Positions 1 through 64,000 of a stretch of 64,000 bases of DNA are shown piece by piece. Both the position numbers and the translations under genes were made by a program. Positions within the stretch are counted from its first letter, which is position 1. Every line of letters begins with the position of its first letter. The notes under the pieces were generated by a model. That model did no database searches. It saw nothing but the letters and a program-made list of their open reading frames with translations, and had not been told where the DNA came from. Source of the DNA: Candidatus Obscuribacterales bacterium (lineage in GTDB: Bacteria; Cyanobacteriota; Vampirovibrionia; Obscuribacterales; Obscuribacteraceae); contig JAGVKG010000010.1 of the NCBI GenBank assembly GCA_020050685.1, positions 62,001-126,000 on the forward strand, given 5' to 3'.

Positions 1-410
1 CGCTCATAAAATCCCTCCCGACCGGAGTCGGCGTAAAGCGTAATGAGCGAAATCCCATAAGTATCAATGTCCGCAATCAACTCTCTCATCAAAAGCCCGC
101 CCAAGCCAATGTGCTGATAACTTGGCCGCACTGCCACATCCCAAATGGTTGCATTGAATACTTTGTCGCCCGTGGCACGAGCAAATCCAACCAATAAATT
201 GCCATCCCAAGCAGAAACCACAGCAAGGCTATTGGCGAGCGCCCGCACGATTAGCTCCGGGTCACGCTTTGCCCAACCAACCGATGTACACAGGTCTTGC
301 AACGCCGGCGGCGAGACCTCGCAGTCGTGGACAATGCGAATCAGCGCTAACTTCTTGTCGTCGTTCGAGTCTTCTTTATGACGCCTGCGAAATAAGCCAG
401 ACAAAACCAT
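1..410 (-). CDS. GNAT-family N-acetyltransferase (partial, cut by window start)
   Basis: About 136 codons read leftward from an ATG at 408-410 and stay open to base 1, so the C-terminus is missing. The acetyl-CoA binding motif A is visible as RPSYQHIGLGGLLM, following a beta-strand IWDVAV and preceding a region that ends GREGFYE, which is the usual order in GNAT enzymes. The first ~20 residues are charged (RRRHKEDSNDDKK). The substrate cannot be told from sequence. The gene lies upstream of nothing on its strand within about 70 bp of rlmD's 3' end, so it may be read from the same direction as rlmD. Family assignment is firm; role is open. Confidence 0.8.
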   Translation of the reverse strand, partial: MVLSGLFRRRHKEDSNDDKKLALIRIVHDCEVSPPALQDLCTSVGWAKRDPELIVRALANSLAVVSAWDGNLLVGFARATGDKVFNATIWDVAVRPSYQHIGLGGLLMRELIADIDTYGISLITLYADSGREGFYE

Positions 411-477
411 ACGGAAAACCCCTTTCTAGCTTGACGGCTCGATAAGATTCCCACTTTATCGGTAGTCTCTTACAAGC

Positions 478-1932
478 CTAAACCCGGTCAACTATTGCCA
501 CGGACTCGACATGAAAGGTTTGGGGAAACATGTCGACTGGCTGAACTCTGATAGTTTTGTACCCATTTTGTTCGAGAACTTTCAGGTCACGGGCAAGAGA
601 TGCAGGATTACAGCTTATATAAATAATGCGGGGGCAATTGAGCGCAATCGCTGCAGCAACGGCAGCCGGGCTTAAGCCCTTGCGCGGTGGATCTAATAAG
701 AGAATATCGGGATCGGTGCCAATCATTTCCTTTATCTCAGGCAATATATCCTCAACTCGCCCGTGGCATACGTCAACATTACTGATGTGATTCAATTCGT
801 TGTTGGTCACCGCATCATCGGCAGCTTGGTCATGTTCTTCTATGGCGATAACTTGATCACAGAGCGCCGAAAGCCAAAGTGCCATCGTACCAACGCCAGC
901 ATAAGCATCAATCAAAATTGGCTTTTCCTCTGGCTTTGCTTTTTTGTTTTGGTAGTCCAGTACACTATGCGATACCAGCTCAAGCAGGTGCACAAGCTGA
1001 GGAGAATTGACTTGGAAAAAGCTGGTCGGGGAAAGCTGGAAGTCCAGACCTTTGTGCAACTCTTGTGGCAGCTGAGAATCAGTTGTGGACAAATGCTCGA
1101 CAATATAGAGCTTGCCACTCAAACCAATTGTTTTATCACCCATGATGCGATTGCCCGAGCGATTATTGAAGTTGATTGCCGTGCCGACAACTTCCGGCAC
1201 TTGCTCAACAATGCTTTCGGAAGCCCGACCAAGTTTGGTCATCAAGGATTTTGTGCCTTGCCCATCCGGGTCTGTATTTACAACAAAGGTGAGCAAAATT
1301 TCCTTGCTGGAAAAACTGTAACGGGCGCAAATATGACGTAACGTACCGGCTTTGGTTTCTTCATCGTAAGCAGTAATACGCTCTTGCTCAAGTGCGTTTT
1401 TTGCTGCCTCAAGCATGCGATCCAAAGGTTCGGGCTGAATGGGACAATGTTTGATGTTGACCAATTCATGTGAGCCAATTTGATAGTAGCCAGCCAGAAT
1501 GCGCGACGAATCAACCGGATTTCTCACCGGGAACTGCACTTTATTGCGATAGAAAAATGGTGTGTCGCTGCCTAAAGTCGGCAAAACAATATTTGGATCA
1601 AGCTGCGCAATGTGCTGCAGAGACTGGCAAACAATGTCGCGTTTTGCATCCAATTGCGCTTGATAGTCGATGTGCTGCCACTGGCAGCCGCCACAAACTT
1701 TGAATATTTTGCAGGGCGGCTCAATGCGTGATGGGCTCGGCTCGATTATCGAAATAATTTGCGCGTGAGCAAAATCTTTCCTCACATCATATAGCTCGAC
1801 TTCGACTTGATCACCAGGCACAGCCCGATCAACAAATATGACCATGCCATGATCACGACTGACTCCCGCACCAAGTTGTGCAAGTGAGCCAATTTTTGTT
1901 ACCAACTTCTGACCTTTATGTTTCTTATCCAC
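478..1932 (-). CDS. rlmD: 23S rRNA (uracil-C5)-methyltransferase, RlmD/RumA family
   Basis: A 484-residue TrmA/RumA-family enzyme that methylates C5 of a uridine in 23S rRNA using SAM. An N-terminal TRAM-like domain (residues ~10-65) is followed by the four [4Fe-4S] cysteines C74, C80, C83 (CGGC) and C163, the Rossmann methyltransferase domain, the DPPRKGL motif, and the catalytic Cys441 in ISCNPASLARDL; Glu476 in HVESVA is the probable general base. Length and motif set match RlmD and rule out a truncated copy. The start ATG at 1932 lies 16 bp after the stop of the secreted hypothetical upstream, so the two are probably co-transcribed. RlmD versus RlmCD specificity cannot be decided here. 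Confidence 0.93.
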   Translation of the reverse strand: MDKKHKGQKLVTKIGSLAQLGAGVSRDHGMVIFVDRAVPGDQVEVELYDVRKDFAHAQIISIIEPSPSRIEPPCKIFKVCGGCQWQHIDYQAQLDAKRDIVCQSLQHIAQLDPNIVLPTLGSDTPFFYRNKVQFPVRNPVDSSRILAGYYQIGSHELVNIKHCPIQPEPLDRMLEAAKNALEQERITAYDEETKAGTLRHICARYSFSSKEILLTFVVNTDPDGQGTKSLMTKLGRASESIVEQVPEVVGTAINFNNRSGNRIMGDKTIGLSGKLYIVEHLSTTDSQLPQELHKGLDFQLSPTSFFQVNSPQLVHLLELVSHSVLDYQNKKAKPEEKPILIDAYAGVGTMALWLSALCDQVIAIEEHDQAADDAVTNNELNHISNVDVCHGRVEDILPEIKEMIGTDPDILLLDPPRKGLSPAAVAAAIALNCPRIIYISCNPASLARDLKVLEQNGYKTIRVQPVDMFPQTFHVESVAIVDRV

Positions 1933-1948
1933 TAGTTACGTCCAATTT

Positions 1949-2773
1949 TTAATTGGCTCTCCCTTTATCGAAGCCGGTTACCTGTTCTTGCTGAGCTAAT
2001 TGGCGATTCAATGCGTCCAGTTTTGCCTTCGCCTCAAATTGATTTTGTCGACGACAAAGATCTTCAATGCGCAAATAAAGATCCATGTCTTCACTAACGG
2101 ATTGTTGAGCCAAGCCGCGCTTTTCCAAGACTCTGATGCGCCCATAGGCTTGTTGCCTTTCGCTGGTGAGCATTCCCCAACTGGCCTTGCCATCAAGAAT
2201 GTCCTGATAGCTCAGATCCTTATACTGTATAAGCACATTTGGTTCGGTGCCAGAGACAATTGCTAACGAATCTAAAAATTTATCCTGATTGATCTGCCCA
2301 GCACCAAATGCCACAACATCAGCCGCAGTAACCACCACTTTGTGATAACGGTTGGAGTGCTTAGAGTCCTGAAAAATCACTGAGACCCGTTCAATGTTTT
2401 TCGGATCGAGATCAACAATTTGTTTGGCGATTAGCACTGCATCAATCTTGCAGTCGTGGTCGAAAGCCTTTGGCCTACGGTAAGTTGAAATGACAATTTC
2501 CAATCCGCCAACCGTGGCATCAATTGGACAACCGGCAGTGACAATATTTGCCCGCTTAATTGCCTCGACCAATTGCGCAGGTGTCAGCAATGTTTTGCTC
2601 ACCTTTATTGCCGGCTTGCTCAGGCCTTTTGTCTGTCCTTTTGCCGCTTTGGTTGCAGCCAGAGCGTCCATGGCGCCATTCACAGGCAAGCTGGCAACCA
2701 GACCAATGACGCAGGCCAGTCTTAAATTATGGGCAGCAACTAAGTGGTTTTTGCGCTTGGTCAGACTTTTCAT
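1949..2773 (-). CDS. secreted hypothetical protein
   Basis: A 274-residue protein that I do not recognise. The N-terminus is basic (KSLTKRKNH) followed by a hydrophobic stretch LACVIGLVASLPV and a likely signal-peptidase site near DALA-A, so it is probably exported. The mature part is mixed alpha/beta in composition with a repeated AIVSGTEP/ILIQYKDLSY region and an acidic C-terminus rich in Gln, Leu and Arg that could form a helix (ALNRQLAQQEQ). I prefer the ATG at 2773 over a GTG three codons upstream because it puts the basic n-region directly at the start. It is divergent from sbcD, with about 116 bp between starts, and its stop lies 16 bp before rlmD. Confidence 0.65.
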   Translation of the reverse strand: MKSLTKRKNHLVAAHNLRLACVIGLVASLPVNGAMDALAATKAAKGQTKGLSKPAIKVSKTLLTPAQLVEAIKRANIVTAGCPIDATVGGLEIVISTYRRPKAFDHDCKIDAVLIAKQIVDLDPKNIERVSVIFQDSKHSNRYHKVVVTAADVVAFGAGQINQDKFLDSLAIVSGTEPNVLIQYKDLSYQDILDGKASWGMLTSERQQAYGRIRVLEKRGLAQQSVSEDMDLYLRIEDLCRRQNQFEAKAKLDALNRQLAQQEQVTGFDKGRAN

Positions 2774-2889
2774 ACTTCTCACTGAAATTAGATAAGTATT
2801 GATATTTTAAGCATTCGCTTGGGATCTTGTTCATTCTATCTCGAAATTTGCCTAGATTCTTGGACTGATCTTCATTTAGAATAGCGATT

Positions 2890-4116
2890 ATGTCGATTCA
2901 GCTTATACACGTATCAGACATTCACTTTGGCTCCGGCGAAAGCCACGGGCGAATTAACCCGTCTACTGGCTTAAACATTCGCTTTGAGGATTTTGTCCAG
3001 GCACTTTCCAAAGTTGTCGACTTTGCCATTGAAAAATCGGCTGATGCATTTATTTTTTCCGGCGACGCTTATAAAAATGCCTCTCCCGAGCCGCTTTATC
3101 AAATGATGTTTGCCAAGCAAGTCAAACGCTTGTCCGATGCCGGCATTCAAACCGTTCTTTTAGTCGGCAATCATGATCAGATGCTCAAGACAACGGCAAG
3201 CCATGCGCTTTCTGTTTTCCAGACTTTGGAAATCCCCAATGTGCTGGTCATAGACAATCCGACAACAAAAGTAATTGATACCAAATCCGGTGCCTTTCAA
3301 TTAATCGGTTTGCCTTATGTGACAAAACATCTTTTGCTCACGCACGACAAGTACAATCAGCTGCCGGCACAGGAATTGGACCGCGTTTTGGTTGAGCACG
3401 TCGATACTATTTTGAAAGGCTTTTACCAAGAATTATGCCCGGATCTGCCCACCGTAGTCACGGCGCACATGACGCTTGATCGCGCGCTGGCCGGCATTGA
3501 ACAAGAGCTTTTGGTTGGGTACAACTTAACATACCCGACAGATATTTTCATCGAAAATAAAATTGACTATGTCGCCCTTGGCCATGTGCACAAGCACCAA
3601 ATTATTCGCGCTGATTCGCCGGCAATTGTCTACGCCGGAAGCCTTGAGCGCGTGGACTTCGGCGAAGAAAAAGAGGACAAGGGCTTTGTTTCTGTCGAAC
3701 TCAAGCGCGGCAAAACCACCTATGAATTTCACTCAATTAATCCGCGTCCGTTCATTACTCTCGACATAGATTTAAGCGATGCAGAAAATCCCACCGAAAT
3801 ACTTTGTCACGAAGTAACTAAGCGAGTGCCAACCAATTCGGTTGCAAGAATTCGTTACAAAATCAAGCAAGAAAAAATTTCGCAAATTGATGAAGACAAA
3901 GTTCGTGCATCTGCAGCAAATGCGCTTTCCATCCGGCTTCTGCCAGACATTATTCAAACCAAACGTCAATCAAGAATGCCGCAATTAACAGAGTCAGTGA
4001 GCCCAATGACCGCTCTGGCTGCCTATCTTACAGAGCTTGCTCCCGAGCGCAAAGATGTACTGATTGCCCGCGCCAAAGAGTTAATGGCAAGGGCACAAGA
4101 CGGCACAAAGAGCTAG
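2890..4116 (+). CDS. sbcD: DNA exonuclease subunit SbcD/Mre11-like
   Basis: A 408-residue calcineurin-like metallophosphoesterase, the nuclease subunit that with SbcC processes hairpins and double-strand break ends. All metal ligands of the family are visible: D10 and H12 (SDIHFG), D59 (SGDAYKN), N94-H95-D96 (GNHD), and H232/H234 (GHVHKH). The C-terminal ~150 residues form the capping domain typical of SbcD. Usually sbcC follows directly, but the next gene is an unrelated lipoprotein and no SbcC is in the window. The start has no clear Shine-Dalgarno sequence. A more distant DNA-repair exonuclease of the same fold is possible, but length and motifs fit SbcD. Confidence 0.85.
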   Translation: MSIQLIHVSDIHFGSGESHGRINPSTGLNIRFEDFVQALSKVVDFAIEKSADAFIFSGDAYKNASPEPLYQMMFAKQVKRLSDAGIQTVLLVGNHDQMLKTTASHALSVFQTLEIPNVLVIDNPTTKVIDTKSGAFQLIGLPYVTKHLLLTHDKYNQLPAQELDRVLVEHVDTILKGFYQELCPDLPTVVTAHMTLDRALAGIEQELLVGYNLTYPTDIFIENKIDYVALGHVHKHQIIRADSPAIVYAGSLERVDFGEEKEDKGFVSVELKRGKTTYEFHSINPRPFITLDIDLSDAENPTEILCHEVTKRVPTNSVARIRYKIKQEKISQIDEDKVRASAANALSIRLLPDIIQTKRQSRMPQLTESVSPMTALAAYLTELAPERKDVLIARAKELMARAQDGTKS

Positions 4117-4260
4117 CTTTCGTAATCTCACAGATCCTCTTATTACTATAATTTCATGCTTGCGCGTGATTCAAAGGCAAAAATCACGTTAGACTTGACC
4201 AACGCTATCAAGAGCAAATCTTATTTTTAGCGACTTCTAACATTCTGGAGAATTGCAAAT

Positions 4261-4815
4261 ATGGTTAATCGGAAATCTAGCAGAAACTGGGCAAGCCTCG
4301 CTTTAGTTGCTTCAGCCTTTGTTTCACTTACATTGACTGGCTGCGGATCAGCAAACAACAATTCTGCAGCGGTCCCAACACCACAAGGCACAATTTCTTT
4401 GGACTTGGTAAAAGTTGGTATGCCTGAGTCCACTTTCAAAGATGCGATCTTGACCTTCGTTCCAGATCCGGATCCACGCGCATCCGTTGGCGGCAAGACT
4501 CAGTACTTGAGCCGCACAAAAGATGCCAATGGTGGCCAATATATCGCCCAGTGCTTCGGCGGTACATGTCGTCAAGTATTGGTCTACTACATGGACCGTC
4601 CAGTATCACGCGAGACAGCAATGACTGTGCTCAAGACCCTTTTCCCAGCCGATGCTCCACAGACTTCGCAAATTGACGAAAAAGGGCTGAAGGATGCCAT
4701 TCCAGTTGCGAAGGTAACTTTGAGTGACGCTTATAAGGGCGAGTTAATTTGCGCCGACAAGGAAGGCTCGCAAGTCAAAATTGTCCAAGCAACATTTGCC
4801 CAAAAACAAATGTAA
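4261..4815 (+). CDS. hypothetical lipoprotein
   Basis: A 184-residue protein with a clear lipoprotein signal: basic start, hydrophobic segment, and the lipobox LTGC with Cys at about residue 28, followed by a Ser/Asn/Ala linker. The mature domain contains three further cysteines (AQCFGGTC and ICADK), so one or more disulfides are possible. I do not recognise the domain; it has the size of small BLIP/SmpA-like folds, which is only a suggestion. A GGAG Shine-Dalgarno sequence lies about 11 bases before the ATG. A TATAAT sequence occurs at 4147-4152 in the 144-bp gap from sbcD. A strong hairpin follows the stop, so it is probably a single-gene unit. Confidence 0.7.
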   Translation: MVNRKSSRNWASLALVASAFVSLTLTGCGSANNNSAAVPTPQGTISLDLVKVGMPESTFKDAILTFVPDPDPRASVGGKTQYLSRTKDANGGQYIAQCFGGTCRQVLVYYMDRPVSRETAMTVLKTLFPADAPQTSQIDEKGLKDAIPVAKVTLSDAYKGELICADKEGSQVKIVQATFAQKQM

Positions 4816-4844
4816 GGACCTCAGAGATCCTGAATTTCAACATT

Positions 4845-4881
4845 CAAGCTTGCCAGGAAGGACAACCTCCTGGCAAGCTTG
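4845..4881 (+). terminator. strong hairpin downstream of lipoprotein gene
   Basis: The arms CAAGCTTGCCAGGA (4845-4858) and TCCTGGCAAGCTTG (4868-4881) are a perfect 14-bp inverted repeat with a 9-base loop, starting about 30 bases after the lipoprotein stop. The run of T after it is short (CTTTAAATG), so it could be a Rho-independent terminator of modest strength or an mRNA-stabilising hairpin. Confidence 0.6.
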
Positions 4882-5018
4882 CTTTAAATGAGTAACTCAA
4901 AATGAAGATATCTATAAAGCTATGTCTTAGAGCAAAGTGATATCATCTTGTGAACTAAAAGTGCTCTGTTTGCACTGTTTTCGCGCTCTCAGGCGCGATT
5001 TGGGAACCTTCAAAAAAC

Positions 5019-5903
5019 ATGCCGGCACAAATTCAAGAATCAAAAACGCAAACCATTTCGCCAGCAGTTGCTGTCCAGCCTGTGCTGATTGATAATGCTG
5101 CGCACAAATCAACAAATCTGTTTTCTTCTCTCTGGAATTTGAGACAGTTGATTCAAGTAATGGTGCGCCGCGATTTAGCTGGGCGTTTTCGCGGTTCCGT
5201 TATGGGCGTGTTCTGGACGGTAATTAATCCGCTTGGGCACCTTATACTGTACACGTTCCTTTTTTCAATTGTTCTCAAAGTTCGTCTCGGCACCGATGCT
5301 TCGGTGGGCAACTTCGCGTTTTATCTCATGGCCGGACTGCTTCCTTGGCAGGCTCTTTCCGAAGCGCTGTTGCGTGCAACATCTGTAATTCACGAAAATG
5401 AAAACTTGGTCAAGCGTGTTGTATTTCCTTTGGAGATTCTCCCCTTTGTAGTTGTTTTATCGTCGATGGTATCGGCAATAGTGGCAATTCTACTTTTGGC
5501 CGGAGCAGCATCGATATTTCTCCCCACATCGCATTTGTCTTTGGTGTTTCTCCCGCTCGTGATTGCCTCGCAACTTTTGGTAGTTGGTGGTATCGCTTGG
5601 TGGGTTGCCTCAATCAGCGTTTTCTTGCAGGACATCAAACACTCAATTTCGTTGGCATTATCCGTTTGGATGTACGCCACGCCAATTGTTTATCCGGCAT
5701 CAATGCTGCCTAAGAAATTGCACTTCATGCTTTGGGTAAACCCGATGGCCGGTATCGTTGGTGATTACCGCCGCGTTATTCTGCAAGGCTTGCCACCTGA
5801 GTGGGGACATTTCGCGGTTTACACAACCTTCGGCATAGTCCTTTGGTTCTCCGGCTATTACTTCTTTGTGCACACCAAGAAATCATTTGCTGATGTTATG
5901 TGA
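5019..5903 (+). CDS. polysaccharide ABC exporter permease (Wzm/TagG type)
   Basis: A 294-residue ABC-2-type integral membrane protein with about six hydrophobic segments, closing with a short basic C-terminus (HTKKSFADVM). The N-terminal amphipathic stretch (LRQLIQVMVRRDLAGRFRGS) followed by VMGVFWTVINPLGHL is the typical beginning of Wzm/TagG/RfbA permeases that export O-antigen, teichoic acid or capsule. Its ATPase partner follows 45 bp downstream. It is the first gene of a rightward run that continues with methyltransferases and a GT-C enzyme, so the exported substrate is probably a glycan made by this cluster. Family is firm; substrate is inferred. Confidence 0.88.
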   Translation: MPAQIQESKTQTISPAVAVQPVLIDNAAHKSTNLFSSLWNLRQLIQVMVRRDLAGRFRGSVMGVFWTVINPLGHLILYTFLFSIVLKVRLGTDASVGNFAFYLMAGLLPWQALSEALLRATSVIHENENLVKRVVFPLEILPFVVVLSSMVSAIVAILLLAGAASIFLPTSHLSLVFLPLVIASQLLVVGGIAWWVASISVFLQDIKHSISLALSVWMYATPIVYPASMLPKKLHFMLWVNPMAGIVGDYRRVILQGLPPEWGHFAVYTTFGIVLWFSGYYFFVHTKKSFADVM

Positions 5904-5948
5904 GTCCCTGATTTTTCGTCCGATTCATTCCGTAGTTCATAAGGTAAT

Positions 5949-6734
5949 TTGGTTAAGATGATTGCAGTCGATTTACAAAATGTGTCTAAGTGCTACTCGA
6001 TATACGAGAAGCCGGTCGATCGCTTGAAAGAAATTCTTTCCAACAACCGCAAGTGCTTCCACAAAGAATTTTGGGCGCTCAACGATATCAATCTGCAGTT
6101 TGAATCGGGAACAACCACAGCACTGCTTGGCCCAAATGGTTCGGGCAAGTCGACTCTTCTGCAAGTGATTGCAGACGTTTTGCAGCCAAGCTCAGGCACA
6201 GTCAAGCTGTGCGGCAGACTTACAGCAATCCTTGAACTTGGCGCCGGCTTCCAACCCGATTACACCGGTCGCGAGAACATTATTCTGAATGGCATGATTC
6301 TTGGCATTCCCAAAGATGAAATGCTGGCTCGCATGGATGAGATTGCCGAGTTTGCCGAGATTGGTGACTTCTTCGATCAACCAATCAAAACTTATTCTTC
6401 AGGCATGATCGTACGCCTTGCCTTTGGCTGTGCTATTAGCGTTGACCCAGAAATTTTATTGGTGGACGAAGCACTGGCTGTTGGCGACCAAGCATTCCAG
6501 AAAAAATGCATTGGCAAGATCAAGCAACTGCAAGAGCGCGGTAAGACAATCATTTTCGTCACGCATGATGTGGCGTCGGTGCGTTATTACTGCGACCGAG
6601 CTGTGATCTTGAATGGCGGTCGTGTCGTCGACAAGGGCTACACGAAAGATGTAATTGGTACATACGAAGAAATAATGGCAAACAAAGATTTGGTTGCCCC
6701 CAAGCTTATAGTTCAACCACAATTAGTTAAGTAG
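5949..6734 (+). CDS. polysaccharide ABC exporter ATPase (Wzt/TagH type)
   Basis: A 261-residue ATP-binding subunit. Walker A GPNGSGKST sits at about residue 61, the signature YSSGM at about 149, Walker B ILLVDEALAVGD after it, and the switch histidine in VTHD. The N-terminal VDRLKEI and the AVGDQAFQKKC region are hallmarks of the Wzt/TagH/RfbE polysaccharide exporters. It is short: it lacks the C-terminal carbohydrate-binding domain found in Wzt proteins that recognise a capped O-antigen, so export is probably not coupled to a non-reducing-end cap. Translation may start at the TTG at 5949 (AAGG just upstream) or the ATG at 5958. Confidence 0.9.
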   Translation: MVKMIAVDLQNVSKCYSIYEKPVDRLKEILSNNRKCFHKEFWALNDINLQFESGTTTALLGPNGSGKSTLLQVIADVLQPSSGTVKLCGRLTAILELGAGFQPDYTGRENIILNGMILGIPKDEMLARMDEIAEFAEIGDFFDQPIKTYSSGMIVRLAFGCAISVDPEILLVDEALAVGDQAFQKKCIGKIKQLQERGKTIIFVTHDVASVRYYCDRAVILNGGRVVDKGYTKDVIGTYEEIMANKDLVAPKLIVQPQLVK

Positions 6735-6782
6735 AAGTTACAGTAAGACAGATTTATTGGCAGTGTTTTTTGGAGCAAACAA

Positions 6783-7514
6783 GTGACGGAACAACTTCTA
6801 ATCAAGCCGACAACAAGTGGCACAAACCAGTCAAATGCTGGTTACGTGGAATCCGATTATACCTATGGCGTCGAAAGCCCGAACGCCCTTAGAAAGCTCT
6901 GTTTGTTCCTGTCCAATGCAATTTTGCAGTTTCCGCAAATTTTTGAATTGCAGCAGCAAATTCTCAATCAGCCAACACTCTTACGCAAAGAAGTGGAGGA
7001 TGAAATCGCTTCACTAAAGGCAGAGAATGTCAATGTCCGCGTGATTGATTATGGCTGCGGCTCCGGCACTTATACCGGTCTCTTTAGCCCAGACAATTAT
7101 CTTGGCATTGATTGTTCGCTGCCCATGATTAAACACGCACAAAAGCAACATCCTCAACACAAGTTTCTCCATGCCGACAATTTGGAAGGCATTAAGAGCA
7201 ACCTGGAAGATGTCTCAGCAATTTTCCTCGTTGGTGTTATTCACCATTTGCCAGAGAATCTCTTGATTTCGATTCTCGATTGCCTACCAAAGACAAATAA
7301 AGTACGTATGCTTTCGATAGACACTTTGAAATGCAACAGCGGATTGGGTGCTATCGTTCAGTTGTTTGAAAGAGGCGAGTTCCTGCGCGACGAACGCGAC
7401 CACAAACGCATTCTCGATCGCATTGCCAGCCAACTTAGCTACAAAAAAGTCCCTTATGGTTCTTGTTTCGATCTTGCGGTTTTCCGCGGGATCGTAAGAA
7501 CTGATATTGCCTAA
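6783..7514 (+). CDS. class I SAM-dependent methyltransferase
   Basis: A 243-residue methyltransferase with motif I VIDYGCGSGTYTG at about residues 86-97, an acidic strand end (LGIDCSLPMIKHA) and post-motif HHLPENLL typical of small-molecule class I enzymes. The start is a GTG preceded by GGAG at good spacing. It sits 48 bp after the exporter ATPase and 34 bp before the SGNH gene, so it is probably in the same transcript. The acceptor is unknown; location suggests a sugar or lipid intermediate. Confidence 0.8.
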   Translation: MTEQLLIKPTTSGTNQSNAGYVESDYTYGVESPNALRKLCLFLSNAILQFPQIFELQQQILNQPTLLRKEVEDEIASLKAENVNVRVIDYGCGSGTYTGLFSPDNYLGIDCSLPMIKHAQKQHPQHKFLHADNLEGIKSNLEDVSAIFLVGVIHHLPENLLISILDCLPKTNKVRMLSIDTLKCNSGLGAIVQLFERGEFLRDERDHKRILDRIASQLSYKKVPYGSCFDLAVFRGIVRTDIA

Positions 7515-7548
7515 GCCTGACGGGCATAAAGTTCTGCGAGGCAAATTG

Positions 7549-8757
7549 ATGTCAACTTTCTTCAAAAGAATTGCTTCCAGTACATTTGCCTTGTTGGTCG
7601 TATTCGTGTGCGGCGTAGACTATGCGCTTGCCACAATCAAACCGCTTCGCTATTTCAACCACACAGGTTTGACCAGCCTGAAGCAGAACTTTCTCGTTTC
7701 AAAATTGCCAGAGTTTCTTGCCTCACCAAACAATCCGGAATTGCTATTGCTGGGCTCATCGCTTGTCTTGGTGCCATCCGTGCGTTTGGATGATGAATTT
7801 CACGGACGTCAAACTAGATACGACCGCTGGTATTACCGCAATTGTATAGACGAATATACAAAAGCCGATTACTTCGCTTCGCTGCTTTCAAAATCCGCAG
7901 GACGCAATATGTCCATGAGCAATCTTGCTGTTGCTGCTTCAATGGCGTCCGATCAATATTTGATTTTGAAAAAGTATTTGGCAGCCGGTAAGAAACCAAA
8001 ATACATTGTGCTTTGCTTGGCACCACGTGATTTTTTTGACAACGAACGAGATGTGGTTGAACAAACACCCACCTATCAAGTCCTGGCTGATGTGACAAGC
8101 TTAGGTGATGTTCTGGAAGGACATCCAAGTTTGGTATCAGTCTCCGATTTCATGGCTGGAAAAATTTGGAATTTCTATCGTGTGCGAACAGACTACAAGA
8201 TTTTTCTCGATTCGCTTGCCAGCCAATTCTTTGGACATCCTACAACAATGTATGAGGCTGTGAAGTCTGCCAAGGCAACCAAGCCGGCGGAAACAGCAAC
8301 CGGTGATAAGACAGAAGAGTTCAAAGATACGCCTGCTTGGGATAATACGCACGCAAACTACGTCCAACCACCAAACACGTTGCCTGATTTGGCCAGGTAT
8401 CATCACATGTACCTGCCGGTCAACTATCCCTTGTTTGAAAAACAAGTGCATTATTTAGACATGTTCTTGCAAATGGCAAAGACGAACGCCATCCCAGTTG
8501 CCATTGTGCGCATGCCTTTGACAAAAGAAAATTGGGCGATACTGCCACCGGATGCACAAGCGAAGTTTGCCAACGCACTTGTTGCCGAGTCAAAAAAATA
8601 CGGGGCAGCCCTTGTCGATCCCGGCTCGTCCACAACATTTGACAAAGATGACTTCGAAGACTCCGTGCACTTAAACGGCAAAGGCGGCAAAAAAGTCTTC
8701 GACTATGCAGCAAGTCAAATCACAATTCAATCTAACCCTTTTCAGAAGCGAAAGTGA
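7549..8757 (+). CDS. membrane-anchored SGNH-like protein, paralogue of 30681
   Basis: A 402-residue protein with one N-terminal hydrophobic anchor (ALLVVFVCGVDYALA) and a periplasm-facing domain. The residues LLLLGSSLVL give a candidate nucleophile in a GSS rather than GDS context, and DSVHLNGKGGKKV near the C-terminus gives the Asp/His pair of SGNH hydrolases. A shared APRDFFDN motif lies between. It is clearly related to the protein at 30681 (GSS, APRDF-DN, DSVH-N). SGNH proteins of this shape (AlgJ/AlgX, DltD) often transfer or handle acyl groups on glycans; that role here is inference. I chose the ATG at 7549 because GAGG lies 7 bases before it; an upstream TTG-initiated reading would overlap the previous gene. 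Confidence 0.6.
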   Translation: MSTFFKRIASSTFALLVVFVCGVDYALATIKPLRYFNHTGLTSLKQNFLVSKLPEFLASPNNPELLLLGSSLVLVPSVRLDDEFHGRQTRYDRWYYRNCIDEYTKADYFASLLSKSAGRNMSMSNLAVAASMASDQYLILKKYLAAGKKPKYIVLCLAPRDFFDNERDVVEQTPTYQVLADVTSLGDVLEGHPSLVSVSDFMAGKIWNFYRVRTDYKIFLDSLASQFFGHPTTMYEAVKSAKATKPAETATGDKTEEFKDTPAWDNTHANYVQPPNTLPDLARYHHMYLPVNYPLFEKQVHYLDMFLQMAKTNAIPVAIVRMPLTKENWAILPPDAQAKFANALVAESKKYGAALVDPGSSTTFDKDDFEDSVHLNGKGGKKVFDYAASQITIQSNPFQKRK

Positions 8758-8797
8758 TCAGAAGCGATGCTTCGCAGTCTGCTTGCAGCTGAGTATC

Positions 8798-8826
8798 TTG
8801 TAGATTACAAAAATTTTGCCTATAAT
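8798..8826 (+). promoter_or_regulatory. sigma-70-like promoter for GT-C gene
   Basis: TTGTAG (8798-8803) and a perfect TATAAT (8821-8826) are separated by 17 bp. Transcription would start near 8833, about 20 bases before the ATG at 8855. This indicates that the GT-C gene can be transcribed separately from the genes before it. Confidence 0.65.
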
Positions 8827-8854
8827 TGATCAACAATTACTAAGGTTGAGATTG

Positions 8855-10684
8855 ATGATTAAGGTCTTGCAAGGTGTATTCGATAGCGACAGGCCCAAGT
8901 TACCCTTGATCGGATCCTTTGCACCGGTAATTTTCATAGTTGCCTACTTTTTGATTGGCTCGTTTTTCATTACCCCCTGGGGTAATTTCCCACTCAATGA
9001 TGATTGGATTTATGGAGAATCAGTCAGGAAACTTCTAGAAAGCGGAAGTTTTCACATGGGAGCCAGTTGTGCTGCTTGCTTTTTGCACATTGCTCTAGGG
9101 GCAGTTGCCTGCAAATTTTTTGGCTACTCTTATGCAGTTCTGAGATGCCTTTCCCTAATTTTTTGGCTTGCCGGATCTTTGGCTTTATATTTAACGGTGC
9201 GCGAAATTGGTCTTAACCAGAAGACAGCGGCAATCTTTGCGCTTGTCTATATGGTCAATCCCATTTTGATGAATGTCAGCTTTTCATATATGACGGATAT
9301 ATCTGCCATTAGTCTGACAATTTTCTATCTCTTGTTCACCGTCAAAGCAGTTAAGCGCGACTCGCCCTGGTTTTTCTTTTTCGCATCCTGTGCCCTACTG
9401 GCAACAATTGCCGTGCGACCCATTGCCGTGGTTGTCGTACCAGCTAATGCCTTTTTGCTTCTAGTCTATTGGCTGCGTAAACGCCACAGTTGGACCATCA
9501 CGATCGGACTGATTGTTTTGCCAATATTTTTGACCTTGATACTGCAACACTACATGAAAGTGACTTCTGAGTTCCCTGAAGGTTACAAGTGGTATACAGG
9601 CGAGATTGCTAGCCTACTGAAAGGTTACTTGCGACACACCGGCAAGTCAGTCTATGTCTCCACGATTTTATTTGGCCAGGTCGCCTGTTATTTGGGACTT
9701 TTCCTTGCACCAATTCTCGTTTCTTTTATTGGCGCATTTCGTGATCTCTTCAAGGCAAAGGTGCGCATAGCATCTATTTGGTTTGTGCAATCAACTGCCA
9801 TTGTGACTTTGACCTTGTCCAATTTAGTGGCCACAAAGGGCCGTTTGATGCCTTCCAATCAAAATCTGTTACGCATGCCGTCAGTTGGCGCCACCAACAT
9901 CATGGGTGTGAATATTCCCGCGCTCAGTTCATCTTGGCGCGGCCTTCTAACCGGCATCTCAGCAACATTTGCTTTTGTATTGCTCGTGATTCTTGGTTCT
10001 GGTGCCAATCGCGCCATCTTGCTTGCCGCTCGAGCCTTGAAGCGCGGTTTAAACGCCCCGGATCAGGCCATCAAAAGAACAACGCTTGCGGGATTCTGCT
10101 TCCTTTCTCTTTCTCTGAATTTCGCTTTCCTGCTTTTGCAACTACGCGTAATAGATCTCGATCGCTACTATTTGCTCGTCGTTGTACCGGTTCTCTTGTG
10201 CTTAGCTTTGTCCTGGCGCTGGTTAAGAGTGCGTGGTAATTTTCCTCTCTCCATCCTCATACTCCTAGTCATGTCCACTTATTCATTGCTTGCCACCAAC
10301 GACTTTGTCAGCTGGAACCGCATGCGCTGGCAGGCCATAACCTCTCTCGAAGCAACGGGTCAGAAATCAAACATTATTGACGGCGGGGCCGAATACAACT
10401 TTTTGCGCGATCCAAATTTGGCCAACAGCGTCGCTTTTGGGCCAGGGTTCCATGGTGTACCGAATCGGGGCAAACCACCACGCGATGCCTGGCGTTGGTG
10501 GCCAATAGCAGAGGACGATTTATATATAATCAGTTTTTCCCCTATACCAGACTATAATATTGTGAAAAACTTTCCCTACTGGAGCGCCCTGACTTTTAGC
10601 CAGCACGATGTGCTTATCCTAAAGAAAAATATTCCGGTCAAGGAAACTCAAAAAACTGCTTCTCTCCACGTCACTCATTTATAA
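8855..10684 (+). CDS. GT-C membrane glycosyltransferase, paralogue of 24435
   Basis: A 609-residue polytopic protein with many hydrophobic segments. The first periplasmic loop carries GNFPLNDDWIYG, with the paired Asp expected for the catalytic site of GT-C (ArnT/PMT-like) transferases that use polyprenyl-phosphate sugars. The C-terminal soluble tail has IDGGAEYNF and WRWW. The protein at 24435 shares the NFPLNDDW-YG, ACFLH, SYxVLRC and IDGGAEYNF blocks and the same length, so they are recent paralogues. I use the ATG at 8855, preceded by AAGG/GAG; a TTG at 8816 in the same frame lies inside the promoter and would be upstream of the transcript. Confidence 0.75.
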   Translation: MIKVLQGVFDSDRPKLPLIGSFAPVIFIVAYFLIGSFFITPWGNFPLNDDWIYGESVRKLLESGSFHMGASCAACFLHIALGAVACKFFGYSYAVLRCLSLIFWLAGSLALYLTVREIGLNQKTAAIFALVYMVNPILMNVSFSYMTDISAISLTIFYLLFTVKAVKRDSPWFFFFASCALLATIAVRPIAVVVVPANAFLLLVYWLRKRHSWTITIGLIVLPIFLTLILQHYMKVTSEFPEGYKWYTGEIASLLKGYLRHTGKSVYVSTILFGQVACYLGLFLAPILVSFIGAFRDLFKAKVRIASIWFVQSTAIVTLTLSNLVATKGRLMPSNQNLLRMPSVGATNIMGVNIPALSSSWRGLLTGISATFAFVLLVILGSGANRAILLAARALKRGLNAPDQAIKRTTLAGFCFLSLSLNFAFLLLQLRVIDLDRYYLLVVVPVLLCLALSWRWLRVRGNFPLSILILLVMSTYSLLATNDFVSWNRMRWQAITSLEATGQKSNIIDGGAEYNFLRDPNLANSVAFGPGFHGVPNRGKPPRDAWRWWPIAEDDLYIISFSPIPDYNIVKNFPYWSALTFSQHDVLILKKNIPVKETQKTASLHVTHL

Positions 10685-10718
10685 AGCCCTTACTAATCAC
10701 CCGAGGAATGAGATCAAT

Positions 10719-11531
10719 ATGTTGAAAACCAAAGACAAATATAGCTTGGAGCAAATCCGTGATTTCTGGACTGAACAGGCAAAAGAGCATGGACAGTCTT
10801 ATCAAGCATCGTGGTCCGATCAAAATGCAATTGATTTGGAAATCCGCGAGATTGCCAGCCGCTTGCAAGATGGCGATAAGGTTCTCGACATCGGTTGCGC
10901 TAACGGCTACTCCACCCTGCATTTTGCCGCCGACAAAAAATTACAAATTCGTGGACTCGACTACATACCCGAAATGATTGAGGCCGCTCAGACCAGTCTA
11001 TCTCAGTGTGCTAGTCGACTTAAAAGTACAGTCGAATTTGCAGTTGGCGATATTACATCCCTGAAGGAAGTAGAACAAGCTTACGACAAGGCTGTGGTGA
11101 TTAGAGTCCTGATTAATTTGGAGACTTGGGAGAACCAAAAGGCAGCATTAAGACAATGCATAAAAGTGTTGAAGCCAGGTGGTACATTGCTTTTGTCGGA
11201 AGCGACGGTACAAGGTTGGCAGAAGCTGAACTCTATGCGCAAAGAGTGGGACTTGCCGCAAATTCCGATGCCTGCCTTCAATCAATATCTCGATGAAGAG
11301 AAAGTCATCGATTATGTTTCCTCAGATCTGGAACTAAAAGAACTAGTAAACTTCTCCAGCACCTATTTTGTTTTGACCCGCATCGTCAAACCATTATTGG
11401 CAAAAGCATCTAATATCGGTATGGATGCAGCAGCAAATCCAGCTATGGAATGGAATCGCTTTGCCGGTTTACTACCAGCTGCAGGCGACTATGGAACACA
11501 AAAGTTATTTGTCTTCCAAAAACGCTCTTAA
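10719..11531 (+). CDS. class I SAM-dependent methyltransferase
   Basis: A 270-residue enzyme with motif I VLDIGCANGYS at about residue 55, motif II-like GLDYIPEMIEAA, and VLKPGGTLLLSEA of motif III. The N-terminal SLEQIRDFWTEQAKEHG is typical of class I methyltransferases found in sugar and O-antigen clusters. It follows the GT-C gene by 34 bp and precedes another methyltransferase by 18 bp, so all three are likely one transcript. Acceptor unknown. Confidence 0.78.
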   Translation: MLKTKDKYSLEQIRDFWTEQAKEHGQSYQASWSDQNAIDLEIREIASRLQDGDKVLDIGCANGYSTLHFAADKKLQIRGLDYIPEMIEAAQTSLSQCASRLKSTVEFAVGDITSLKEVEQAYDKAVVIRVLINLETWENQKAALRQCIKVLKPGGTLLLSEATVQGWQKLNSMRKEWDLPQIPMPAFNQYLDEEKVIDYVSSDLELKELVNFSSTYFVLTRIVKPLLAKASNIGMDAAANPAMEWNRFAGLLPAAGDYGTQKLFVFQKRS

Positions 11532-11549
11532 GAAGGCAACGTCGACACA

Positions 11550-12332
11550 GTGAAAAGCATTGCCCATAGTGATGCAAATGTAAGTGTTGGGTTCGACCCT
11601 AACTATTTTGCCCAGCTCGCCAAGTTGGAACCATATAATTTCTGGTTTCGGGCCAGAAATAAGTTAATCACATGGGCTTTTTCCCGCTACTGCTATCCAG
11701 TTGATAATTTTCTTGAGATTGGCTGTGGAACTGGTTTTGTTTTGTCAGCTATGTCCAAATCGTTTCCGCTGCTTAAGCTCTTTGGCAGCGAGCTCTATGC
11801 AGAAGGGCTTGCCTTTGCTCAACAAAGAGTACCGCAAGCAACGCTTTTGCAACTGGATGCCACGGCGATGCCACATGAAAGTGAATTCGACGTAATTGGT
11901 GCCTTCGATGTTTTGGAACACATTGAAGATGATGTAGAGGTACTTTGCCAAATTAAAAAAGCGCTTCGCTCTGGCGGTACCTTAATCATGACAGTACCGC
12001 AGCACCAATTTCTTTGGAGCCGTTCAGACGAATTCGCCCATCACTTTCGCAGATATGAGGCCGGTGACTTAATTAACAAGCTAAGACAAGCGGGATTTTG
12101 CAAAATCCGGCAAACCTCATTTTATTCTTCTTTGTTGCCTCTGATGCTTGCCTCAAGGATCTGGCAGCACTTTTCTCCGAAAGAATACAATGTCATGTCG
12201 GAGCTAAAAATCACAAGCGGCATTGTTGGTTTTTTCCTGGAACGAATCCTGGACCTAGAGCTGCTTATGATTCGCTTAGGAATCTCATTTCCTTTTGGTG
12301 GCACGCTTTTAGTGGTAGCAAAAGCAATTTAG
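11550..12332 (+). CDS. class I SAM-dependent methyltransferase (UbiG-like fold)
   Basis: A 260-residue enzyme: motif I FLEIGCGTGF at about residue 53, then AFDVLEHIEDD and LRSGGTLIMTVPQH, the conserved blocks of the Methyltransf_11/23 group. SDEFAHHFRRY, which follows, is a block I associate with methyltransferases of surface-glycan clusters. A hydrophobic stretch near the C-terminus (YSSLLPLMLASRIW) may bind membrane. Start is a GTG at 11550. Its stop overlaps by 4 bp the stop of the convergent wecE gene. Confidence 0.78.
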   Translation: MKSIAHSDANVSVGFDPNYFAQLAKLEPYNFWFRARNKLITWAFSRYCYPVDNFLEIGCGTGFVLSAMSKSFPLLKLFGSELYAEGLAFAQQRVPQATLLQLDATAMPHESEFDVIGAFDVLEHIEDDVEVLCQIKKALRSGGTLIMTVPQHQFLWSRSDEFAHHFRRYEAGDLINKLRQAGFCKIRQTSFYSSLLPLMLASRIWQHFSPKEYNVMSELKITSGIVGFFLERILDLELLMIRLGISFPFGGTLLVVAKAI

Positions 12333-13531
12333 GGCAACGTGGAACTAGCGGTCTGAGCAGACAAATTTGGATTTACAGTTACGGATACTTCGCCTCTTAC
12401 CCGGAATTGCTTGATCGCCTCGATGACTGAGTCCTGCTCACTGGTGGCTAGATTGTTGAAAAATGGCAGTCTGAGAATTGTGTCGCTTACACGTTCAGTG
12501 ACAGGACAATCTCCTAGTTTGCCACCAAAAGCCAACCCCATGGTCGAAAGATGTAATGGCAGGTAGTGATAGACAGCCATTATTCCTCGCTGTTTTAGAT
12601 GTTCGATCAGCGCTTGCCTTTCGGAAAGCGAGTTCAAAATCAAATAAAACATATGATATGGCTGCTCACAATGTGCCGGCACAACCGGTAGTCCAACTTT
12701 GCTTTCGAATGCCCATTCTTGCAGTCCTTCATGATAGCGCTGCCATATCTGTTGGCGTTTGCTTTGAATGGATTCCTGGCTTTCAAATTGAGCGTAAAGA
12801 AAAGCAGCCAAAAGATCGGACGGCAAGAAACTCGATCCAATATCAACCCAACTATATTTGTCGACCTGCCCTCGAAAGAAGCGGCTACGATTCGTACCTT
12901 TTTCTCTGATTATTTCTGCCCGATCGATGAATTGCGGATCGTTAAGCAGAAGAGCACCGCCCTCGCCGCAGCTTATGTTTTTTGTTTCATGGAAGCTTTG
13001 AGTGCTGATTGAGCCAAAGGTACCAAGATATTTTGACTTGTACTTGCCAAATAATCCGTGAGCATTATCCTCGACTACCTCAATTCCATATTTGCCGGCG
13101 ATAGCCATAATCTGATCCATCTCTGCCCCAACACCGGCATAGTGCACCACTGCAATTGCTTTTGTGCGTGGCGTAATCAGAGATTCTATTTTGCTTTCAT
13201 CGATATTAAGCGTGTCTGGCCTTATATCTGCAAACACCGGCTTAACGCCACGAAGCACAAAAGCATTGGCGGTCGATACGAAAGTAAATGATGGGACTAT
13301 TACTTCATCACCGACCTGACAATCTAAAAGCATTGCCGCCATTTCCAAAGCATGCGTGCAGGATGTAGTTAGCAAGGCTTTGCCAATGCCGAGATAACTC
13401 TCTAGGAAGTTGTGACATTTCTTGGTGAATGATCCATCACCAGATACATGCCCATTGGCTATGGCTTCGACGATGTACTCTCGCTCTTTACCTTCAAAGC
13501 AGGGGCGATTGAAAACGATGCGATAACTCAT
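12329..13531 (-). CDS. wecE: dTDP-4-amino-4,6-dideoxygalactose transaminase
   Basis: A 400-residue PLP enzyme of the DegT/DnrJ/EryC1/StrS family. The blocks VGDEVIVPSFTFVSTANAF, VVHYAGV and EIIREKGTNRS-FFRGQVDKY match WecE/RffA of enterobacterial common antigen synthesis, which makes dTDP-Fuc4N from dTDP-4-keto-6-deoxyglucose. The PLP lysine is K184 in SFHETKN. The final ~20 residues after IKQFRVRGE extend beyond the usual end. It overlaps the ArnC-like GT2 gene by 4 bp (ATGA), so the amino sugar is probably the product this GT2, or a partner, loads onto a lipid carrier. No rmlA/rmlB genes are in the window. Confidence 0.88.
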   Translation of the reverse strand: MSYRIVFNRPCFEGKEREYIVEAIANGHVSGDGSFTKKCHNFLESYLGIGKALLTTSCTHALEMAAMLLDCQVGDEVIVPSFTFVSTANAFVLRGVKPVFADIRPDTLNIDESKIESLITPRTKAIAVVHYAGVGAEMDQIMAIAGKYGIEVVEDNAHGLFGKYKSKYLGTFGSISTQSFHETKNISCGEGGALLLNDPQFIDRAEIIREKGTNRSRFFRGQVDKYSWVDIGSSFLPSDLLAAFLYAQFESQESIQSKRQQIWQRYHEGLQEWAFESKVGLPVVPAHCEQPYHMFYLILNSLSERQALIEHLKQRGIMAVYHYLPLHLSTMGLAFGGKLGDCPVTERVSDTILRLPFFNNLATSEQDSVIEAIKQFRVRGEVSVTVNPNLSAQTASSTLP

Positions 13532-14505
13532 GCAACATCTTCTCTAGCACCAACTTCAAACAACTCAATATCCAAATATGGATCTCGAGCCTCAGCAATT
13601 GGCCTCACTACATATGATGGCTTATCCATAGTTCTCAAATATATGCGCGACAAATATTCGCCAATTATACCCAGAGCGAAAAGCTGAGCACCGCTAAACA
13701 TGGCGATAATCGAGGCAATAAACGGAAAGCCGGGAATCACTGTACCTGAGATGAAATAGCGGGTCAGGACATAGCCTAAAACGAATACACCAAAAGCCAG
13801 CATAAAGAATCCGGACCAACTAGCAAGCTGCAAAGGCAACACACTATAGCCAGTCAACATATTGAAGGCATGAGTAACAAGTTTGAAAAATGTATAGTTA
13901 GATTTACCATGGGCCCTAGCCTCATGCCGTAAGCGCACGACAGAAAATCTTGTCGTGCCCCACGAAAGAAGTACATCAATATTGACGAAAGGGTTAGCAT
14001 ACGAAGCGAAGGCATTTCGCACCGTCGTACGAAATGCGCGAAACGGGCTGATGTTACTCGCAGCTTGAGCACCCATGGCATTTTGCAGCAATAATTTTGT
14101 CAGATTTGAGGCTTGGTTGCGGAAGACTCCATGATTTTGTTTGAGCGGCGCACCATAAACAACATCATAGCCTTCGGCCAATTTCTCCAATAGCAAAGGA
14201 ATCTGATTCGGAGGGTGCTGCAAGTCATCATCAAGCGTGACAATTACTTCGTATTTAGCAGCACGAACTCCGCAGAGCAAAGCATTATGCTGACCAAAAT
14301 TGCGCACCAGATCAATTCCCTGAACCCAAGGATGCTCCTTCATCAAACGGAGCACCTTCGACCAACTGTCGTCTCGGCTGGCGTCATTAACCAAGATCAG
14401 CTCGTATTCACTTGCTACCTGATCCAAAACCGGCTTGAGCTGTTCTACGAGCGCGGACAATGTAACTGCACTGTTATACACAGGTACAACCACGGAAATC
14501 TTCAA
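13528..14505 (-). CDS. GT2 glycosyltransferase, ArnC/DPM1-like
   Basis: A 325-residue inverting GT-A enzyme: VVVPVYNS at the N-terminus, VNDASRDDSW, and the metal-binding LDDDLQHPP near residue 95. Two C-terminal transmembrane segments follow (FFMLAFGVFVLGYVL and FIASIIAMFSGAQLFALG), then EYLSRIYLR. This architecture is that of ArnC/GtrB/DPM1 enzymes, which transfer a sugar from a nucleotide to undecaprenyl phosphate for use by GT-C enzymes. Translationally coupled to wecE by an ATGA overlap. Sugar specificity cannot be read; a 4-amino-6-deoxy sugar is a reasonable guess. Confidence 0.85.
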   Translation of the reverse strand: MKISVVVPVYNSAVTLSALVEQLKPVLDQVASEYELILVNDASRDDSWSKVLRLMKEHPWVQGIDLVRNFGQHNALLCGVRAAKYEVIVTLDDDLQHPPNQIPLLLEKLAEGYDVVYGAPLKQNHGVFRNQASNLTKLLLQNAMGAQAASNISPFRAFRTTVRNAFASYANPFVNIDVLLSWGTTRFSVVRLRHEARAHGKSNYTFFKLVTHAFNMLTGYSVLPLQLASWSGFFMLAFGVFVLGYVLTRYFISGTVIPGFPFIASIIAMFSGAQLFALGIIGEYLSRIYLRTMDKPSYVVRPIAEARDPYLDIELFEVGAREDVA

Positions 14506-14743
14506 CCAACGCCTCGAACAATCTAGGTTTTTTATTCAGTAATAGACTTGCTCATTTAGGATAGCATTAAAGCTGTCTTATTGAAATCAGATTAAGGTCA
14601 GCAGTCATGGTTAATTTCGGCCGATATCTACACTCGATATCGAACAGACACGCCACCGATCCGGGAGTGTATATAGCCATGCTGTGTAACACGAAACTGT
14701 ACACAGCCAGGAAGATAAGGATCGCGTGCATCACCAAATAATA

Positions 14744-14837
14744 TGTCATCCTGAGGAGGACTTAGCACGACGAAGGACCCCTCATATTGCTTCGTGAGCA
14801 TGAGAGATCCTTCGTCGCGAAGCTCCTCAGGATGACA
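14744..14837. repeat. 94-bp long inverted-repeat element
   Basis: Outer arms TGTCATCCTGAGGAG (14744-14758) and CTCCTCAGGATGACA (14823-14837) are perfect complements, and inner arms CGACGAAGGA (14768-14777) and TCCTTCGTCG (14808-14817) pair as well. The whole unit can fold as one long hairpin. A related, decayed copy starts at 34508. Confidence 0.75.
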
Positions 14838-14844
14838 GTTTAGT

Positions 14845-14858
14845 GGGCGCCCCTACGG
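14845..14858 (+). repeat. partial CCCCTAC-tail hairpin repeat
   Basis: GGGCGCCCCTACGG matches the right end of the fuller copies at 36263, 39266 and 53354: a GGGC/GCCC core followed by CTACRG. The long stem is missing here, so this is a truncated copy abutting the long hairpin element. Confidence 0.45.
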
Positions 14859-14865
14859 ATGCGAT

Positions 14866-15123
14866 CTACTTAATTTCCAGAACTGGTGCCGCTTCAGTAA
14901 CATCGCCCTTAGCTTCTGGCTTGGTTTCCGCCTTAGCTTCGGAAGTTGCTTCGGTTTTCGCGATTGCTTTGCCAGCGTCCTTGCCGGAATCCTTATTGGA
15001 TTCTTTGGCTGGTGCGCACTCGGTTGGTGAGCACGGCTTGTGATGACCAGGACAGGCAAATGCTTGTACGGCAAATGTAGTTGCCACTAATGCGACTGCG
15101 CCGGCTGTAAGTATGTTCTTCAT
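14866..15123 (-). CDS. small secreted Lys/Glu/Ala-rich protein with Cys/His cluster
   Basis: An 85-residue protein with a Sec signal peptide (MKNILTAGAVALVATTFAVQ, cleavage probably after AFA). The mature part begins CPGHHKPCSPTEC, three Cys and two His in 13 residues, which could bind a metal, and continues as a low-complexity Lys/Glu/Ala/Thr tail. I chose the ATG at 15123 because GGAG lies 6 bases upstream (GGAGACAACA) and the signal peptide starts there; a longer upstream reading has no such support. Function unknown. The mature composition could also suit a cell-wall or matrix protein. Confidence 0.6.
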   Translation of the reverse strand: MKNILTAGAVALVATTFAVQAFACPGHHKPCSPTECAPAKESNKDSGKDAGKAIAKTEATSEAKAETKPEAKGDVTEAAPVLEIK

Positions 15124-15181
15124 TGTTGTCTCCATTTTTGTAGTAATCGAATTATTCCATATCATCTTGTAAGTCTGTCCA

Positions 15182-16153
15182 TCAACCTTTGGTAGAACCC
15201 GAAACCAAGACAGCCTCTTTCTCGCCTGGTGATGACTCAACTCTTTTATGCGCGTGTTTCACACGAGCCAATTGTGTGCCAATAAGCACCATGGCAATTC
15301 CAACAATCTGCCAGTTTGATATTGGTTCTTTTAAAAGCAAGCTAGCCAAAATAATTATCGTCGGACGCTCAAGCATGGTGAGCACAGAAACGCGCGTGGA
15401 GCCTAATTTGGATATGGCATAAAGAAAAGCAATGTTAGCAATTACTGCGGCAGCACCCATCCACACTCCAAGCGGCCAAGCCATTTGGGGAATCTGCCCA
15501 ACAAACGGAGTAAAGAACAAGAGCGCACAGGTGCCATTAATCAAGAACACATACGTCGATACCAAAACTGGCGGAACGATTCTTGTCACTGTTTCCAAAC
15601 GCGTTCTATAAATAACCACGCTCGTCACGACAACCGCCAAACAAGCGAGTCCTTGCAGTTGCCAGAGACCTGAGCCGGTGAAAATACTCTGAACCTGGAC
15701 AGTCAGCACAACGCCAAGAAATGCCAGTGCAAATCCTAGCCAGAATTTCATTCCCAAAACGTCCCGACCAAGCCACTGATTCACCAGCGCCACAAACGCA
15801 GGTGTCGTCGTCAGGATCGTAATCACCATAACGGCGGGCAGGTACTTAAGCGAAAGAATCGTCATCCCACTCGTAAACATCAATTGCAAACTAACCGATG
15901 CCACTTGCAAAAACTTTTTGGTTCCCACCCATTTGAATTTCAAAAGCAGGGGCAAAATGAAGAACAAACCAAACGCTGTCTTGAGATAGAAAAGCTGAAA
16001 TGGCGTTGCCAAACCGCGATAACCAAACTTCACCAAAATTGGCTCGATAGATGCTCCCAATAGCACCATGATGATGCCACCCGAAGTTACCATCTTGTCG
16101 ACAAATTCCTGCTGACTTGATCGCGTTTGCTCTGCCGGTGCGGTGTTATGCAT
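15182..16153 (-). CDS. DMT-superfamily exporter, EamA family
   Basis: A 323-residue integral membrane protein with about ten hydrophobic segments in two repeated halves, the EamA (DUF6) pattern; the second half has SKLGSTRVSVLTMLERPTI and ends MVLIGTQLARVKH. EamA proteins export amino acids and small metabolites. Its ATG lies inside the last codons of the opine dehydrogenase gene (8-bp overlap), so the two are translationally coupled and the transporter probably moves that enzyme's product. The precise cargo is not visible. Confidence 0.83.
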   Translation of the reverse strand: MHNTAPAEQTRSSQQEFVDKMVTSGGIIMVLLGASIEPILVKFGYRGLATPFQLFYLKTAFGLFFILPLLLKFKWVGTKKFLQVASVSLQLMFTSGMTILSLKYLPAVMVITILTTTPAFVALVNQWLGRDVLGMKFWLGFALAFLGVVLTVQVQSIFTGSGLWQLQGLACLAVVVTSVVIYRTRLETVTRIVPPVLVSTYVFLINGTCALLFFTPFVGQIPQMAWPLGVWMGAAAVIANIAFLYAISKLGSTRVSVLTMLERPTIIILASLLLKEPISNWQIVGIAMVLIGTQLARVKHAHKRVESSPGEKEAVLVSGSTKG

Positions 16154-17333
16154 TTAACACCTCAACAATTTCTTCCCGACTCATATTCGCCAATCCAAGT
16201 CTTTCTAAAGTTCTGCCTTGCTTACGGAAATCCTGCTTGATCAAAATCGAGGCGATGTTAATTGCTGAATCGATCATCGGCGTGTTTAGCCCGGCAACTC
16301 TGGCAAGCTCCTGCATTGGTATCAAGCTGCAAGAAACATCTTCGCTGATAAAACGGTGATCTAACGTGTCTGGCGATTTGCTGTGACGATAATTCGGTAC
16401 TGTTTTCATTGCTTCGAACAAGCCGCCATCCGTATCACAAGTGTAATATTTGTTGAGCAATTCGGCCATTGGTATCAAGCTTGTGCCATATGCTGTCGCA
16501 ATACTTCCGAACTCTGATTCCATTTGTTCCAAAAGGGCAATTGTCTTTTTGGTAAATCCTTCATAGTAAAAAAGGAATTGCTCTCCTCTGTCTATTGCGT
16601 TCATGTTAGCAATCATCGTCAGCGTGTGTGCAAATGCACCAAAATCGGTTAAGCCGCGCTGGACAATATTTTCTGCTGGCTCCAAGCCCGGGAAAAACTC
16701 CTTGATGATTTCCGCAGAGGCAAGTGTTTGCGAACGCGAGCGAGCGGAGAAAAGCGTCCATGCTTTGTATCCGCGAATCCATATAGATTGATCTGGCTGA
16801 ATTCTGCCAGCAAACAATGCATCAGTTTCCAGAACAGTTACATCAGCCGCGCCACACTGCTTCAAGACTCTTTCAAACTCAAGCACGCCACCAAACTTGC
16901 CGGAAAACAAAATGATCTTGCTTCCTCTCTTGAGATGCGGCGCAAGATTTCGCGCCACATCTGCGTAAGCGTTTGTGACCGTGCAAACAAAAATGATTTC
17001 GCAGTTAGCGGCAAATGTCGCAGCGTCTGCAGATGTCTTCTTCACAGCAAATGCGCCGTTCAACTTTCCTTGCGCATTTATTTGTCCTGACGCAACAATG
17101 TTGCCAATTCGCTTTAGATCGCGAACCAGGATGTGCACCGGGTAACCCTGCGAAGACAAATAGCAAGCAAGCGAGTGCGCCGAATTACCACCACCGACAA
17201 TGCCTACCGTTTTCTTGCGCACGGAAATCGGGCCAGCCAGCGACGCTGTCGGCTGATGATCATGCAGTATTGATGCCGAAAGATTTTGAAAGAGTGAATT
17301 GTTGATGACTTCAGCCAAATGTCTGATTCCCAA
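16146..17333 (-). CDS. opine/octopine dehydrogenase-family NAD(P)-dependent oxidoreductase
   Basis: A 395-residue enzyme whose Rossmann motif VGIVGGGNSAHSLA (residues ~43-56) and C-terminal all-helical domain (AFAHTLTMIANMNAID, YYEGFTKK, YGTSLIPM, DHRFISEDV) match the octopine/nopaline dehydrogenase family. These enzymes join an amino acid to a keto acid reductively and include metallophore enzymes of the CntM type. The 42 residues before the Rossmann motif are unusual and start at a TTG without a clear ribosome site, so the true start may be later, for instance a GTG near 17222. The gene overlaps an EamA exporter. No nicotianamine-synthase-like partner is in the window. Confidence 0.82.
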   Translation of the reverse strand: MGIRHLAEVINNSLFQNLSASILHDHQPTASLAGPISVRKKTVGIVGGGNSAHSLACYLSSQGYPVHILVRDLKRIGNIVASGQINAQGKLNGAFAVKKTSADAATFAANCEIIFVCTVTNAYADVARNLAPHLKRGSKIILFSGKFGGVLEFERVLKQCGAADVTVLETDALFAGRIQPDQSIWIRGYKAWTLFSARSRSQTLASAEIIKEFFPGLEPAENIVQRGLTDFGAFAHTLTMIANMNAIDRGEQFLFYYEGFTKKTIALLEQMESEFGSIATAYGTSLIPMAELLNKYYTCDTDGGLFEAMKTVPNYRHSKSPDTLDHRFISEDVSCSLIPMQELARVAGLNTPMIDSAINIASILIKQDFRKQGRTLERLGLANMSREEIVEVLNA

Positions 17334-17536
17334 GCGCTTTCACTAAGCCTTCGATTATAGGGAGAATTGACCCAAATCGACCCCATGACAATCCCGGTTG
17401 CAAATATAGTTAATTAAACCCTTGATAATGTAGAGCAACACTGCGCAATGGAATATTGAAATGGCATTATCGATCCTGCATAATTCCTGCCTATTCATTG
17501 GAGCCTGCAAGATAATCAATTCCAGGAGGGCTAGGC

Positions 17537-18271
17537 ATGGCGGAAGAGAAGGTGGCCATTGTTACGGGCTCCTCGCGGGGAATTGGGGCGGCGATTGCGA
17601 ATCGAATTGCCGGCGACGGCATCAATGTTGTGATCAATTACACAAATGATGAGGCGGGCGCCAACAAAGTTGTAGAAGCAGTAAAAGCGAAGGGCGTTGA
17701 TTGCTTGTGCGTAAAAGCCGATATAACAAAGAAGGCCCAAGTTGAAAATCTATTCTTGCAAGCCAAAGAAAAGTTTGGGCGCATTGATTATTTAGTCAAC
17801 AACGCAGGCGTTCTCACATACAGTCCAATTGCCGATTTGAGCGAAGAAGAATTTGATCGCATGTTTGCAATTAACGTGAAAGGCACTTTCTTTTGCTGTC
17901 AACTCGCCTGCAAGCATATGGAAGATGGTGGAAGCATCGTCAATCTTTCCAGTTCGACTACTATGTATATGTTGCCCAACTACGGATGCTATGTCGCCAG
18001 CAAAGGTGCAGTCGAACAATTGACGCGATCACTTTCACGCGAAGTCTCGTCGCGTGGTATCAGAGTGAATGTGGTATCACCCGGTCCCATCGACACAGAA
18101 CTATTTCGCGCCGGCAAAACCGAAGAGCAAATCAAAAGATTCGAACAACTCGCTGCATTCGGCAGGCTCGGGCAACCAAACGAAGTGGCCGACGTCGTAG
18201 CATTTTTACTAAGCGACGACAGCAAATGGATGACCGCCCAAAACGTCCGCGTCAACGGCGGCACAGCATAG
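17537..18271 (+). CDS. short-chain dehydrogenase/reductase (FabG-like)
   Basis: A 244-residue classical SDR. The cofactor motif TGSSRGIG is at residues 10-17, NNAG at 88-91, and the catalytic Ser139/Ser140, Tyr152 and Lys156 (YVASK) are present; the C-terminus ends MTAQNVRVNGG as in FabG. Basic residues after the glycine motif (SSR) suggest NADP(H). AGGAGG stands 9 bases before the ATG, a strong ribosome site. It is followed by a VOC protein 9 bp downstream, probably in one transcript. Substrate unknown; it is more likely an accessory reductase than the fatty-acid FabG. Confidence 0.87.
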   Translation: MAEEKVAIVTGSSRGIGAAIANRIAGDGINVVINYTNDEAGANKVVEAVKAKGVDCLCVKADITKKAQVENLFLQAKEKFGRIDYLVNNAGVLTYSPIADLSEEEFDRMFAINVKGTFFCCQLACKHMEDGGSIVNLSSSTTMYMLPNYGCYVASKGAVEQLTRSLSREVSSRGIRVNVVSPGPIDTELFRAGKTEEQIKRFEQLAAFGRLGQPNEVADVVAFLLSDDSKWMTAQNVRVNGGTA

Positions 18272-18280
18272 GAGATAAAT

Positions 18281-18763
18281 ATGCAAAAGATTACTACTTG
18301 TTTGTGGTTTAACGATAACGCTGAAGAAGCGGTGAATTTTTACACTTCGATTTTCAAGAATTCGAAGATTGGCACAATTACACACTATGGCGATGCAACC
18401 GCTGAGGTCTCGGGAAGAAAAAAAGGCTCTGTGATGGTCATCAAGTTTGAGCTTGATGGACGCGAGTTTCTCGCATTGAATGGCGGACCCGTATATGGTT
18501 TTACGCCAGCAATCTCGTTGATTGTAAATTGCGATACGCAACAAGAATTGGACGAGATGTGGAGCAAGCTTTCTGCAGGCGGACAAGAAGTTGAATGTGG
18601 TTGGCTGACAGACAAATTTGGTTTGTCTTGGCAAATCGTTCCCACGGCTCTGGAAAAGATGATGCAAGACAAGGATCAATCAAAATTGGATAGAGTCATG
18701 GCTGCACTTTTGCAAATGACCAAGCTGGACATTGCAAAGCTACAACAAGCGTACGAACAATAA
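18281..18763 (+). CDS. VOC-family protein, PhnB-like
   Basis: A 160-residue vicinal-oxygen-chelate protein. The opening ITTCLWFNDNAEEAVNFYTS and the ending region CGWLTDKFGLSWQIVP are hallmarks of the PhnB/3-demethylubiquinone methyltransferase-like group (PF06983). Such proteins are common, and most have no proven reaction. GGAG with good spacing precedes the ATG, and the gene lies 9 bp after the SDR. It ends 3 bp before the stop of the convergent GT-C gene, leaving no room for a separate terminator. Confidence 0.85.
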   Translation: MQKITTCLWFNDNAEEAVNFYTSIFKNSKIGTITHYGDATAEVSGRKKGSVMVIKFELDGREFLALNGGPVYGFTPAISLIVNCDTQQELDEMWSKLSAGGQEVECGWLTDKFGLSWQIVPTALEKMMQDKDQSKLDRVMAALLQMTKLDIAKLQQAYEQ

Positions 18764-18765
18764 TT

Positions 18766-21612
18766 CTAAAACACCACAGTCTTACGATTGGCAAGCGTTG
18801 TTGGGTTCTCTGGTCTTGCTTCGATTTGCAGGTCTTTGACGAAGATTTGGCCAGTGGCGCGGTCTGGGCCGTAGCAGGCGATTTCGTCGCCGTGGCCTGG
18901 ATAGAGTGCGACAACTATGGAGTCGAGACCGCCAGCGAGGAGATGACTTGGGAGAGTGTCGTTGATTTCAAAAGCGGTCCAGTCGCTACCGAGTGGTATC
19001 AACGGGAGAGCGTGCGGCATCGTGAGAATTTGTGGTTGTGCGCCAGAGCCCAAGAGAACAGGGATTACGCTGAATGATTTGTCTTTCCCTAACGCACGAG
19101 CTTTGCCAGTTAAACGAACAGAAACATAGTCTTGAGAAATACATTTGCTTGGAATAAATATTTGCGCGCATGTGCCTTTGCCTGAACGCAAAACCATTTT
19201 GTTTACGCATAAGACGTCTTCGTTGTTCAAATGAACACGCATGAGTTTGTCAAAATCGGAGACTTTGATCGCGCCAGTAAATGAATTGGTAGCAGGTGCA
19301 TTTAGATTGTCTTGGGCACTTGGGGTGGCAGATGGCTTTTCACTGAAGGCAAGACAAAGATGGAGACGATATTGTCCTGTTTGTATTCCAGGTGCGGGAG
19401 ACAAATCAGTTTCTGACTTACCAGATTTGAATGTGCTTACGCCTGTTCCGGCAGACTTGATGCCAACGTCATCCAGACGACCTTCACAACCATCTGCGAA
19501 ATTGCACAATCTGGCGAAGCTGAAGTAATCATAGGCAAGCATTGGGATGTGATCGTTTTTGCCGAATTGATAATCACCATAAATTGTCACAGGCGCATTG
19601 GCTTGCGCAGTGACCTCAATTACATTTTCTCCGTTCACATTCAGAAGGGACACAGGCACTTCGATAACGCGCCACTGTCGCGCTTGTTCAGCAGTCATGT
19701 TCATTGATGCACCAAATGTGCGCATCAATCCAAGAATATGGAACTTGTTTGGCAGAACTTGGTAGATCGACTTCAATTGTCCATCCATTTTCTGTCCATT
19801 GACACTTACTTGCGCTTGCATGCAAGTTGCATCACCGTCGACTAGAACAAATGCCGCATCTGGTTTGGCAGCTCCATTAGGAGGTGTGATCGCAACCGAA
19901 CGTGATGCAACTTGTCCGGGCATAAGCTTGCATTCCCACTCACGGAAGTCGCGCTTGTCAGATGCATTGGCTGCGATAATCGCCGTCAAATAAACAGCGG
20001 CAATAATTACTGCGCTCTTAAAGAAAAGGTTCAGCTTAGCATTGGTCAACTTCGATCCAATTTGCCAGATGACTATCGCCAATGAAACCACGAGCAAGCA
20101 CTGTACTAGCGAAAAGGCAACGAGCGCATTCTCGGCATTGCCGGCGATAGCCACCATATAAGGAAGTGGTTTAGACACGCTGCTTGCGATCAACAAAGCA
20201 GCCGATGCGGCGAAAGCGATCAAGAACTTGTTTTCTTTTACCTTCGTCGCCAAGAAAAGGAATATCGCAGCCAACAGCGCAATAAAAGGCATGGATGTAA
20301 ATCCATATCTGGTGATGGTTTCAAATGGAAGGTAAGCCAAATGTCCAAACACAATCGCCATACTTGCCAAGCCAATGAAGCTCGCTTCGATTGAAAGACT
20401 TGAGGCCGCCAGGACGCACAGGGCGCCAGATAAACCCATGATCAAAATCGCAAGGTGGATACCACGATCAAAACCGGGAGTGATACCAAAAACATTTTGT
20501 CTAAACTGATTCCATGGCCACGCCCACATGCGGCTTGCTTTGCGCAAGGTTAGGTTGACGGTTTTATCGGGATGCGCAAGTAAATATGAAAAGGCACCGG
20601 TGGTTGTGTGCTTGGATTTGAACAACACTTCAGTAACTGGTGGATTGGGATCAGCAGACCAACCATCTGCTTCCAAGTCACAACCCTTGGCTAAATTGTA
20701 AGCCGGCGTGCGCTCTGGTATCACGTGCACAGCACCCGTGATTGCATACGCAAACATAATCCAGGGAATAAATATCAAAAGCACACCGCACGCAAGTCCA
20801 AATGTGGATTGTATTTTGGAACTAACAGATGGCAGCTTGGGAAATAGTTTGGCAAGCGCAATTGCAAGTACCAGCACGACAGCAGGAAGCATCGCCGGCT
20901 TTAATAAGATAGCAAGACCAGCACAAAGTCCAACCGCGAGCGTCCTAACAGCTAGCGACACCAGGGACAGTCTGTCAGTTTGTACCTTATGCAACAAAGC
21001 AACACAAGATGCTACCAGCGCCAGCATGACGACAGTAATTGGTGTTTCGGTTAAAAAGTGACCAGAGGCAACAATGCCCGCAGGATATAATCCCCAGGCG
21101 AGACCGGCACATATTCCCCAGGCAAATCGAGACTTGCTACTAAGATTTTCGCCAGCAGTAAATTGCATCATCAGCAAACAAACAAGTGCTGCGCCAATTG
21201 CTTGCAAAAACGATCCAATAGTGACAAAGACTTTCCAATCTGCATGCGCTGGTACATGACCAAGCACAATAAATGGAAGCGAACCCAATAAAGGAAGTAC
21301 TGGCCCATCGAGCAAAAGGAAATTGCCAAACCAAGCATCCCGTCCAACAAGTGCTTGCTGAATAGATCCCTTATGTAAAATGTCTTGGGCGAACATGACC
21401 ATTTGGCGACAAGATTCTAAATAATGCTCCGCATCCAATGCTAAAGTTGTCACTGTATTCTTGCCCATCAGGTTGTGAAACAAGCAGCAAGCAAGAGTGA
21501 CAACAAAACAAATTACACAGGCAATTATTGATGGTGCAAAGCCACGAGAAAACTCCGAATGCATAGCATCCGATTTGTCTTGAGTTTTCTTATCCCGTAT
21601 TTGAGTTTGCAC
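18766..21612 (-). CDS. long GT-C-type membrane protein with C-terminal beta-sandwich (1)
   Basis: A 948-residue protein. The first ~520 residues are polytopic, with DAEHYLESCRQ and LLDGPVLPLLG in the first loops and LYPAGIVASGHFLTET in a later one; these blocks recur in the paralogues at 21646 and 36402 and place acidic residues as in GT-C catalytic loops. The last ~400 residues are soluble and beta-rich (ITIYGDYQF-like VTIYGDYQFG, GRLDDVGIKS), resembling carbohydrate-binding sandwiches such as that of Emb arabinosyltransferases. It is the last gene of a five-gene leftward operon. Start is a GTG at 21612; an ATG at 21564 is possible. Sugar and acceptor unknown. Confidence 0.65.
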   Translation of the reverse strand: MQTQIRDKKTQDKSDAMHSEFSRGFAPSIIACVICFVVTLACCLFHNLMGKNTVTTLALDAEHYLESCRQMVMFAQDILHKGSIQQALVGRDAWFGNFLLLDGPVLPLLGSLPFIVLGHVPAHADWKVFVTIGSFLQAIGAALVCLLMMQFTAGENLSSKSRFAWGICAGLAWGLYPAGIVASGHFLTETPITVVMLALVASCVALLHKVQTDRLSLVSLAVRTLAVGLCAGLAILLKPAMLPAVVLVLAIALAKLFPKLPSVSSKIQSTFGLACGVLLIFIPWIMFAYAITGAVHVIPERTPAYNLAKGCDLEADGWSADPNPPVTEVLFKSKHTTTGAFSYLLAHPDKTVNLTLRKASRMWAWPWNQFRQNVFGITPGFDRGIHLAILIMGLSGALCVLAASSLSIEASFIGLASMAIVFGHLAYLPFETITRYGFTSMPFIALLAAIFLFLATKVKENKFLIAFAASAALLIASSVSKPLPYMVAIAGNAENALVAFSLVQCLLVVSLAIVIWQIGSKLTNAKLNLFFKSAVIIAAVYLTAIIAANASDKRDFREWECKLMPGQVASRSVAITPPNGAAKPDAAFVLVDGDATCMQAQVSVNGQKMDGQLKSIYQVLPNKFHILGLMRTFGASMNMTAEQARQWRVIEVPVSLLNVNGENVIEVTAQANAPVTIYGDYQFGKNDHIPMLAYDYFSFARLCNFADGCEGRLDDVGIKSAGTGVSTFKSGKSETDLSPAPGIQTGQYRLHLCLAFSEKPSATPSAQDNLNAPATNSFTGAIKVSDFDKLMRVHLNNEDVLCVNKMVLRSGKGTCAQIFIPSKCISQDYVSVRLTGKARALGKDKSFSVIPVLLGSGAQPQILTMPHALPLIPLGSDWTAFEINDTLPSHLLAGGLDSIVVALYPGHGDEIACYGPDRATGQIFVKDLQIEARPENPTTLANRKTVVF

Positions 21613-21645
21613 TAGCTTGATTCCCTCGAACAGATGCGAAATGAT

Positions 21646-24438
21646 TTAGAAGATTGAGACGACATGCTTTTTAAAGTTGGGCAGATCTACCGGAGACAAT
21701 TGAAGCGAAACATTCTTCAAATGTGTCTCGCCGCCAATTGGATAAAGTTCAATCAATACCTTCTTGATACCGTCAGGAACGCTGTCCACCGCTACTTCAT
21801 CTTCAATTACAAAATGCTGCCATTGACCAGATCCAGCAAGCATTTTTGGTGTTTGAGGCAAGACAACAGGAACACCATTTTGCAAATTACCCTTTACAGC
21901 AATCACCAAGTTAAAAGCACTCGGGCCGGACACAGAACTCAAATCGCCCGAGAAACGCACATGAACGTGGCTGGACTTGGTCGCATCTGCCGGACAATCC
22001 AAAAGGCAGGATGCCATCGCTGCTTTGCCGAGAATCTCTTTGGTGACTACTGATTCCGCGGCGTTGCCTGTACCAAACAATTTCGGCTCAAAGTCTCGTC
22101 CGGTCACTGGCATGGAAGCGATCCTTGCCGCTTGCGAAACGGATCTGTTGACCGCTGATCCACCACTGATTGGCAGGCGCGCGAAGCCCAGTGCCAAATG
22201 GATTCTAAAATCACCGCACTGCTTGCCGAGAACAGAAGAAAGATCGCTTATGTTTTGTTTGACACCATCCACAAAAATCGATCTCGATGGCACCGCCTTA
22301 ATTCTGGTTGGATCAACTATTCTGCCATCCAAACCATCCATCGTGCTCCACAATTTGTTGTGGGCAAAATATTCCGGCGCCAGAAATGACTTTCTCCCCT
22401 TGGGAGCAAAAGAATAATCGCCATAGATTGTGATGCGCGGCCCGCCGATTATGGTCGGCTCTATACGAATCTCATTTTGCCCATCCAGATTCAACCACTC
22501 GACAGGAACCGGCACCGCTCTCCATTGGCGAATTTCAGCTGGCGTCTTGCCAATACCAGATCCAATTGTTTGCATTACATTGATCAGTTCGTAGTGCGCC
22601 GGATCAAATTGATAGAGAGAAACAAATTTACCAGGTACCACTTTGTTATTGACAGTGATTTTTGCATCTTCGACTGCATAATTTGCATCGACAAGAACAA
22701 GCGCCCAATGAAGTCGCTGTCGGGCTTGTTCATCAGGCACCACACCTTTCAGCGATAGCTGCCGAACCGCTGCTTGACCATTCTTCAATGAACTTGCCCA
22801 TTCATCAATTTGTCTCGTGTTAAATGCATAGCCCAAAAGAACGCCTGCATATCCGACAAACAAAAGTGCCAGACCGGCTTTAGCCAACATGCTCAAACGA
22901 GCTGCCGATTCTTTGGCGATTCGAGCAATGCCCAAACCCAACCAAAGCAGAACAATGTATCTAATCACCAAGCTAACAACGAACGCTTGGCGTGCTGATC
23001 CACTTACATCAACCAGAAACGGTACAAGATCGCTAGTCAGAAGGAGAGAAAAAACCATCCCAGGCAAACCAACCCAAAGCAGTGCACGCTTCCACAGTAA
23101 TTTCTGATCAAGATGATGCAAAAAATATCCAGCAAGCAAAATCACAAATGGCATTGCTGTATACGTATAACGTTGCACAGATTCAAAAGGCGCATAGGCT
23201 AAGTGTGCGGCAATGATTTCAATGGATGCGTAAGTTATAAAAGTATTGGCATTGAAAGCCATACGCTTGGGCGGTGCCAGCGCCACCATAAGCCCGGCAA
23301 ATCCAAGAAGCAGCAAAATCCGATGCCAGAGAGCCTGAGTGGTGGCATTGAGATTGAGGACTTTGTACCGATAGTCGTTCCAGGGATTGCTCCACAAGCG
23401 AGCAATCTTACGTGCAGATAGGTTGATGACCTCTGGTGCCCTTACCGCTAACAAGCCATTCAAAGCCGGTATTGGTCCAACGTCTTCCGTGATCATAGCT
23501 ATCATGGGATTGTTGGGATATTGTCCCCATCCTTCTATTTCTGGCCAAATTCCATTGACCAAATTGAAAGTTGGTACGCGTGGTACGGTGACACAATACT
23601 TCCCGGATGCAGCCTTGGTGAAAAACATCCACGGAACAACGAGTAACATCAGGCCAACAAATGCAAAAATTACAAACTGAATTTGTTTACGGCGTGGGCT
23701 AAGCAAAAAGCAAGCGTGGGCGTTGATCAATCCCCAGGCAATGGCTAATGCTGGCTTCGTCAAAAACAGAAGCCCATCCAGCACACCGGCAAGTACAAAT
23801 CGCCTCTTCTCGCCGCCAGGTGTGCGAACAATAGTCGAGAGGACAAATACCAACGCCAAAAGCAAAGACAAAACCAATGTCTCGGAAAGCACGTGCTTAG
23901 CGCAGACGATTGCAGGTGGATAGAGTCCCCAAGCCAGACCAGCAAAAATTCCCCACTTCTTGCTGCCGGTCATACGACAACCAAGCAGGAAGACAAAGAG
24001 CGCAGACACCGATTGAATGCAAGCTTGCGTAAGAACAAAACCAGCCCAATCAGCCAAGGTGGGCGCAATGCCAAACAATAAGAAAGGCACCGCAAATACA
24101 ATAGGCATAATCGGCCCATCTAACATGAGGTAGTCCGACAATTTGTCAGCCGTAACATTGGCACCAAATAACTGCTGAATAAAAAGCACCACTTGCCTAA
24201 TGGTTTCCATATAGTGCCCGGAATCGAACAGACTAATGGTTGGTGCTGGACCTTTGAGCAAATTTGAATAAAGACACGAGCCTAGCGAAATGAAAAACAC
24301 TATCAATGCACAAGGCAAAAATCCCAGCTTGATGTCACCGATTTGCTGAGCGGAATTCAAGTTCGCCTTAACATCAGTGCTCGACTTGTCGTTAGTCGCA
24401 GCAGCTGGATTCGGTTTTAGTTGAGATAGTGGCGTCAT
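21646..24438 (-). CDS. long GT-C-type membrane protein with C-terminal beta-sandwich (2)
   Basis: A 930-residue paralogue of the preceding protein. It has DSGHYMETIRQ, LMLDGPIMPIV and GLYPPAIVCAKHVLSET in its membrane half, and RITIYGDYSFAP, VVPGKFVSLYQ and DGLDGRIVDPTRIKA in its soluble half. Block order and spacing are the same, so the two arose by tandem duplication and then diverged widely. Its ATG overlaps the stop of the upstream GT-C gene by 4 bp (ATGA), and the next gene begins 33 bp downstream. Periplasmic glycosyl transfer from a lipid-linked sugar is the likely role. Confidence 0.65.
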   Translation of the reverse strand: MTPLSQLKPNPAAATNDKSSTDVKANLNSAQQIGDIKLGFLPCALIVFFISLGSCLYSNLLKGPAPTISLFDSGHYMETIRQVVLFIQQLFGANVTADKLSDYLMLDGPIMPIVFAVPFLLFGIAPTLADWAGFVLTQACIQSVSALFVFLLGCRMTGSKKWGIFAGLAWGLYPPAIVCAKHVLSETLVLSLLLALVFVLSTIVRTPGGEKRRFVLAGVLDGLLFLTKPALAIAWGLINAHACFLLSPRRKQIQFVIFAFVGLMLLVVPWMFFTKAASGKYCVTVPRVPTFNLVNGIWPEIEGWGQYPNNPMIAMITEDVGPIPALNGLLAVRAPEVINLSARKIARLWSNPWNDYRYKVLNLNATTQALWHRILLLLGFAGLMVALAPPKRMAFNANTFITYASIEIIAAHLAYAPFESVQRYTYTAMPFVILLAGYFLHHLDQKLLWKRALLWVGLPGMVFSLLLTSDLVPFLVDVSGSARQAFVVSLVIRYIVLLWLGLGIARIAKESAARLSMLAKAGLALLFVGYAGVLLGYAFNTRQIDEWASSLKNGQAAVRQLSLKGVVPDEQARQRLHWALVLVDANYAVEDAKITVNNKVVPGKFVSLYQFDPAHYELINVMQTIGSGIGKTPAEIRQWRAVPVPVEWLNLDGQNEIRIEPTIIGGPRITIYGDYSFAPKGRKSFLAPEYFAHNKLWSTMDGLDGRIVDPTRIKAVPSRSIFVDGVKQNISDLSSVLGKQCGDFRIHLALGFARLPISGGSAVNRSVSQAARIASMPVTGRDFEPKLFGTGNAAESVVTKEILGKAAMASCLLDCPADATKSSHVHVRFSGDLSSVSGPSAFNLVIAVKGNLQNGVPVVLPQTPKMLAGSGQWQHFVIEDEVAVDSVPDGIKKVLIELYPIGGETHLKNVSLQLSPVDLPNFKKHVVSIF

Positions 24439-26261
24439 AGCTGCCTCAAAATAAGAACGGCCTTCTTGCTAAAGGTGAGCCCACTCCAATATTCTTGTCT
24501 GCCAATTTCCTTGTAGCCAGGAACCAGCGAGAAGCTGATGATGTACTTGTCACCATTCACGCGCCACCAGCGCCATATATTGCGTGGATTGCCATTGATA
24601 TCCTCGTTCTTGAATGTTTTGACCCATAAAAATATGTCGTGCACAAAGTTGTATTCGGCACCACCATCAATATCTCTCGGACTAATTCCTTGTGCTTCCA
24701 GCGTCTCAGCACACAGCTGACGCGCACGATTCCAGGCAAGCAGATCTTCTGTGGCGCAAACTGAATAAAATGACATGAGCAAGAGCAAGGTCCAAGAAAT
24801 TGTCCAAGCTGGGCGTCGAGCAAAGAGTCTATAGGAAAGCGCGCTGCAAATCAGTACTGGCACTAGGGCAAGCAAGTAATGTCGGTCAACGTCGAGCACC
24901 ATTGTCTCGAATACAACAGCCGCTAAAGAAATTGCGGCCATAGCAAAACAAAAAACGTGCAAGAGTACTGGCTGCAAACTTCTCTCGGAACTAGTCCTGT
25001 GCACAACCTTAATCAGCATCTGGAAAGTCCGCTGGCATCCAGCCAAGAAAATCGAGAACAAAAGGAAAGCGAGCAGACCAGAAACTTGAGTCAACCAATA
25101 ACGCATTTTGTCACTAAGCAAAGGAATGCTGACACCAAGAATATTTGGTGCTCCGATTACTGGCAGGCGCAGCATGTTTTGATTGAATGGCATGAGTCGA
25201 TCTTCTGCAACCACCAATTTGGTCAGCGCTGTCGTAACAACGACAGCTGATCCGACAAACCAAGCAGCCAGTATCTTGCTTGTCCTTGTGAATAGACCGG
25301 TAAATAGTCCAAAGAACGAAACCAAAATAGGCAGCAGGTAAAGCCCCATATAGCAGAGTACTTGTCCACCAACTACGATCAAGACAAACAGTGATTTGCC
25401 CGGATGCTTGAACAACTCATGAACAACACTCATATGTTTTTGCTTGAACCATATATATGAATCAGAAAGTTTGTCAGAAACAGTCAACCATTTTTCCAAA
25501 CCAATTGTCACCGCAATTGGAAGGGCAACCAGCATTGCAACCAGAGCAATCAGTTGGGCTGGCTTCCACACGCGGCGCGCTGCCAACGCATACACGGCCA
25601 ACAAGCAAATGTTAGCAAAGATAAAAATGCACGCGCCCTGACGTATGGCAATCGCGCAGGCAAGCATGACAGACGCCCAGGCAAAATCCGCCAGCGTGGT
25701 TCTGCGAATGCCACGCACCATGAACAATATATATAGGTTGGTAAAGGCAAATGAAGAAATGTCCGTCATCCAACTAAAACAAAGGTTCAGGATTAGTGGA
25801 TTTGCCAGGTAGGCAAGCGAAATGAATCCGGAAAGCATTTTGCTCATGCGCATTTCGCGCAAAGCCAAGTACAAGGCAGCCGTTCCAATCGCGCCGAATG
25901 CCACTGTCACGCAACGCAAAACAGAATAGGAAAAACCAAACGCCTTGCAAGCCAGTGCACCAAACCAAACATGCAAGAAACAAGCGGAGCAAGTTGTCGG
26001 CAAGCTCATCGAGCCTGTTTCCAAATATGTCTTGACGCCTTGGCCATAAACCCAATCATCATTAAGTGGGAAATTACCGAGAGGATTAATTGCAAGAATA
26101 CTTACGATATAAAACAAACCAAGTAATAACAATGGCAATGCAGCATTGAGAATGGTCGCCACACTGCGTGGAGACTGATTCTGATTAGCACGGAGATCAG
26201 AGTCACCGGAGCGCTTTCCTTGCACTGCGGGCAGCGGCTTGACTAAATTCTTACTACTCAA
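24435..26261 (-). CDS. GT-C membrane glycosyltransferase, paralogue of 8855
   Basis: A 608-residue polytopic protein with GNFPLNDDWVYGQ in the first external loop, giving the paired Asp of GT-C active sites, then SACFLHVWFGALACK and FSYSVLRCV. The tail has IDGGAEYNFVHD and WRWW. These match the protein at 8855 block by block. Translation starts at TTG 26261: GGGAGG stands a few bases upstream, and the TTG overlaps the stop of the YfhO-like gene (TTGA), so the rare start codon is well supported. It also overlaps the next gene by 4 bp. Together these show tight translational coupling along the operon. Confidence 0.77.
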   Translation of the reverse strand: MSSKNLVKPLPAVQGKRSGDSDLRANQNQSPRSVATILNAALPLLLLGLFYIVSILAINPLGNFPLNDDWVYGQGVKTYLETGSMSLPTTCSACFLHVWFGALACKAFGFSYSVLRCVTVAFGAIGTAALYLALREMRMSKMLSGFISLAYLANPLILNLCFSWMTDISSFAFTNLYILFMVRGIRRTTLADFAWASVMLACAIAIRQGACIFIFANICLLAVYALAARRVWKPAQLIALVAMLVALPIAVTIGLEKWLTVSDKLSDSYIWFKQKHMSVVHELFKHPGKSLFVLIVVGGQVLCYMGLYLLPILVSFFGLFTGLFTRTSKILAAWFVGSAVVVTTALTKLVVAEDRLMPFNQNMLRLPVIGAPNILGVSIPLLSDKMRYWLTQVSGLLAFLLFSIFLAGCQRTFQMLIKVVHRTSSERSLQPVLLHVFCFAMAAISLAAVVFETMVLDVDRHYLLALVPVLICSALSYRLFARRPAWTISWTLLLLMSFYSVCATEDLLAWNRARQLCAETLEAQGISPRDIDGGAEYNFVHDIFLWVKTFKNEDINGNPRNIWRWWRVNGDKYIISFSLVPGYKEIGRQEYWSGLTFSKKAVLILRQL

Positions 26262-29200
26262 GATTTACCTCCCGCTTCAACTTCATTCATCTCTCGGTGT
26301 CGAGCCATACCTACACCCATCATGTTCTTCTGCAGTTGCGCAAACAGACTGGCAAAAATTATCGCCAGTGCAAAACAGGCAAATACCACACCATATGCAA
26401 ATGACGAGGGGCGATACAAAAATTCAATTTTGTGCTGTCCCTTTGCCAAAGCAATGCCGCGGAACAAATAGTTGGCTCGGTAAATGGGTGTTTCTTTTCC
26501 ATCCACAAAAGCTTTCCAACCTGGGTAAAAAGCGTCAGTCAACACTAAGACACCCGGTGCTCTTCCTACCACTGCCAGTTTGACAGCATTTGGATGTTCT
26601 CGACTGAAAGATACTGTGTCTTTGACAGCTTCAGTTTTGTTGGCTCCAGCTGCAACAGCTTCAGAAGAATTGGCTAAACTGTCTTCCGGTTCAGCCGAGG
26701 TTTCGATCTCAATTACGCCATCTTGCATTGCCGAATCGACGGGTTCTGCAAATATATTGTTCTGTGCCGCAGCGCGTTCAAGAACAACTTGTTTGTGCAG
26801 ATCAAATGCCTTGTCTTTAAGATTGGCGAGCGCTTGATCTTCGGAGTGCGCCCAGATCACATCGCGCACTATGTAGGCTTGCGGTAAGGCACTTTCACTT
26901 TCGTAAACTCGTGCCTTGTTTGGGAATTCAGAGACCAAACAGAAGTGATTTCCCTGGGGGGCTGCTTGTGACGCTGCCACTGTATCACCCGAGATTGTGG
27001 CAATGTGAGCAACAGCGTCTTTTATATTGGCGATCTTTTCTTTCTCAGTATATGGACTGATGAACTGATGAGTGCGCCAATCGAACACTTGCAATTCCAA
27101 AGAGTAATTGGCATTAGCATTTGAGGCATAAGGAACAGGCACAGCAAAACTTTCATTCAAGATGATCTGATGTTCTTCAGCAACTGCCTGCTTGCCTTTT
27201 ATCAATTCAGCAAAGCGATGCTGATCGCCAAACCAAACAAGATTGCCTTGCTGGTCTTTTAAAACTAGAGAATAGCTGTAATTCTCAATAGACCTTTTAC
27301 TTAGCTTCCAGGAAAGCTGTCCAAATATTTCGCTAGCTTTCTTGTCCAATCTCCAAGTAACTTTCTCTAAAGCAATAACATCGCGACTCTGGAAGTTAAT
27401 CGGCGTGTCAGTGCTGGCTTGGTCAAGTTGAGCCGGCGCATCATCCATAGAATGCACTGGCAGCAAGCTAACCGCATAACGCACAGATGCCAAATCCAAA
27501 AACTTTGGCACAAGAGTTGCGCCTTTATCTGCATATTCCTGAGTGAACTCGCCAACCTGCGCACCAGTTTCGGCGACGAACTTGAGGAAACGACGCGGAT
27601 AAAGTGGGTTGTGCGTCTCCAATTGCGAGATGCCGTAAACAACATTCAGATTCGGATGCAGCAAGTGTGAGCCACAAGCAATGATTCGGCTTTCACGAGA
27701 CTGCAAAAATGGCACAGGCTCAAGTTTGGCAAAATCAAATCGTGCTTGAGTTGGGAGTGACCCTGAGGCAAGACTTGCAGATCCACATAAGGCAATTGCC
27801 AGAACACTGACTGCAGTCAGCCAATTGGCTTTCGATTCTCCGGACACAAACCTTCTGCCATACAAGACCAAAAGCAATGCCGCCATGACGATAAGTTCGT
27901 GACGAAATGCACCACGATCAAAATGCATTGAAGGCACTGTCATGTCGAAATCACCACAAGCAAGCTTGGCATGAAGTAGTTTCAGAGAAAGCGGGAGCAA
28001 AAATGAAGCCAAAACAAAAATGCCGACTGCTAGTACTTTACGATTTGTCCCCAGCTGAAAGGATTCAACCAGCTCAGTCACACCAAAGGCGGAGATCAAA
28101 GTCGCGGATAACAAAAAGATCGGTAGGCAATAAACAGTAATCAGATACTTCAGTGGACCAATGAGTAGAAGATCGTGCACAAAACTAATTCTGGCCATCA
28201 AGACAAGTGCAATTGTCGCCACAATCAAAAGCGACCATACTTGCTTCTTGCCAATTGCATAAATACAGGCAAGGACAATACCGATTCCAGCCAATATTCC
28301 CAAGTACGGACTGGCTGCACCAAATCCTGGTTGCAACAGGTTGTAGAAAATCCCTTGCCACGGCGCATAAGCGGAGAGCTTCACAGCGTACTTGTAAGAG
28401 TCGGAATTGCCCAAGTACTCGAGAAACGGCAAAGTCACCGGTGCCGACAAGCCAAATGCCAACGCGTAACTGGCAAAAAGGGCTTTCAATATTGCTGTCA
28501 CGCGAGGTGACGCAAGTAAGAATGCAAGCAAACTGCCAAAGGCGATACCGAACAAAGATGATTCCGGGTGTCCGGACATAATCAATGCGGCTTGGACAAA
28601 ACTGCATACGCAAGCACGTGCAAATGTCGGCTTGTTACCGAGCCTGGCAAAAGCCAAAAACACAATTGGGAACAAGGCCTGCGAAGTGCCAGAAGCAAGT
28701 TCCAAGTAGTACAAGACATATGGGCAAAACGCATACGTGATTGCCGCAAATACAGAAGCGTAACGCGCCAATCCCAAAGTTCGCGCTAAAGCAAATGTGC
28801 CGATTGCCGCAAGCACAACCTCAAACACTAAAGTGAGATTGTATGTTTGCATCGAGGGGAAAAGATTGAAAGCAAAACGAACGGGCGAAAAAACAGTGGC
28901 TTGAATATCGCCGACCAGCGGGCAGCCAACGCCGCTAAACGCATTCCATAGTGGTACCACTCCACTGTGCCAAAGCTTGGCAACAAGAAAATACGAAGGC
29001 ACAAGCAATTGCACCACAGAAGGATCGCAACTTGCCGCGTTAGCGCCTACCATCAATGTTGCATACAGAGAATCCCATTGGGCTAGCAAACTAATTTTGG
29101 AAATCGGCTCACCAAGAAAAACAGTTTTGGCAAAGAAAAGAATTACAACTGCGGCAATGAGCAAAGTGGCAAGAAAGTCCGCCAGGTGATTTTTTGCATT

Positions 29201-29362
29201 CGCATCATTAGCAGCTCCTGCCGACGTAAACTCGTCCGCACCACCCAAAACAATACCGGCAACCGGTGAAGTCTCTAGCTTCTTTGATATCGGCTCGCTT
29301 TCTTGTTCATATGTGGCTATAGCTGTCTTGTTATCGTGCATTTCTGGTTGAGACGTCCACAC
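26258..29362 (-). CDS. YfhO-family membrane protein
   Basis: A 1034-residue protein with about a dozen hydrophobic segments, a long soluble periplasmic part, and a closing transmembrane segment. The end motif LTDAFYPGWKAFVDGKE, followed by IALAKGQHKIEFLYRPSSF, is typical of YfhO-family proteins (PF09586), which in Gram-positive bacteria help glycosylate teichoic acids. It lies between a GT2 that would load a lipid carrier and three GT-C enzymes, which fits that role. A low-complexity acidic insert (SAEPEDSLANSSEAVAAGAN) sits near residue 900. Start is a GTG at 29362; an ATG at 29341 is an alternative. Confidence 0.8.
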   Translation of the reverse strand: MWTSQPEMHDNKTAIATYEQESEPISKKLETSPVAGIVLGGADEFTSAGAANDANAKNHLADFLATLLIAAVVILFFAKTVFLGEPISKISLLAQWDSLYATLMVGANAASCDPSVVQLLVPSYFLVAKLWHSGVVPLWNAFSGVGCPLVGDIQATVFSPVRFAFNLFPSMQTYNLTLVFEVVLAAIGTFALARTLGLARYASVFAAITYAFCPYVLYYLELASGTSQALFPIVFLAFARLGNKPTFARACVCSFVQAALIMSGHPESSLFGIAFGSLLAFLLASPRVTAILKALFASYALAFGLSAPVTLPFLEYLGNSDSYKYAVKLSAYAPWQGIFYNLLQPGFGAASPYLGILAGIGIVLACIYAIGKKQVWSLLIVATIALVLMARISFVHDLLLIGPLKYLITVYCLPIFLLSATLISAFGVTELVESFQLGTNRKVLAVGIFVLASFLLPLSLKLLHAKLACGDFDMTVPSMHFDRGAFRHELIVMAALLLVLYGRRFVSGESKANWLTAVSVLAIALCGSASLASGSLPTQARFDFAKLEPVPFLQSRESRIIACGSHLLHPNLNVVYGISQLETHNPLYPRRFLKFVAETGAQVGEFTQEYADKGATLVPKFLDLASVRYAVSLLPVHSMDDAPAQLDQASTDTPINFQSRDVIALEKVTWRLDKKASEIFGQLSWKLSKRSIENYSYSLVLKDQQGNLVWFGDQHRFAELIKGKQAVAEEHQIILNESFAVPVPYASNANANYSLELQVFDWRTHQFISPYTEKEKIANIKDAVAHIATISGDTVAASQAAPQGNHFCLVSEFPNKARVYESESALPQAYIVRDVIWAHSEDQALANLKDKAFDLHKQVVLERAAAQNNIFAEPVDSAMQDGVIEIETSAEPEDSLANSSEAVAAGANKTEAVKDTVSFSREHPNAVKLAVVGRAPGVLVLTDAFYPGWKAFVDGKETPIYRANYLFRGIALAKGQHKIEFLYRPSSFAYGVVFACFALAIIFASLFAQLQKNMMGVGMARHREMNEVEAGGKS

Positions 29363-29411
29363 TGTTTGAATTTGGGGATGCCCCGCGGAGGAGCCAAAGA
29401 CAACGGAGCCC

Positions 29412-30449
29412 TTAAATATTGGTTACCGGCTCAGATGCTTGGGGATAAATTGCAGAGTCAATTGCTTCTGCTGGAATTTCAACTTCAATGGGAGGATGAA
29501 AGTCCGTTTGCGATTTTACAAAGGGAATCCCGACGCGCTCAGCAACGATGTATGTTGGACGCGCGCGCACTTCATCCAACATCTTCGACATGTAAACCGC
29601 CACCAAGCCGATTGAAATCATTTGCAGTCCGGCAAGAATGGCAAGCACTGCCAACAAAATGCCACCATCGATTTGGTTAGCGCCGGCATGTCCGAAAATC
29701 AGATAGACAATCAAGCCGAGAATAGATGTTGCCAGCAACACGCCACCAGCAGCAGGCACCATATACAGTGGCGCCACACTGAACGAAAGCAAACCGTCGA
29801 ATGCCAACTGCAAAAGTTTCTTCAGCGTGTAAGTGCTTTCACCAAACTCTCTGGCATCGCGATCAATGGCAATTCCGGTTTGCTTGAAACCAAGCCAAGG
29901 AATCAAGCCACGCAAGAAGCGTGTCTTTTCCGGCAGCGCGCACAGCGCGTTCACAACCTTGCGGTCCATGAGACGAAAATCACCCGTGTCCCACGGAATG
30001 TCTACAGAAGACATCGCGCCCAAGATGCGATAAAAGAGAAATGCAGACAAACGCTTGGAGGCCTTATCGCGGCGAGTCGAGCGTTGCGCATAAACGACAT
30101 CAAATCCTTGGCGCCACAAATCCATCATCTGCGGAATCAACTCTGGCGGATCTTGCAAGTCAGAGTCGATATTGACAACCGCTTGTCCTGTAGATTCTGC
30201 CAGACCAGCAGAAATTGCTGCTTGCTGTCCAAAGTTGCGCGAAAGGTTCAAAAGCTTGACGTAATCGACTTCATTGGCAATTTGCCGCAAAGCCTTCGCC
30301 GTCTTCAGGCGTGACCCGTCATTGACGAAAATCACCTCATAGCTCATGCCCGTGGGCGTAATCGCTTGCCACAAGCGCTGCAACAGCGCGAGCAAATTCC
30401 GCGGATCCTCGTTGTAAACGGCAACTATTACTGACAGATCGTACGTCAT
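29412..30449 (-). CDS. GT2 glycosyltransferase, GtrB/DPM1-like
   Basis: A 345-residue enzyme with VIVAVYNEDP, VNDGSRLKTA and the metal site NIDSDLQDPPE, GDFRLMDRKVV, and two C-terminal transmembrane segments. This is the pattern of GtrB-type transferases that make polyprenyl-phosphate-glucose or a similar donor on the cytoplasmic face. It is the first gene of the leftward operon and would supply the donor for the YfhO-like and GT-C proteins that follow. AGGA stands about 7 bases before the ATG. The remaining C-terminal ~40 residues are Pro/Glu-rich and variable. Confidence 0.88.
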   Translation of the reverse strand: MTYDLSVIVAVYNEDPRNLLALLQRLWQAITPTGMSYEVIFVNDGSRLKTAKALRQIANEVDYVKLLNLSRNFGQQAAISAGLAESTGQAVVNIDSDLQDPPELIPQMMDLWRQGFDVVYAQRSTRRDKASKRLSAFLFYRILGAMSSVDIPWDTGDFRLMDRKVVNALCALPEKTRFLRGLIPWLGFKQTGIAIDRDAREFGESTYTLKKLLQLAFDGLLSFSVAPLYMVPAAGGVLLATSILGLIVYLIFGHAGANQIDGGILLAVLAILAGLQMISIGLVAVYMSKMLDEVRARPTYIVAERVGIPFVKSQTDFHPPIEVEIPAEAIDSAIYPQASEPVTNI

Positions 30450-30551
30450 GGAAAAATCCTGTGAAGAAGCCTGTAAATCGTGCTGTAGAAATTCTCGCAG
30501 TTGTTCTCAACAACCTAATGATTGTCCTTCTAATTGAGCTTAAAGGTCAAC

Positions 30552-30579
30552 TTGGCAATCACTAATATACTTTTATATT
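30552..30579 (+). promoter_or_regulatory. candidate promoter for SGNH gene at 30681
   Basis: TTGGCA (30552-30557) and TATATT (30574-30579) are 16 bp apart, reading rightward in the 231-bp gap between divergent genes. A further perfect TATAAT at 30666-30671 ends only 9 bases before the ATG; used as a -10 it would give an almost leaderless mRNA, but it has no good -35 partner. Confidence 0.45.
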
Positions 30580-30680
30580 AGAGTGGCCCAACCTATCCAC
30601 AGAGATTTAGGAAGATTGAGACGTATTAATAAACGTGCACCCATAATGTGTTGTAGATCGCAAGCTATAATGGCTTGTCA

Positions 30681-31931
30681 ATGTTTATTCGGAACTGGAA
30701 TTTGCCAACTTCAGAAACAGTTAAGAAGTTAGTGCCGGTGGGCTTTCTGCGTTTGTTCGGGAGCTGCACGCTTTGGCTGGTTCTTGCCTTGATTTTAGTT
30801 GATTTGGCAACGGCGAGCGTCCATCCCCGCCGATACATTACCAATCCGAAATATCAGCCCAACGATCAAAATACGCCGGTTACAAAGATTGTCGAATTTA
30901 TCGACTGTGGCAACAAACCGGACGCCATGGTTCTGGGATCGTCGCTGCCACTTTTGGGAATTGCTTTGGCGGACGCTGCGTTCATTGATGGCAAGCAAAA
31001 TGAGCCGGAAACAGAAGTGCGCGTTTACGGACAAGCGCGATATCTGGCCAAACTTTTGCAAGAGAAATTCCACCATCAAGTAAGCACGATCAATTTGGCG
31101 TGTTACGGACAAATGGCTTCTGACGCTGATTTAATCGTCACACGCACAATTGAGAAAGGCAAATGTCCCAAGCGAATTTTTTACGGAATTGCACCGAGAG
31201 ATTTCATAGACAATGATTCTCCGGAATGCGGCAGAACGCCTGTGTATCAAGCCTTGGAAATTTGGGGACAGAACTGGAACAATCCAGCCAACACTTGGAA
31301 GAATCTGCAGGCAAATTTCAATGGCAAAGATTCTTTTGAAGAGAAGCGCGATCGCGCAATTGCCGAGTTCTGGCATTACTTTAAAGTTAAAGGAGATTGG
31401 AAAGCACTTTTGGTGGCATCGGCTGCAAGTACTTTCAATCGTCCGGTAACATTTGCAGAATTCTGGGACAAATACAGAGGCTCAAACCCTGATGCCGAGC
31501 AGGGTTACGCTGGTACAGTAAAAAATTCCGGCAATCAGTTAGCGCATCCAAAACTTGATCAAGAAATGTATACCAAATCCTTGATCTCGTATAAGAAAAA
31601 ATACAACCCGGCGAACTACGCGCGCTTCAATCAAGAAGTTGGTCACTTCAAACATTTGCTTAGCCTCTGCCAACAAAACAATATTGAATTAGTTGTGATC
31701 AACATGCCAATTACCGATGCCAATCGCAATTTAATCCCGGCAAATATCTATAAAGACTATCTGGCAAGCATCAGCAGATTGCCTGCGCAATTTGGAGCAA
31801 CATTCGTCGATCTAGATAGAACAAAAGACTTCGAAGCCAACGACTTTTTTGACTCCGTCCACGTCAACGCCGTAGGCGGCAAAAAAGTGCAAGACCGCCT
31901 GGTGGCAGGACTTAAATCAACCGATATGTAG
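30681..31931 (+). CDS. membrane-anchored SGNH-like protein, paralogue of 7549
   Basis: A 416-residue protein with one N-terminal hydrophobic anchor (LWLVLALILVDLATA) followed by an external domain. Candidate catalytic residues are the Ser in VLGSSLPLLG and the Asp/His in FFDSVHVNAVGGKKV. IAPRDFIDN is shared with the paralogue at 7549. It stands alone between divergent and convergent neighbours, inside the glycosylation island. An acyl-esterase or transferase acting on glycans is plausible but unproven. I take the ATG at 30681 rather than a TTG two codons upstream. No good ribosome site is visible. Confidence 0.6.
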   Translation: MFIRNWNLPTSETVKKLVPVGFLRLFGSCTLWLVLALILVDLATASVHPRRYITNPKYQPNDQNTPVTKIVEFIDCGNKPDAMVLGSSLPLLGIALADAAFIDGKQNEPETEVRVYGQARYLAKLLQEKFHHQVSTINLACYGQMASDADLIVTRTIEKGKCPKRIFYGIAPRDFIDNDSPECGRTPVYQALEIWGQNWNNPANTWKNLQANFNGKDSFEEKRDRAIAEFWHYFKVKGDWKALLVASAASTFNRPVTFAEFWDKYRGSNPDAEQGYAGTVKNSGNQLAHPKLDQEMYTKSLISYKKKYNPANYARFNQEVGHFKHLLSLCQQNNIELVVINMPITDANRNLIPANIYKDYLASISRLPAQFGATFVDLDRTKDFEANDFFDSVHVNAVGGKKVQDRLVAGLKSTDM

Positions 31932-31935
31932 GTTG

Positions 31936-32868
31936 CTAAACCAAGTTTAGCGAACGGATCCATTTCCAAGTTTCGCGCAGGCCTTGTTCCAAATCTACTT
32001 CTGGCTTCCACTTAAGGTGTTTGGCAGCGCGGGTGACGTCTAGTACATTTGCTGGTACGTCGACTGGGCGCGATTCAGTGTAGTTAACTTTCACTGGCAC
32101 ATCAACGACCTTGCGAATTGTCTCAACTAATTGATTGAGCGAATGCCCGCAGCCGGCACCAACATTAAAGATGCGCGGATCGTTTACACCTGGCTTGTAT
32201 TCAGCAGCGGCGAGCAATGCTTTCACAGCATCGTCTATGTAAATGTAGTCGCGCACCACTTCACCATCACCCCAAATGGTGATTGGTTTGCCAGAAGCAG
32301 CATTGCCGAGAAATACTGCGACTGCGCCTTGCTTAGCATTGGGATTCTGTTGTCTGCCGTATGGATTGGACAAACGCGCAACCACATATTCCAAGCCCCA
32401 AAGCTTGTGGAATAGATTGAGATATTTTTCAATTGCCAACTTGCTGATGCCATAGGAGCAAGTCGGTTCATTAGGATGTTCTTCCGGAATTGGGCTTTGC
32501 TCAGGCACACCATATACGGTGCCACCGGAAGAGATGAAGATAACTTTCTTGACGTTCACTTGTCTGCACTCTTGCAGGAGCTGAACCGTGTCACCAATAT
32601 TGGAACGAATGTCATAAACCGGATCATCATTGGATGTCTGCGGCAAAGTCGTGTATGCCAAATGGAACACCCAGTCGATTCCCTGAACAGCATCATGGAC
32701 TTCGCCATGATTGCCCAAATCACCAACCAAATATTCAACACCAGCAATCGGTTCTTTATAGCGACTCGGATAACGATCGAGTACGCGCACATCATGACCC
32801 TGGCTCAATAACAAATCGACCAGGTTAGTGCCAATAAATCCGTTGCCGCCAATTACAAGAGTTTTCAT
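31936..32868 (-). CDS. NAD-dependent epimerase/dehydratase (GalE-like)
   Basis: A 310-residue extended SDR. It opens MKTLVIGGNGFIGTNLVD (NAD-binding GxxGxxG), has SSGGTVYG with the catalytic Ser/Thr and YGISK with Tyr and Lys, and NPYGRQQNP and GDGEVVRDYIYIDDAV typical of nucleotide-sugar 4-epimerases and dehydratases. It most resembles UDP-glucose 4-epimerase-like enzymes. I start at the ATG at 32868, with AGAGGG just upstream; a longer reading from 32895 would overlap the previous gene's end. It follows the GT4 gene by 13 bp and is co-transcribed with it. Confidence 0.85.
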   Translation of the reverse strand: MKTLVIGGNGFIGTNLVDLLLSQGHDVRVLDRYPSRYKEPIAGVEYLVGDLGNHGEVHDAVQGIDWVFHLAYTTLPQTSNDDPVYDIRSNIGDTVQLLQECRQVNVKKVIFISSGGTVYGVPEQSPIPEEHPNEPTCSYGISKLAIEKYLNLFHKLWGLEYVVARLSNPYGRQQNPNAKQGAVAVFLGNAASGKPITIWGDGEVVRDYIYIDDAVKALLAAAEYKPGVNDPRIFNVGAGCGHSLNQLVETIRKVVDVPVKVNYTESRPVDVPANVLDVTRAAKHLKWKPEVDLEQGLRETWKWIRSLNLV

Positions 32869-32881
32869 AGCCCTCTGGTGC

Positions 32882-34345
32882 TCAGTTTTTCGCATTTAAT
32901 GATACCACCTGAGGTTTATCAAGAACCTGCATATATATTGACTCTATATCATCAACCATTTGGGCAACCGTGCGCTCGCGCTCAATGCCGTCTCTCAGCC
33001 TGGAAAGCAAAGCCGGATCATTTACTAACCTTAACAGCTCGCCTCGCAACGCATCGGCATTGTTCAGTTCAAACAGCAAACCATTTTTATTGTGCTCAAT
33101 AATTTCGGACATTCCACCCAAATTTGTCGCAACCAGCGGCGTTTTCGATGCAAGCGCGCTCTGCATCACCAGCGGTGTGTTCTCATACCAACGTGATGGC
33201 ACAACCAAAACATCAATGTCTGCTAGAACCTCACCAAAGCGGGCGTTGGGGAAGGTGCCACCAAAGTGGATTTTCTTAGCATTCGCTACATTTTGCGAGT
33301 TGCTGACCATTTCCGTTAGCTTGGCACCATATTCCGGAAACTGATTGAGGTCACCATAAATAGTCAGGTTGGCTTTCACGTCCGTGGACATGCCCAAGAA
33401 TGATTCGATTAAAAGATCAACACCTTTGTGCTCGAACAAAGTGCCGATGTAACCGATACGCAAAACATTTGATGGGCTCTTGTTTTGATGCGCTTCCAGA
33501 GGTTTGGTATCAATGCCAAATGGAACATGATGAATCAATTTAGAATCGATGCCGTTTTCGACAAAAATATCTCGCATCAATTTTGTGGGCACCATTATTG
33601 CGCTTATAAATTGATTGGCAAAATGACGCAGTTTAGCCGGTCTCTTTGTGGTTGCCGAACAAGCACTGGGCAATTTACTGCCAACGTATACGGCTCTCAC
33701 GCCCTGCCAAAGCGTGCTTGACAGCCGGGCTGGCAGTTTACTAATTGACTCTGCCAGCGATTTATATTTCCTGGTGAATGCTTGCTCTACTTCCTTGGTT
33801 TGCGGAAATAATTTTGGCGTATAACATGTTAGACAATTGGTCGCCGCCGCATTCGGACCGCGGCAGACTTTTCCGCTGGGAAGAATCAGCTGGACAATCG
33901 GACAAACAAACCAAAAATCCGTTGCCGACAAAACCGTGGGGATTGACTGTTCATGCGCTGCTTCGATGATGCTTGCCGAAAGGTTTTGGGCGTGAAAGAC
34001 ATGTAAAAGATCCGGTTTGAAATCTTGCAAAATTTTTGCAAAATGATTTTTGATTGCCGGATGGTAATACTCAGAATCAAAGCCAGAATTAGCCAAACGC
34101 AAGTCTTCCTGAATCACATGCACTGGCACGCCTTCCCATTCATAATCTATGTGGGCAGGCTCGCTCGTCGTCTGCTTCCAATCACCTTCCGGTCTGCGCG
34201 CATCCGTATCAGGCGGATTGGCCGTGACCACGCGAACTTGGTGACCGCGAGCCATAAGTTCCTGCGCCACTTTTAAGGCAAGCACTTCCGTCCCTGCCCG
34301 ATGCTCGGGAAAGAACTTGTGCACAGTAATTAAAACTCTTTTCAT
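32882..34345 (-). CDS. GT4 glycosyltransferase with four-Cys insert
   Basis: A 487-residue GT-B enzyme. The acceptor domain starts HKFFPEHRAGTEVLALKVAQ; the donor domain has IGYIGTLFEHKGVDLLIE and the retaining-GT4 motif SRWYENTPLVMQSALASKTP. Around residues 145-175 there is an insert with four cysteines, in the pattern FVCP...GKVCRGP...NCLTC, which I have seen in other GT4 enzymes and which may bind a metal. It is the first gene of a two-gene operon with the epimerase, which could provide its nucleotide sugar. Sugar specificity unknown. Confidence 0.85.
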   Translation of the reverse strand: MKRVLITVHKFFPEHRAGTEVLALKVAQELMARGHQVRVVTANPPDTDARRPEGDWKQTTSEPAHIDYEWEGVPVHVIQEDLRLANSGFDSEYYHPAIKNHFAKILQDFKPDLLHVFHAQNLSASIIEAAHEQSIPTVLSATDFWFVCPIVQLILPSGKVCRGPNAAATNCLTCYTPKLFPQTKEVEQAFTRKYKSLAESISKLPARLSSTLWQGVRAVYVGSKLPSACSATTKRPAKLRHFANQFISAIMVPTKLMRDIFVENGIDSKLIHHVPFGIDTKPLEAHQNKSPSNVLRIGYIGTLFEHKGVDLLIESFLGMSTDVKANLTIYGDLNQFPEYGAKLTEMVSNSQNVANAKKIHFGGTFPNARFGEVLADIDVLVVPSRWYENTPLVMQSALASKTPLVATNLGGMSEIIEHNKNGLLFELNNADALRGELLRLVNDPALLSRLRDGIERERTVAQMVDDIESIYMQVLDKPQVVSLNAKN

Positions 34346-34452
34346 TTCGCGCGATATTTCTAATCAGGTAGGCCATGGGCAAAATCTAATTTTGATTCTG
34401 CCTCATTTGCGGATCACATTCTACACCACCATCTCTTTACAGCCAACGAGTC

Positions 34453-34472
34453 CCGTAGCGGTCAGGCATGCC
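34453..34472 (-). repeat. truncated CTACGG-tail hairpin repeat
   Basis: CCGTAGCGGTCAGGCATGCC matches the reverse complement of the copy at 53354-53379 at 19 of 20 positions. The second arm of the palindrome is missing and replaced by unrelated sequence. Confidence 0.6.
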
Positions 34473-34507
34473 GAAATACACTCCTCTATCATGTCATCCA
34501 TCTATTT

Positions 34508-34590
34508 TGTCATCCTGAGGCACACAGTGCCGAAGGACCTCTCATGAGAGACCCTACGTCTTCGTTCAGGGCAAGCTCCGGACCCCTCAG
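34508..34590. repeat. decayed relative of the 14744 long inverted repeat
   Basis: It starts TGTCATCCTGAGG like the element at 14744, and CCGAAGGACCTCTCAT further in resembles that element's CGAAGGACCCCTCAT. A palindrome CTCTCATGAGAG lies at 34539-34550. The closing outer arm is absent, so the long hairpin cannot form. Confidence 0.5.
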
Positions 34591-34679
34591 TCACGTCGAA
34601 CTCGACTCTCATAAGACAAGTTTCAAACAGCTAAGCCAATAAGTACTTTAAAATTGCATGCTATGAGAATTTGCCTGTT

Positions 34680-36395
34680 ATGAGAATCTGTATAATCTCG
34701 CGCGAATATCCCCCGGAGACCGGGTGGGGCGGCATAGCGACTTTTGCCCGCCACTTGTCCCAAGGTCTGAAAGAGCTGGGGCACGAAGTAGTTGTCGTTT
34801 CGCTGTCCACTGGTGCAGCAAAAACGGAAGTGACGGATGGTATTACCGTTCATCGCGTGAGCACCGAAACAAATTCCACGCGTTACACAGATTCGGCATT
34901 CCACCTTTCGGCAATGGCTTTGTGCATGCCTTACAGCCGCTACGTTTTGCAAACGTCGACAGCTCTGTGGAAAAAATTCATTGAGCTGCACGCAGAAAAG
35001 CCCTTTGATGTTGTCGATACGCCTGAGCTTTTGGCAGAAGGTTTGTATCCTGCGGCGACAAAAGTCGCACCGCTTGTGATTCGACTTTACACACCGCATT
35101 CAAAATTCATTGCCGAGAAACTGCACAACGTCAAACCATCGTTTGATCATGAATTTGTCGCCGCACTGGAACGCGTAGCGATGCTTTCTGCCGATGCGCT
35201 CACATCACCATCAGATGATTTGTCTGAATTTGTGGCTCGCGATTTGCATTATCCACAAACAGATATCGCCATCGTTCGCAATCCAATTGACCCGGAAGAA
35301 TTTTCGCCTGAAGGTCATAAGGCATTGGCTGACGATGGTAAAGTCGACAACGATCCAAGCAAAGAGATCAGAATCCTGTTTGTTGGACGCCTGGAAGAAA
35401 GAAAAGGCATCCACTATCTTATCGATGCAGTGCCGGAAGTCTTAGAGGCTTGCCCGAATGCCCGCTTTGTGATTATTGGCGATGACACCAATAATGGTGC
35501 CGGTCAAAAATCAGTTTTGGCTGAGTTAAAACAAAAAATTGCCCAGCATGGCTGCGAACACGCACTGACATTTATCAAACGCATACCGCTGAAAGAGCTG
35601 CCAGCCTACTATCGCTCAGCTGATATCTCTTGCGTGCCGTCGGTATACGACAACTCGCCTTATACATGTTTGGAAGCAATGTCTTGCGGTCGTCCGGTAA
35701 TTGGCACTTCAGGTGGTGGCACCGCAGAATATATTGGCACACAGGAGCCAGGAAAAGAATGTGGAATTGTTATTCCACCTCGTGATACCAAAGCACTAGC
35801 GAGTGCATTGATTCGACTTTGTCAGAGCGCGGATGAGCGCAAGCGGATTGGCGAGAATGCGCGCAAACGCGTGATCGAGCAATTCCATCGCCGCGAAATT
35901 GCTCGTCAAACTGTTGAGCTGTATGAGTTGGCTCATAAGCGATTTATGACCAACAAATCGAATTCGCTCTATCAAAAAGATGTGAACTTTGCTCTTGCCG
36001 ATGCGCAAACAATTCTGATTAGCGCCGACAAGATGATTTACGACACGTTGTATGCACATTCGTTAGGATTCCGCATACGGCATTGGGGGAGATTAGTGAT
36101 GAAGCGCCCACGCCTAGCAGCAGCAAAGACTCTTGCAGTTTTTGCCCGCACCTCATTCAAGTTGTTTGGCATAAGCACAGGGCCACTGGCCGCCTGGCTT
36201 GCCAATTACGAAAGATACATCGAGCACAAGCAGTTTCCGCATATCAATTTCGTTGGCGGTGAGGGCGAGGAAACCTCGCCCCTACAGGATCCTTTTGCAG
36301 ATTTGTTCATGGTAGTCTACGACGAGAATGACGGCACGCTTGCAAACGCAAACATTGCCAAAGAACGCGAGCTACTTGAATTATCAAAGAGATAG
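34680..36395 (+). CDS. GT4 glycosyltransferase with C-terminal tail
   Basis: A 571-residue retaining GT-B enzyme. Acceptor domain: REYPPETGWGGIATFARHL. Donor domain: LFVGRLEERKGIHYLIDA and SVYDNSPYTCLEAMSCGRP with the conserved EX7E region. After the usual GT4 end (~residue 420) there is a ~150-residue tail containing DKMIYDTLYAHSLGFRIRHW, which also occurs in the shortened paralogue at 44811. Bases 36263-36286 in this tail are a GGGCGAGG hairpin repeat read in frame. I start at the ATG at 34680. The next gene starts 6 bp after the stop. Confidence 0.85.
   Translation: MRICIISREYPPETGWGGIATFARHLSQGLKELGHEVVVVSLSTGAAKTEVTDGITVHRVSTETNSTRYTDSAFHLSAMALCMPYSRYVLQTSTALWKKFIELHAEKPFDVVDTPELLAEGLYPAATKVAPLVIRLYTPHSKFIAEKLHNVKPSFDHEFVAALERVAMLSADALTSPSDDLSEFVARDLHYPQTDIAIVRNPIDPEEFSPEGHKALADDGKVDNDPSKEIRILFVGRLEERKGIHYLIDAVPEVLEACPNARFVIIGDDTNNGAGQKSVLAELKQKIAQHGCEHALTFIKRIPLKELPAYYRSADISCVPSVYDNSPYTCLEAMSCGRPVIGTSGGGTAEYIGTQEPGKECGIVIPPRDTKALASALIRLCQSADERKRIGENARKRVIEQFHRREIARQTVELYELAHKRFMTNKSNSLYQKDVNFALADAQTILISADKMIYDTLYAHSLGFRIRHWGRLVMKRPRLAAAKTLAVFARTSFKLFGISTGPLAAWLANYERYIEHKQFPHINFVGGEGEETSPLQDPFADLFMVVYDENDGTLANANIAKERELLELSKR
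36263..36286 (+). repeat. GGGCGAGG-AAA-CCTCGCCC hairpin repeat inside a gene
   Basis: Arms GGGCGAGG (36263-36270) and CCTCGCCC (36274-36281) flank AAA and are followed by CTACAG. The same design occurs at 39266 with one base pair changed on both arms. It lies in frame in the tail of the GT4 gene and encodes EGEETSPLQ. Confidence 0.75.
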
Positions 36396-36401
36396 TTGGC
36401 T

Positions 36402-39188
36402 ATGACCTCAAATTGTATTTTCCAGCAGCAAGCACCAAGCAAACCTGCCAACAAAGCAACTGAGTCAGTGCTGCGTTTGTGGAGCCATTCCAATGCATGG
36501 GCGTATGCAATTATTTTTGTAGTGGCACTGGCAATTCGTCTTTGGTTTAACTTTGGTACAAATCATGTCAACAACTACACTAGCTGCGATGCCTGGGAAT
36601 ATCTAAGCAATGCTTCTTTGCTTGGCCAATTTCTTGACGGCTTGTCCAAACAAAGTCCGGAATTTTTCTCGGCTTGCTTGAGTGTGCTTAGCAGCAACAC
36701 CGCCGGTTCAAATGCTTCTATCTTAAATGCCGCCTTTAAACCTCTGAGTGATTTTTATATCTCGGGTCCAGTTTTTCCTGCCTACCTGATGCTCTGCTTC
36801 ACAGCCTTTGGACAATCATTTGATGCTGGTAATTTTCAACAGTTGTTGTCAATTCAAAGTGCAATATCAGCGTTGACTTGTGTTGCAATTGCCGGAATCG
36901 GATCACTATTATGGACAAGAAACGTTGGCATTCTCGCAGGCGTAATTGCCGCTTTCTATCCTGGCTTTATTGTCAATTCTGGTCGACTTTATCCTGAAAC
37001 ATTTGCAGCCTTCGTTCTTAGTTTGATCGTATTGATTACGGTCAATGGATTTGTGCGGCGCGGGAACCATGTTGCACTGACTTTCTGTCAAGGAATTCTC
37101 TTAGCCTGTTTGCAATTAAGTCGTTCGGCAATGGTGGCACTTTCAATTGTGCTTTTGCCAATCACACTTTTGCAAGAGCGGCTGCGCAGGCCTGTTCTTT
37201 CACTTGTGGCTCTGGTCTTCGGCTTCATGCTTGTTGCCTTGCCCTGGATGGGATTCCAAAAACTAGCCTTTGGATCGGCAAGCCTTGTAGTAGACCGAGT
37301 CGGTCACTACAATTTTTTTGTCGGCAACAACGCTGAAATTGGTGGGTTCCTTTCCACACCATATCCTGATGGTCATGGCATCGAAAAGGAAAGTTTCGCG
37401 ACGCTTGCCGAGCGGGCAATTAATAAAAATCCACAAGCCTGGCTCAAGCTAATGATGGACAAGGGACCACGACTGTTCAAGTTCTCTTGGAACGATTTTC
37501 GCGCAGCCATTGGTCCAATTTCGCCCTGGCAGCAAATTCTATTTCAGCAATTTATTTTGGTGCTAGCCTTATGCGGTATCACTCTTGCTTGCTTTGAAGA
37601 TCCCCATAAGCGCCAGCTTTCAGCCGGTAGACTGAATGGCAGAATTTTTGTTTTCGGCTTGCTTGCCTTCCATCTGATCTATCTATTTTTCATCACCGTG
37701 CCGCGCTATAACCTGACGGCGATGCCTTGGCTAATATTATTTGCCGCCGCCGGATCACAAGCAATGTTCACAAATATCGGCAAAGCATTAACGAAACTCA
37801 CGCCTTGGCTGCTACCAATTTCTGCCCTGACATTTCTGATTGTCGCTCATGCAAATTTAATTGAGCTGTTTTCTTCGCTGCCAGCATTTGCTAATGGTCA
37901 GGATATCACCGCATGCGTGATTGCCTCTTCCACCGTAAAAGCATTAGCTTTAATTGCCTTCTGCGCCGTTTTATTCAAGCAAGCTCGCACGCTTCCCGCA
38001 AAAGCAATCCTTAGCCTAGTGGCACTATTCATCTTTGCACCTGTCTGTTTACCAACACGTGCCCATGGAAGAGCTTGGGAGTGGCAGCAAATAATTGCCA
38101 AGCCAGGCGATGAAATAGTGCAGACTATCGATGTCACAGCCTTATTTGATAATCAGCACCAACAAGAATTGAAAAATCTTGGCACCAATCAATGTTACGT
38201 GCTTTTAGATGCAGACGGCGTAGGTGATCTAAACGACGGAATAGAAGTAAGCGTTAATGGCACCGTACTCCATTCGCCAATCATTGCTGGACTTTCTTTT
38301 ATCGACAATGTCAGCTCGTACAAATTGCGCCAAGCAAATACAAACGAGAATCAAATCTATTTAGAAATGGAAGACATCTACAAAGGTTTGAGCGCAGCAG
38401 CCGGACTATCGGCAAACGGGCTTAGGCAGTGGTTCTTGATGCCTATTCCCAAAAGCATAATTGAATCGGGATTAGCAACAAAACAAGTCACTCTCAATGA
38501 CGTGGGCAAATTCAAAATCATTTTGCGAAAAACAAACACATCGCCTAGCAAGATTTTTGGCGGTTATAACACAAGCAAAAAAGATATCCGCATTCCCTCG
38601 ATTGCCTTGTACTCCTGGGAAAAAGCATTCTATGGCGTCGAGAACGATCAAGGGCTCTCCGACACTCGCTACGACATGAACATCGCTAACAATTCTGCTG
38701 AAGGAAATTTTGTTGCACGCAGCCCATTCATTAGACTTCTAGTTTCTCCTGCAGGCGCGTTAACAAAACTCTGGGAGACTGACTTGATCGGTACCGGCAC
38801 TTGCGGTTTGCCACCATCTCTTAGATCGCAAGCCAAAGGTCTCTGGTTGATTCAAGCACACGGTTTTGTTTCTCCTGGATTTGCTTCTCATGCTTCGGGC
38901 TCGCGCGCTTCAGGCGCACCTAAGCTTGAGCTGAAAGTCTATTGCCGCGGCAAAGATGGAAAAATTCTCACTTACACTTCGCCGTGGGCGGAGTTGAGAA
39001 ACGATCGCCATTGCACGACTGAAGATTTCAATTTTGCCGTGCCAATTAATCCCCAAGGGCTGCCTGGACAGATCGAAAGCATCGCTCTAACAGTTTCCCC
39101 GAATGCCTCGTCATCTCTGGATAATTTGCATCTTGATATCCTGCAATTGCCCGCCATTCCCACAGGTGTTGGCAGCCGCGTTTATTAG
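36402..39188 (+). CDS. long GT-C-type membrane protein with C-terminal beta-sandwich (3)
   Basis: A 928-residue relative of the proteins at 18766 and 21646. The membrane half has SCDAWEYLSNAS, YISGPVFPAYLM and FYPGFIVNSGRLYPET at the same places as their DxxxY, DGPxxP and YPxxIV-ET blocks. The soluble half has LRQWFLMPIP, matching RQWRAVPVP and RQWRVIEVP, and FGGYNTSKKDIRIP. It is the most diverged of the three and lies right after the GT4 gene, so donor and acceptor chemistry may be linked. The start is ATG 36402; a TTG at 36396 directly after the GT4 stop is an alternative. Confidence 0.63.
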   Translation: MTSNCIFQQQAPSKPANKATESVLRLWSHSNAWAYAIIFVVALAIRLWFNFGTNHVNNYTSCDAWEYLSNASLLGQFLDGLSKQSPEFFSACLSVLSSNTAGSNASILNAAFKPLSDFYISGPVFPAYLMLCFTAFGQSFDAGNFQQLLSIQSAISALTCVAIAGIGSLLWTRNVGILAGVIAAFYPGFIVNSGRLYPETFAAFVLSLIVLITVNGFVRRGNHVALTFCQGILLACLQLSRSAMVALSIVLLPITLLQERLRRPVLSLVALVFGFMLVALPWMGFQKLAFGSASLVVDRVGHYNFFVGNNAEIGGFLSTPYPDGHGIEKESFATLAERAINKNPQAWLKLMMDKGPRLFKFSWNDFRAAIGPISPWQQILFQQFILVLALCGITLACFEDPHKRQLSAGRLNGRIFVFGLLAFHLIYLFFITVPRYNLTAMPWLILFAAAGSQAMFTNIGKALTKLTPWLLPISALTFLIVAHANLIELFSSLPAFANGQDITACVIASSTVKALALIAFCAVLFKQARTLPAKAILSLVALFIFAPVCLPTRAHGRAWEWQQIIAKPGDEIVQTIDVTALFDNQHQQELKNLGTNQCYVLLDADGVGDLNDGIEVSVNGTVLHSPIIAGLSFIDNVSSYKLRQANTNENQIYLEMEDIYKGLSAAAGLSANGLRQWFLMPIPKSIIESGLATKQVTLNDVGKFKIILRKTNTSPSKIFGGYNTSKKDIRIPSIALYSWEKAFYGVENDQGLSDTRYDMNIANNSAEGNFVARSPFIRLLVSPAGALTKLWETDLIGTGTCGLPPSLRSQAKGLWLIQAHGFVSPGFASHASGSRASGAPKLELKVYCRGKDGKILTYTSPWAELRNDRHCTTEDFNFAVPINPQGLPGQIESIALTVSPNASSSLDNLHLDILQLPAIPTGVGSRVY

Positions 39189-39265
39189 AGCGCGAGACGC
39201 GCAAGGTTGGCGACAAACGTAGGGAATAGGCGCGTGGTCAGCGGATCTGCCGGTAAATCGCGACA

Positions 39266-39289
39266 GGGCGGGGAAACCCCGCCCCTACA
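39266..39289 (+). repeat. GGGCGGGG-AAA-CCCCGCCC hairpin repeat
   Basis: Arms GGGCGGGG (39266-39273) and CCCCGCCC (39277-39284) flank AAA, followed by CTACAA. It lies in the 227-bp gap between the long GT-C gene and the MBOAT gene and could act as a transcript end, though no T-run follows. Confidence 0.75.
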
Positions 39290-39415
39290 AGGCAATTCCG
39301 GATTTGGCTGCAGCCCGCCCGCATCCGCAATTTATAACTACTGTTAAATGAAATACTTTAATATCATTGCTAAGATTGCCAAGAACAGTTCTGCTCGTTT
39401 AGATAGGCAACGACA

Positions 39416-40948
39416 ATGCTTTTTAACAGCCTCAATTATTTGCTCTTTTTCCCGCTCGTGTTTGCTTGCTTCTGGTTAGCGCCGAAGAAAGTCAGACCGT
39501 TTTTACTTTTGGTGGCGTCCTACGTTTTCTACATGAGCTGGATGCCGATTTATGGCTTGCTTTTGTTTTTCCTGACATTGGCAAATTATTTTGTCGGAAT
39601 TGCGATCAACAAATTTCAAAGCAAGGCAAAGCCGATGCTTATCCTTGGGCTTGTGATCAACCTGGGCACGCTTTGCTTTTTCAAATACACGAACTTTCTT
39701 TTGCAATCGCTGGCATCTGTTCTCACCCAAGCTGCAGCGTTTTTAAATATCAACGGGATAAATTTTGCCTGGCTGACAACAATGGCTGGGGATGTTTCGC
39801 GCGATGCTGTGGCAATCAACATTATTCTTCCGCTCGGTATTTCGTTTTTTGCTTTTGAGTTCATTCACTACATTGTCGATATCTACAGAGGCGACAAACC
39901 GATTTCCAACCCAATTCACTTTGGTTTGTTCGCGGCATTTTTCCCTTCGCAAATTGCTGGACCAATCAAGCGCTATCAAGACTTCATTCATCAATTGCAC
40001 CAAGAGCTTGAGCAGAATCGGTCTTTCTCCCAAGAGAAATTCAAGGCCGGTATGACACTGGCGATGCAAGGCTTGTTTAAGAAAGTGGCACTCTCCGACA
40101 ATTTGTCACCACTGGTGGCACGCGGCTTTGACGGCGTACAAACATCATTGATTGCTGGGGGCGCCGGTGTAGGAACCCTAGATGCGTGGATTGCCGTTTT
40201 TGCCTTTGCCTTGCAGATTTATTTTGACTTCTCCGGTTACACAGACATGGGACGCGGCTCCGCTTTGATGCTTGGTTTTTCTTTGCCGGACAACTTCAAT
40301 CTTCCCTACATTGCCTCAAGTGCCTCTGATTTTTGGAAGCGCTGGCACATATCGTTATCCAGCTGGTTACGCGATTATCTCTACATCCCACTTGGTGGTG
40401 GCAGAGTCTCGCGCTGGCACAAGCATTTCAACTTGATGGTGACAATGTTATTGGGTGGACTGTGGCACGGTGCTGCTTGGCACTTTGTTGCATGGGGCGG
40501 CTTCCATGGAGCCGGATTGGTAGTCAATCACGAGTATGGCGCAATTGCCGACAAGTCCAACTTGCTCAAACAATTCCATGCATCAGCGCTTGGCAGAATT
40601 TGCTCTGTACTTTTCACATTGGCCTTTGTTCTCGTTGGTTGGGTATTGTTCCGCGCCCAAACGATGTCGCAAGCATTGGCAGTCTTGTCGCTCCTCTTCC
40701 AATCACAACCATCGCAAGCAGTGGTGTCAATGTTGGCACAATCAACGCTGCCATATGCAATTGGCGTTTACGCTATCTATGCCATTTTGTTTGCCAATAC
40801 ATCTGCCTACAAGCCACGACCGGTGGTGGCATTAAGACAAGCGCTGGATGTACTGCCGGCCAGAGTGGCAATTTGGGCATGTGTGTTTATTTGCGCCGTG
40901 GGTTTTTCACCATCGCATGCAGAACCATTTATCTATTTCCAGTTCTAA
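39416..40948 (+). CDS. MBOAT O-acyltransferase, AlgI-like
   Basis: A 510-residue polytopic membrane-bound O-acyltransferase. It starts MLFNSLNYLLFFPLVF as AlgI/DltB-like proteins do, has FFPSQIAGPIKRYQDF and DFWKRWHISLSSWLRDYLYIP, and the catalytic His in LWHGAAWHFVAWG. AlgI passes acyl groups across the membrane to periplasmic AlgJ/AlgX/PatB-type SGNH proteins, which add them to the polymer. The next gene, 60 bp downstream, is exactly such an SGNH protein. The acylated polymer is not identifiable; alginate itself is unlikely, because no alginate genes are seen. Confidence 0.92.
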   Translation: MLFNSLNYLLFFPLVFACFWLAPKKVRPFLLLVASYVFYMSWMPIYGLLLFFLTLANYFVGIAINKFQSKAKPMLILGLVINLGTLCFFKYTNFLLQSLASVLTQAAAFLNINGINFAWLTTMAGDVSRDAVAINIILPLGISFFAFEFIHYIVDIYRGDKPISNPIHFGLFAAFFPSQIAGPIKRYQDFIHQLHQELEQNRSFSQEKFKAGMTLAMQGLFKKVALSDNLSPLVARGFDGVQTSLIAGGAGVGTLDAWIAVFAFALQIYFDFSGYTDMGRGSALMLGFSLPDNFNLPYIASSASDFWKRWHISLSSWLRDYLYIPLGGGRVSRWHKHFNLMVTMLLGGLWHGAAWHFVAWGGFHGAGLVVNHEYGAIADKSNLLKQFHASALGRICSVLFTLAFVLVGWVLFRAQTMSQALAVLSLLFQSQPSQAVVSMLAQSTLPYAIGVYAIYAILFANTSAYKPRPVVALRQALDVLPARVAIWACVFICAVGFSPSHAEPFIYFQF

Positions 40949-41008
40949 CCTGAAACTCCCGGATATTCAATTCGATATCAAACGTCGATATTTAACGCAA
41001 GTGAGATT

Positions 41009-42253
41009 ATGCCCCAGGCAGTAGCAACACCAATAAGCAAGCAAGCAGCGCCACCAAAGCAGCACAAGATGCCGCGTTGGCAGACGATAGCAATTGCCTT
41101 GGTCACGCTTGTCCTTTCTCTTGCCTTTCTCGAATTTCTTTTTGCCGTGGCTGGAATTGGCGAAAATGAATATTTGAAGATCGATCCGGCAATTGGCTTC
41201 TCGCCGATACCAGGCAAGCAAGTAACTTGGCGCGAAGAGGGTTTCTGCCGCACGGTGTGGAACACACAGGCAATGCGCGACAAGGAAAGAACGCTCGCTA
41301 AACCAGCAAGGACTTACCGCATTGCCGTGCTTGGTGATTCTTTTGTTGAGGGACTGCAAGTCAGCGACGATCAAACCTTCTGTCATCTACTGGAAGAAAA
41401 ACTCAATCAATCCGGCGTAGCACCAAGTAACGCAACCCGCTTTGAGGTTCTCAACTTTGGTGTTGCCAATTACAATCTCGGACAAGAATATTTGAGACTG
41501 AAGCAAAAGGCGCTTGCCTTCAATCCCGATCTTGTGGTTATGGCTGTTCGTCCGGACACCATCTATCAATTGGCGCTGAATCCGCAAGGCGGGTTTATGT
41601 ATGCGTCGCGCCCATCATTTTTTGCTGGAGCAAATCATACGCTGATTGAAGACCACACAATGTCCGAAAACTGGATGAAGAGTTCCGAAGCAAAACGCAT
41701 GAAATCAACTTTGTGGTTGCGCGAGCACTCAAGAATTTGGGGCGTGGTATCACAGATGGCGCGCAACTTGATGTTGTGGCAAAAGCACAATTTGGAAAAA
41801 CCAAAACTGAACTTTTCCACGCCAGCATTTTCCTTGACCAAAGAAACAGACACCGTCAAAGTGACTCAGGCCAAAGCGCAAGAACAATTGGCAGCCGCGC
41901 AAGCCTGTGCCAAATCCACTCAGTTTCTCTGGCCAATTGCAGATGCAGTTATTCGCCAAGCAGATCAAGAGTGCAAAGCGCACAAAGTTCCACTTGTTCT
42001 CCTGCGCCTACCTGGTCCAGGCGGATTTCGCAATATCGCAGAAGACAAATTACTCCAAGGAACGGTCAAGACGCTTAACTTGCCGCTGTGCGATCTGACA
42101 GAGCCATTTATTGCCGCCCAAGAAAAGACTGGGCAGAGATTCTTTATCGTCTTCCATCTTGATCCGGATGGGCACAAGTTAGCTGCGGAAAACATTTTCC
42201 AATTCCTCAATGCAAATGTTTTTCCAAGCCAAGGCACGGAGGCTCATAACTAA
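41009..42253 (+). CDS. membrane-anchored SGNH hydrolase, partner of the MBOAT protein
   Basis: A 414-residue protein with one N-terminal transmembrane segment (IAIALVTLVLSLAFLEFLFA) and an external GDSL/SGNH domain. The nucleophile lies in AVLGDSFVEGLQV, an Asn in FGVANYNLGQE, and the Asp/His pair in HLDPDGHKLAAE. It follows the AlgI-like gene and precedes a GT-C gene by 2 bp, so the three likely form an operon in which this enzyme attaches acyl groups to a periplasmic glycan. It is not closely related to the SGNH pair at 7549/30681: it keeps the classical GDS. Confidence 0.83.
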   Translation: MPQAVATPISKQAAPPKQHKMPRWQTIAIALVTLVLSLAFLEFLFAVAGIGENEYLKIDPAIGFSPIPGKQVTWREEGFCRTVWNTQAMRDKERTLAKPARTYRIAVLGDSFVEGLQVSDDQTFCHLLEEKLNQSGVAPSNATRFEVLNFGVANYNLGQEYLRLKQKALAFNPDLVVMAVRPDTIYQLALNPQGGFMYASRPSFFAGANHTLIEDHTMSENWMKSSEAKRMKSTLWLREHSRIWGVVSQMARNLMLWQKHNLEKPKLNFSTPAFSLTKETDTVKVTQAKAQEQLAAAQACAKSTQFLWPIADAVIRQADQECKAHKVPLVLLRLPGPGGFRNIAEDKLLQGTVKTLNLPLCDLTEPFIAAQEKTGQRFFIVFHLDPDGHKLAAENIFQFLNANVFPSQGTEAHN

Positions 42254-42255
42254 AT

Positions 42256-44814
42256 ATGCAAACAGTTAAGTCGCCAGCATCTGATACATTCTCGACCAAG
42301 CAACATAACGCGCACTCTTATGCCGACTTACTATGCTCACCCCTAGGCTCGGCAATCGCATCTATATTGTTGATAGCGCTTGTGGCCGCCTGCTTTGGAC
42401 GCACGCTGGGCAGTTACTTCTTGGCTGATGACATTGGCGAAGTCGCTTACGTCTATAAGATTTTCCACGGACAACCAGAACTCTTCTGGTCAAACTTCAC
42501 CGGCAACTACATGCAAATTGCTTCGATGAATGTTTACCGCCCGTTCTTACTGCTGAGCCTTGTAATTGACTTTGTGGTCTGGCAAGCACAAGCATTTGGC
42601 TACTATCTATCCAACCTGACTCTCTACACAGGTTGTGTGCTTTTGTTATTTGCGATCACCAAACAGTTGACGACAAGCTGGAGCGCCTGGAGATCGCAGG
42701 CTTGCGCATTTGCAACGGCAGCTCTATTTGCAGTCAATCCACTGCATGCAGAAAGTGTTTGCTGGGTTGTTGGACGTGTTGATATTTTTTGCGGATTCTT
42801 TTATTTATTGGCTTTATATTGTTCGTTGCGCGCCTGGCAAGCGAAAAAAGATTCCGGCTCTGACCAAACGTCATTCGGAAGCAAGGTGTTCACTGTTATC
42901 GCCTGCGCCGCATTTTGGTCCGGACTATTTATAAAAGAAATGGCAATTGGTTTGCCTGTGCTTTTAAGCGTTCTTGGTTTCATGGGTGTAAATGGTGGCA
43001 CGACCGAAACATTGGCGGCGCGATTGAAATCCGCATGGAATGCCAGCCGCGCCTTTTGGATTTCCACAGTAATTTATTTTGCTATTCGCTTTGCCGCACT
43101 TGGCACTTTGCTTGGCGGCTACACAGGATCAATTGGCACATCACAATTTGCCAATACGATTGCACGCTGGTTAGACCACGACACCCTAATTCGCTTGGTA
43201 TTGCCATTCAACTATTATGTTTTTGCTGGACTAACAATGTGGTCGCAAGCATTGTTGATTTGCTACGCACTGCTTGGTGTCTATATTCTGACACGACTGC
43301 TTGCCGGCGAGCTTTCATTTAAACTGTTAGGTCTTCTAGCAGTTTGGACTGCAACTTGTGCAGCACCAATTTATCAACTCTGGGGATTGGGATATAACCT
43401 GGAGGGAGCTCGCTTCTATTTCTTTTTGACGATCCCCTTGAGCATGCTTTTGCCAATTCTGATATTTCAACCAAAGCAAAATATTGCTCATATTGAAACA
43501 TCAAACAATCAGTTGCGTACAGTTATTATTTCTTCCATCGCTGCCGTAATATTCGTTTCGATGGTAGCGATATTCTACAAATCCGCTTACGCCAATGCAG
43601 TTGTTTGGCTACAAGCCGGCAAGCAAGTGCGTGCCGTACAACAACAATCAATCGCCCTGACACAAAGGGTTCCAGAGACCAAGAAGATACTTGTCCTTGG
43701 CTTACCAAAGGATCAGGGTGGCGCACACATGATCCTCAACGGCTATACATATGGCATGTTGGTCAGCCCACCTTTCTGCAAAGAGAATCTCGCAGATCGC
43801 TTTGTCACATTTGACCCGGTTGTATTTGGCTCTCCAACTTTCATAAATGCCTCAAGATTCAAATCGACCCTGGCGCAAAAGAGTTCAATTGGGCCATTTA
43901 TTTGGAACGGCAGTGAGTTTGTGCAAACAGATTTAGGAGCAGGCTTCGGAGAGCGCGTGATCTTCTTAAGCCAGCAATTGCAAAACACTACCGACAGTCA
44001 ACCGCACACAATTGGTCACGCCACTTACCGCATTCACAATGGCGTTTATGATTTCCAATCTGCCAGCGTCGGCGACGGTATCAGATTTGATAGTCTCGAT
44101 TTAAATCCGCTTTCCTGCGATGTGCTCGCCTTCGATCTCGCAATCGAGAATGGCAGTGGAGCGCGCACTATCAAAGCATATTGGAATCAATCAATGCTTG
44201 ATGATAATCTGGATAACAGTGTGCAAACAGCGATTAATCTCGACAGCACAAAACCAAATCAATTCCAAACTGTCTATTTGAGATTGTCAGCCAACTGGCA
44301 CTGGTTTAGCGAAAGCAAAATCAACAACCTGACGCTTGCCTTGTTCCCAGATCAACGAATTCGCGTGAAGAATGTTTATCTCCTGCCTGCATCGTTGACA
44401 GCACCACAGCTCACAGTGATCAACGGACAAGAAAAGCAAGTCGGCGTTTACAAGTTTGGCAAGACACCAACATGGTTAGCGGCCAATGCCTCGCAGATTT
44501 CTGATGCGAAGAGTATCGATGTCGAAATCTCCAAACCAGATCATTTCTTTGACAATCTTCAGTCTTCACAAAATCCGAATCTTGCCATCGGCAACTTCAT
44601 TCATTTGCCAGTGACAAACAACACAGTCCTACTTCCGGAATCCGCATTGGCCAAACCAGGCTTCTACCAAGTGCGGGCACGTGCTCTGGATGCTCTCGGA
44701 AAGCCTTTGCGCGAGTATTCCGATCCAATCACCATCCGAAAGGATAAAGATACATCGGCAACAGCAAAATCATCTGGCACGCTTTTGATCAAGAATTCCA
44801 AGGAGAGCTTATGA
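42256..44814 (+). CDS. TMTC-like GT-C membrane protein with C-terminal soluble domain
   Basis: An 852-residue protein. The first ~470 residues are polytopic, with SYFLADDIGEVAY (paired Asp of GT-C enzymes), NVYRPFLLLS and NPLHAESVCWVVGRVDIFCG. These blocks match the TMTC/PMT-related family, in which they form the active site facing the periplasm. The rest is soluble, beta-rich, and ends in a Ser/Lys tail. It starts 2 bp after the SGNH gene and overlaps the next gene by 4 bp (ATGA). It is only distantly related to the other GT-C proteins in the window. Confidence 0.72.
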   Translation: MQTVKSPASDTFSTKQHNAHSYADLLCSPLGSAIASILLIALVAACFGRTLGSYFLADDIGEVAYVYKIFHGQPELFWSNFTGNYMQIASMNVYRPFLLLSLVIDFVVWQAQAFGYYLSNLTLYTGCVLLLFAITKQLTTSWSAWRSQACAFATAALFAVNPLHAESVCWVVGRVDIFCGFFYLLALYCSLRAWQAKKDSGSDQTSFGSKVFTVIACAAFWSGLFIKEMAIGLPVLLSVLGFMGVNGGTTETLAARLKSAWNASRAFWISTVIYFAIRFAALGTLLGGYTGSIGTSQFANTIARWLDHDTLIRLVLPFNYYVFAGLTMWSQALLICYALLGVYILTRLLAGELSFKLLGLLAVWTATCAAPIYQLWGLGYNLEGARFYFFLTIPLSMLLPILIFQPKQNIAHIETSNNQLRTVIISSIAAVIFVSMVAIFYKSAYANAVVWLQAGKQVRAVQQQSIALTQRVPETKKILVLGLPKDQGGAHMILNGYTYGMLVSPPFCKENLADRFVTFDPVVFGSPTFINASRFKSTLAQKSSIGPFIWNGSEFVQTDLGAGFGERVIFLSQQLQNTTDSQPHTIGHATYRIHNGVYDFQSASVGDGIRFDSLDLNPLSCDVLAFDLAIENGSGARTIKAYWNQSMLDDNLDNSVQTAINLDSTKPNQFQTVYLRLSANWHWFSESKINNLTLALFPDQRIRVKNVYLLPASLTAPQLTVINGQEKQVGVYKFGKTPTWLAANASQISDAKSIDVEISKPDHFFDNLQSSQNPNLAIGNFIHLPVTNNTVLLPESALAKPGFYQVRARALDALGKPLREYSDPITIRKDKDTSATAKSSGTLLIKNSKESL

Positions 44815-45677
44815 GAATCTGCCTTATCTCATCAAACAGTGCGACATTCCAACTTGCTCTTGGATTGAAGAATTTCGGTCATGATGTGGAAGTTATTGCA
44901 CTTGCGACTTCAGACGATCAGCACGCGCAGCAAACCAATCAAAGTTCGATTGTCTCCCATTACGTGACCGAATCAAATTCTCAAACAGAACTCGGTGTTG
45001 TTCCAGTCTGCATGCCAAATAGCAAATACTTATTCAGCGTTGCCGATGCGCTATGGAAAAAGTTGGCCGAGCTACACAAAGAAAAACCTTTCGACGTTGT
45101 CGATGTTCCCGATTACGTGCTTGCCGGCTTAATGCCAGGAATGACTCGCGAGATTCCATTCGTTCTCAGACTAAGCAACAAGTTGCCAAAATACGTCGCC
45201 AGCAACATGCATCCAATCACTTATCCTTTCGACATGCAGTTCCCAACACTCCTGCGATCTGTCAGTCTGACGATGGCCGATCAAGTGATTGCACCAAATC
45301 AAATGTGGTCCGGTCACCTCCAACAACATTTAGGACTGGCACCAGAGAGAATTGCAGTCATCAATGAAACTCTCTCCCCTCAAGAGTCAGCACAACTATC
45401 CGTTTCCACCTACGAAAACGCAAAACAAATATTCGCCGAACGATCAGCCAGCCCTCTTTACCGCAAGGGCAACGAACAAATGATCATAGACAGCCAATCT
45501 ATGTATCTTCTCTGGGACAAAATGCTCTATGACGCATTCTTCGTCCAATCCTACAGCTTCCGCATCCGCCACTGGTTCCGCAAACTAGTAAACACCCCCC
45601 AAGGCAACCTGCAAACCCTAATCGGAACCATCATCGCCAAAACCATCAACCCCAAATGGTACCAACGCGTCGTTTAG
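44811..45677 (+). CDS. GT4 paralogue lacking the donor-binding domain
   Basis: A 288-residue protein homologous to both ends of the 571-residue GT4 at 34680. The N-terminal half shares MRICxIS, MPNSKYLFS-like MPYSRYVLQ and ALWKKLAELHKEKPFDVVD; the C-terminal part shares QMIIDSQ-like ALADAQT, DKMLYDAFFVQSYSFRIRHW. The whole Rossmann domain that binds the nucleotide sugar, with its EX7E motif, is absent. The reading frame is clean, and the ATG overlaps the previous gene (ATGA), so it is translated. It may be a binding partner or regulator of a glycosyltransferase instead of an enzyme. Function unknown. Confidence 0.7.
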   Translation: MRICLISSNSATFQLALGLKNFGHDVEVIALATSDDQHAQQTNQSSIVSHYVTESNSQTELGVVPVCMPNSKYLFSVADALWKKLAELHKEKPFDVVDVPDYVLAGLMPGMTREIPFVLRLSNKLPKYVASNMHPITYPFDMQFPTLLRSVSLTMADQVIAPNQMWSGHLQQHLGLAPERIAVINETLSPQESAQLSVSTYENAKQIFAERSASPLYRKGNEQMIIDSQSMYLLWDKMLYDAFFVQSYSFRIRHWFRKLVNTPQGNLQTLIGTIIAKTINPKWYQRVV

Positions 45678-45704
45678 AACTGACTAGAAAGCGAAGACTC
45701 GATC

Positions 45705-46199
45705 ATGGAAAGAACACTTAACATAGTAAATTCCTTGGAATCCGCAGGAATTATAGGGCGCTATGCAATTGGCGGTGCCGTAGGTCTTTTGTTCTATACA
45801 GAACCAGCTGCCACTTACGATTTGGATATATTTTGTTACCTGCCTCAGTCTGGCGTTCTCATAGACTTGGAGCCGCTCTATAGCCACCTAGCAAAGCTGG
45901 GTTATGAAAGCACAGGCGAGCAAGTTGATATAGAAGGCATCCCTGTGCAGTTTCTTCCGCCGCCAACCGATCTAGTGAAAGAGGCTCTCGACAATTCCGT
46001 CGAAACGTCTTTTGAGGGCGTTCCAACTCGTGTCTTTCAGTACGAGCATCTTTTAGCAATTATGGCGGAGACGGGCAGGCCCAAGGATAGGGCCAGAATA
46101 GCGCTATCCCTAGAGTCCACGGAACCGGACGATGCCAAATTGAAAGATATTCTCCAACGACATCAACTACTTGATAGATGGTCTAAAATAGTTGTATGA
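45705..46199 (+). CDS. nucleotidyltransferase-fold protein (AbiEii/MNT-like)
   Basis: A 164-residue protein with a minimal nucleotidyltransferase signature: IGGAVGLLFY, followed by the acidic pair D39 and D41 in TYDLDIF. A third acidic residue may be in EQVDIEGIPVQFL. Such small NTase proteins often act as toxins or as half of toxin-antitoxin or abortive-infection pairs. The next small gene overlaps by 4 bp (ATGA), supporting a two-gene module. A housekeeping nucleotidyltransferase is less likely at this size. Confidence 0.65.
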   Translation: MERTLNIVNSLESAGIIGRYAIGGAVGLLFYTEPAATYDLDIFCYLPQSGVLIDLEPLYSHLAKLGYESTGEQVDIEGIPVQFLPPPTDLVKEALDNSVETSFEGVPTRVFQYEHLLAIMAETGRPKDRARIALSLESTEPDDAKLKDILQRHQLLDRWSKIVV

Positions 46200-46387
46200 G
46201 TACAAATCCTCGAGCTGTATCTAAAGAAGAACTATTTCGGGCGAAGGAATCCCGTCGTCGTGATTTAGCTGCTCTGCCCATAGAAGAAAAAATAAAGATA
46301 CTCATCAAAATACAACATCTGGCAAGCAGTGTGGCACGCCAAACCGGTCGCAAGTATCGAAAGCCCTGGGACGTAAAAGAGCGCTAG
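46196..46387 (+). CDS. small basic/acidic protein, partner of NTase-like protein
   Basis: A 63-residue protein rich in Lys, Arg and Glu (SKEELFRAKESRRRDLAALP) with a helical middle (EEKIKILIKIQHLAS) and a basic end. It has no recognised domain. Its start overlaps the stop of the NTase-like gene, so the two are translationally coupled, and size and context suit an antitoxin or small regulatory partner. This role is inference. Confidence 0.55.
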   Translation: MSTNPRAVSKEELFRAKESRRRDLAALPIEEKIKILIKIQHLASSVARQTGRKYRKPWDVKER

Positions 46388-46413
46388 CAATTTGACAAAG
46401 CCCGATGCAAAAT

Positions 46414-46462
46414 TTAGATCCTTGTATTCTCATAGTCATGGTATCAAAATACAAGGATCTAA
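46414..46462. repeat. 15-bp perfect inverted repeat
   Basis: TTAGATCCTTGTATT (46414-46428) and AATACAAGGATCTAA (46448-46462) are exact complements separated by 19 bases that include CATAGTCATG. It follows the NTase module by 26 bp. No T-run is present. It could be a binding site, a hairpin terminator, or the footprint of a mobile element. Confidence 0.6.
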
Positions 46463-46531
46463 TCATGACAGGGTTCATACCTAGTAGGCGGTGTGTAAAC
46501 TCGGGACACACTCTCGCCAGTATGTTAGATA

Positions 46532-46768
46532 ATGGCTGACATACCGGCTTGGACTATTTCTAGTTTATTATGCATAGCCATTTTTAGTTTATTGTGCTGG
46601 GACATCTCTTGTTTCTTGCGGCATTTTACCTTGGAACCAGTACGTACCGATCGTGATAGAAAACTAGAGCCAATAAGGGCGCCATATCGGGTATCACCAG
46701 AGAATCTTGTTCACATTCAAGAAGCCTTTTGCAGGAAACTATTGCCAACCCGGTATAACATGTTATAA
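46532..46768 (+). CDS. possible small membrane protein (doubtful)
   Basis: A 78-codon reading frame beginning MADIPAWTISSLLCIAIFSL, with one hydrophobic segment and a basic C-terminal half. It has no clear ribosome site and no recognised similarity, and its stop lies inside the vapBC promoter. It may be a chance frame; I list it because the gap would otherwise be unexplained and the hydrophobic segment is well formed. Confidence 0.25.
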   Translation: MADIPAWTISSLLCIAIFSLLCWDISCFLRHFTLEPVRTDRDRKLEPIRAPYRVSPENLVHIQEAFCRKLLPTRYNML

Positions 46769-46769
46769 T
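46742..46769 (+). promoter_or_regulatory. vapBC promoter with overlapping palindromic operator
   Basis: TTGCCA (46742-46747) and TATAAT (46764-46769) are 16 bp apart. The perfect palindrome TATAACATGTTATA (46754-46767) overlaps the -10. This is the arrangement expected where a ribbon-helix-helix antitoxin represses its own operon. Confidence 0.65.
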
Positions 46770-46795
46770 ATAACATATTGCACGAGGTGCTCCAA

Positions 46796-47044
46796 ATGGG
46801 TTTCCATATCTATCTCGAACCGGAGTTGCAGTCCGAAATTGAAAGTCTGTGCAGAGAAAGCGGGCGCAAGCGAAACAGCGTGGTTCGCGAGGCTCTAAGG
46901 GAATACGTGCAGAAGCGGGTGCAACAAAAATGGCCCGATGCCGTATTCGATTTCAAGCCGGACCCGAAGCTGGCTCGATTTGAATCATTACGAGGCGACC
47001 TGCTTTCCGATCGAGAAAACATCTTCGACAAGGAAGGGGCATGA
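46796..47044 (+). CDS. ribbon-helix-helix antitoxin (VapB-like)
   Basis: An 82-residue protein with a CopG/MetJ/Arc-type N-terminus: the beta-strand MGFHIYLEPEL, then helices around SEIESLCRESGRKRNSVVREALREYVQ. The C-terminal half (FKPDPKLARFESLRGDLL) is the usual toxin-binding extension. I start at the ATG at 46796, with GAGG 8 bases upstream; a TTG six codons earlier is possible. It overlaps the PIN-domain gene by 4 bp (ATGA), the standard antitoxin-toxin layout, and a palindrome in its promoter is its probable operator. Confidence 0.83.
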   Translation: MGFHIYLEPELQSEIESLCRESGRKRNSVVREALREYVQKRVQQKWPDAVFDFKPDPKLARFESLRGDLLSDRENIFDKEGA

Positions 47045-47448
47045 GCGTCTATTTGTTGGATACCTGCACAATAAGCGACTTTTTTTCGGGCATAAGCAGC
47101 ACAAAAAAAAGACTGCTCGACCTTTCACCATCGCAAATTGCCATCTCTGCTATCACCGTCATGGAAATTTCGTATGGTTTCCGATTGAAACCAGCAATTG
47201 CACGCAAATTTTCCACTTCATTCAATAGCTTATGCCGAGTAGCGCGAATTCTACCATTTGATCAGGCTGCTGCTCAGGTAGCTGCCGATATTAGATCCGA
47301 ACTAAAGAAAAAAGGCACACCAATTGGATCTTTCGATCTCCTTATCGCCGCCATCGCCATGTCGCAAGAATGCATCCTTGCGACTTCCAATGTTAGCGAA
47401 TTTGCAAGGATAAAAGACTTGCAGATCCAAAATTGGAGACTTAACTAG
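47041..47448 (+). CDS. vapC: PIN-domain toxin (VapC-like ribonuclease)
   Basis: A 135-residue PIN-domain protein with the conserved acidic residues D7 (YLLDTC), E42 (VMEISYG) and D99 (GSFDLLIAA), and N117 in ATSNVSEFARI. VapC toxins cut tRNA or rRNA with a Mg2+-dependent active site. The gene overlaps its RHH antitoxin by 4 bp. Every key residue is present, so it is probably active. Confidence 0.9.
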   Translation: MSVYLLDTCTISDFFSGISSTKKRLLDLSPSQIAISAITVMEISYGFRLKPAIARKFSTSFNSLCRVARILPFDQAAAQVAADIRSELKKKGTPIGSFDLLIAAIAMSQECILATSNVSEFARIKDLQIQNWRLN

Positions 47449-47457
47449 AGGCTCCTA

Positions 47458-47541
47458 TGGTCAAAGGACTTTTTGACTTGTTGTCGTCCAAGCCCTTTGT
47501 GCCAGAATGCCTTACAAAGTTAATCCAAAAGGATAATTGAC
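47458..47541 (+). CDS. possible 27-codon ORF (doubtful)
   Basis: A short frame beginning MVKGLFDLLSSKPF starts 9 bp after the vapC stop, with GAGG 5 bases before the ATG. It may be a tiny protein of the vapBC transcript or the remnant of a broken gene. No other support exists. Confidence 0.2.
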
Positions 47542-47738
47542 TAGAACCCTCATCAGTTGAGCTTTTACAGGTCAAGGGTGGTTGCCGCTTGAACGTTGGA
47601 AAACCCGGTTTCCAAAGCGTCCCCATACCAACATGAATGTACATATTATACTTATAGTACGTAGGGTGATACGTAGTTTCAGTGTCATTAACACTGTTGG
47701 CTTATATGTTCGAACAGCTGATACATCCGGAGTCTGGA

Positions 47739-50700
47739 ATGCAACACCCCACTAAATATTTAGTTACCTCCTTAATTCTGACGGTAATTTTTGCCACTTC
47801 AACTTTAACTGTTCCTGCTCAGTCCTGGGAAAGGGGTCAGACACAGGCTGCCAGTGTTCCGAACGACAGTAGCGCCTCCACTGCCAGCGTGAATCTGGAT
47901 CTTTCATCCACAGCACGGTCTGTATCGGCCAGTGCCCTTGGTTTGGCCGGCTCGGTTTCCATAAATGTTGGCGGCGTGGCTCGCATGATCAGCGGCACGG
48001 ATGTATTAACGCCGGCAGAATTCATGGCAGCATCGCAGGTAATGAATGGTGGACTCCAGACCCTAAAAGTGGGAGCAGATGGAAATGCGGTGCGCGGAAG
48101 ATTTACGCTTTCACAAGAATTGGCAGTGCAAATCACAAATATAGTGATTCCACAAAATGTAAAACTGTTTCAAGATTTTGGAACCCTGGCCTCCCTGTCA
48201 CTAGTAGGTGACATCAATAATTCTGGAAAGATATTTGCCTTATCAACGAATGCTGCTCAAACCATGGCAACGTTTTCTGCGCAAAATATTTACAATCAAT
48301 CTACCGGCGTAATTACGTCTGTTGCATCTAGCGAGAGCGGCTGGCGGAATCAAGTTTCGAATCTGGGAATGACATTGAACGCCGTTGATAATTTTATGAA
48401 CGCTGGACAACTTATCAGTGCCGGTGATTTGAGTTTGTCAGCTGGCGGCACACTGAGCAATCTTGGATCAGCTCAAGCTCTGATGCAAGCTGCAGGCAAT
48501 GTGAATCTTACATCTGAAAATATAGTGAACAGCGGCAAGATTGCTTCACTTGGTGGCAATGTCAATTTTGGCACTGTTACCACTACTGACTTGAACATCA
48601 ATAATCTTGGCGGACAGATCCTTGCACAATCCGGCGCTGTTAATTTACGATCAGTGGATTACTTTGGTACTGCCAATACATTCTTGATTGGTGGCGATGT
48701 TCTATCACAATCCTTGAATTTGAATACTGGCAATGGTGTGACAGAGGTTGATGTTGATCAGCTAACCGCCATTGTTAATTCGGCAGGTTATGGTGCGCAC
48801 ATTGTGGCATCTACTAGCAACTTGCAATTGGGCAATATTGAGTTGGTTGATCCAACCTTTTACAATAGTGCCGGCAACATAATAATTACAGGCTTTGTCA
48901 GCGCTAGTGAGGCAATTTCAATCATTGCTTCTGGAGATATTACTGCAAATCCGAATGGCAAAATTACTGCCAGCGGTGGAGCGGGCGTGAAAAATATTAC
49001 AGTCATAGCTGGAGCACTGATCACTCCGTGTGGCTCATGTACTGACTCGACCGATTTGCCTGCTGGTGGGCATGCTGTGCCATCCCTTGATACGGTGACC
49101 GTAAATGTTTTAGCTGGTGCGGGAGGAGACATCGATTTTACTGATTCTACGCAATCAACCATTATTCAAACAACTAGTGGCAATGTGACTTTGGCAGCAG
49201 TGGGAGGCAGCATTTACTTGCCTGCTAGTGGTCTAGTTAGTGCCTCTTCCGGTAATGTGCTTCTTGTATCTGGTGCTAATACTGGTACGGGAATTGAAGC
49301 TGGACCGATTTCAGCTAGCGGGTCGATCACATTGATTACCTCACCCGCAACAACTGACAATGGACTGCCATTGCAATTCCAGAGCAACGGATCCACGGTT
49401 GGCAATCATTTTATTACGAGTACAATTCCGCTTATCGGAAGCGATACGGATGTGCATTTAGCGGGGACCCTTTCTTCACCGACTGCAATTAATATCGTGG
49501 CATCTGGAAACATCACTCAGTCCGGTGGACGTTTAAATAGTCCAAACCTTACTTTAAAATCGACTGCTGGAAATATTGGCACAAGTGATTTAGCACCACT
49601 ATACTTTGCAAGCAGTGCGGCCACTTCCGATCGAGTCAATTTGATTGCACAAGCAAGTGGTTCTGTATGGTTGAATGATCCCTTGATCGAAGATGATGTC
49701 CAATTTAGCAATGCGGTATCAGCAAATATCTCGAGCGCAGGTACAAGCTTCTCGTTAACTGCGATGGATGAGATCGTATCAGCGGTGTCAACCCTTGCTG
49801 TGGCCAGTCCAATAATGAATTTGACCAGTGTGAACGATAATGTTGGTACCAATGGAGGCAATGGTTTGGAGATTGCCAGCAATCCAACTTCGCCTGGGGT
49901 TCTACATCTGACAGCTCATGCCGGGGCGACGGTTGGATTGGTTGATAGACTTATCGGAGATACGATAATACTTGAAGAGTCATCCGCAGGGCTTAACTTC
50001 AACTTGGCTGGCAGAGCCAGCATAACTGCGCACGATATATCGGCTTATGAGGATTTGCAATTATTCACTTACGATGGAACCATAGAAATAGTTCCTGAAG
50101 CAAAATTGATATCTGGTGGCTTTGTAATTATTCAAGTTCTGAATACCAATACTGGTGCCATTGCCATTGGCGAGAACGCCAACATAATTACAGGTACTGG
50201 AGAGCTTGGCAATACTTCGCTTTACATTGGTATTGGTCAAAGAATTCCACCCTTTGATCAGGGAGTTGAGCCAGCCAACGTTGACAGTTTGACCTCGAGA
50301 GGAGGCCAAATCCTTTGGGGACAAAATGGGCTGGTCGCATCAGCGCCTAGCAACTTGGTAGTTGCAGATGCGGGAGATGTCATCTTTGATGATAAGAGTT
50401 CTGCCGGTAATAAAATTACGCTCGGCGGCGGTACCATCATTGCGATTTCGCAAGTCCACAGATTAGATAGTTTAGATTTGACGGATCCAACCGTAGTTGG
50501 TGATGTCTTGATTGGTCAAACCATTCATTTATTTGGTGGCGCACTAACTGTGTCAGAAGGCGTTGCCACTGGTGGCACGCTGATTTTGACGCCGGAAAAT
50601 ATTGGTTCTCTTCTTTCCGCATTCAATATACCTCAGTCTGTCGCGGTTACTTTCAATGATTTTCAATCTGCAACTCCCCTAGTCGTTGAGCTCTCTATAG

Positions 50701-52943
50701 TGAGTTCAACGACTAGTGTGGTAATCAATGGCGAACAAGAATTTGTCGGTACGACTGGCTTGTCGCATGCTGTACTCAATATTGCTAGTACTCTTGACGG
50801 AACAGCATTAAATGTGGGAACCACTGGAGTTTTGTCTAGCGATGGCATCTTGGTACTAAATATAAATGGTGGCACCACTTCTCTTAATGGACTTATTTCT
50901 GGTGGTAGTACTTTGACTATTGAGAGCGATGATGCTGTAACTATCAACGGATTGCTTACCAGCTCAACAAGTGCGTCAGTTCAGGCAATTGGTAATATCG
51001 GTGGCAGTGGCAAGATCAGTAGTCCCGATATTTCTCTTTTCTCGACGGGTGGTAATGTAGGCACAAGTGAAATTGTTCCCTTAACGGTAACGAGTAGCCC
51101 AAGTATTGCAGGAACCCTGAGCCTTTTAGTTCAGGCAGCCAGCTCAGTGTGGTTGGTCGATAATTTGATTGGAGACAACGTGTCACTCTACTCAGAGGGA
51201 ATTTTCTCTACAGCTGGTACCTCATTTTCATTAAGCGCAGCAGGAAATATAACCTCATCTTCAGATACTACGCCACCGCCCGGTATACCGTATCAACCAA
51301 CCATTGCCAGCCCGGATTTTTTCTTAAAGACAACAAATGGGAATATTGGCGAGAACAGTTCACCTTTGTGGATTGTTTACGGACCGATTCAAACCGGTAC
51401 AATTAGTCTTGTAGCACAAGCCAGTGACTCCGTTTGGATAATAGGAAGTAGCAACAATATTCAGTTCAGAAATATTGATGTTGCACATATGTCGAGTGCA
51501 GGATCTTCTTTTTCATTAACGGCACCTGGTGCAATAACCTCGGTGACTACTGGAGATGCTGTTAATAGTCCAGTTATTATCATAGATGGCATAACGCTTA
51601 GTGGAGAGCTTGTGCTACCGATTTTATCAATTCAACCGCTGGTTTCGCTTGACCTGACAATCCCGAGTGTGGTTCAAACAATTCTGGGACAGCAAAACCT
51701 TAATTTGCTTGGTGGCGATCTGATTGTAAATAATGGCGTGGCTACTGGTGGCAATGTTTTAATTCAACCGGCAAACCTTAAGGATCGAATAAATGGTCCC
51801 GACTTTCTCCATGGTTTCAGTATTCCGAATGGAGTGACCGTACAATTCGATGGGTTTAATTTTGGTGATAGTATTGTGGTTCAGCCCCCCTCTTCCTTCG
51901 GCCCATCAGTGGTCATAAATGGCACGGTGGAATTTAATAATTCGCCGAATGCTTCGATTGGTATTGGTGGTGGACTTGGTTTTGATCCTAGACATTCAAG
52001 AACGCCATCATTGATAATTGGACCAAGTGGTACTGTTACGGCTGATGGTAATCTGCATCTTGGCTCACCGCGAGATATTGTCATTTATGGAAATATTGTG
52101 TGCTCTAACTCCAGTTCGGTTGTGACGCTTAGTTGCGACAATGAAATATCCCTTCGTGGCAATATTGGTTCTAGTGCCACCAATTTTAGTCTTTGGAGCG
52201 ACAAGATAACTCAGAGAGCTGGTACCTTAACAGCGGCTTCTTTGGAATTCTTTGTGAGGCAAGATATAGGAGCGGCAACCAAGGTGATAAAGACAACTGC
52301 ATCCTCAATGACCATTAATGGCATCGGTCCTTCTGGTGTTGTATACATTTCCAATACAGGCGCACTTGATCTAACTGGTTCTTTAGCGTTCAAAACGATT
52401 CGTGTATTGAATATTGGCGACCTAACGGTTAATAACCTCTCGGCAGGCGATATTACGTTGAGCACCACTGGTGGTGCACTTCATGTGGCCGATGGTGCAA
52501 GCGTAATCGCTCAGCGTGGAAGTCTGATTTTGCAGAATGCTGATAAGCGGAATGGCACCATAACAATCGGTCAAGATGCAACATTATCATCATCCACTAC
52601 AAGGGGACGAGCCACTGTTACTGTCGCAATCGGCGCACTTCCTCTGGTTGCCGTAAAAGGTATAACTCCCCTGAACGTACAGACAACTGGAAAGTCCTTC
52701 TATTACGGCAAGAATAGCATCACTGCACTTGCCCCAAACAACCTGCTTACAAGTAATGAACAAAGTATTGTATTCAACACCGGGAGGCTGCCAGCAACAG
52801 CAATAACCCTTAACGGCGGCGTGCAAATCTCTGCAACCAAAGTTTCGCTGACCAACGAAGCACAATCCAACGAATCAATCGTGGACACCAGTGAATACTT
52901 CGATGAGACTGGAGAAGTTGAGTACACTCTGGGCGTAAAATGA
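47739..52943 (+). CDS. giant secreted beta-repeat protein (adhesin-like)
   Basis: A 1734-residue protein with a Sec signal peptide (basic start, then YLVTSLILTVIFATSTLTVPAQS). The rest is Gly/Ser/Thr/Asn/Val-rich with short beta-strand periodicity, as in filamentous-haemagglutinin or beta-helix adhesins. Two kinds of internal repeat are visible. Four copies of a block with NIG(T/E), LVAQAS-SVW and SAG(T/S)SFSL lie near 49549, 49807, 51028 and 51316. Two copies of a longer block with SLDLT-PSVV and LFGGALTV/LLGGDLIV lie near 50451 and 51622. No TPS-type secretion domain, anchor or TpsB partner is seen. I start at the ATG at 47739 because GGAG lies 6 bases upstream. Confidence 0.7.
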   Translation: MQHPTKYLVTSLILTVIFATSTLTVPAQSWERGQTQAASVPNDSSASTASVNLDLSSTARSVSASALGLAGSVSINVGGVARMISGTDVLTPAEFMAASQVMNGGLQTLKVGADGNAVRGRFTLSQELAVQITNIVIPQNVKLFQDFGTLASLSLVGDINNSGKIFALSTNAAQTMATFSAQNIYNQSTGVITSVASSESGWRNQVSNLGMTLNAVDNFMNAGQLISAGDLSLSAGGTLSNLGSAQALMQAAGNVNLTSENIVNSGKIASLGGNVNFGTVTTTDLNINNLGGQILAQSGAVNLRSVDYFGTANTFLIGGDVLSQSLNLNTGNGVTEVDVDQLTAIVNSAGYGAHIVASTSNLQLGNIELVDPTFYNSAGNIIITGFVSASEAISIIASGDITANPNGKITASGGAGVKNITVIAGALITPCGSCTDSTDLPAGGHAVPSLDTVTVNVLAGAGGDIDFTDSTQSTIIQTTSGNVTLAAVGGSIYLPASGLVSASSGNVLLVSGANTGTGIEAGPISASGSITLITSPATTDNGLPLQFQSNGSTVGNHFITSTIPLIGSDTDVHLAGTLSSPTAINIVASGNITQSGGRLNSPNLTLKSTAGNIGTSDLAPLYFASSAATSDRVNLIAQASGSVWLNDPLIEDDVQFSNAVSANISSAGTSFSLTAMDEIVSAVSTLAVASPIMNLTSVNDNVGTNGGNGLEIASNPTSPGVLHLTAHAGATVGLVDRLIGDTIILEESSAGLNFNLAGRASITAHDISAYEDLQLFTYDGTIEIVPEAKLISGGFVIIQVLNTNTGAIAIGENANIITGTGELGNTSLYIGIGQRIPPFDQGVEPANVDSLTSRGGQILWGQNGLVASAPSNLVVADAGDVIFDDKSSAGNKITLGGGTIIAISQVHRLDSLDLTDPTVVGDVLIGQTIHLFGGALTVSEGVATGGTLILTPENIGSLLSAFNIPQSVAVTFNDFQSATPLVVELSIVSSTTSVVINGEQEFVGTTGLSHAVLNIASTLDGTALNVGTTGVLSSDGILVLNINGGTTSLNGLISGGSTLTIESDDAVTINGLLTSSTSASVQAIGNIGGSGKISSPDISLFSTGGNVGTSEIVPLTVTSSPSIAGTLSLLVQAASSVWLVDNLIGDNVSLYSEGIFSTAGTSFSLSAAGNITSSSDTTPPPGIPYQPTIASPDFFLKTTNGNIGENSSPLWIVYGPIQTGTISLVAQASDSVWIIGSSNNIQFRNIDVAHMSSAGSSFSLTAPGAITSVTTGDAVNSPVIIIDGITLSGELVLPILSIQPLVSLDLTIPSVVQTILGQQNLNLLGGDLIVNNGVATGGNVLIQPANLKDRINGPDFLHGFSIPNGVTVQFDGFNFGDSIVVQPPSSFGPSVVINGTVEFNNSPNASIGIGGGLGFDPRHSRTPSLIIGPSGTVTADGNLHLGSPRDIVIYGNIVCSNSSSVVTLSCDNEISLRGNIGSSATNFSLWSDKITQRAGTLTAASLEFFVRQDIGAATKVIKTTASSMTINGIGPSGVVYISNTGALDLTGSLAFKTIRVLNIGDLTVNNLSAGDITLSTTGGALHVADGASVIAQRGSLILQNADKRNGTITIGQDATLSSSTTRGRATVTVAIGALPLVAVKGITPLNVQTTGKSFYYGKNSITALAPNNLLTSNEQSIVFNTGRLPATAITLNGGVQISATKVSLTNEAQSNESIVDTSEYFDETGEVEYTLGVK

Positions 52944-52992
52944 AGTCATTACAGAGGGCATATTCCAATCAGCAAGCACCCTATTCGTATGA

Positions 52993-53364
52993 CTATGGAT
53001 GTGTTTCGATTTTATCGCCAAGCTTGGTATTTGTGCTGGCGATAGTGCCGGGTGGAAGTTCTAAGCAGCCGCGTGCTTTTTTGTAGGAAGCGGATAGTTT
53101 CCAGGGCTGGAGATTTTCCTCGAGACCAACGACAGTGTTTTCTTTGTCGAGGAAAATCGCATCGATGGCAAAGGTCATGAAGAACATGTGGATGGCGTTG
53201 CAGGGAATGAGATAGAGACCGGCACCAGGTTGGAGGGGACTGGAACCGAGAAGTCCTTGCAAGCGGGAGAAGAATGAATCTGCAACGCGAGTGTTGGCTG
53301 CCACCATTGTGTTTTTGGTGCGATTGAAGAAGCTGATGCTCGTGGATTTGTGCGGGTCAGGCAT
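52993..53364 (-). CDS. DUF192-family protein
   Basis: A 123-residue protein matching DUF192 (PF02643): TRVADSFFSRLQGLLGS, then the conserved IPCNAIHMFFMTFAIDAIFLD, and LELPPGTIAST near the end. Members are often next to Tad pilus genes, as here, but their biochemical role is not established. The only in-frame ATG upstream of the conserved part lies inside a 20-bp palindromic repeat, so the first residues (MPDPHK) come from that repeat; the alternative start at 53307 would drop the first beta-strand. It is the last gene before the adhesin, in the Tad direction. Confidence 0.78.
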   Translation of the reverse strand: MPDPHKSTSISFFNRTKNTMVAANTRVADSFFSRLQGLLGSSPLQPGAGLYLIPCNAIHMFFMTFAIDAIFLDKENTVVGLEENLQPWKLSASYKKARGCLELPPGTIASTNTKLGDKIETHP

Positions 53365-53379
53365 GCCTGACCCCTACGG
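53354..53379 (+). repeat. GGGTCAGGCATGCCTGACCC hairpin repeat at a gene start
   Basis: A perfect 20-bp palindrome (53354-53373) followed by CTACGG, the tail shared with the copies at 36263 and 39266. It overlaps the first codons of the DUF192 gene on the other strand. Confidence 0.75.
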
Positions 53380-53409
53380 TGGACAACGTATTCAGCCGGC
53401 AATGCATAT

Positions 53410-54339
53410 TTATTGTTTGACAGACGAGAAGGCGTTCATCATGGTAACGATGGCGGGGCCGAGCAGTGGGCACATGATTAACGGCAGAATGAAGAACACG
53501 ATAACAGGCACCATCTTAACCGGCACTTGCCCCGCTTCTTCTTCTTTCCGGCGCTTTAGCTTGTCGCGCAAGGCGTCGGCTTGTTGCCTGAGAGGATAAC
53601 TAATGTCGGAACCCTTTGATTCGGCAGCGATGAGCGCGCTGCAAATAGCAGTTAGTTCGTCGCAACCGCAACGGTCTGACATGTCCATCAAAGCCTGCTG
53701 ACTGGCTTTGGCAAATATTTTTACGTCATTGAGGAATTGTCTCAGTTCGCCTGCTAGAACCGGGCAAGTGTCTTGCGTTTCTTTGGCAACTTTGTCGATA
53801 CACATGAGCAATCCAAGACCGGCTTGGGCACAGACAATCAGAAGGTCAATGATTGTCGGCAATTCACGCAACAGTTGTTTTAGTCTGTCCTTGACGCGAC
53901 TAATCAAAAACATATTTGGCAAAATCCAACCGAACCAGGCTGCTGCCAAAGAGAGAAATATGGCAAAGACATTGCCGGAAGTAATTCCCATGAAGAGGAA
54001 CAAACTAAGCAAACCGCATACACAAATCACTTTGATACCAATGAAGATTGACAGGTGATCTGCTGTTCTATAATTTGCTTGCTTTAGCCAGGTTTGCGTT
54101 GCCTTATCCGCAAGATTAGGCAAGAGCGACAAGGCAAACTCTCCAACCATTTTGCAGAGCTTGAGAATGCTGGATTCTTTTGGTGCTTCCGACCCGGATA
54201 CGGCGGCTTCAACTTTGCGTGTACGGCGGCGTACTTCGTAAGTATCGACATATTGCTTGGCATACATTTGCAAACCGATTGCCAAAAGTGCAATAACGGC
54301 TGCCGCCCCAAATATTTCAATTAATAAAATCTGAGACAT
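53410..54339 (-). CDS. tadC: Tad pilus inner-membrane protein TadC (T2SF domain)
   Basis: A 309-residue GspF/T2SF-domain protein with an N-terminal membrane segment, two central ones, and a C-terminal one (VKMVPVIVFFILPLIMCPLLG). The soluble loop has LPTIIDLLIVCAQAGLGLLMCIDKV and LRDKLKRRKEEEAGQVPVKM, diagnostic of TadC. With TadB it forms the platform that the TadA ATPase drives. It follows tadB by 10 bp. Confidence 0.88.
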   Translation of the reverse strand: MSQILLIEIFGAAAVIALLAIGLQMYAKQYVDTYEVRRRTRKVEAAVSGSEAPKESSILKLCKMVGEFALSLLPNLADKATQTWLKQANYRTADHLSIFIGIKVICVCGLLSLFLFMGITSGNVFAIFLSLAAAWFGWILPNMFLISRVKDRLKQLLRELPTIIDLLIVCAQAGLGLLMCIDKVAKETQDTCPVLAGELRQFLNDVKIFAKASQQALMDMSDRCGCDELTAICSALIAAESKGSDISYPLRQQADALRDKLKRRKEEEAGQVPVKMVPVIVFFILPLIMCPLLGPAIVTMMNAFSSVKQ

Positions 54340-54349
54340 GGTCGCCTTT

Positions 54350-55294
54350 CTAAATCTCGAACGAGGTTAACTTCATCAGAATCCAGATGCCAAACAATTC
54401 CCATGCCACCATGGCGAAGAATATCATTTTGGCAACCATATTATTGAAGAATGGTCCCATATATCCCGGTGCTGCCACGAGAAGCAAACCAGTGATACCA
54501 AACGGCAAACAACCAATAAACCAAGCGGTTGCTTTACCTTGAGCTGTCAAAGAGTTCAAGAAGTCACGCAGCTTAAAGCGTTCGCGAATAGCTTCAGCAA
54601 TGGTGGCAACCACTTCTGCCAAGTTTCCGCCTACGTCTTGACTGATAAAAATTGCTTGTGTCAACAAACGAAAGTCTGGTGTACGAATTCTTGTACACAT
54701 TTCGTCCAGCACATCGCGGAACGATTTACCCAATTGCAAAGAAACCAATGCACGCTTAAACTCCCCACGAATTGGCTCCGGTGCCGTTTCGCTCAGGGTT
54801 CTGAACACTTCCATAACTGGCGAACCTGCTCTTAAGCCACCAACCATGGATTCAAGAACTTGCGGCAACTGCTCCGTCATTCTATCCTGGCGTTTCTTAG
54901 CCTTCATACGAATGTAGACAACAAAACCGGCAGCACCGATTGGCACACCAAGAATTACTCCGATGATCGAGAGCTCAGGTGCGGCAACAAATCCTGCAAT
55001 TCCCAAAGCCGCACCAACACCAATTGCCGTCATGATCCAATTTTGTTTCATCTGATCGTACTTCGACTCAAGTCCGGCTTGAGCCAAAAGCTTTCCCAGA
55101 TAATCGTCCCTTTGCTGAGCAAAGATCAATTCCTCTTCCGAAAGAGGTTCTTTCTCCTGCATCTTCTTCATATGCTTTTCTAAGCGCAGTTTATGCTCTG
55201 TGTGCTCTCGACGCATCACAAGCATCATCAACCCGCCAGCCAGCAGCACACCTACGAAGACGAGACTGCCCACCATCAGCATGGTATTGTCCAT
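54350..55294 (-). CDS. tadB: Tad pilus inner-membrane protein TadB (T2SF domain)
   Basis: A 314-residue T2SF-domain protein with membrane segments at both ends and the conserved LPQVLESMVGGLRAGSPVMEV and FISQDVGGNLAEVVATIAEAIRER, as in TadB. It has an N-terminal charged region after the first membrane segment (MRREHTEHKLRLEKHMKKM). It lies 15 bp after tadA and 10 bp before tadC. Confidence 0.88.
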   Translation of the reverse strand: MDNTMLMVGSLVFVGVLLAGGLMMLVMRREHTEHKLRLEKHMKKMQEKEPLSEEELIFAQQRDDYLGKLLAQAGLESKYDQMKQNWIMTAIGVGAALGIAGFVAAPELSIIGVILGVPIGAAGFVVYIRMKAKKRQDRMTEQLPQVLESMVGGLRAGSPVMEVFRTLSETAPEPIRGEFKRALVSLQLGKSFRDVLDEMCTRIRTPDFRLLTQAIFISQDVGGNLAEVVATIAEAIRERFKLRDFLNSLTAQGKATAWFIGCLPFGITGLLLVAAPGYMGPFFNNMVAKMIFFAMVAWELFGIWILMKLTSFEI

Positions 55295-55309
55295 TAGCAG
55301 TTCCTTTGC

Positions 55310-56926
55310 TTAACGTAACCACTCAAGCTTAAATGGCACAGACTCTTGTTCAAGCTGATCCAAGAACTTGGGTGGCAGACCGGAGCCAACGTGTTTACAT
55401 TTAAAGAATCCACGGGCATCCCGTCCTTCCCGCTCTAGATGGAACATTGTATTAATAGCAATCACGTCACCTTCCATACCGGTTATTTCCGCTACTTCCG
55501 TCACACGACGTGTGCCATCCTCCAGACGGCGAATCTGAACAATTACCTGCAAAGCAGAAGCAATTAGTTCGCGCACCGCCTTTGGTGGCATATCAACGCC
55601 AGCCATCAATACCATGTTTTCTAAACGCTTGGTCGCATCACGTGGAGTGTTGGCGTGGACTGTGGTCATTGATCCACCGTGACCGGTGTTCATGGCCTGA
55701 AGCATGTCGAACGCTTCTTCTCCACGACATTCCCCAAGGATGATTCTATCTGGTCGCATACGCAGACAATTGATCACGCACATACGCTGGTTGATCTGTC
55801 CCTTGCCTTCCGTGTTGGGTGGACGAGTTTCCATTCGCACCCAGTGTTCGTGTTGCAAGCGAAGTTCAGCAGCGTCTTCGATAGTGATAATTCTCTCGCG
55901 GTGTCCGATGTGTGCAGACAATGCATTGAGCAATGTTGTCTTACCGGAACCGGTACCACCGGAGATAATCAAATTGATTCTGCCCTTGACGCAAGCCTTG
56001 AGGACTTCCGCCATTTGCACGGACATAGCGCCTTTTTCCACAAGTTGTCCGAGCGACATGATTGTCGTGCCAAAACAACGGATGGTAAGCGTTGGTCCAT
56101 CAATAGTGACAGGTGGAATGGTGGCATTCACACGTGAACCGTTTGGCAAACGAGCGTCAACCATTGGTGAGTTATCGTCTAAGCGTCTTCCCAGTGGCTG
56201 AATGATTTTGTCGATTGTCTGGCGCAAGTGCCGTTCATTTTCAAAAACAACCGGAGCCTTTTCCAGACGTCCGCTTCTTTCCACGTAAACCGCAAATGGC
56301 CCGTTAACGCAAATGTCACCAATGGATGGGTCTCTCAAAAGTGGACCCAGAGGACCAAAGCCAAAGACTTCGTCAAGAACGTTTTGCAGCAAAATACCTT
56401 TTTCCAACATGGTCAAAGGCGCTGGGTCTGAGTTGACCATTTCCCGGATACGGTTGCGCACTTGCGCTTGTGTATCTTCAGAAATTTGTGTCAAACGGGA
56501 CGTATCAAGTTCGCGGCGTAACTGTTCGATAACCACTTTCTCGCGCTCGCGAATCAAGGCCTGGTTGGCTTGGAATTTCGATTCCAAATTAGTGGTATCA
56601 CCGCCGCCACCATGGGCGTCTTCGTTCCTGTCAATTCTTTCTAAGTCCGCACGGCTTGGTGGCTGCACTGGCGCAACGCCAGAGCCTGGAGCACCACCGG
56701 CAACACCCGCTCCCGGAGCATTGGCTCCTGTCACACCAGATCCTGGTCCCCCTTGTGCCAAACCACCACCGGTTGCCTGCTTAGCAGGCACGGCAGTACC
56801 AGTACCACCTGGTTGCTGCGGGGCAACATCAGCTGACTGGCGTTGTCTTACCAACTGACCCATGAGAGATGAGGCTGGACGAGCTGGCGCATTACTACTT
56901 GGTTGATCTTTTTCTTCGTCTGCCAT
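55310..56926 (-). CDS. tadA: Tad pilus ATPase TadA/CpaF
   Basis: A 538-residue secretion ATPase of the CpaF/VirB11 type. Walker A ISGGTGSGKTTLLN is at about residue 320, followed by the Asp box IIT-IEDAAELRL, the Walker B region RPDRIILGECRGEE and the His box TVHANTPRDA. It powers assembly and retraction of Flp pili. The first ~110 residues are a Gly/Pro/Ala-rich low-complexity extension, longer than in most CpaF proteins. It sits between cpaE (17 bp upstream) and tadB in one operon. Confidence 0.93.
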   Translation of the reverse strand: MADEEKDQPSSNAPARPASSLMGQLVRQRQSADVAPQQPGGTGTAVPAKQATGGGLAQGGPGSGVTGANAPGAGVAGGAPGSGVAPVQPPSRADLERIDRNEDAHGGGGDTTNLESKFQANQALIREREKVVIEQLRRELDTSRLTQISEDTQAQVRNRIREMVNSDPAPLTMLEKGILLQNVLDEVFGFGPLGPLLRDPSIGDICVNGPFAVYVERSGRLEKAPVVFENERHLRQTIDKIIQPLGRRLDDNSPMVDARLPNGSRVNATIPPVTIDGPTLTIRCFGTTIMSLGQLVEKGAMSVQMAEVLKACVKGRINLIISGGTGSGKTTLLNALSAHIGHRERIITIEDAAELRLQHEHWVRMETRPPNTEGKGQINQRMCVINCLRMRPDRIILGECRGEEAFDMLQAMNTGHGGSMTTVHANTPRDATKRLENMVLMAGVDMPPKAVRELIASALQVIVQIRRLEDGTRRVTEVAEITGMEGDVIAINTMFHLEREGRDARGFFKCKHVGSGLPPKFLDQLEQESVPFKLEWLR

Positions 56927-56943
56927 TTATATACTCACCACCT

Positions 56944-58128
56944 TTATTTCTTCTTTGAGAAGATCGCTGGCAAGCGGAAACCGCCTGTCTTGTCCTGCTC
57001 ACCAGTTGTGAGTAGGAGTTTTTCCTGACCTGTAAATCGTCGGCCAATTTGATCTAGCGATTTTCCTAAAGCAGTATGTCCAGGCGCAATTTGCCCCTGG
57101 TTATTCACCCACTTTGCGGTCTTAGCATCATTGGGTATTTCTGCAAATACCGGATAATTCAAGTTCGCACGGCACTCACTCAACACATCGTGAGGCAGCC
57201 ACTCGGAACGATTTATACATAGCAATAGTTTTTCTTGCGCATAGTGAGCTTTAAATGTATCGAGACACTTGCGGGCATTTAAAATTGCCGCCCAGTTATA
57301 CTCGGTAAGGACCAGCACGTGATCGGCAAGGTCCAAGGTGGCAATTGCTCTTTCGTCAAGCAAATTTTTTGGTAAATCAACAACGATATAACGGAATTCT
57401 TGTTTGGCCGTGTTAAGAATTTCTTGCACCTGTGCCGCATAAATATCACCAATGTCTTCCAACTCTGGTGGCGCTGCCAAAATGCTCAACTTATCATCGT
57501 ATCGCGTCATCAAATTACGCAAGTACGTCGCATCAAAATTCGTGTGCGAAAAGTCAATCGTGCTCAAACTAAACGAAGGCTCTAAATTCAGATAGTGAGA
57601 AATCATACCGAACTGCAAGTCCAAATCGATAATTGCAGTTTCGCCATGCTTACTCAAGTAACCAGCGAGGTTGGTACAAATTGTCGTTGCACCAATGCCA
57701 CCAGTTGGTGAAAAGACTGCGACGACCTTACCTTGTGCAGCCGATACAGATTCCGATTGATGCTTGAGCATAATCGATTGCACTGCCGCTGGTAAATCTG
57801 TCCGCCAGCGTTCTGCGTCAAGAAAGTCCGATGCTCCTAAGCGATACGCTGTACGGATCAATTCTGGATCCGGTACCTCGTAACTGACAAAGAAGTAGAG
57901 CTGCGGAAAAGCTTCCCGCAGCTCTGCCAATAACGAGAGTCCACGCACTGGAGCTGGAGAAAGTTCAATCCAGACTAACTTCGGGTGTAAGCTGCCGATT
58001 TGCTCACGAGCCATTCCACCTGCAACTGTTCCAATTAACGCCAATGTTGGTTGACTGTGGATCAGCTCTTCAATGGTTTGACGCTTGTCTAGACCTGCAT
58101 CGCATACAAGCAGTGTGGTTAGTTTCAT
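56944..58128 (-). CDS. cpaE: Tad pilus localisation protein CpaE/TadZ
   Basis: A 394-residue protein with an N-terminal receiver-like domain (residues 1-125) and a ParA/MinD-type ATPase domain. In the receiver the phospho-acceptor position is Glu (VWIELSP), so it is probably not phosphorylated. The deviant Walker A reads SPTGGIGATT, lacking both signature lysines, as in many CpaE/TadZ proteins; Walker B-like strands DLDLQFGM and YIVVDLPK follow. It would target the pilus machine to its site. GGGAG precedes the ATG by about 9 bases. Confidence 0.87.
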   Translation of the reverse strand: MKLTTLLVCDAGLDKRQTIEELIHSQPTLALIGTVAGGMAREQIGSLHPKLVWIELSPAPVRGLSLLAELREAFPQLYFFVSYEVPDPELIRTAYRLGASDFLDAERWRTDLPAAVQSIMLKHQSESVSAAQGKVVAVFSPTGGIGATTICTNLAGYLSKHGETAIIDLDLQFGMISHYLNLEPSFSLSTIDFSHTNFDATYLRNLMTRYDDKLSILAAPPELEDIGDIYAAQVQEILNTAKQEFRYIVVDLPKNLLDERAIATLDLADHVLVLTEYNWAAILNARKCLDTFKAHYAQEKLLLCINRSEWLPHDVLSECRANLNYPVFAEIPNDAKTAKWVNNQGQIAPGHTALGKSLDQIGRRFTGQEKLLLTTGEQDKTGGFRLPAIFSKKK

Positions 58129-58210
58129 ATGAACTTTTCTCCCCCTGGATTATTAGGCTCCTCCAGATATGTACCCGAAAACCAGATAATCTTCACAAAA
58201 CATGAATCTT

Positions 58211-59170
58211 CTAGTCTTTTGGTACTGAGCGAACTTCCTTGGTTCCACCAGCCCACTGCTCAACTTCATGCAGAGCAGGCGGAGGCGGCGCCATTGCCGG
58301 TAGACCACCGAGACCACCACCAGGACCACCACCAAGAGGCGGAAGGTTACCGGGCGGGGGCGGCAAGGAGGCCAATTCGTTTGAGTGGCTGGCTGGCTTT
58401 TCAAACAACGAGGTCACATCAACTACTGGCACCGGTGCATGATCCTTTTCATTTCTCAGTGTCAGATAAAGATTACCTGACGCTGCCTTCATTCCTTTAA
58501 TCAACTTATCGGAATCACTGGGCGTCAAAGCAACTGTCACTGAGGCCATTGCCGTCGCACCACCGCCACCAGCGGAGCCGCCGGCAGGTTGACGTTGGTA
58601 ATTTTGTCCTACAGCAATCACTTCTACATCAGACAAGATTGGCGCAGCTTTGGTTTCCCGGCCGCTTCCAACATAAGCCACGATGTCGACATGACTGCCT
58701 GGCGCAACGAAGCCAGCAACCCCGGTGTTCATATCGGCAGGAAAAGTTACTGCACGATAGCCATCCTTGATTTTTGCTTCAAAGCCCGAGGACATTCCGA
58801 CTGGAGCCAAGTCATGTGACGAGACGATTTGTCCTGTCGCAATACCTGCTTTGGCGATACGCCCAACAGCCATTGCGGAAGACTCGAGTGCGTCGACCGG
58901 CTTTTCGCCTGCGCCCACTTGCTTTTCTTCCAAGGCATCCGAGGAAATTGTGGCTCCCTCAGGAATGTCTTTGGTGGCATAAACCACGGTTGCTTTTTGC
59001 TCAAGCTTTGCTTGCAGCGCTGCTTGTTGCTCTTTTAATGAACGTTGCTGTTCACCTACTTGGCCCATAACTAGCATGGTAACAACGATCGCCAAACCAA
59101 CAATGAGCACGAGCATCAAGGCTGGAGGCATTCTGGATAGACTTAAAAATAAGGCACGTAATGGATTCAT
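58211..59170 (-). CDS. cpaB: Tad pilus protein CpaB/RcpC (SAF domain)
   Basis: A 319-residue protein with an N-terminal membrane anchor (ALMLVLIVGLAIVVTMLVMG), a short coiled region (QQRSLKEQQAALQAKLEQ), the SAF domain starting VVYATKDIPEGATIS, and the RcpC/CpaB domain (GYRAVTFPADMNTGVAGFVAP). The C-terminus is a Pro/Gly-rich tail. CpaB proteins are periplasmic and help organise the outer-membrane pore. I start at the ATG at 59170 because GGGGGA lies 8 bases upstream. It opens the cpaB-cpaE-tadA-tadB-tadC operon. Confidence 0.87.
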   Translation of the reverse strand: MNPLRALFLSLSRMPPALMLVLIVGLAIVVTMLVMGQVGEQQRSLKEQQAALQAKLEQKATVVYATKDIPEGATISSDALEEKQVGAGEKPVDALESSAMAVGRIAKAGIATGQIVSSHDLAPVGMSSGFEAKIKDGYRAVTFPADMNTGVAGFVAPGSHVDIVAYVGSGRETKAAPILSDVEVIAVGQNYQRQPAGGSAGGGGATAMASVTVALTPSDSDKLIKGMKAASGNLYLTLRNEKDHAPVPVVDVTSLFEKPASHSNELASLPPPPGNLPPLGGGPGGGLGGLPAMAPPPPALHEVEQWAGGTKEVRSVPKD

Positions 59171-59257
59171 TACGGTTCCCCCTTCTAGAAGAGAAAGATT
59201 AACCAATTACTATTAATACATATTCTGGTGACAAGAACAACGTCCTTTTATCAATTT

Positions 59258-59285
59258 GCAGCATATTTGCTGCATATTTGCTGCA
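59258..59285. repeat. tandem GCATATTTGCT repeats with dyad symmetry
   Basis: The stretch starts with GCAGCATATTTGCTGC (59258-59273), an inverted repeat of GCAGCA around TATT, and continues with another GCATATTTGCT unit ending in TGCA at 59285. It is about 90 bp upstream of cpaB on the minus strand, where a regulator could bind. Confidence 0.5.
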
Positions 59286-59561
59286 TTTTCACTTTATCTG
59301 CATATTGCCAATTGCCTGGAACCGAGTGAATATCAGTCATTCCGACAACTTACCGTCTGCATTCTTCTTCTACCCACCTATGCATACAACTTAATCACTT
59401 TCGCCAAATCCACTGATTATCGGCATTTGACAGTGTCTAATATTGTCTGTAGTAGAAAAGCCGGCACCTACTAGTGCCAATCAGAGCAAGTGCCACCAAA
59501 GCGCAAAAACCACTGTTTTTATCAGCTCCCGAGCACAACAAAAAATAGATCCCAAAAGAAC

Positions 59562-59586
59562 GGCAGGAAGGCGATGCCTTCCTGCC
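59562..59586 (-). terminator. terminator of first flp pilin gene
   Basis: Arms GGCAGGAAGGC (59562-59572) and GCCTTCCTGCC (59576-59586) form an 11-bp stem with a GAT loop, 56 bp after the pilin stop. On the minus strand it is followed by GTTCTTTTG and soon by a run of six T, as expected of a Rho-independent terminator. Confidence 0.7.
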
Positions 59587-59641
59587 TAGTAGAAACCAGT
59601 TTCAGTTTATCAGTCGTACTATGACTGCAGCTCTTTTCTGA

Positions 59642-59851
59642 TTATGTAGCAGCAGTGTTAAGAGCATTAAGTGAGCTGGTAACCAGAGAGAATGATTGAC
59701 TCAATGCTGTCTTCAAACCGGAGTTTACGAATCCAGCAACCACAACCACTAGTACCGATACGAACGCAAGAATTGCACCATATTCTGTGATGCCCTGTCC
59801 TGATTCGCTCTCTACAAAGTTGCTCAATACAGTTGACAATTTCTTCGACAT
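59642..59851 (-). CDS. flp: Flp-type pilin (1)
   Basis: A 69-residue prepilin: an 18-residue leader ending VESESG, then the mature pilin QGITEYGAILAFVSVLVVVV, with Glu at +5 and Tyr at +6 as required by the TadV prepilin peptidase. It forms the shaft of Tad pili. AGGAGG stands 7 bases before the ATG at 59851, which fixes this start over a longer reading. It has its own terminator, so it can be expressed separately from the cpaB operon. No TadV, secretin or TadE/F gene is in the window. Confidence 0.92.
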   Translation of the reverse strand: MSKKLSTVLSNFVESESGQGITEYGAILAFVSVLVVVVAGFVNSGLKTALSQSFSLVTSSLNALNTAAT

Positions 59852-60198
59852 AAAAAACCTCCTGCTTACCAATCCCTTGAACCCTTTAGATTAACTTGCT
59901 CACTAACCAAATGATAATACACTCAGAAAGAGCCTATCCAAAAAAGTTCAAACTGAAATAGTAAGAACAAACTATGAAAAATAAAGACCAATAAAATAGT
60001 AATGAAATTCGAACTAAAAGAACACGGAACCAGCACGGTCTTCTGTAAAAATTCACCTCCTGGTTAAAGCCGTATCTACATTTGTTTTGCCCATGTAAAG
60101 TGGAAAAATAACGGTTACCAATGTTCATTAATCTTAAACTTGGGCAACTTATTAATAGGACTAAGCTGAGCAAAAGAGAAAGATGCTGATAATAAGCA
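59852..60198. other. intergenic gap between divergent pilin and cyclase-like genes
   Basis: This AT-rich 347-bp gap must hold the promoters of the pilin (leftward) and of the cyclase-like gene (rightward). A perfect ribosome-binding-like AGGAGGTGA lies on the minus strand at 60053-60061, but only a 64-codon frame of doubtful quality passes it. Confidence 0.55.
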
Positions 60199-61230
60199 GT
60201 GGCGACTAAACCAATGGCAGCAAGTAAAAACCAAACAATCGAGAGCCTTCCTCTTAATATAAGTTGGCAAAAGTGCCAGCAATACTTGGCCAGCCAGGAA
60301 AAAAATAATTGCTGGGCGTATCTGCCTGGCGATGGTCCATCAATTGAAGCAACCAGCTGGGCAATTATTGCCTTGTCTGATCGAGAGGACAAGATTCTCA
60401 AACCAGTGCGCTGGTTGGTTGGGGCACAAGGCGACGATGGCGGTTGGTCAACCTGCCCGTCGGCCCAAGGTTCGGATTGGAGCACAGCCTCGGCCCTAAC
60501 GGCTTTGCGCATTTCGGCCGCTGCTTATCCGGAACTAGGCAAAGAAATTGAGGCGCCAACCAAGGCTGCCATCCAATGGCTTACCGATCACGTAATCGAT
60601 CTTTATACGCCTTTGGGCAAAGTGGTCTACTTTCTTTTGAAAGGAGAATCCGCCTTCAATTACCCCCGCGGTTGGCCTTGGATGCCGGGCACATTTCATT
60701 GGATTGAGCCTACCAGTTACAGTCTGATTGCCCTTAAACCATTTCCGCAAACCTATGACGAACCGCTTTTGACGGTAATCAAAAGAGCTAACGATTACTT
60801 GCTCAATTATTCTTGCTATGGTGGCGGTTGGAATTATGGCGAAATTATTCGACTGACAGAAAGATTGCCGGCCTATCAACTAGATACGGCCGAGGCACTA
60901 ATTGCGCTGCAAGACATGAGCCAGCTCGACAAGGTCAAGGCTGGCGTTTCTTTTTTGCAGAAAGCCGATAACAAGGGACTTTCATCTCATACTTTGAGTT
61001 GGACAATTCTGGCCAAAGATATTTATGGTTGTGATACCACCGCCGATCTGCAATATTTGCTTGAACAACAAAAGGCCAATGGTAGTTTTAGCGACAACAT
61101 TCTCACCACAGCAGTTGCCTCTTGTGCCATTGCCAGCAGACTGAAGAAGAACATACTCAAATTTGATTCTCGCAAGACAAGCGAAACGGAGCCATCAGAA
61201 AAGCTTCAGGTTCAAGACTCAAACAAATGA
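60199..61230 (+). CDS. terpenoid-cyclase/prenyltransferase-repeat protein
   Basis: A 343-residue protein made of alpha-alpha toroid repeats of the squalene-hopene cyclase/prenyltransferase type. PSIEATSWAIIAL, VGAQGDDGGWSTCP (QW-like), WSTASALTALRIS, YQLDTAEALIALQDM and QQKANGSFSDN mark successive helical hairpins. It is about half the length of a squalene-hopene cyclase, and the DXDD motif of class II cyclases is not seen, so catalysis is uncertain; it may bind a lipid or protein. Start is GTG 60199 or ATG 60214; neither has a good ribosome site. It overlaps the DUF362 gene by 4 bp. Confidence 0.72.
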   Translation: MATKPMAASKNQTIESLPLNISWQKCQQYLASQEKNNCWAYLPGDGPSIEATSWAIIALSDREDKILKPVRWLVGAQGDDGGWSTCPSAQGSDWSTASALTALRISAAAYPELGKEIEAPTKAAIQWLTDHVIDLYTPLGKVVYFLLKGESAFNYPRGWPWMPGTFHWIEPTSYSLIALKPFPQTYDEPLLTVIKRANDYLLNYSCYGGGWNYGEIIRLTERLPAYQLDTAEALIALQDMSQLDKVKAGVSFLQKADNKGLSSHTLSWTILAKDIYGCDTTADLQYLLEQQKANGSFSDNILTTAVASCAIASRLKKNILKFDSRKTSETEPSEKLQVQDSNK

Positions 61231-62324
61231 ATAATTCGCACGACAATAGCTCCGATAAAAACAAGCAACCATCAGACAATCGTTCCGAGCGCGGGTTTGG
61301 TGGCAAACACTCACGCCGTGCTTTTATTCAGACAGCATTTGCTGCTGTGGCACTTTCCGGTTGCAGCACAACAGAACAAACTATTACACCTGCGCAAAAG
61401 GCTGGTCGCCACTCTGGTGTTTCGAAAGTAGCAATTATCGATTGCCCTTCCTATGAAGAAGACATGGTGGCACTAATCAAACCATATTTGAATAAACTTG
61501 ATCTGCCTGATTTACAAGGCAAGACCGTTGTCCTCAAACCCAACATGGTTGATTATCGCCAAGGCAAACAAATCACGACGAACCCGGCAGTGATTGCTGC
61601 AGCATTTCAATTGGTGAAAGAAATGGGAGCCAAGCAAATAAAAATTGCTGACGGCCCAGCCTTGTATCGCGACACGCAATTTCTCTTAGACAAATCCGGC
61701 ATTGGAGCAATTTGCGAAAAACTGGGAGTGGAGTTTATTGATCTAAATTTGGACGATATTCAACTACTGGAAAACCCGCATGGCTTCACGCCCTTGAAGC
61801 ACTTTTATTTGCCACGCACGATTGTGCAAGCTGACTGTATTGTTACTTTGCCCAAACTAAAAACCCACCACTGGGCTGGCATGACTTGTTCTTTGAAGAA
61901 CTTATTTGGCTGTGTGCCAGGACGCAAGTATGGTTGGCCGAAAAATATTTTGCATGGCATGGGTGTAGATAAATCGATAATTGATGTAGCCAAGTTGGTT
62001 TGTGCAAAGTCCAGTTTTTCCTTTGTTGATGCAGTGGTGACCATGGAAGGCGAAGGACCACTGAATGGCAAGAATCGAGACTCCGGTTTTCTGGTTCTCG
62101 GCAAAGATTTAGCAGCAGTCGATGCCACATGTGCAGCCACCATGCAATTTGATACCAAACGCATGAAGTACATGAGGCTAGCCGGTGAAGTATTCGGCAA
62201 TATCGAACCGGCTCAAATTGAACAGGTGGGGTTGCCGATAGACAAAGTCGCCCACTTATTTGAAGTGCCGGACACCTGGAAAGATGGTGCCTCGCCCAGC
62301 AACTCACTGGAAGGCGGGACCTGA
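61227..62324 (+). CDS. DUF362 protein with Tat-type lipoprotein signal
   Basis: A 365-residue protein whose N-terminus carries twin arginines (HSRRAFIQT), a hydrophobic stretch and the lipobox LSGC, so it is likely exported folded by Tat and then lipidated. The rest matches DUF362 (PF04015): KTVVLKPNMVDYRQGKQ, IKIADGPA, and the conserved PKLKTHHWAGMTCSLKNLFG. A ferredoxin-type cysteine cluster, present in some relatives, is missing. Overlap with the toroid-repeat gene (ATGA) implies a joint role, whose nature is unknown. A multi-hairpin region follows the stop. Confidence 0.82.
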   Translation: MNNSHDNSSDKNKQPSDNRSERGFGGKHSRRAFIQTAFAAVALSGCSTTEQTITPAQKAGRHSGVSKVAIIDCPSYEEDMVALIKPYLNKLDLPDLQGKTVVLKPNMVDYRQGKQITTNPAVIAAAFQLVKEMGAKQIKIADGPALYRDTQFLLDKSGIGAICEKLGVEFIDLNLDDIQLLENPHGFTPLKHFYLPRTIVQADCIVTLPKLKTHHWAGMTCSLKNLFGCVPGRKYGWPKNILHGMGVDKSIIDVAKLVCAKSSFSFVDAVVTMEGEGPLNGKNRDSGFLVLGKDLAAVDATCAATMQFDTKRMKYMRLAGEVFGNIEPAQIEQVGLPIDKVAHLFEVPDTWKDGASPSNSLEGGT

Positions 62325-62328
62325 TATA

Positions 62329-62378
62329 AGCGCTCCGGCGCTGATGCTATGCATCAGCTTCTCCGCGCGTAAACGCGC
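62329..62378. repeat. multi-hairpin element between convergent genes
   Basis: Three short stems lie in a row: AGCGC/GCGCT (62329-62342), CTGATGC/GCATCAG (62341-62357) and GCGCGT/ACGCGC (62365-62378). They sit between the convergent DUF362 and second flp genes and may end transcription from both sides. The following GCATCGCTCCTCGCAATGC extends the structured region. Confidence 0.55.
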
Positions 62379-62435
62379 TTCACTCCGCATCGCTCCTCGC
62401 AATGCTGCGTTACGCTGGTATGTCGAGCTAAAAGA

Positions 62436-62645
62436 TTATGTGGCGGCGGTGTTTAGGCTGGTTAGAGCGCTGGTGACGCGCGAGAAGCTTTGGCTGATGG
62501 CAGTTTTCAATCCACCGTTGACGAAGCCGGCAACGACTACAACAAGCACGGAAACAAAAGCGAGAATGGCACCATATTCGGTGATGCCTTGGCCGGTTTC
62601 ATCTTCAATGAAACGCGCATATAACTTTGAAAGATGTTGGGGCAT
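62436..62645 (-). CDS. flp: Flp-type pilin (2)
   Basis: A 69-residue prepilin: an 18-residue leader ending IEDETG, then QGITEYGAILAFVSVLVVVV. By my count the mature sequence differs from pilin 1 at 6 of 51 positions. GGAGG stands 5 bases before the ATG at 62645, which fixes the start. It lies 31 bp after pilin 3, so the two are probably one transcript. Confidence 0.92.
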   Translation of the reverse strand: MPQHLSKLYARFIEDETGQGITEYGAILAFVSVLVVVVAGFVNGGLKTAISQSFSRVTSALTSLNTAAT

Positions 62646-62676
62646 AGTAACCTCCACAAGGTATCTGAGCCAATTT

Positions 62677-62886
62677 CTACGTAGCAGCAGTATTGATAGA
62701 GGTGACCGAACTAGTTACCCGCGAGAACGATTGACTGACTGCAGTTTTAAGCCCACCATTCACGAATCCAGCGACCAAAACAATAAGCGTTGCCACAAAG
62801 GCAAGAATCGCACCATACTCTGTAATGCCCTGACCTTGTTCGTCATACACAAACATGCTCACAAAGTTGCGAATCCGGTTTGCCAT
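62677..62886 (-). CDS. flp: Flp-type pilin (3)
   Basis: A 69-residue prepilin with an 18-residue leader ending VYDEQG, then QGITEYGAILAFVATLIVLV; about 8 of 51 mature positions differ from pilin 2. AGGAGGG stands 5 bases before the ATG at 62886; a longer upstream reading has no ribosome site and breaks the equal-length pattern of the three pilins. The gene follows guaA in the same direction after a 141-bp gap. Confidence 0.92.
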   Translation of the reverse strand: MANRIRNFVSMFVYDEQGQGITEYGAILAFVATLIVLVAGFVNGGLKTAVSQSFSRVTSSVTSINTAAT

Positions 62887-63027
62887 ATTACCCTCCTCTT
62901 TGGCTAAGTTATCTCTGTGAGATACCAAAGAAATAGCAAGATTAATTGTCGTAGTAAGATTATCGGCTAAATTGTACATTTTTAATATACCCCAATTTAG
63001 CGATTCTAAGCACAAAAAATTGCGCGC

Positions 63028-64000
63028 CTATTCCCACTCAATAGTTGCTGGTGGTTTGGTGGTAACGTCATAAACCACCCGATTAATACCGGCCACTTCG
63101 TTGACTATGCGGCGGGAAATCGTTTCCAGCAGATCGTAGGGAAGCCGCGCCCAATCAGCAGTCATGCCGTCTTCCGAGGTAATTGCCCGGATAACAATTT
63201 GGTTCTGGTAAGTCCGCTGATCGCCCATCACGCCTGTTGATTTGGTGGGCAAAAGCACACCAAAGGCTTGCCAAACTTGCCGGTACAATCCGTGAGATTT
63301 AATTTCCTCGCGGATAATCCAATCGGCCTCGCGTAAAATTTTAAGCCTCTCCTTGGTCACTTCGCCCAAGACACGAATCGCCAGACCGGGACCGGGGAAC
63401 GGATGCCTAACACGAATTCCTTCCGGCACATCAAGCTCCGCAGCCACTCTCCGTACTTCATCCTTGAAGAGCTTGGCGAATGGCTCGATCAATTTAAATT
63501 GCAAATCTTTAGGTAAGCCACCAACATTGTGGTGCGATTTAATTTTGACAGCCACACGCTCTCCGGTTTTCGGATCGATATTGGTCCCGGATGATTCAAT
63601 CACGTCTGGATACAAAGTTCCTTGGGCCAAATAATCAAATGGTCCAAGCTTGTTTGATTCTTCTTCGAAAACCCTGATGAACTCTGCACCAATTGCTTTG
63701 CGCTTATCTTCCGGATCAATCACGCCCTTCAATTTATCCAGAAAACGATCTCTTGCCTTAATGAAGTGCACGTGGATTTTAAAATCTCGTTCGAAAGTCT
63801 CAACTAGCCATTCTGGTTCGTTTTTGCGCATGAAACCTTGATCGATAAACATGCAAACTAAGTTGTCGCCAATCGCTTTGTGCAAAAGAAATGCCAAAGT
63901 CGATGAATCGACACCACCGGAAAGGGCAAGCAAGACTCGCTTGTCACCAGCTTTTGCGCGAACATCGGCAATCGCCTCATCAATGAATTTATCCATTGTC
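63028..64000 (-). CDS. guaA: GMP synthase, C-terminal part (cut by window end)
   Basis: At least 323 residues of the ATP-pyrophosphatase and dimerisation domains of GuaA, which converts XMP to GMP. The PP-loop LSGGVDSST is near the start; then [35 protein letters not shown], and the C-terminal [13 protein letters not shown] that closes all GuaA proteins. An ATG exists at 63996, but the codon before it is Thr, which fits the W-T-M-D-x-F junction of full-length GuaA, so the glutamine amidotransferase domain probably continues beyond the window. Confidence 0.93.

Follow-up and report, generated by a model that had tools for sequence, protein, structure and literature searches.

Can a glycosyltransferase that has lost its entire donor-binding domain still have a role, and of what kind? 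The question is raised by a gene in the 64,000-nucleotide stretch of Candidatus Obscuribacterales DNA that we analysed (hereafter, the window). The original prediction held that this gene encodes a paralogue of the GT4 glycosyltransferase at 34680 that kept both ends of the protein, and suggested a non-enzymatic role for the product, for instance as a partner or regulator of the full-length enzyme. The two proteins are referred to here as the short and the long GT4, and the features discussed are listed in Table 1.

Table 1. Features of the short GT4 gene and of its neighbours in the window
Feature	Position	Strand	Basis
Short GT4, 288 aa, donor domain absent	44811..45677	+	Unbroken frame, match to long GT4 in two blocks, confident model with one domain
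Ribosome-binding-like AAGGAG, and ATGA in which the upstream stop and the start overlap	44799..44814	+	Sequence
Acceptor-side Rossmann domain, residues ~1-190, lacking GG loop and TPH, which intact enzymes have	44811..45380	+	Pfam Glyco_transf_4, motif comparison, model
Crossover helix, residues 190-212, joined straight to the acceptor domain; follows the donor domain in the long form	45378..45446	+	Models
Family-specific helical tail, residues ~220-279, motif D.MLYD....S..FR..HW	45468..45647	+	Alignments, model helices
Long GT4, tailed and full-length, 574 aa (571 if started at ATG 34680), with intact motifs in the active site	34671..36395	+	
Membrane protein A, polytopic (930 aa, ~11 TM), encoded next after long GT4	36396..39188	+	
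Membrane protein B, polytopic (852 aa, ~8 TM); candidate partner, encoded immediately upstream of short GT4 and translationally coupled to it	42256..44814	+	

The short GT4 lacks a donor domain in an intact frame

The short GT4 starts with ATG and its 288-codon frame is intact; the ORF of the long GT4 has two possible starts, TTG at 34671 or ATG at 34680, the latter being the position named in the original prediction. BLASTP aligned the two proteins in two collinear blocks, one in the acceptor half (short GT4 residues 1-192 against long GT4 residues 4-210, 36% identity, E 3e-36) and one in the distal tail (residues 186-264 against 403-481, 34% identity, E 3e-13). Both scores were far above those from 1000 shuffles each, at 299 for the acceptor block (shuffled mean 33, maximum 58) and 124 for the tail block (mean 29, maximum 53), so both alignments that had been proposed were borne out. 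Between the blocks, about 195 residues of the long GT4, comprising the entire donor domain, were left unmatched, and no stop or frameshift was found at the junction. Pfam matches in the short GT4 covered the acceptor domain and nothing else (Glyco_transf_4, PF13439, E 9.5e-11, and Glyco_trans_4_4). The same scan gave no match to Glycos_transf_1 (PF00534), which the long GT4 has at E 2e-38, and there were zero NCBIfam matches. The predicted clean loss of the nucleotide-sugar domain was thus confirmed, as was the coupled ATGA start, which overlaps the upstream stop just after AAGGAG. An assembly artefact or hidden frameshift was ruled out, because the frame and the predicted fold are continuous and independent MAGs have the same architecture.

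The short GT4 modelled alone with AlphaFold2 (41 family sequences) gave a confident, self-contained domain, with a pLDDT of 89.9 and a pTM of 0.85. The model consists of a single Rossmann domain, the crossover helix and three tail helices (221-246, 248-261 and 263-279); the equivalent helices in the model of the long GT4 are 404-428, 435-460, 462-475 and 477-496. What the short GT4 lacks is thus one complete domain, excised at the hinge of the GT-B fold. Foldseek returned MshA among the top hits, and the best target coverage was obtained with 6ldq, whose title describes a sucrose-phosphate synthase trimmed to residues 27-220 and 406-426. By analogy with this trimmed protein, a layout of acceptor domain plus crossover helix may well be stable, as 6ldq suggests.

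Tailed GT4 proteins in Obscuribacterales

We searched 50 genomes of the window's bacterial family and then extracted ORFs with a tail profile. This yielded 84 full ORFs of tailed GT4 proteins, all from this one family in Obscuribacterales. The donor domain appeared intact at GRL..RKG and in the EX7E region in 69, had a normal length with these conserved residues partly or wholly lost in eight, and was missing in seven. The seven short forms belong to three genera: that of the window (288 aa), a second genus represented by genome G003 (310 aa), and genus g23, in which five genomes (G022, G067, G069, G070 and G071) encode proteins of 263-278 aa. A search for orthologues had been proposed as a check of the short form; a one-off deletion would have shown itself by orthologues at this locus that all carry the donor domain, and the prediction would likewise have failed had the short form been unconserved. 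Neither was found, and the short form is conserved across five species of g23. Scanning of contigs with a single sequence returned nothing, and scanning with an alignment returned six loci, the same as in the genome search. The records so found are labelled Candidatus Obscuribacterales, Melainabacteria or Cyanobacteria, except for one titled Actinobacteria bacterium (CAJCIF010000524.1, locus L193), which carries a short form and which the genome search places in the window's family; it is probably a mislabelled MAG.

The GG loop and the TPH motif, which are consensus in the 69 intact forms, are lost in all seven short forms, and the columns invariant across the seven are mostly in the tail or of fold-type residues. 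PimA binds its substrates through residues that are conserved among proteins of this fold, namely His118, Lys202, Glu274 and Glu282 (PMC4506291); TPH, matched by position, is the candidate equivalent of His118. Judged from its sequence, the short GT4 is almost certainly non-catalytic. Intact long forms are also present in the window's genome and in the g23 genomes having a short form; none was found in G003, a MAG that is 65% complete.

One of the eight degenerate proteins is the third tailed GT4 of the window's own genome (contig C27:9428-10861, loci L037 and L002), a full-length protein of 477 aa in which GRL..RKG is lost and CLKIM stands in place of CLEAM. Genera g23 and g13 share a clade of donor-degenerate full-length GT4 (L076:2473-3843, L130, L131, L133, L134, L135 and L137), and in G070 one such gene lies 8 bp upstream of a B membrane protein gene. 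At another g23 locus (L083:2660-4012, G069:C238), the acceptor-domain match of a tailed GT4 spans an in-frame TAA, which may indicate a broken gene or an assembly error.

Origins of the short forms and constraint on the tail

In a tree built on acceptor-plus-tail columns, the window's short form was sister to the degenerate C27 paralogue of its own genome (support 98/86), and the pair belonged to a clade of degenerate forms (96/90). All five short forms of g23 made up one clade (100/98), apart from which the window's short form lay on a long branch. A single clade of all short forms was not rejected by the AU test (p 0.127), several of the branches being long. No close orthologue of the window's short form was found among the genomes sampled, including those of its own genus. 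In G003, the gene just before the short form encodes a membrane protein, E; in two relatives (G019 and G013), what comes after the E homologue is an intact long GT4. This synteny suggests a separate loss of the donor domain in G003, where the short form may replace, rather than assist, the intact enzyme of the two relatives.

The tail is the least conserved part of the intact enzymes: among five of them from g23 genomes, identity was 76-95% in the acceptor domain, 81-91% in the donor domain and 36-81% in the tail. In the five orthologous g23 short forms this order is inverted, with the tail the most conserved part (77-91%, against 31-61% in the acceptor domain); dN was 0.32-0.84 for the acceptor domain and 0.09-0.19 for the tail, dS being mostly saturated. 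The inversion is seen for the g23 short forms only, which are clearly maintained in that one genus. The window's short form and the C27 protein, a paralogue and not a close orthologue, share 47% identity in the tail and 41% in the acceptor domain.

The tail was not found on unrelated proteins in the window's own genome, nor convincingly across 386 genomes from the phylum. Five of these 386 gave weak hits, which were judged to be chance matches, as they were short and most contained stop codons.

Gene neighbourhood

With its ABC-2 exporter genes, PMT_2-type membrane proteins and MBOAT protein, the window is a locus of the surface-polysaccharide type. Many relatives have the order long GT4, A, B; in the window, A and B are separated by an MBOAT gene and a GDSL-like gene, and the short form comes after B. 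B-family homologues were present in all 50 genomes searched, often straight after A. The window's A and B have no Pfam match, and we call them GT-C-like because of their topology and because one A homologue matches PMT_2, though below the threshold. Every one of the seven short forms is directly downstream of a gene for a polytopic membrane protein (gaps of -4 to 19 bp). The upstream neighbours, however, belong to three membrane families (A, B and E) and not to one protein, so one conserved partner is unsupported, and this counts against a docking of the short form on such a partner.

In g23, where the upstream neighbour is an A homologue, the order is A, short form, lipoprotein gene, exporter. 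Two g23 species (G032 and G068) have the exporter membrane gene directly after A, with neither short form nor lipoprotein gene; the slot is empty (L202 and L203; G068:C44 and G032:C162), with about 140-170 bp between A and the exporter and no clear remnant. Because the short gene is missing at the syntenic place in these two species, it is dispensable. The window has a lipoprotein-like gene without Pfam match at 4261-4815, just upstream of the ABC exporter, whose product is 34-41% identical to the lipoprotein that follows the g23 short forms. This lipoprotein of ~210 aa was ruled out as an obligate partner because it is unspecific, occurring in 36 of 50 genomes, most of which have no short form. 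Shortly after the short GT4, at 46778-47448, an RHH/VapB-like gene and a PIN-domain gene overlap and probably form a toxin-antitoxin pair, and 47682-52943 encodes a 1753-aa protein of repetitive make-up with an apparent signal sequence and no Pfam match, which may be secreted or sit on the cell surface.

Discussion

The absence of the donor domain, the loss of the acceptor motifs, the failure to find a stand-alone donor domain in the window's own genome and the selection on the g23 tails together give good support to a non-enzymatic role. We give about an even chance to the reading that the short GT4 is a catalytically dead pseudoenzyme that serves, docked by its tail, as a scaffold subunit of a membrane glycosyltransferase complex. 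The donor domain would have been removed at a natural GT-B boundary, leaving the acceptor Rossmann domain, the crossover helix and the tail as a stable single-domain protein; the tail would bind the GT-C-like membrane glycosyltransferase encoded immediately upstream, and the docked protein would help to assemble or position a polysaccharide-building complex. We infer the binding of the tail to the membrane protein from adjacency, coupling and conservation of the tail, and likewise infer an effect of the short form on polysaccharide synthesis. Against this reading weigh the three membrane families upstream, the absence of the short gene from two g23 species and the limitation of the inverted constraint to that genus, the window's copy having no close orthologue. 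The original prediction stands in its non-enzymatic part, which the missing domain, the lost motifs and the selection on the tail support, but the neighbourhood makes the adjacent GT-C-like membrane protein a likelier partner than the full-length GT4, which need not be involved.

The long GT4 would be involved if the short form were a competitive regulator, occupying with its tail of the same kind the docking site of the full-length enzyme and so adjusting the amount of active enzyme bound to the membrane complex. Short and long forms do have the tail in common, and both occur in the window's genome and in the g23 genomes; we nevertheless consider this rather unlikely, since in the g23 genomes the tails of the short forms are tightly conserved while the long-form tails drift, which does not suggest one shared site, and since G003 yielded no long form, within the completeness of that MAG. 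That the window's copy is a functionless relic, a recent domain deletion heading for loss, is likewise rather unlikely. It would fit the long branch, the lack of a species-level orthologue among the genomes sampled in the window's genus and the missing gene in two g23 species, but the open frame, the strong translation signals and coupling, the confident fold, the retained tail motif and the persistence of parallel forms across five species in another genus all argue otherwise.

Two further readings would keep the short form enzymatic. The GT-C fold typically uses lipid-linked donors, and the short form is found among GT-C-like enzymes, so that its acceptor domain alone might carry out a transfer in which the donor is lipid-linked and not a nucleotide sugar; with the catalytic-type motifs lost and the invariant columns where they are, we find this scarcely credible. 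It is also very improbable that the short form is the acceptor half of a split enzyme of the Alg14/Alg13 (EpsE/EpsF) type with the donor half on a separate protein, even though it has retained the same half as Alg14, the one with the acceptor site (PMC8993221). In the window's own genome, each match to PF00534 or PF04101 falls in an open frame of at least 355 aa, leaving no orphan donor domain; none that was convincing was found with PF00534 in four other genomes (frames of 246 and 126 aa being left out); and the acceptor-side catalytic motifs are gone.

Returning to the scaffold reading, we propose tentatively, and with less than even confidence, a wider version of it: tailed GT4 enzymes may have given rise to a class of single-domain pseudoenzymes more than once in Obscuribacterales, with degenerate full-length intermediates still extant, and these would dock by their tails on membrane GT-C-like enzymes, which they would scaffold or regulate during the assembly of surface polysaccharide. 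The locus is of interest as an apparent natural excision of a GT-B donor domain for which the likely steps (intact, degenerate, domain lost) are extant in one bacterial family, and all three stages are present in one genome. With constraint moved from the catalytic domains onto the tail, a short helical element stands out as the part that does the work. The docking of a cytosolic GT4 on membrane GT-C-like enzymes, and the role of a dead glycosyltransferase in polysaccharide assembly, thereby become open to direct test.

In the literature searched, which left most subscription journals outside its scope, no description of a donor-less tailed GT4 family was found. The short form resembles GT4 glycosyltransferases such as PimA, MshA and WbnH (Glyco_transf_4 plus Glycos_transf_1) in the sequence and fold of its acceptor domain, as the PF13439 and MshA matches indicate, but lacks their donor domain and active-site motifs (among them GG loop and TPH) and has an added family-specific tail. 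Alg14 and EpsE are likewise free-standing acceptor-side GT-B halves, Alg14 being the acceptor-site half of a split enzyme (PMC8993221); unlike them, the short form has neither a Pfam Alg14 match nor catalytic motifs, no donor-half partner protein was found in its own genome, and it bears the extra tail. GtfB of the GtfA/GtfB complex, which has been described as an acceptor-binding chaperone and not a transferase (PMC6973325), resembles the role proposed here, that of a non-catalytic glycosyltransferase partner, an association that gene adjacency and coupling suggest in our case. GtfB has a DUF1975 domain and a protein acceptor, whereas the short form matches neither DUF1975 nor the GtfB family in Pfam and NCBIfam, and its likely partner is a membrane protein. 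A counterpart in layout is the crystallised 6ldq, which according to its title consists likewise of an acceptor domain and crossover helix with the donor domain removed; by the same title that protein is an engineered enzyme construct, whereas the short form is natural, recurrent and tailed.
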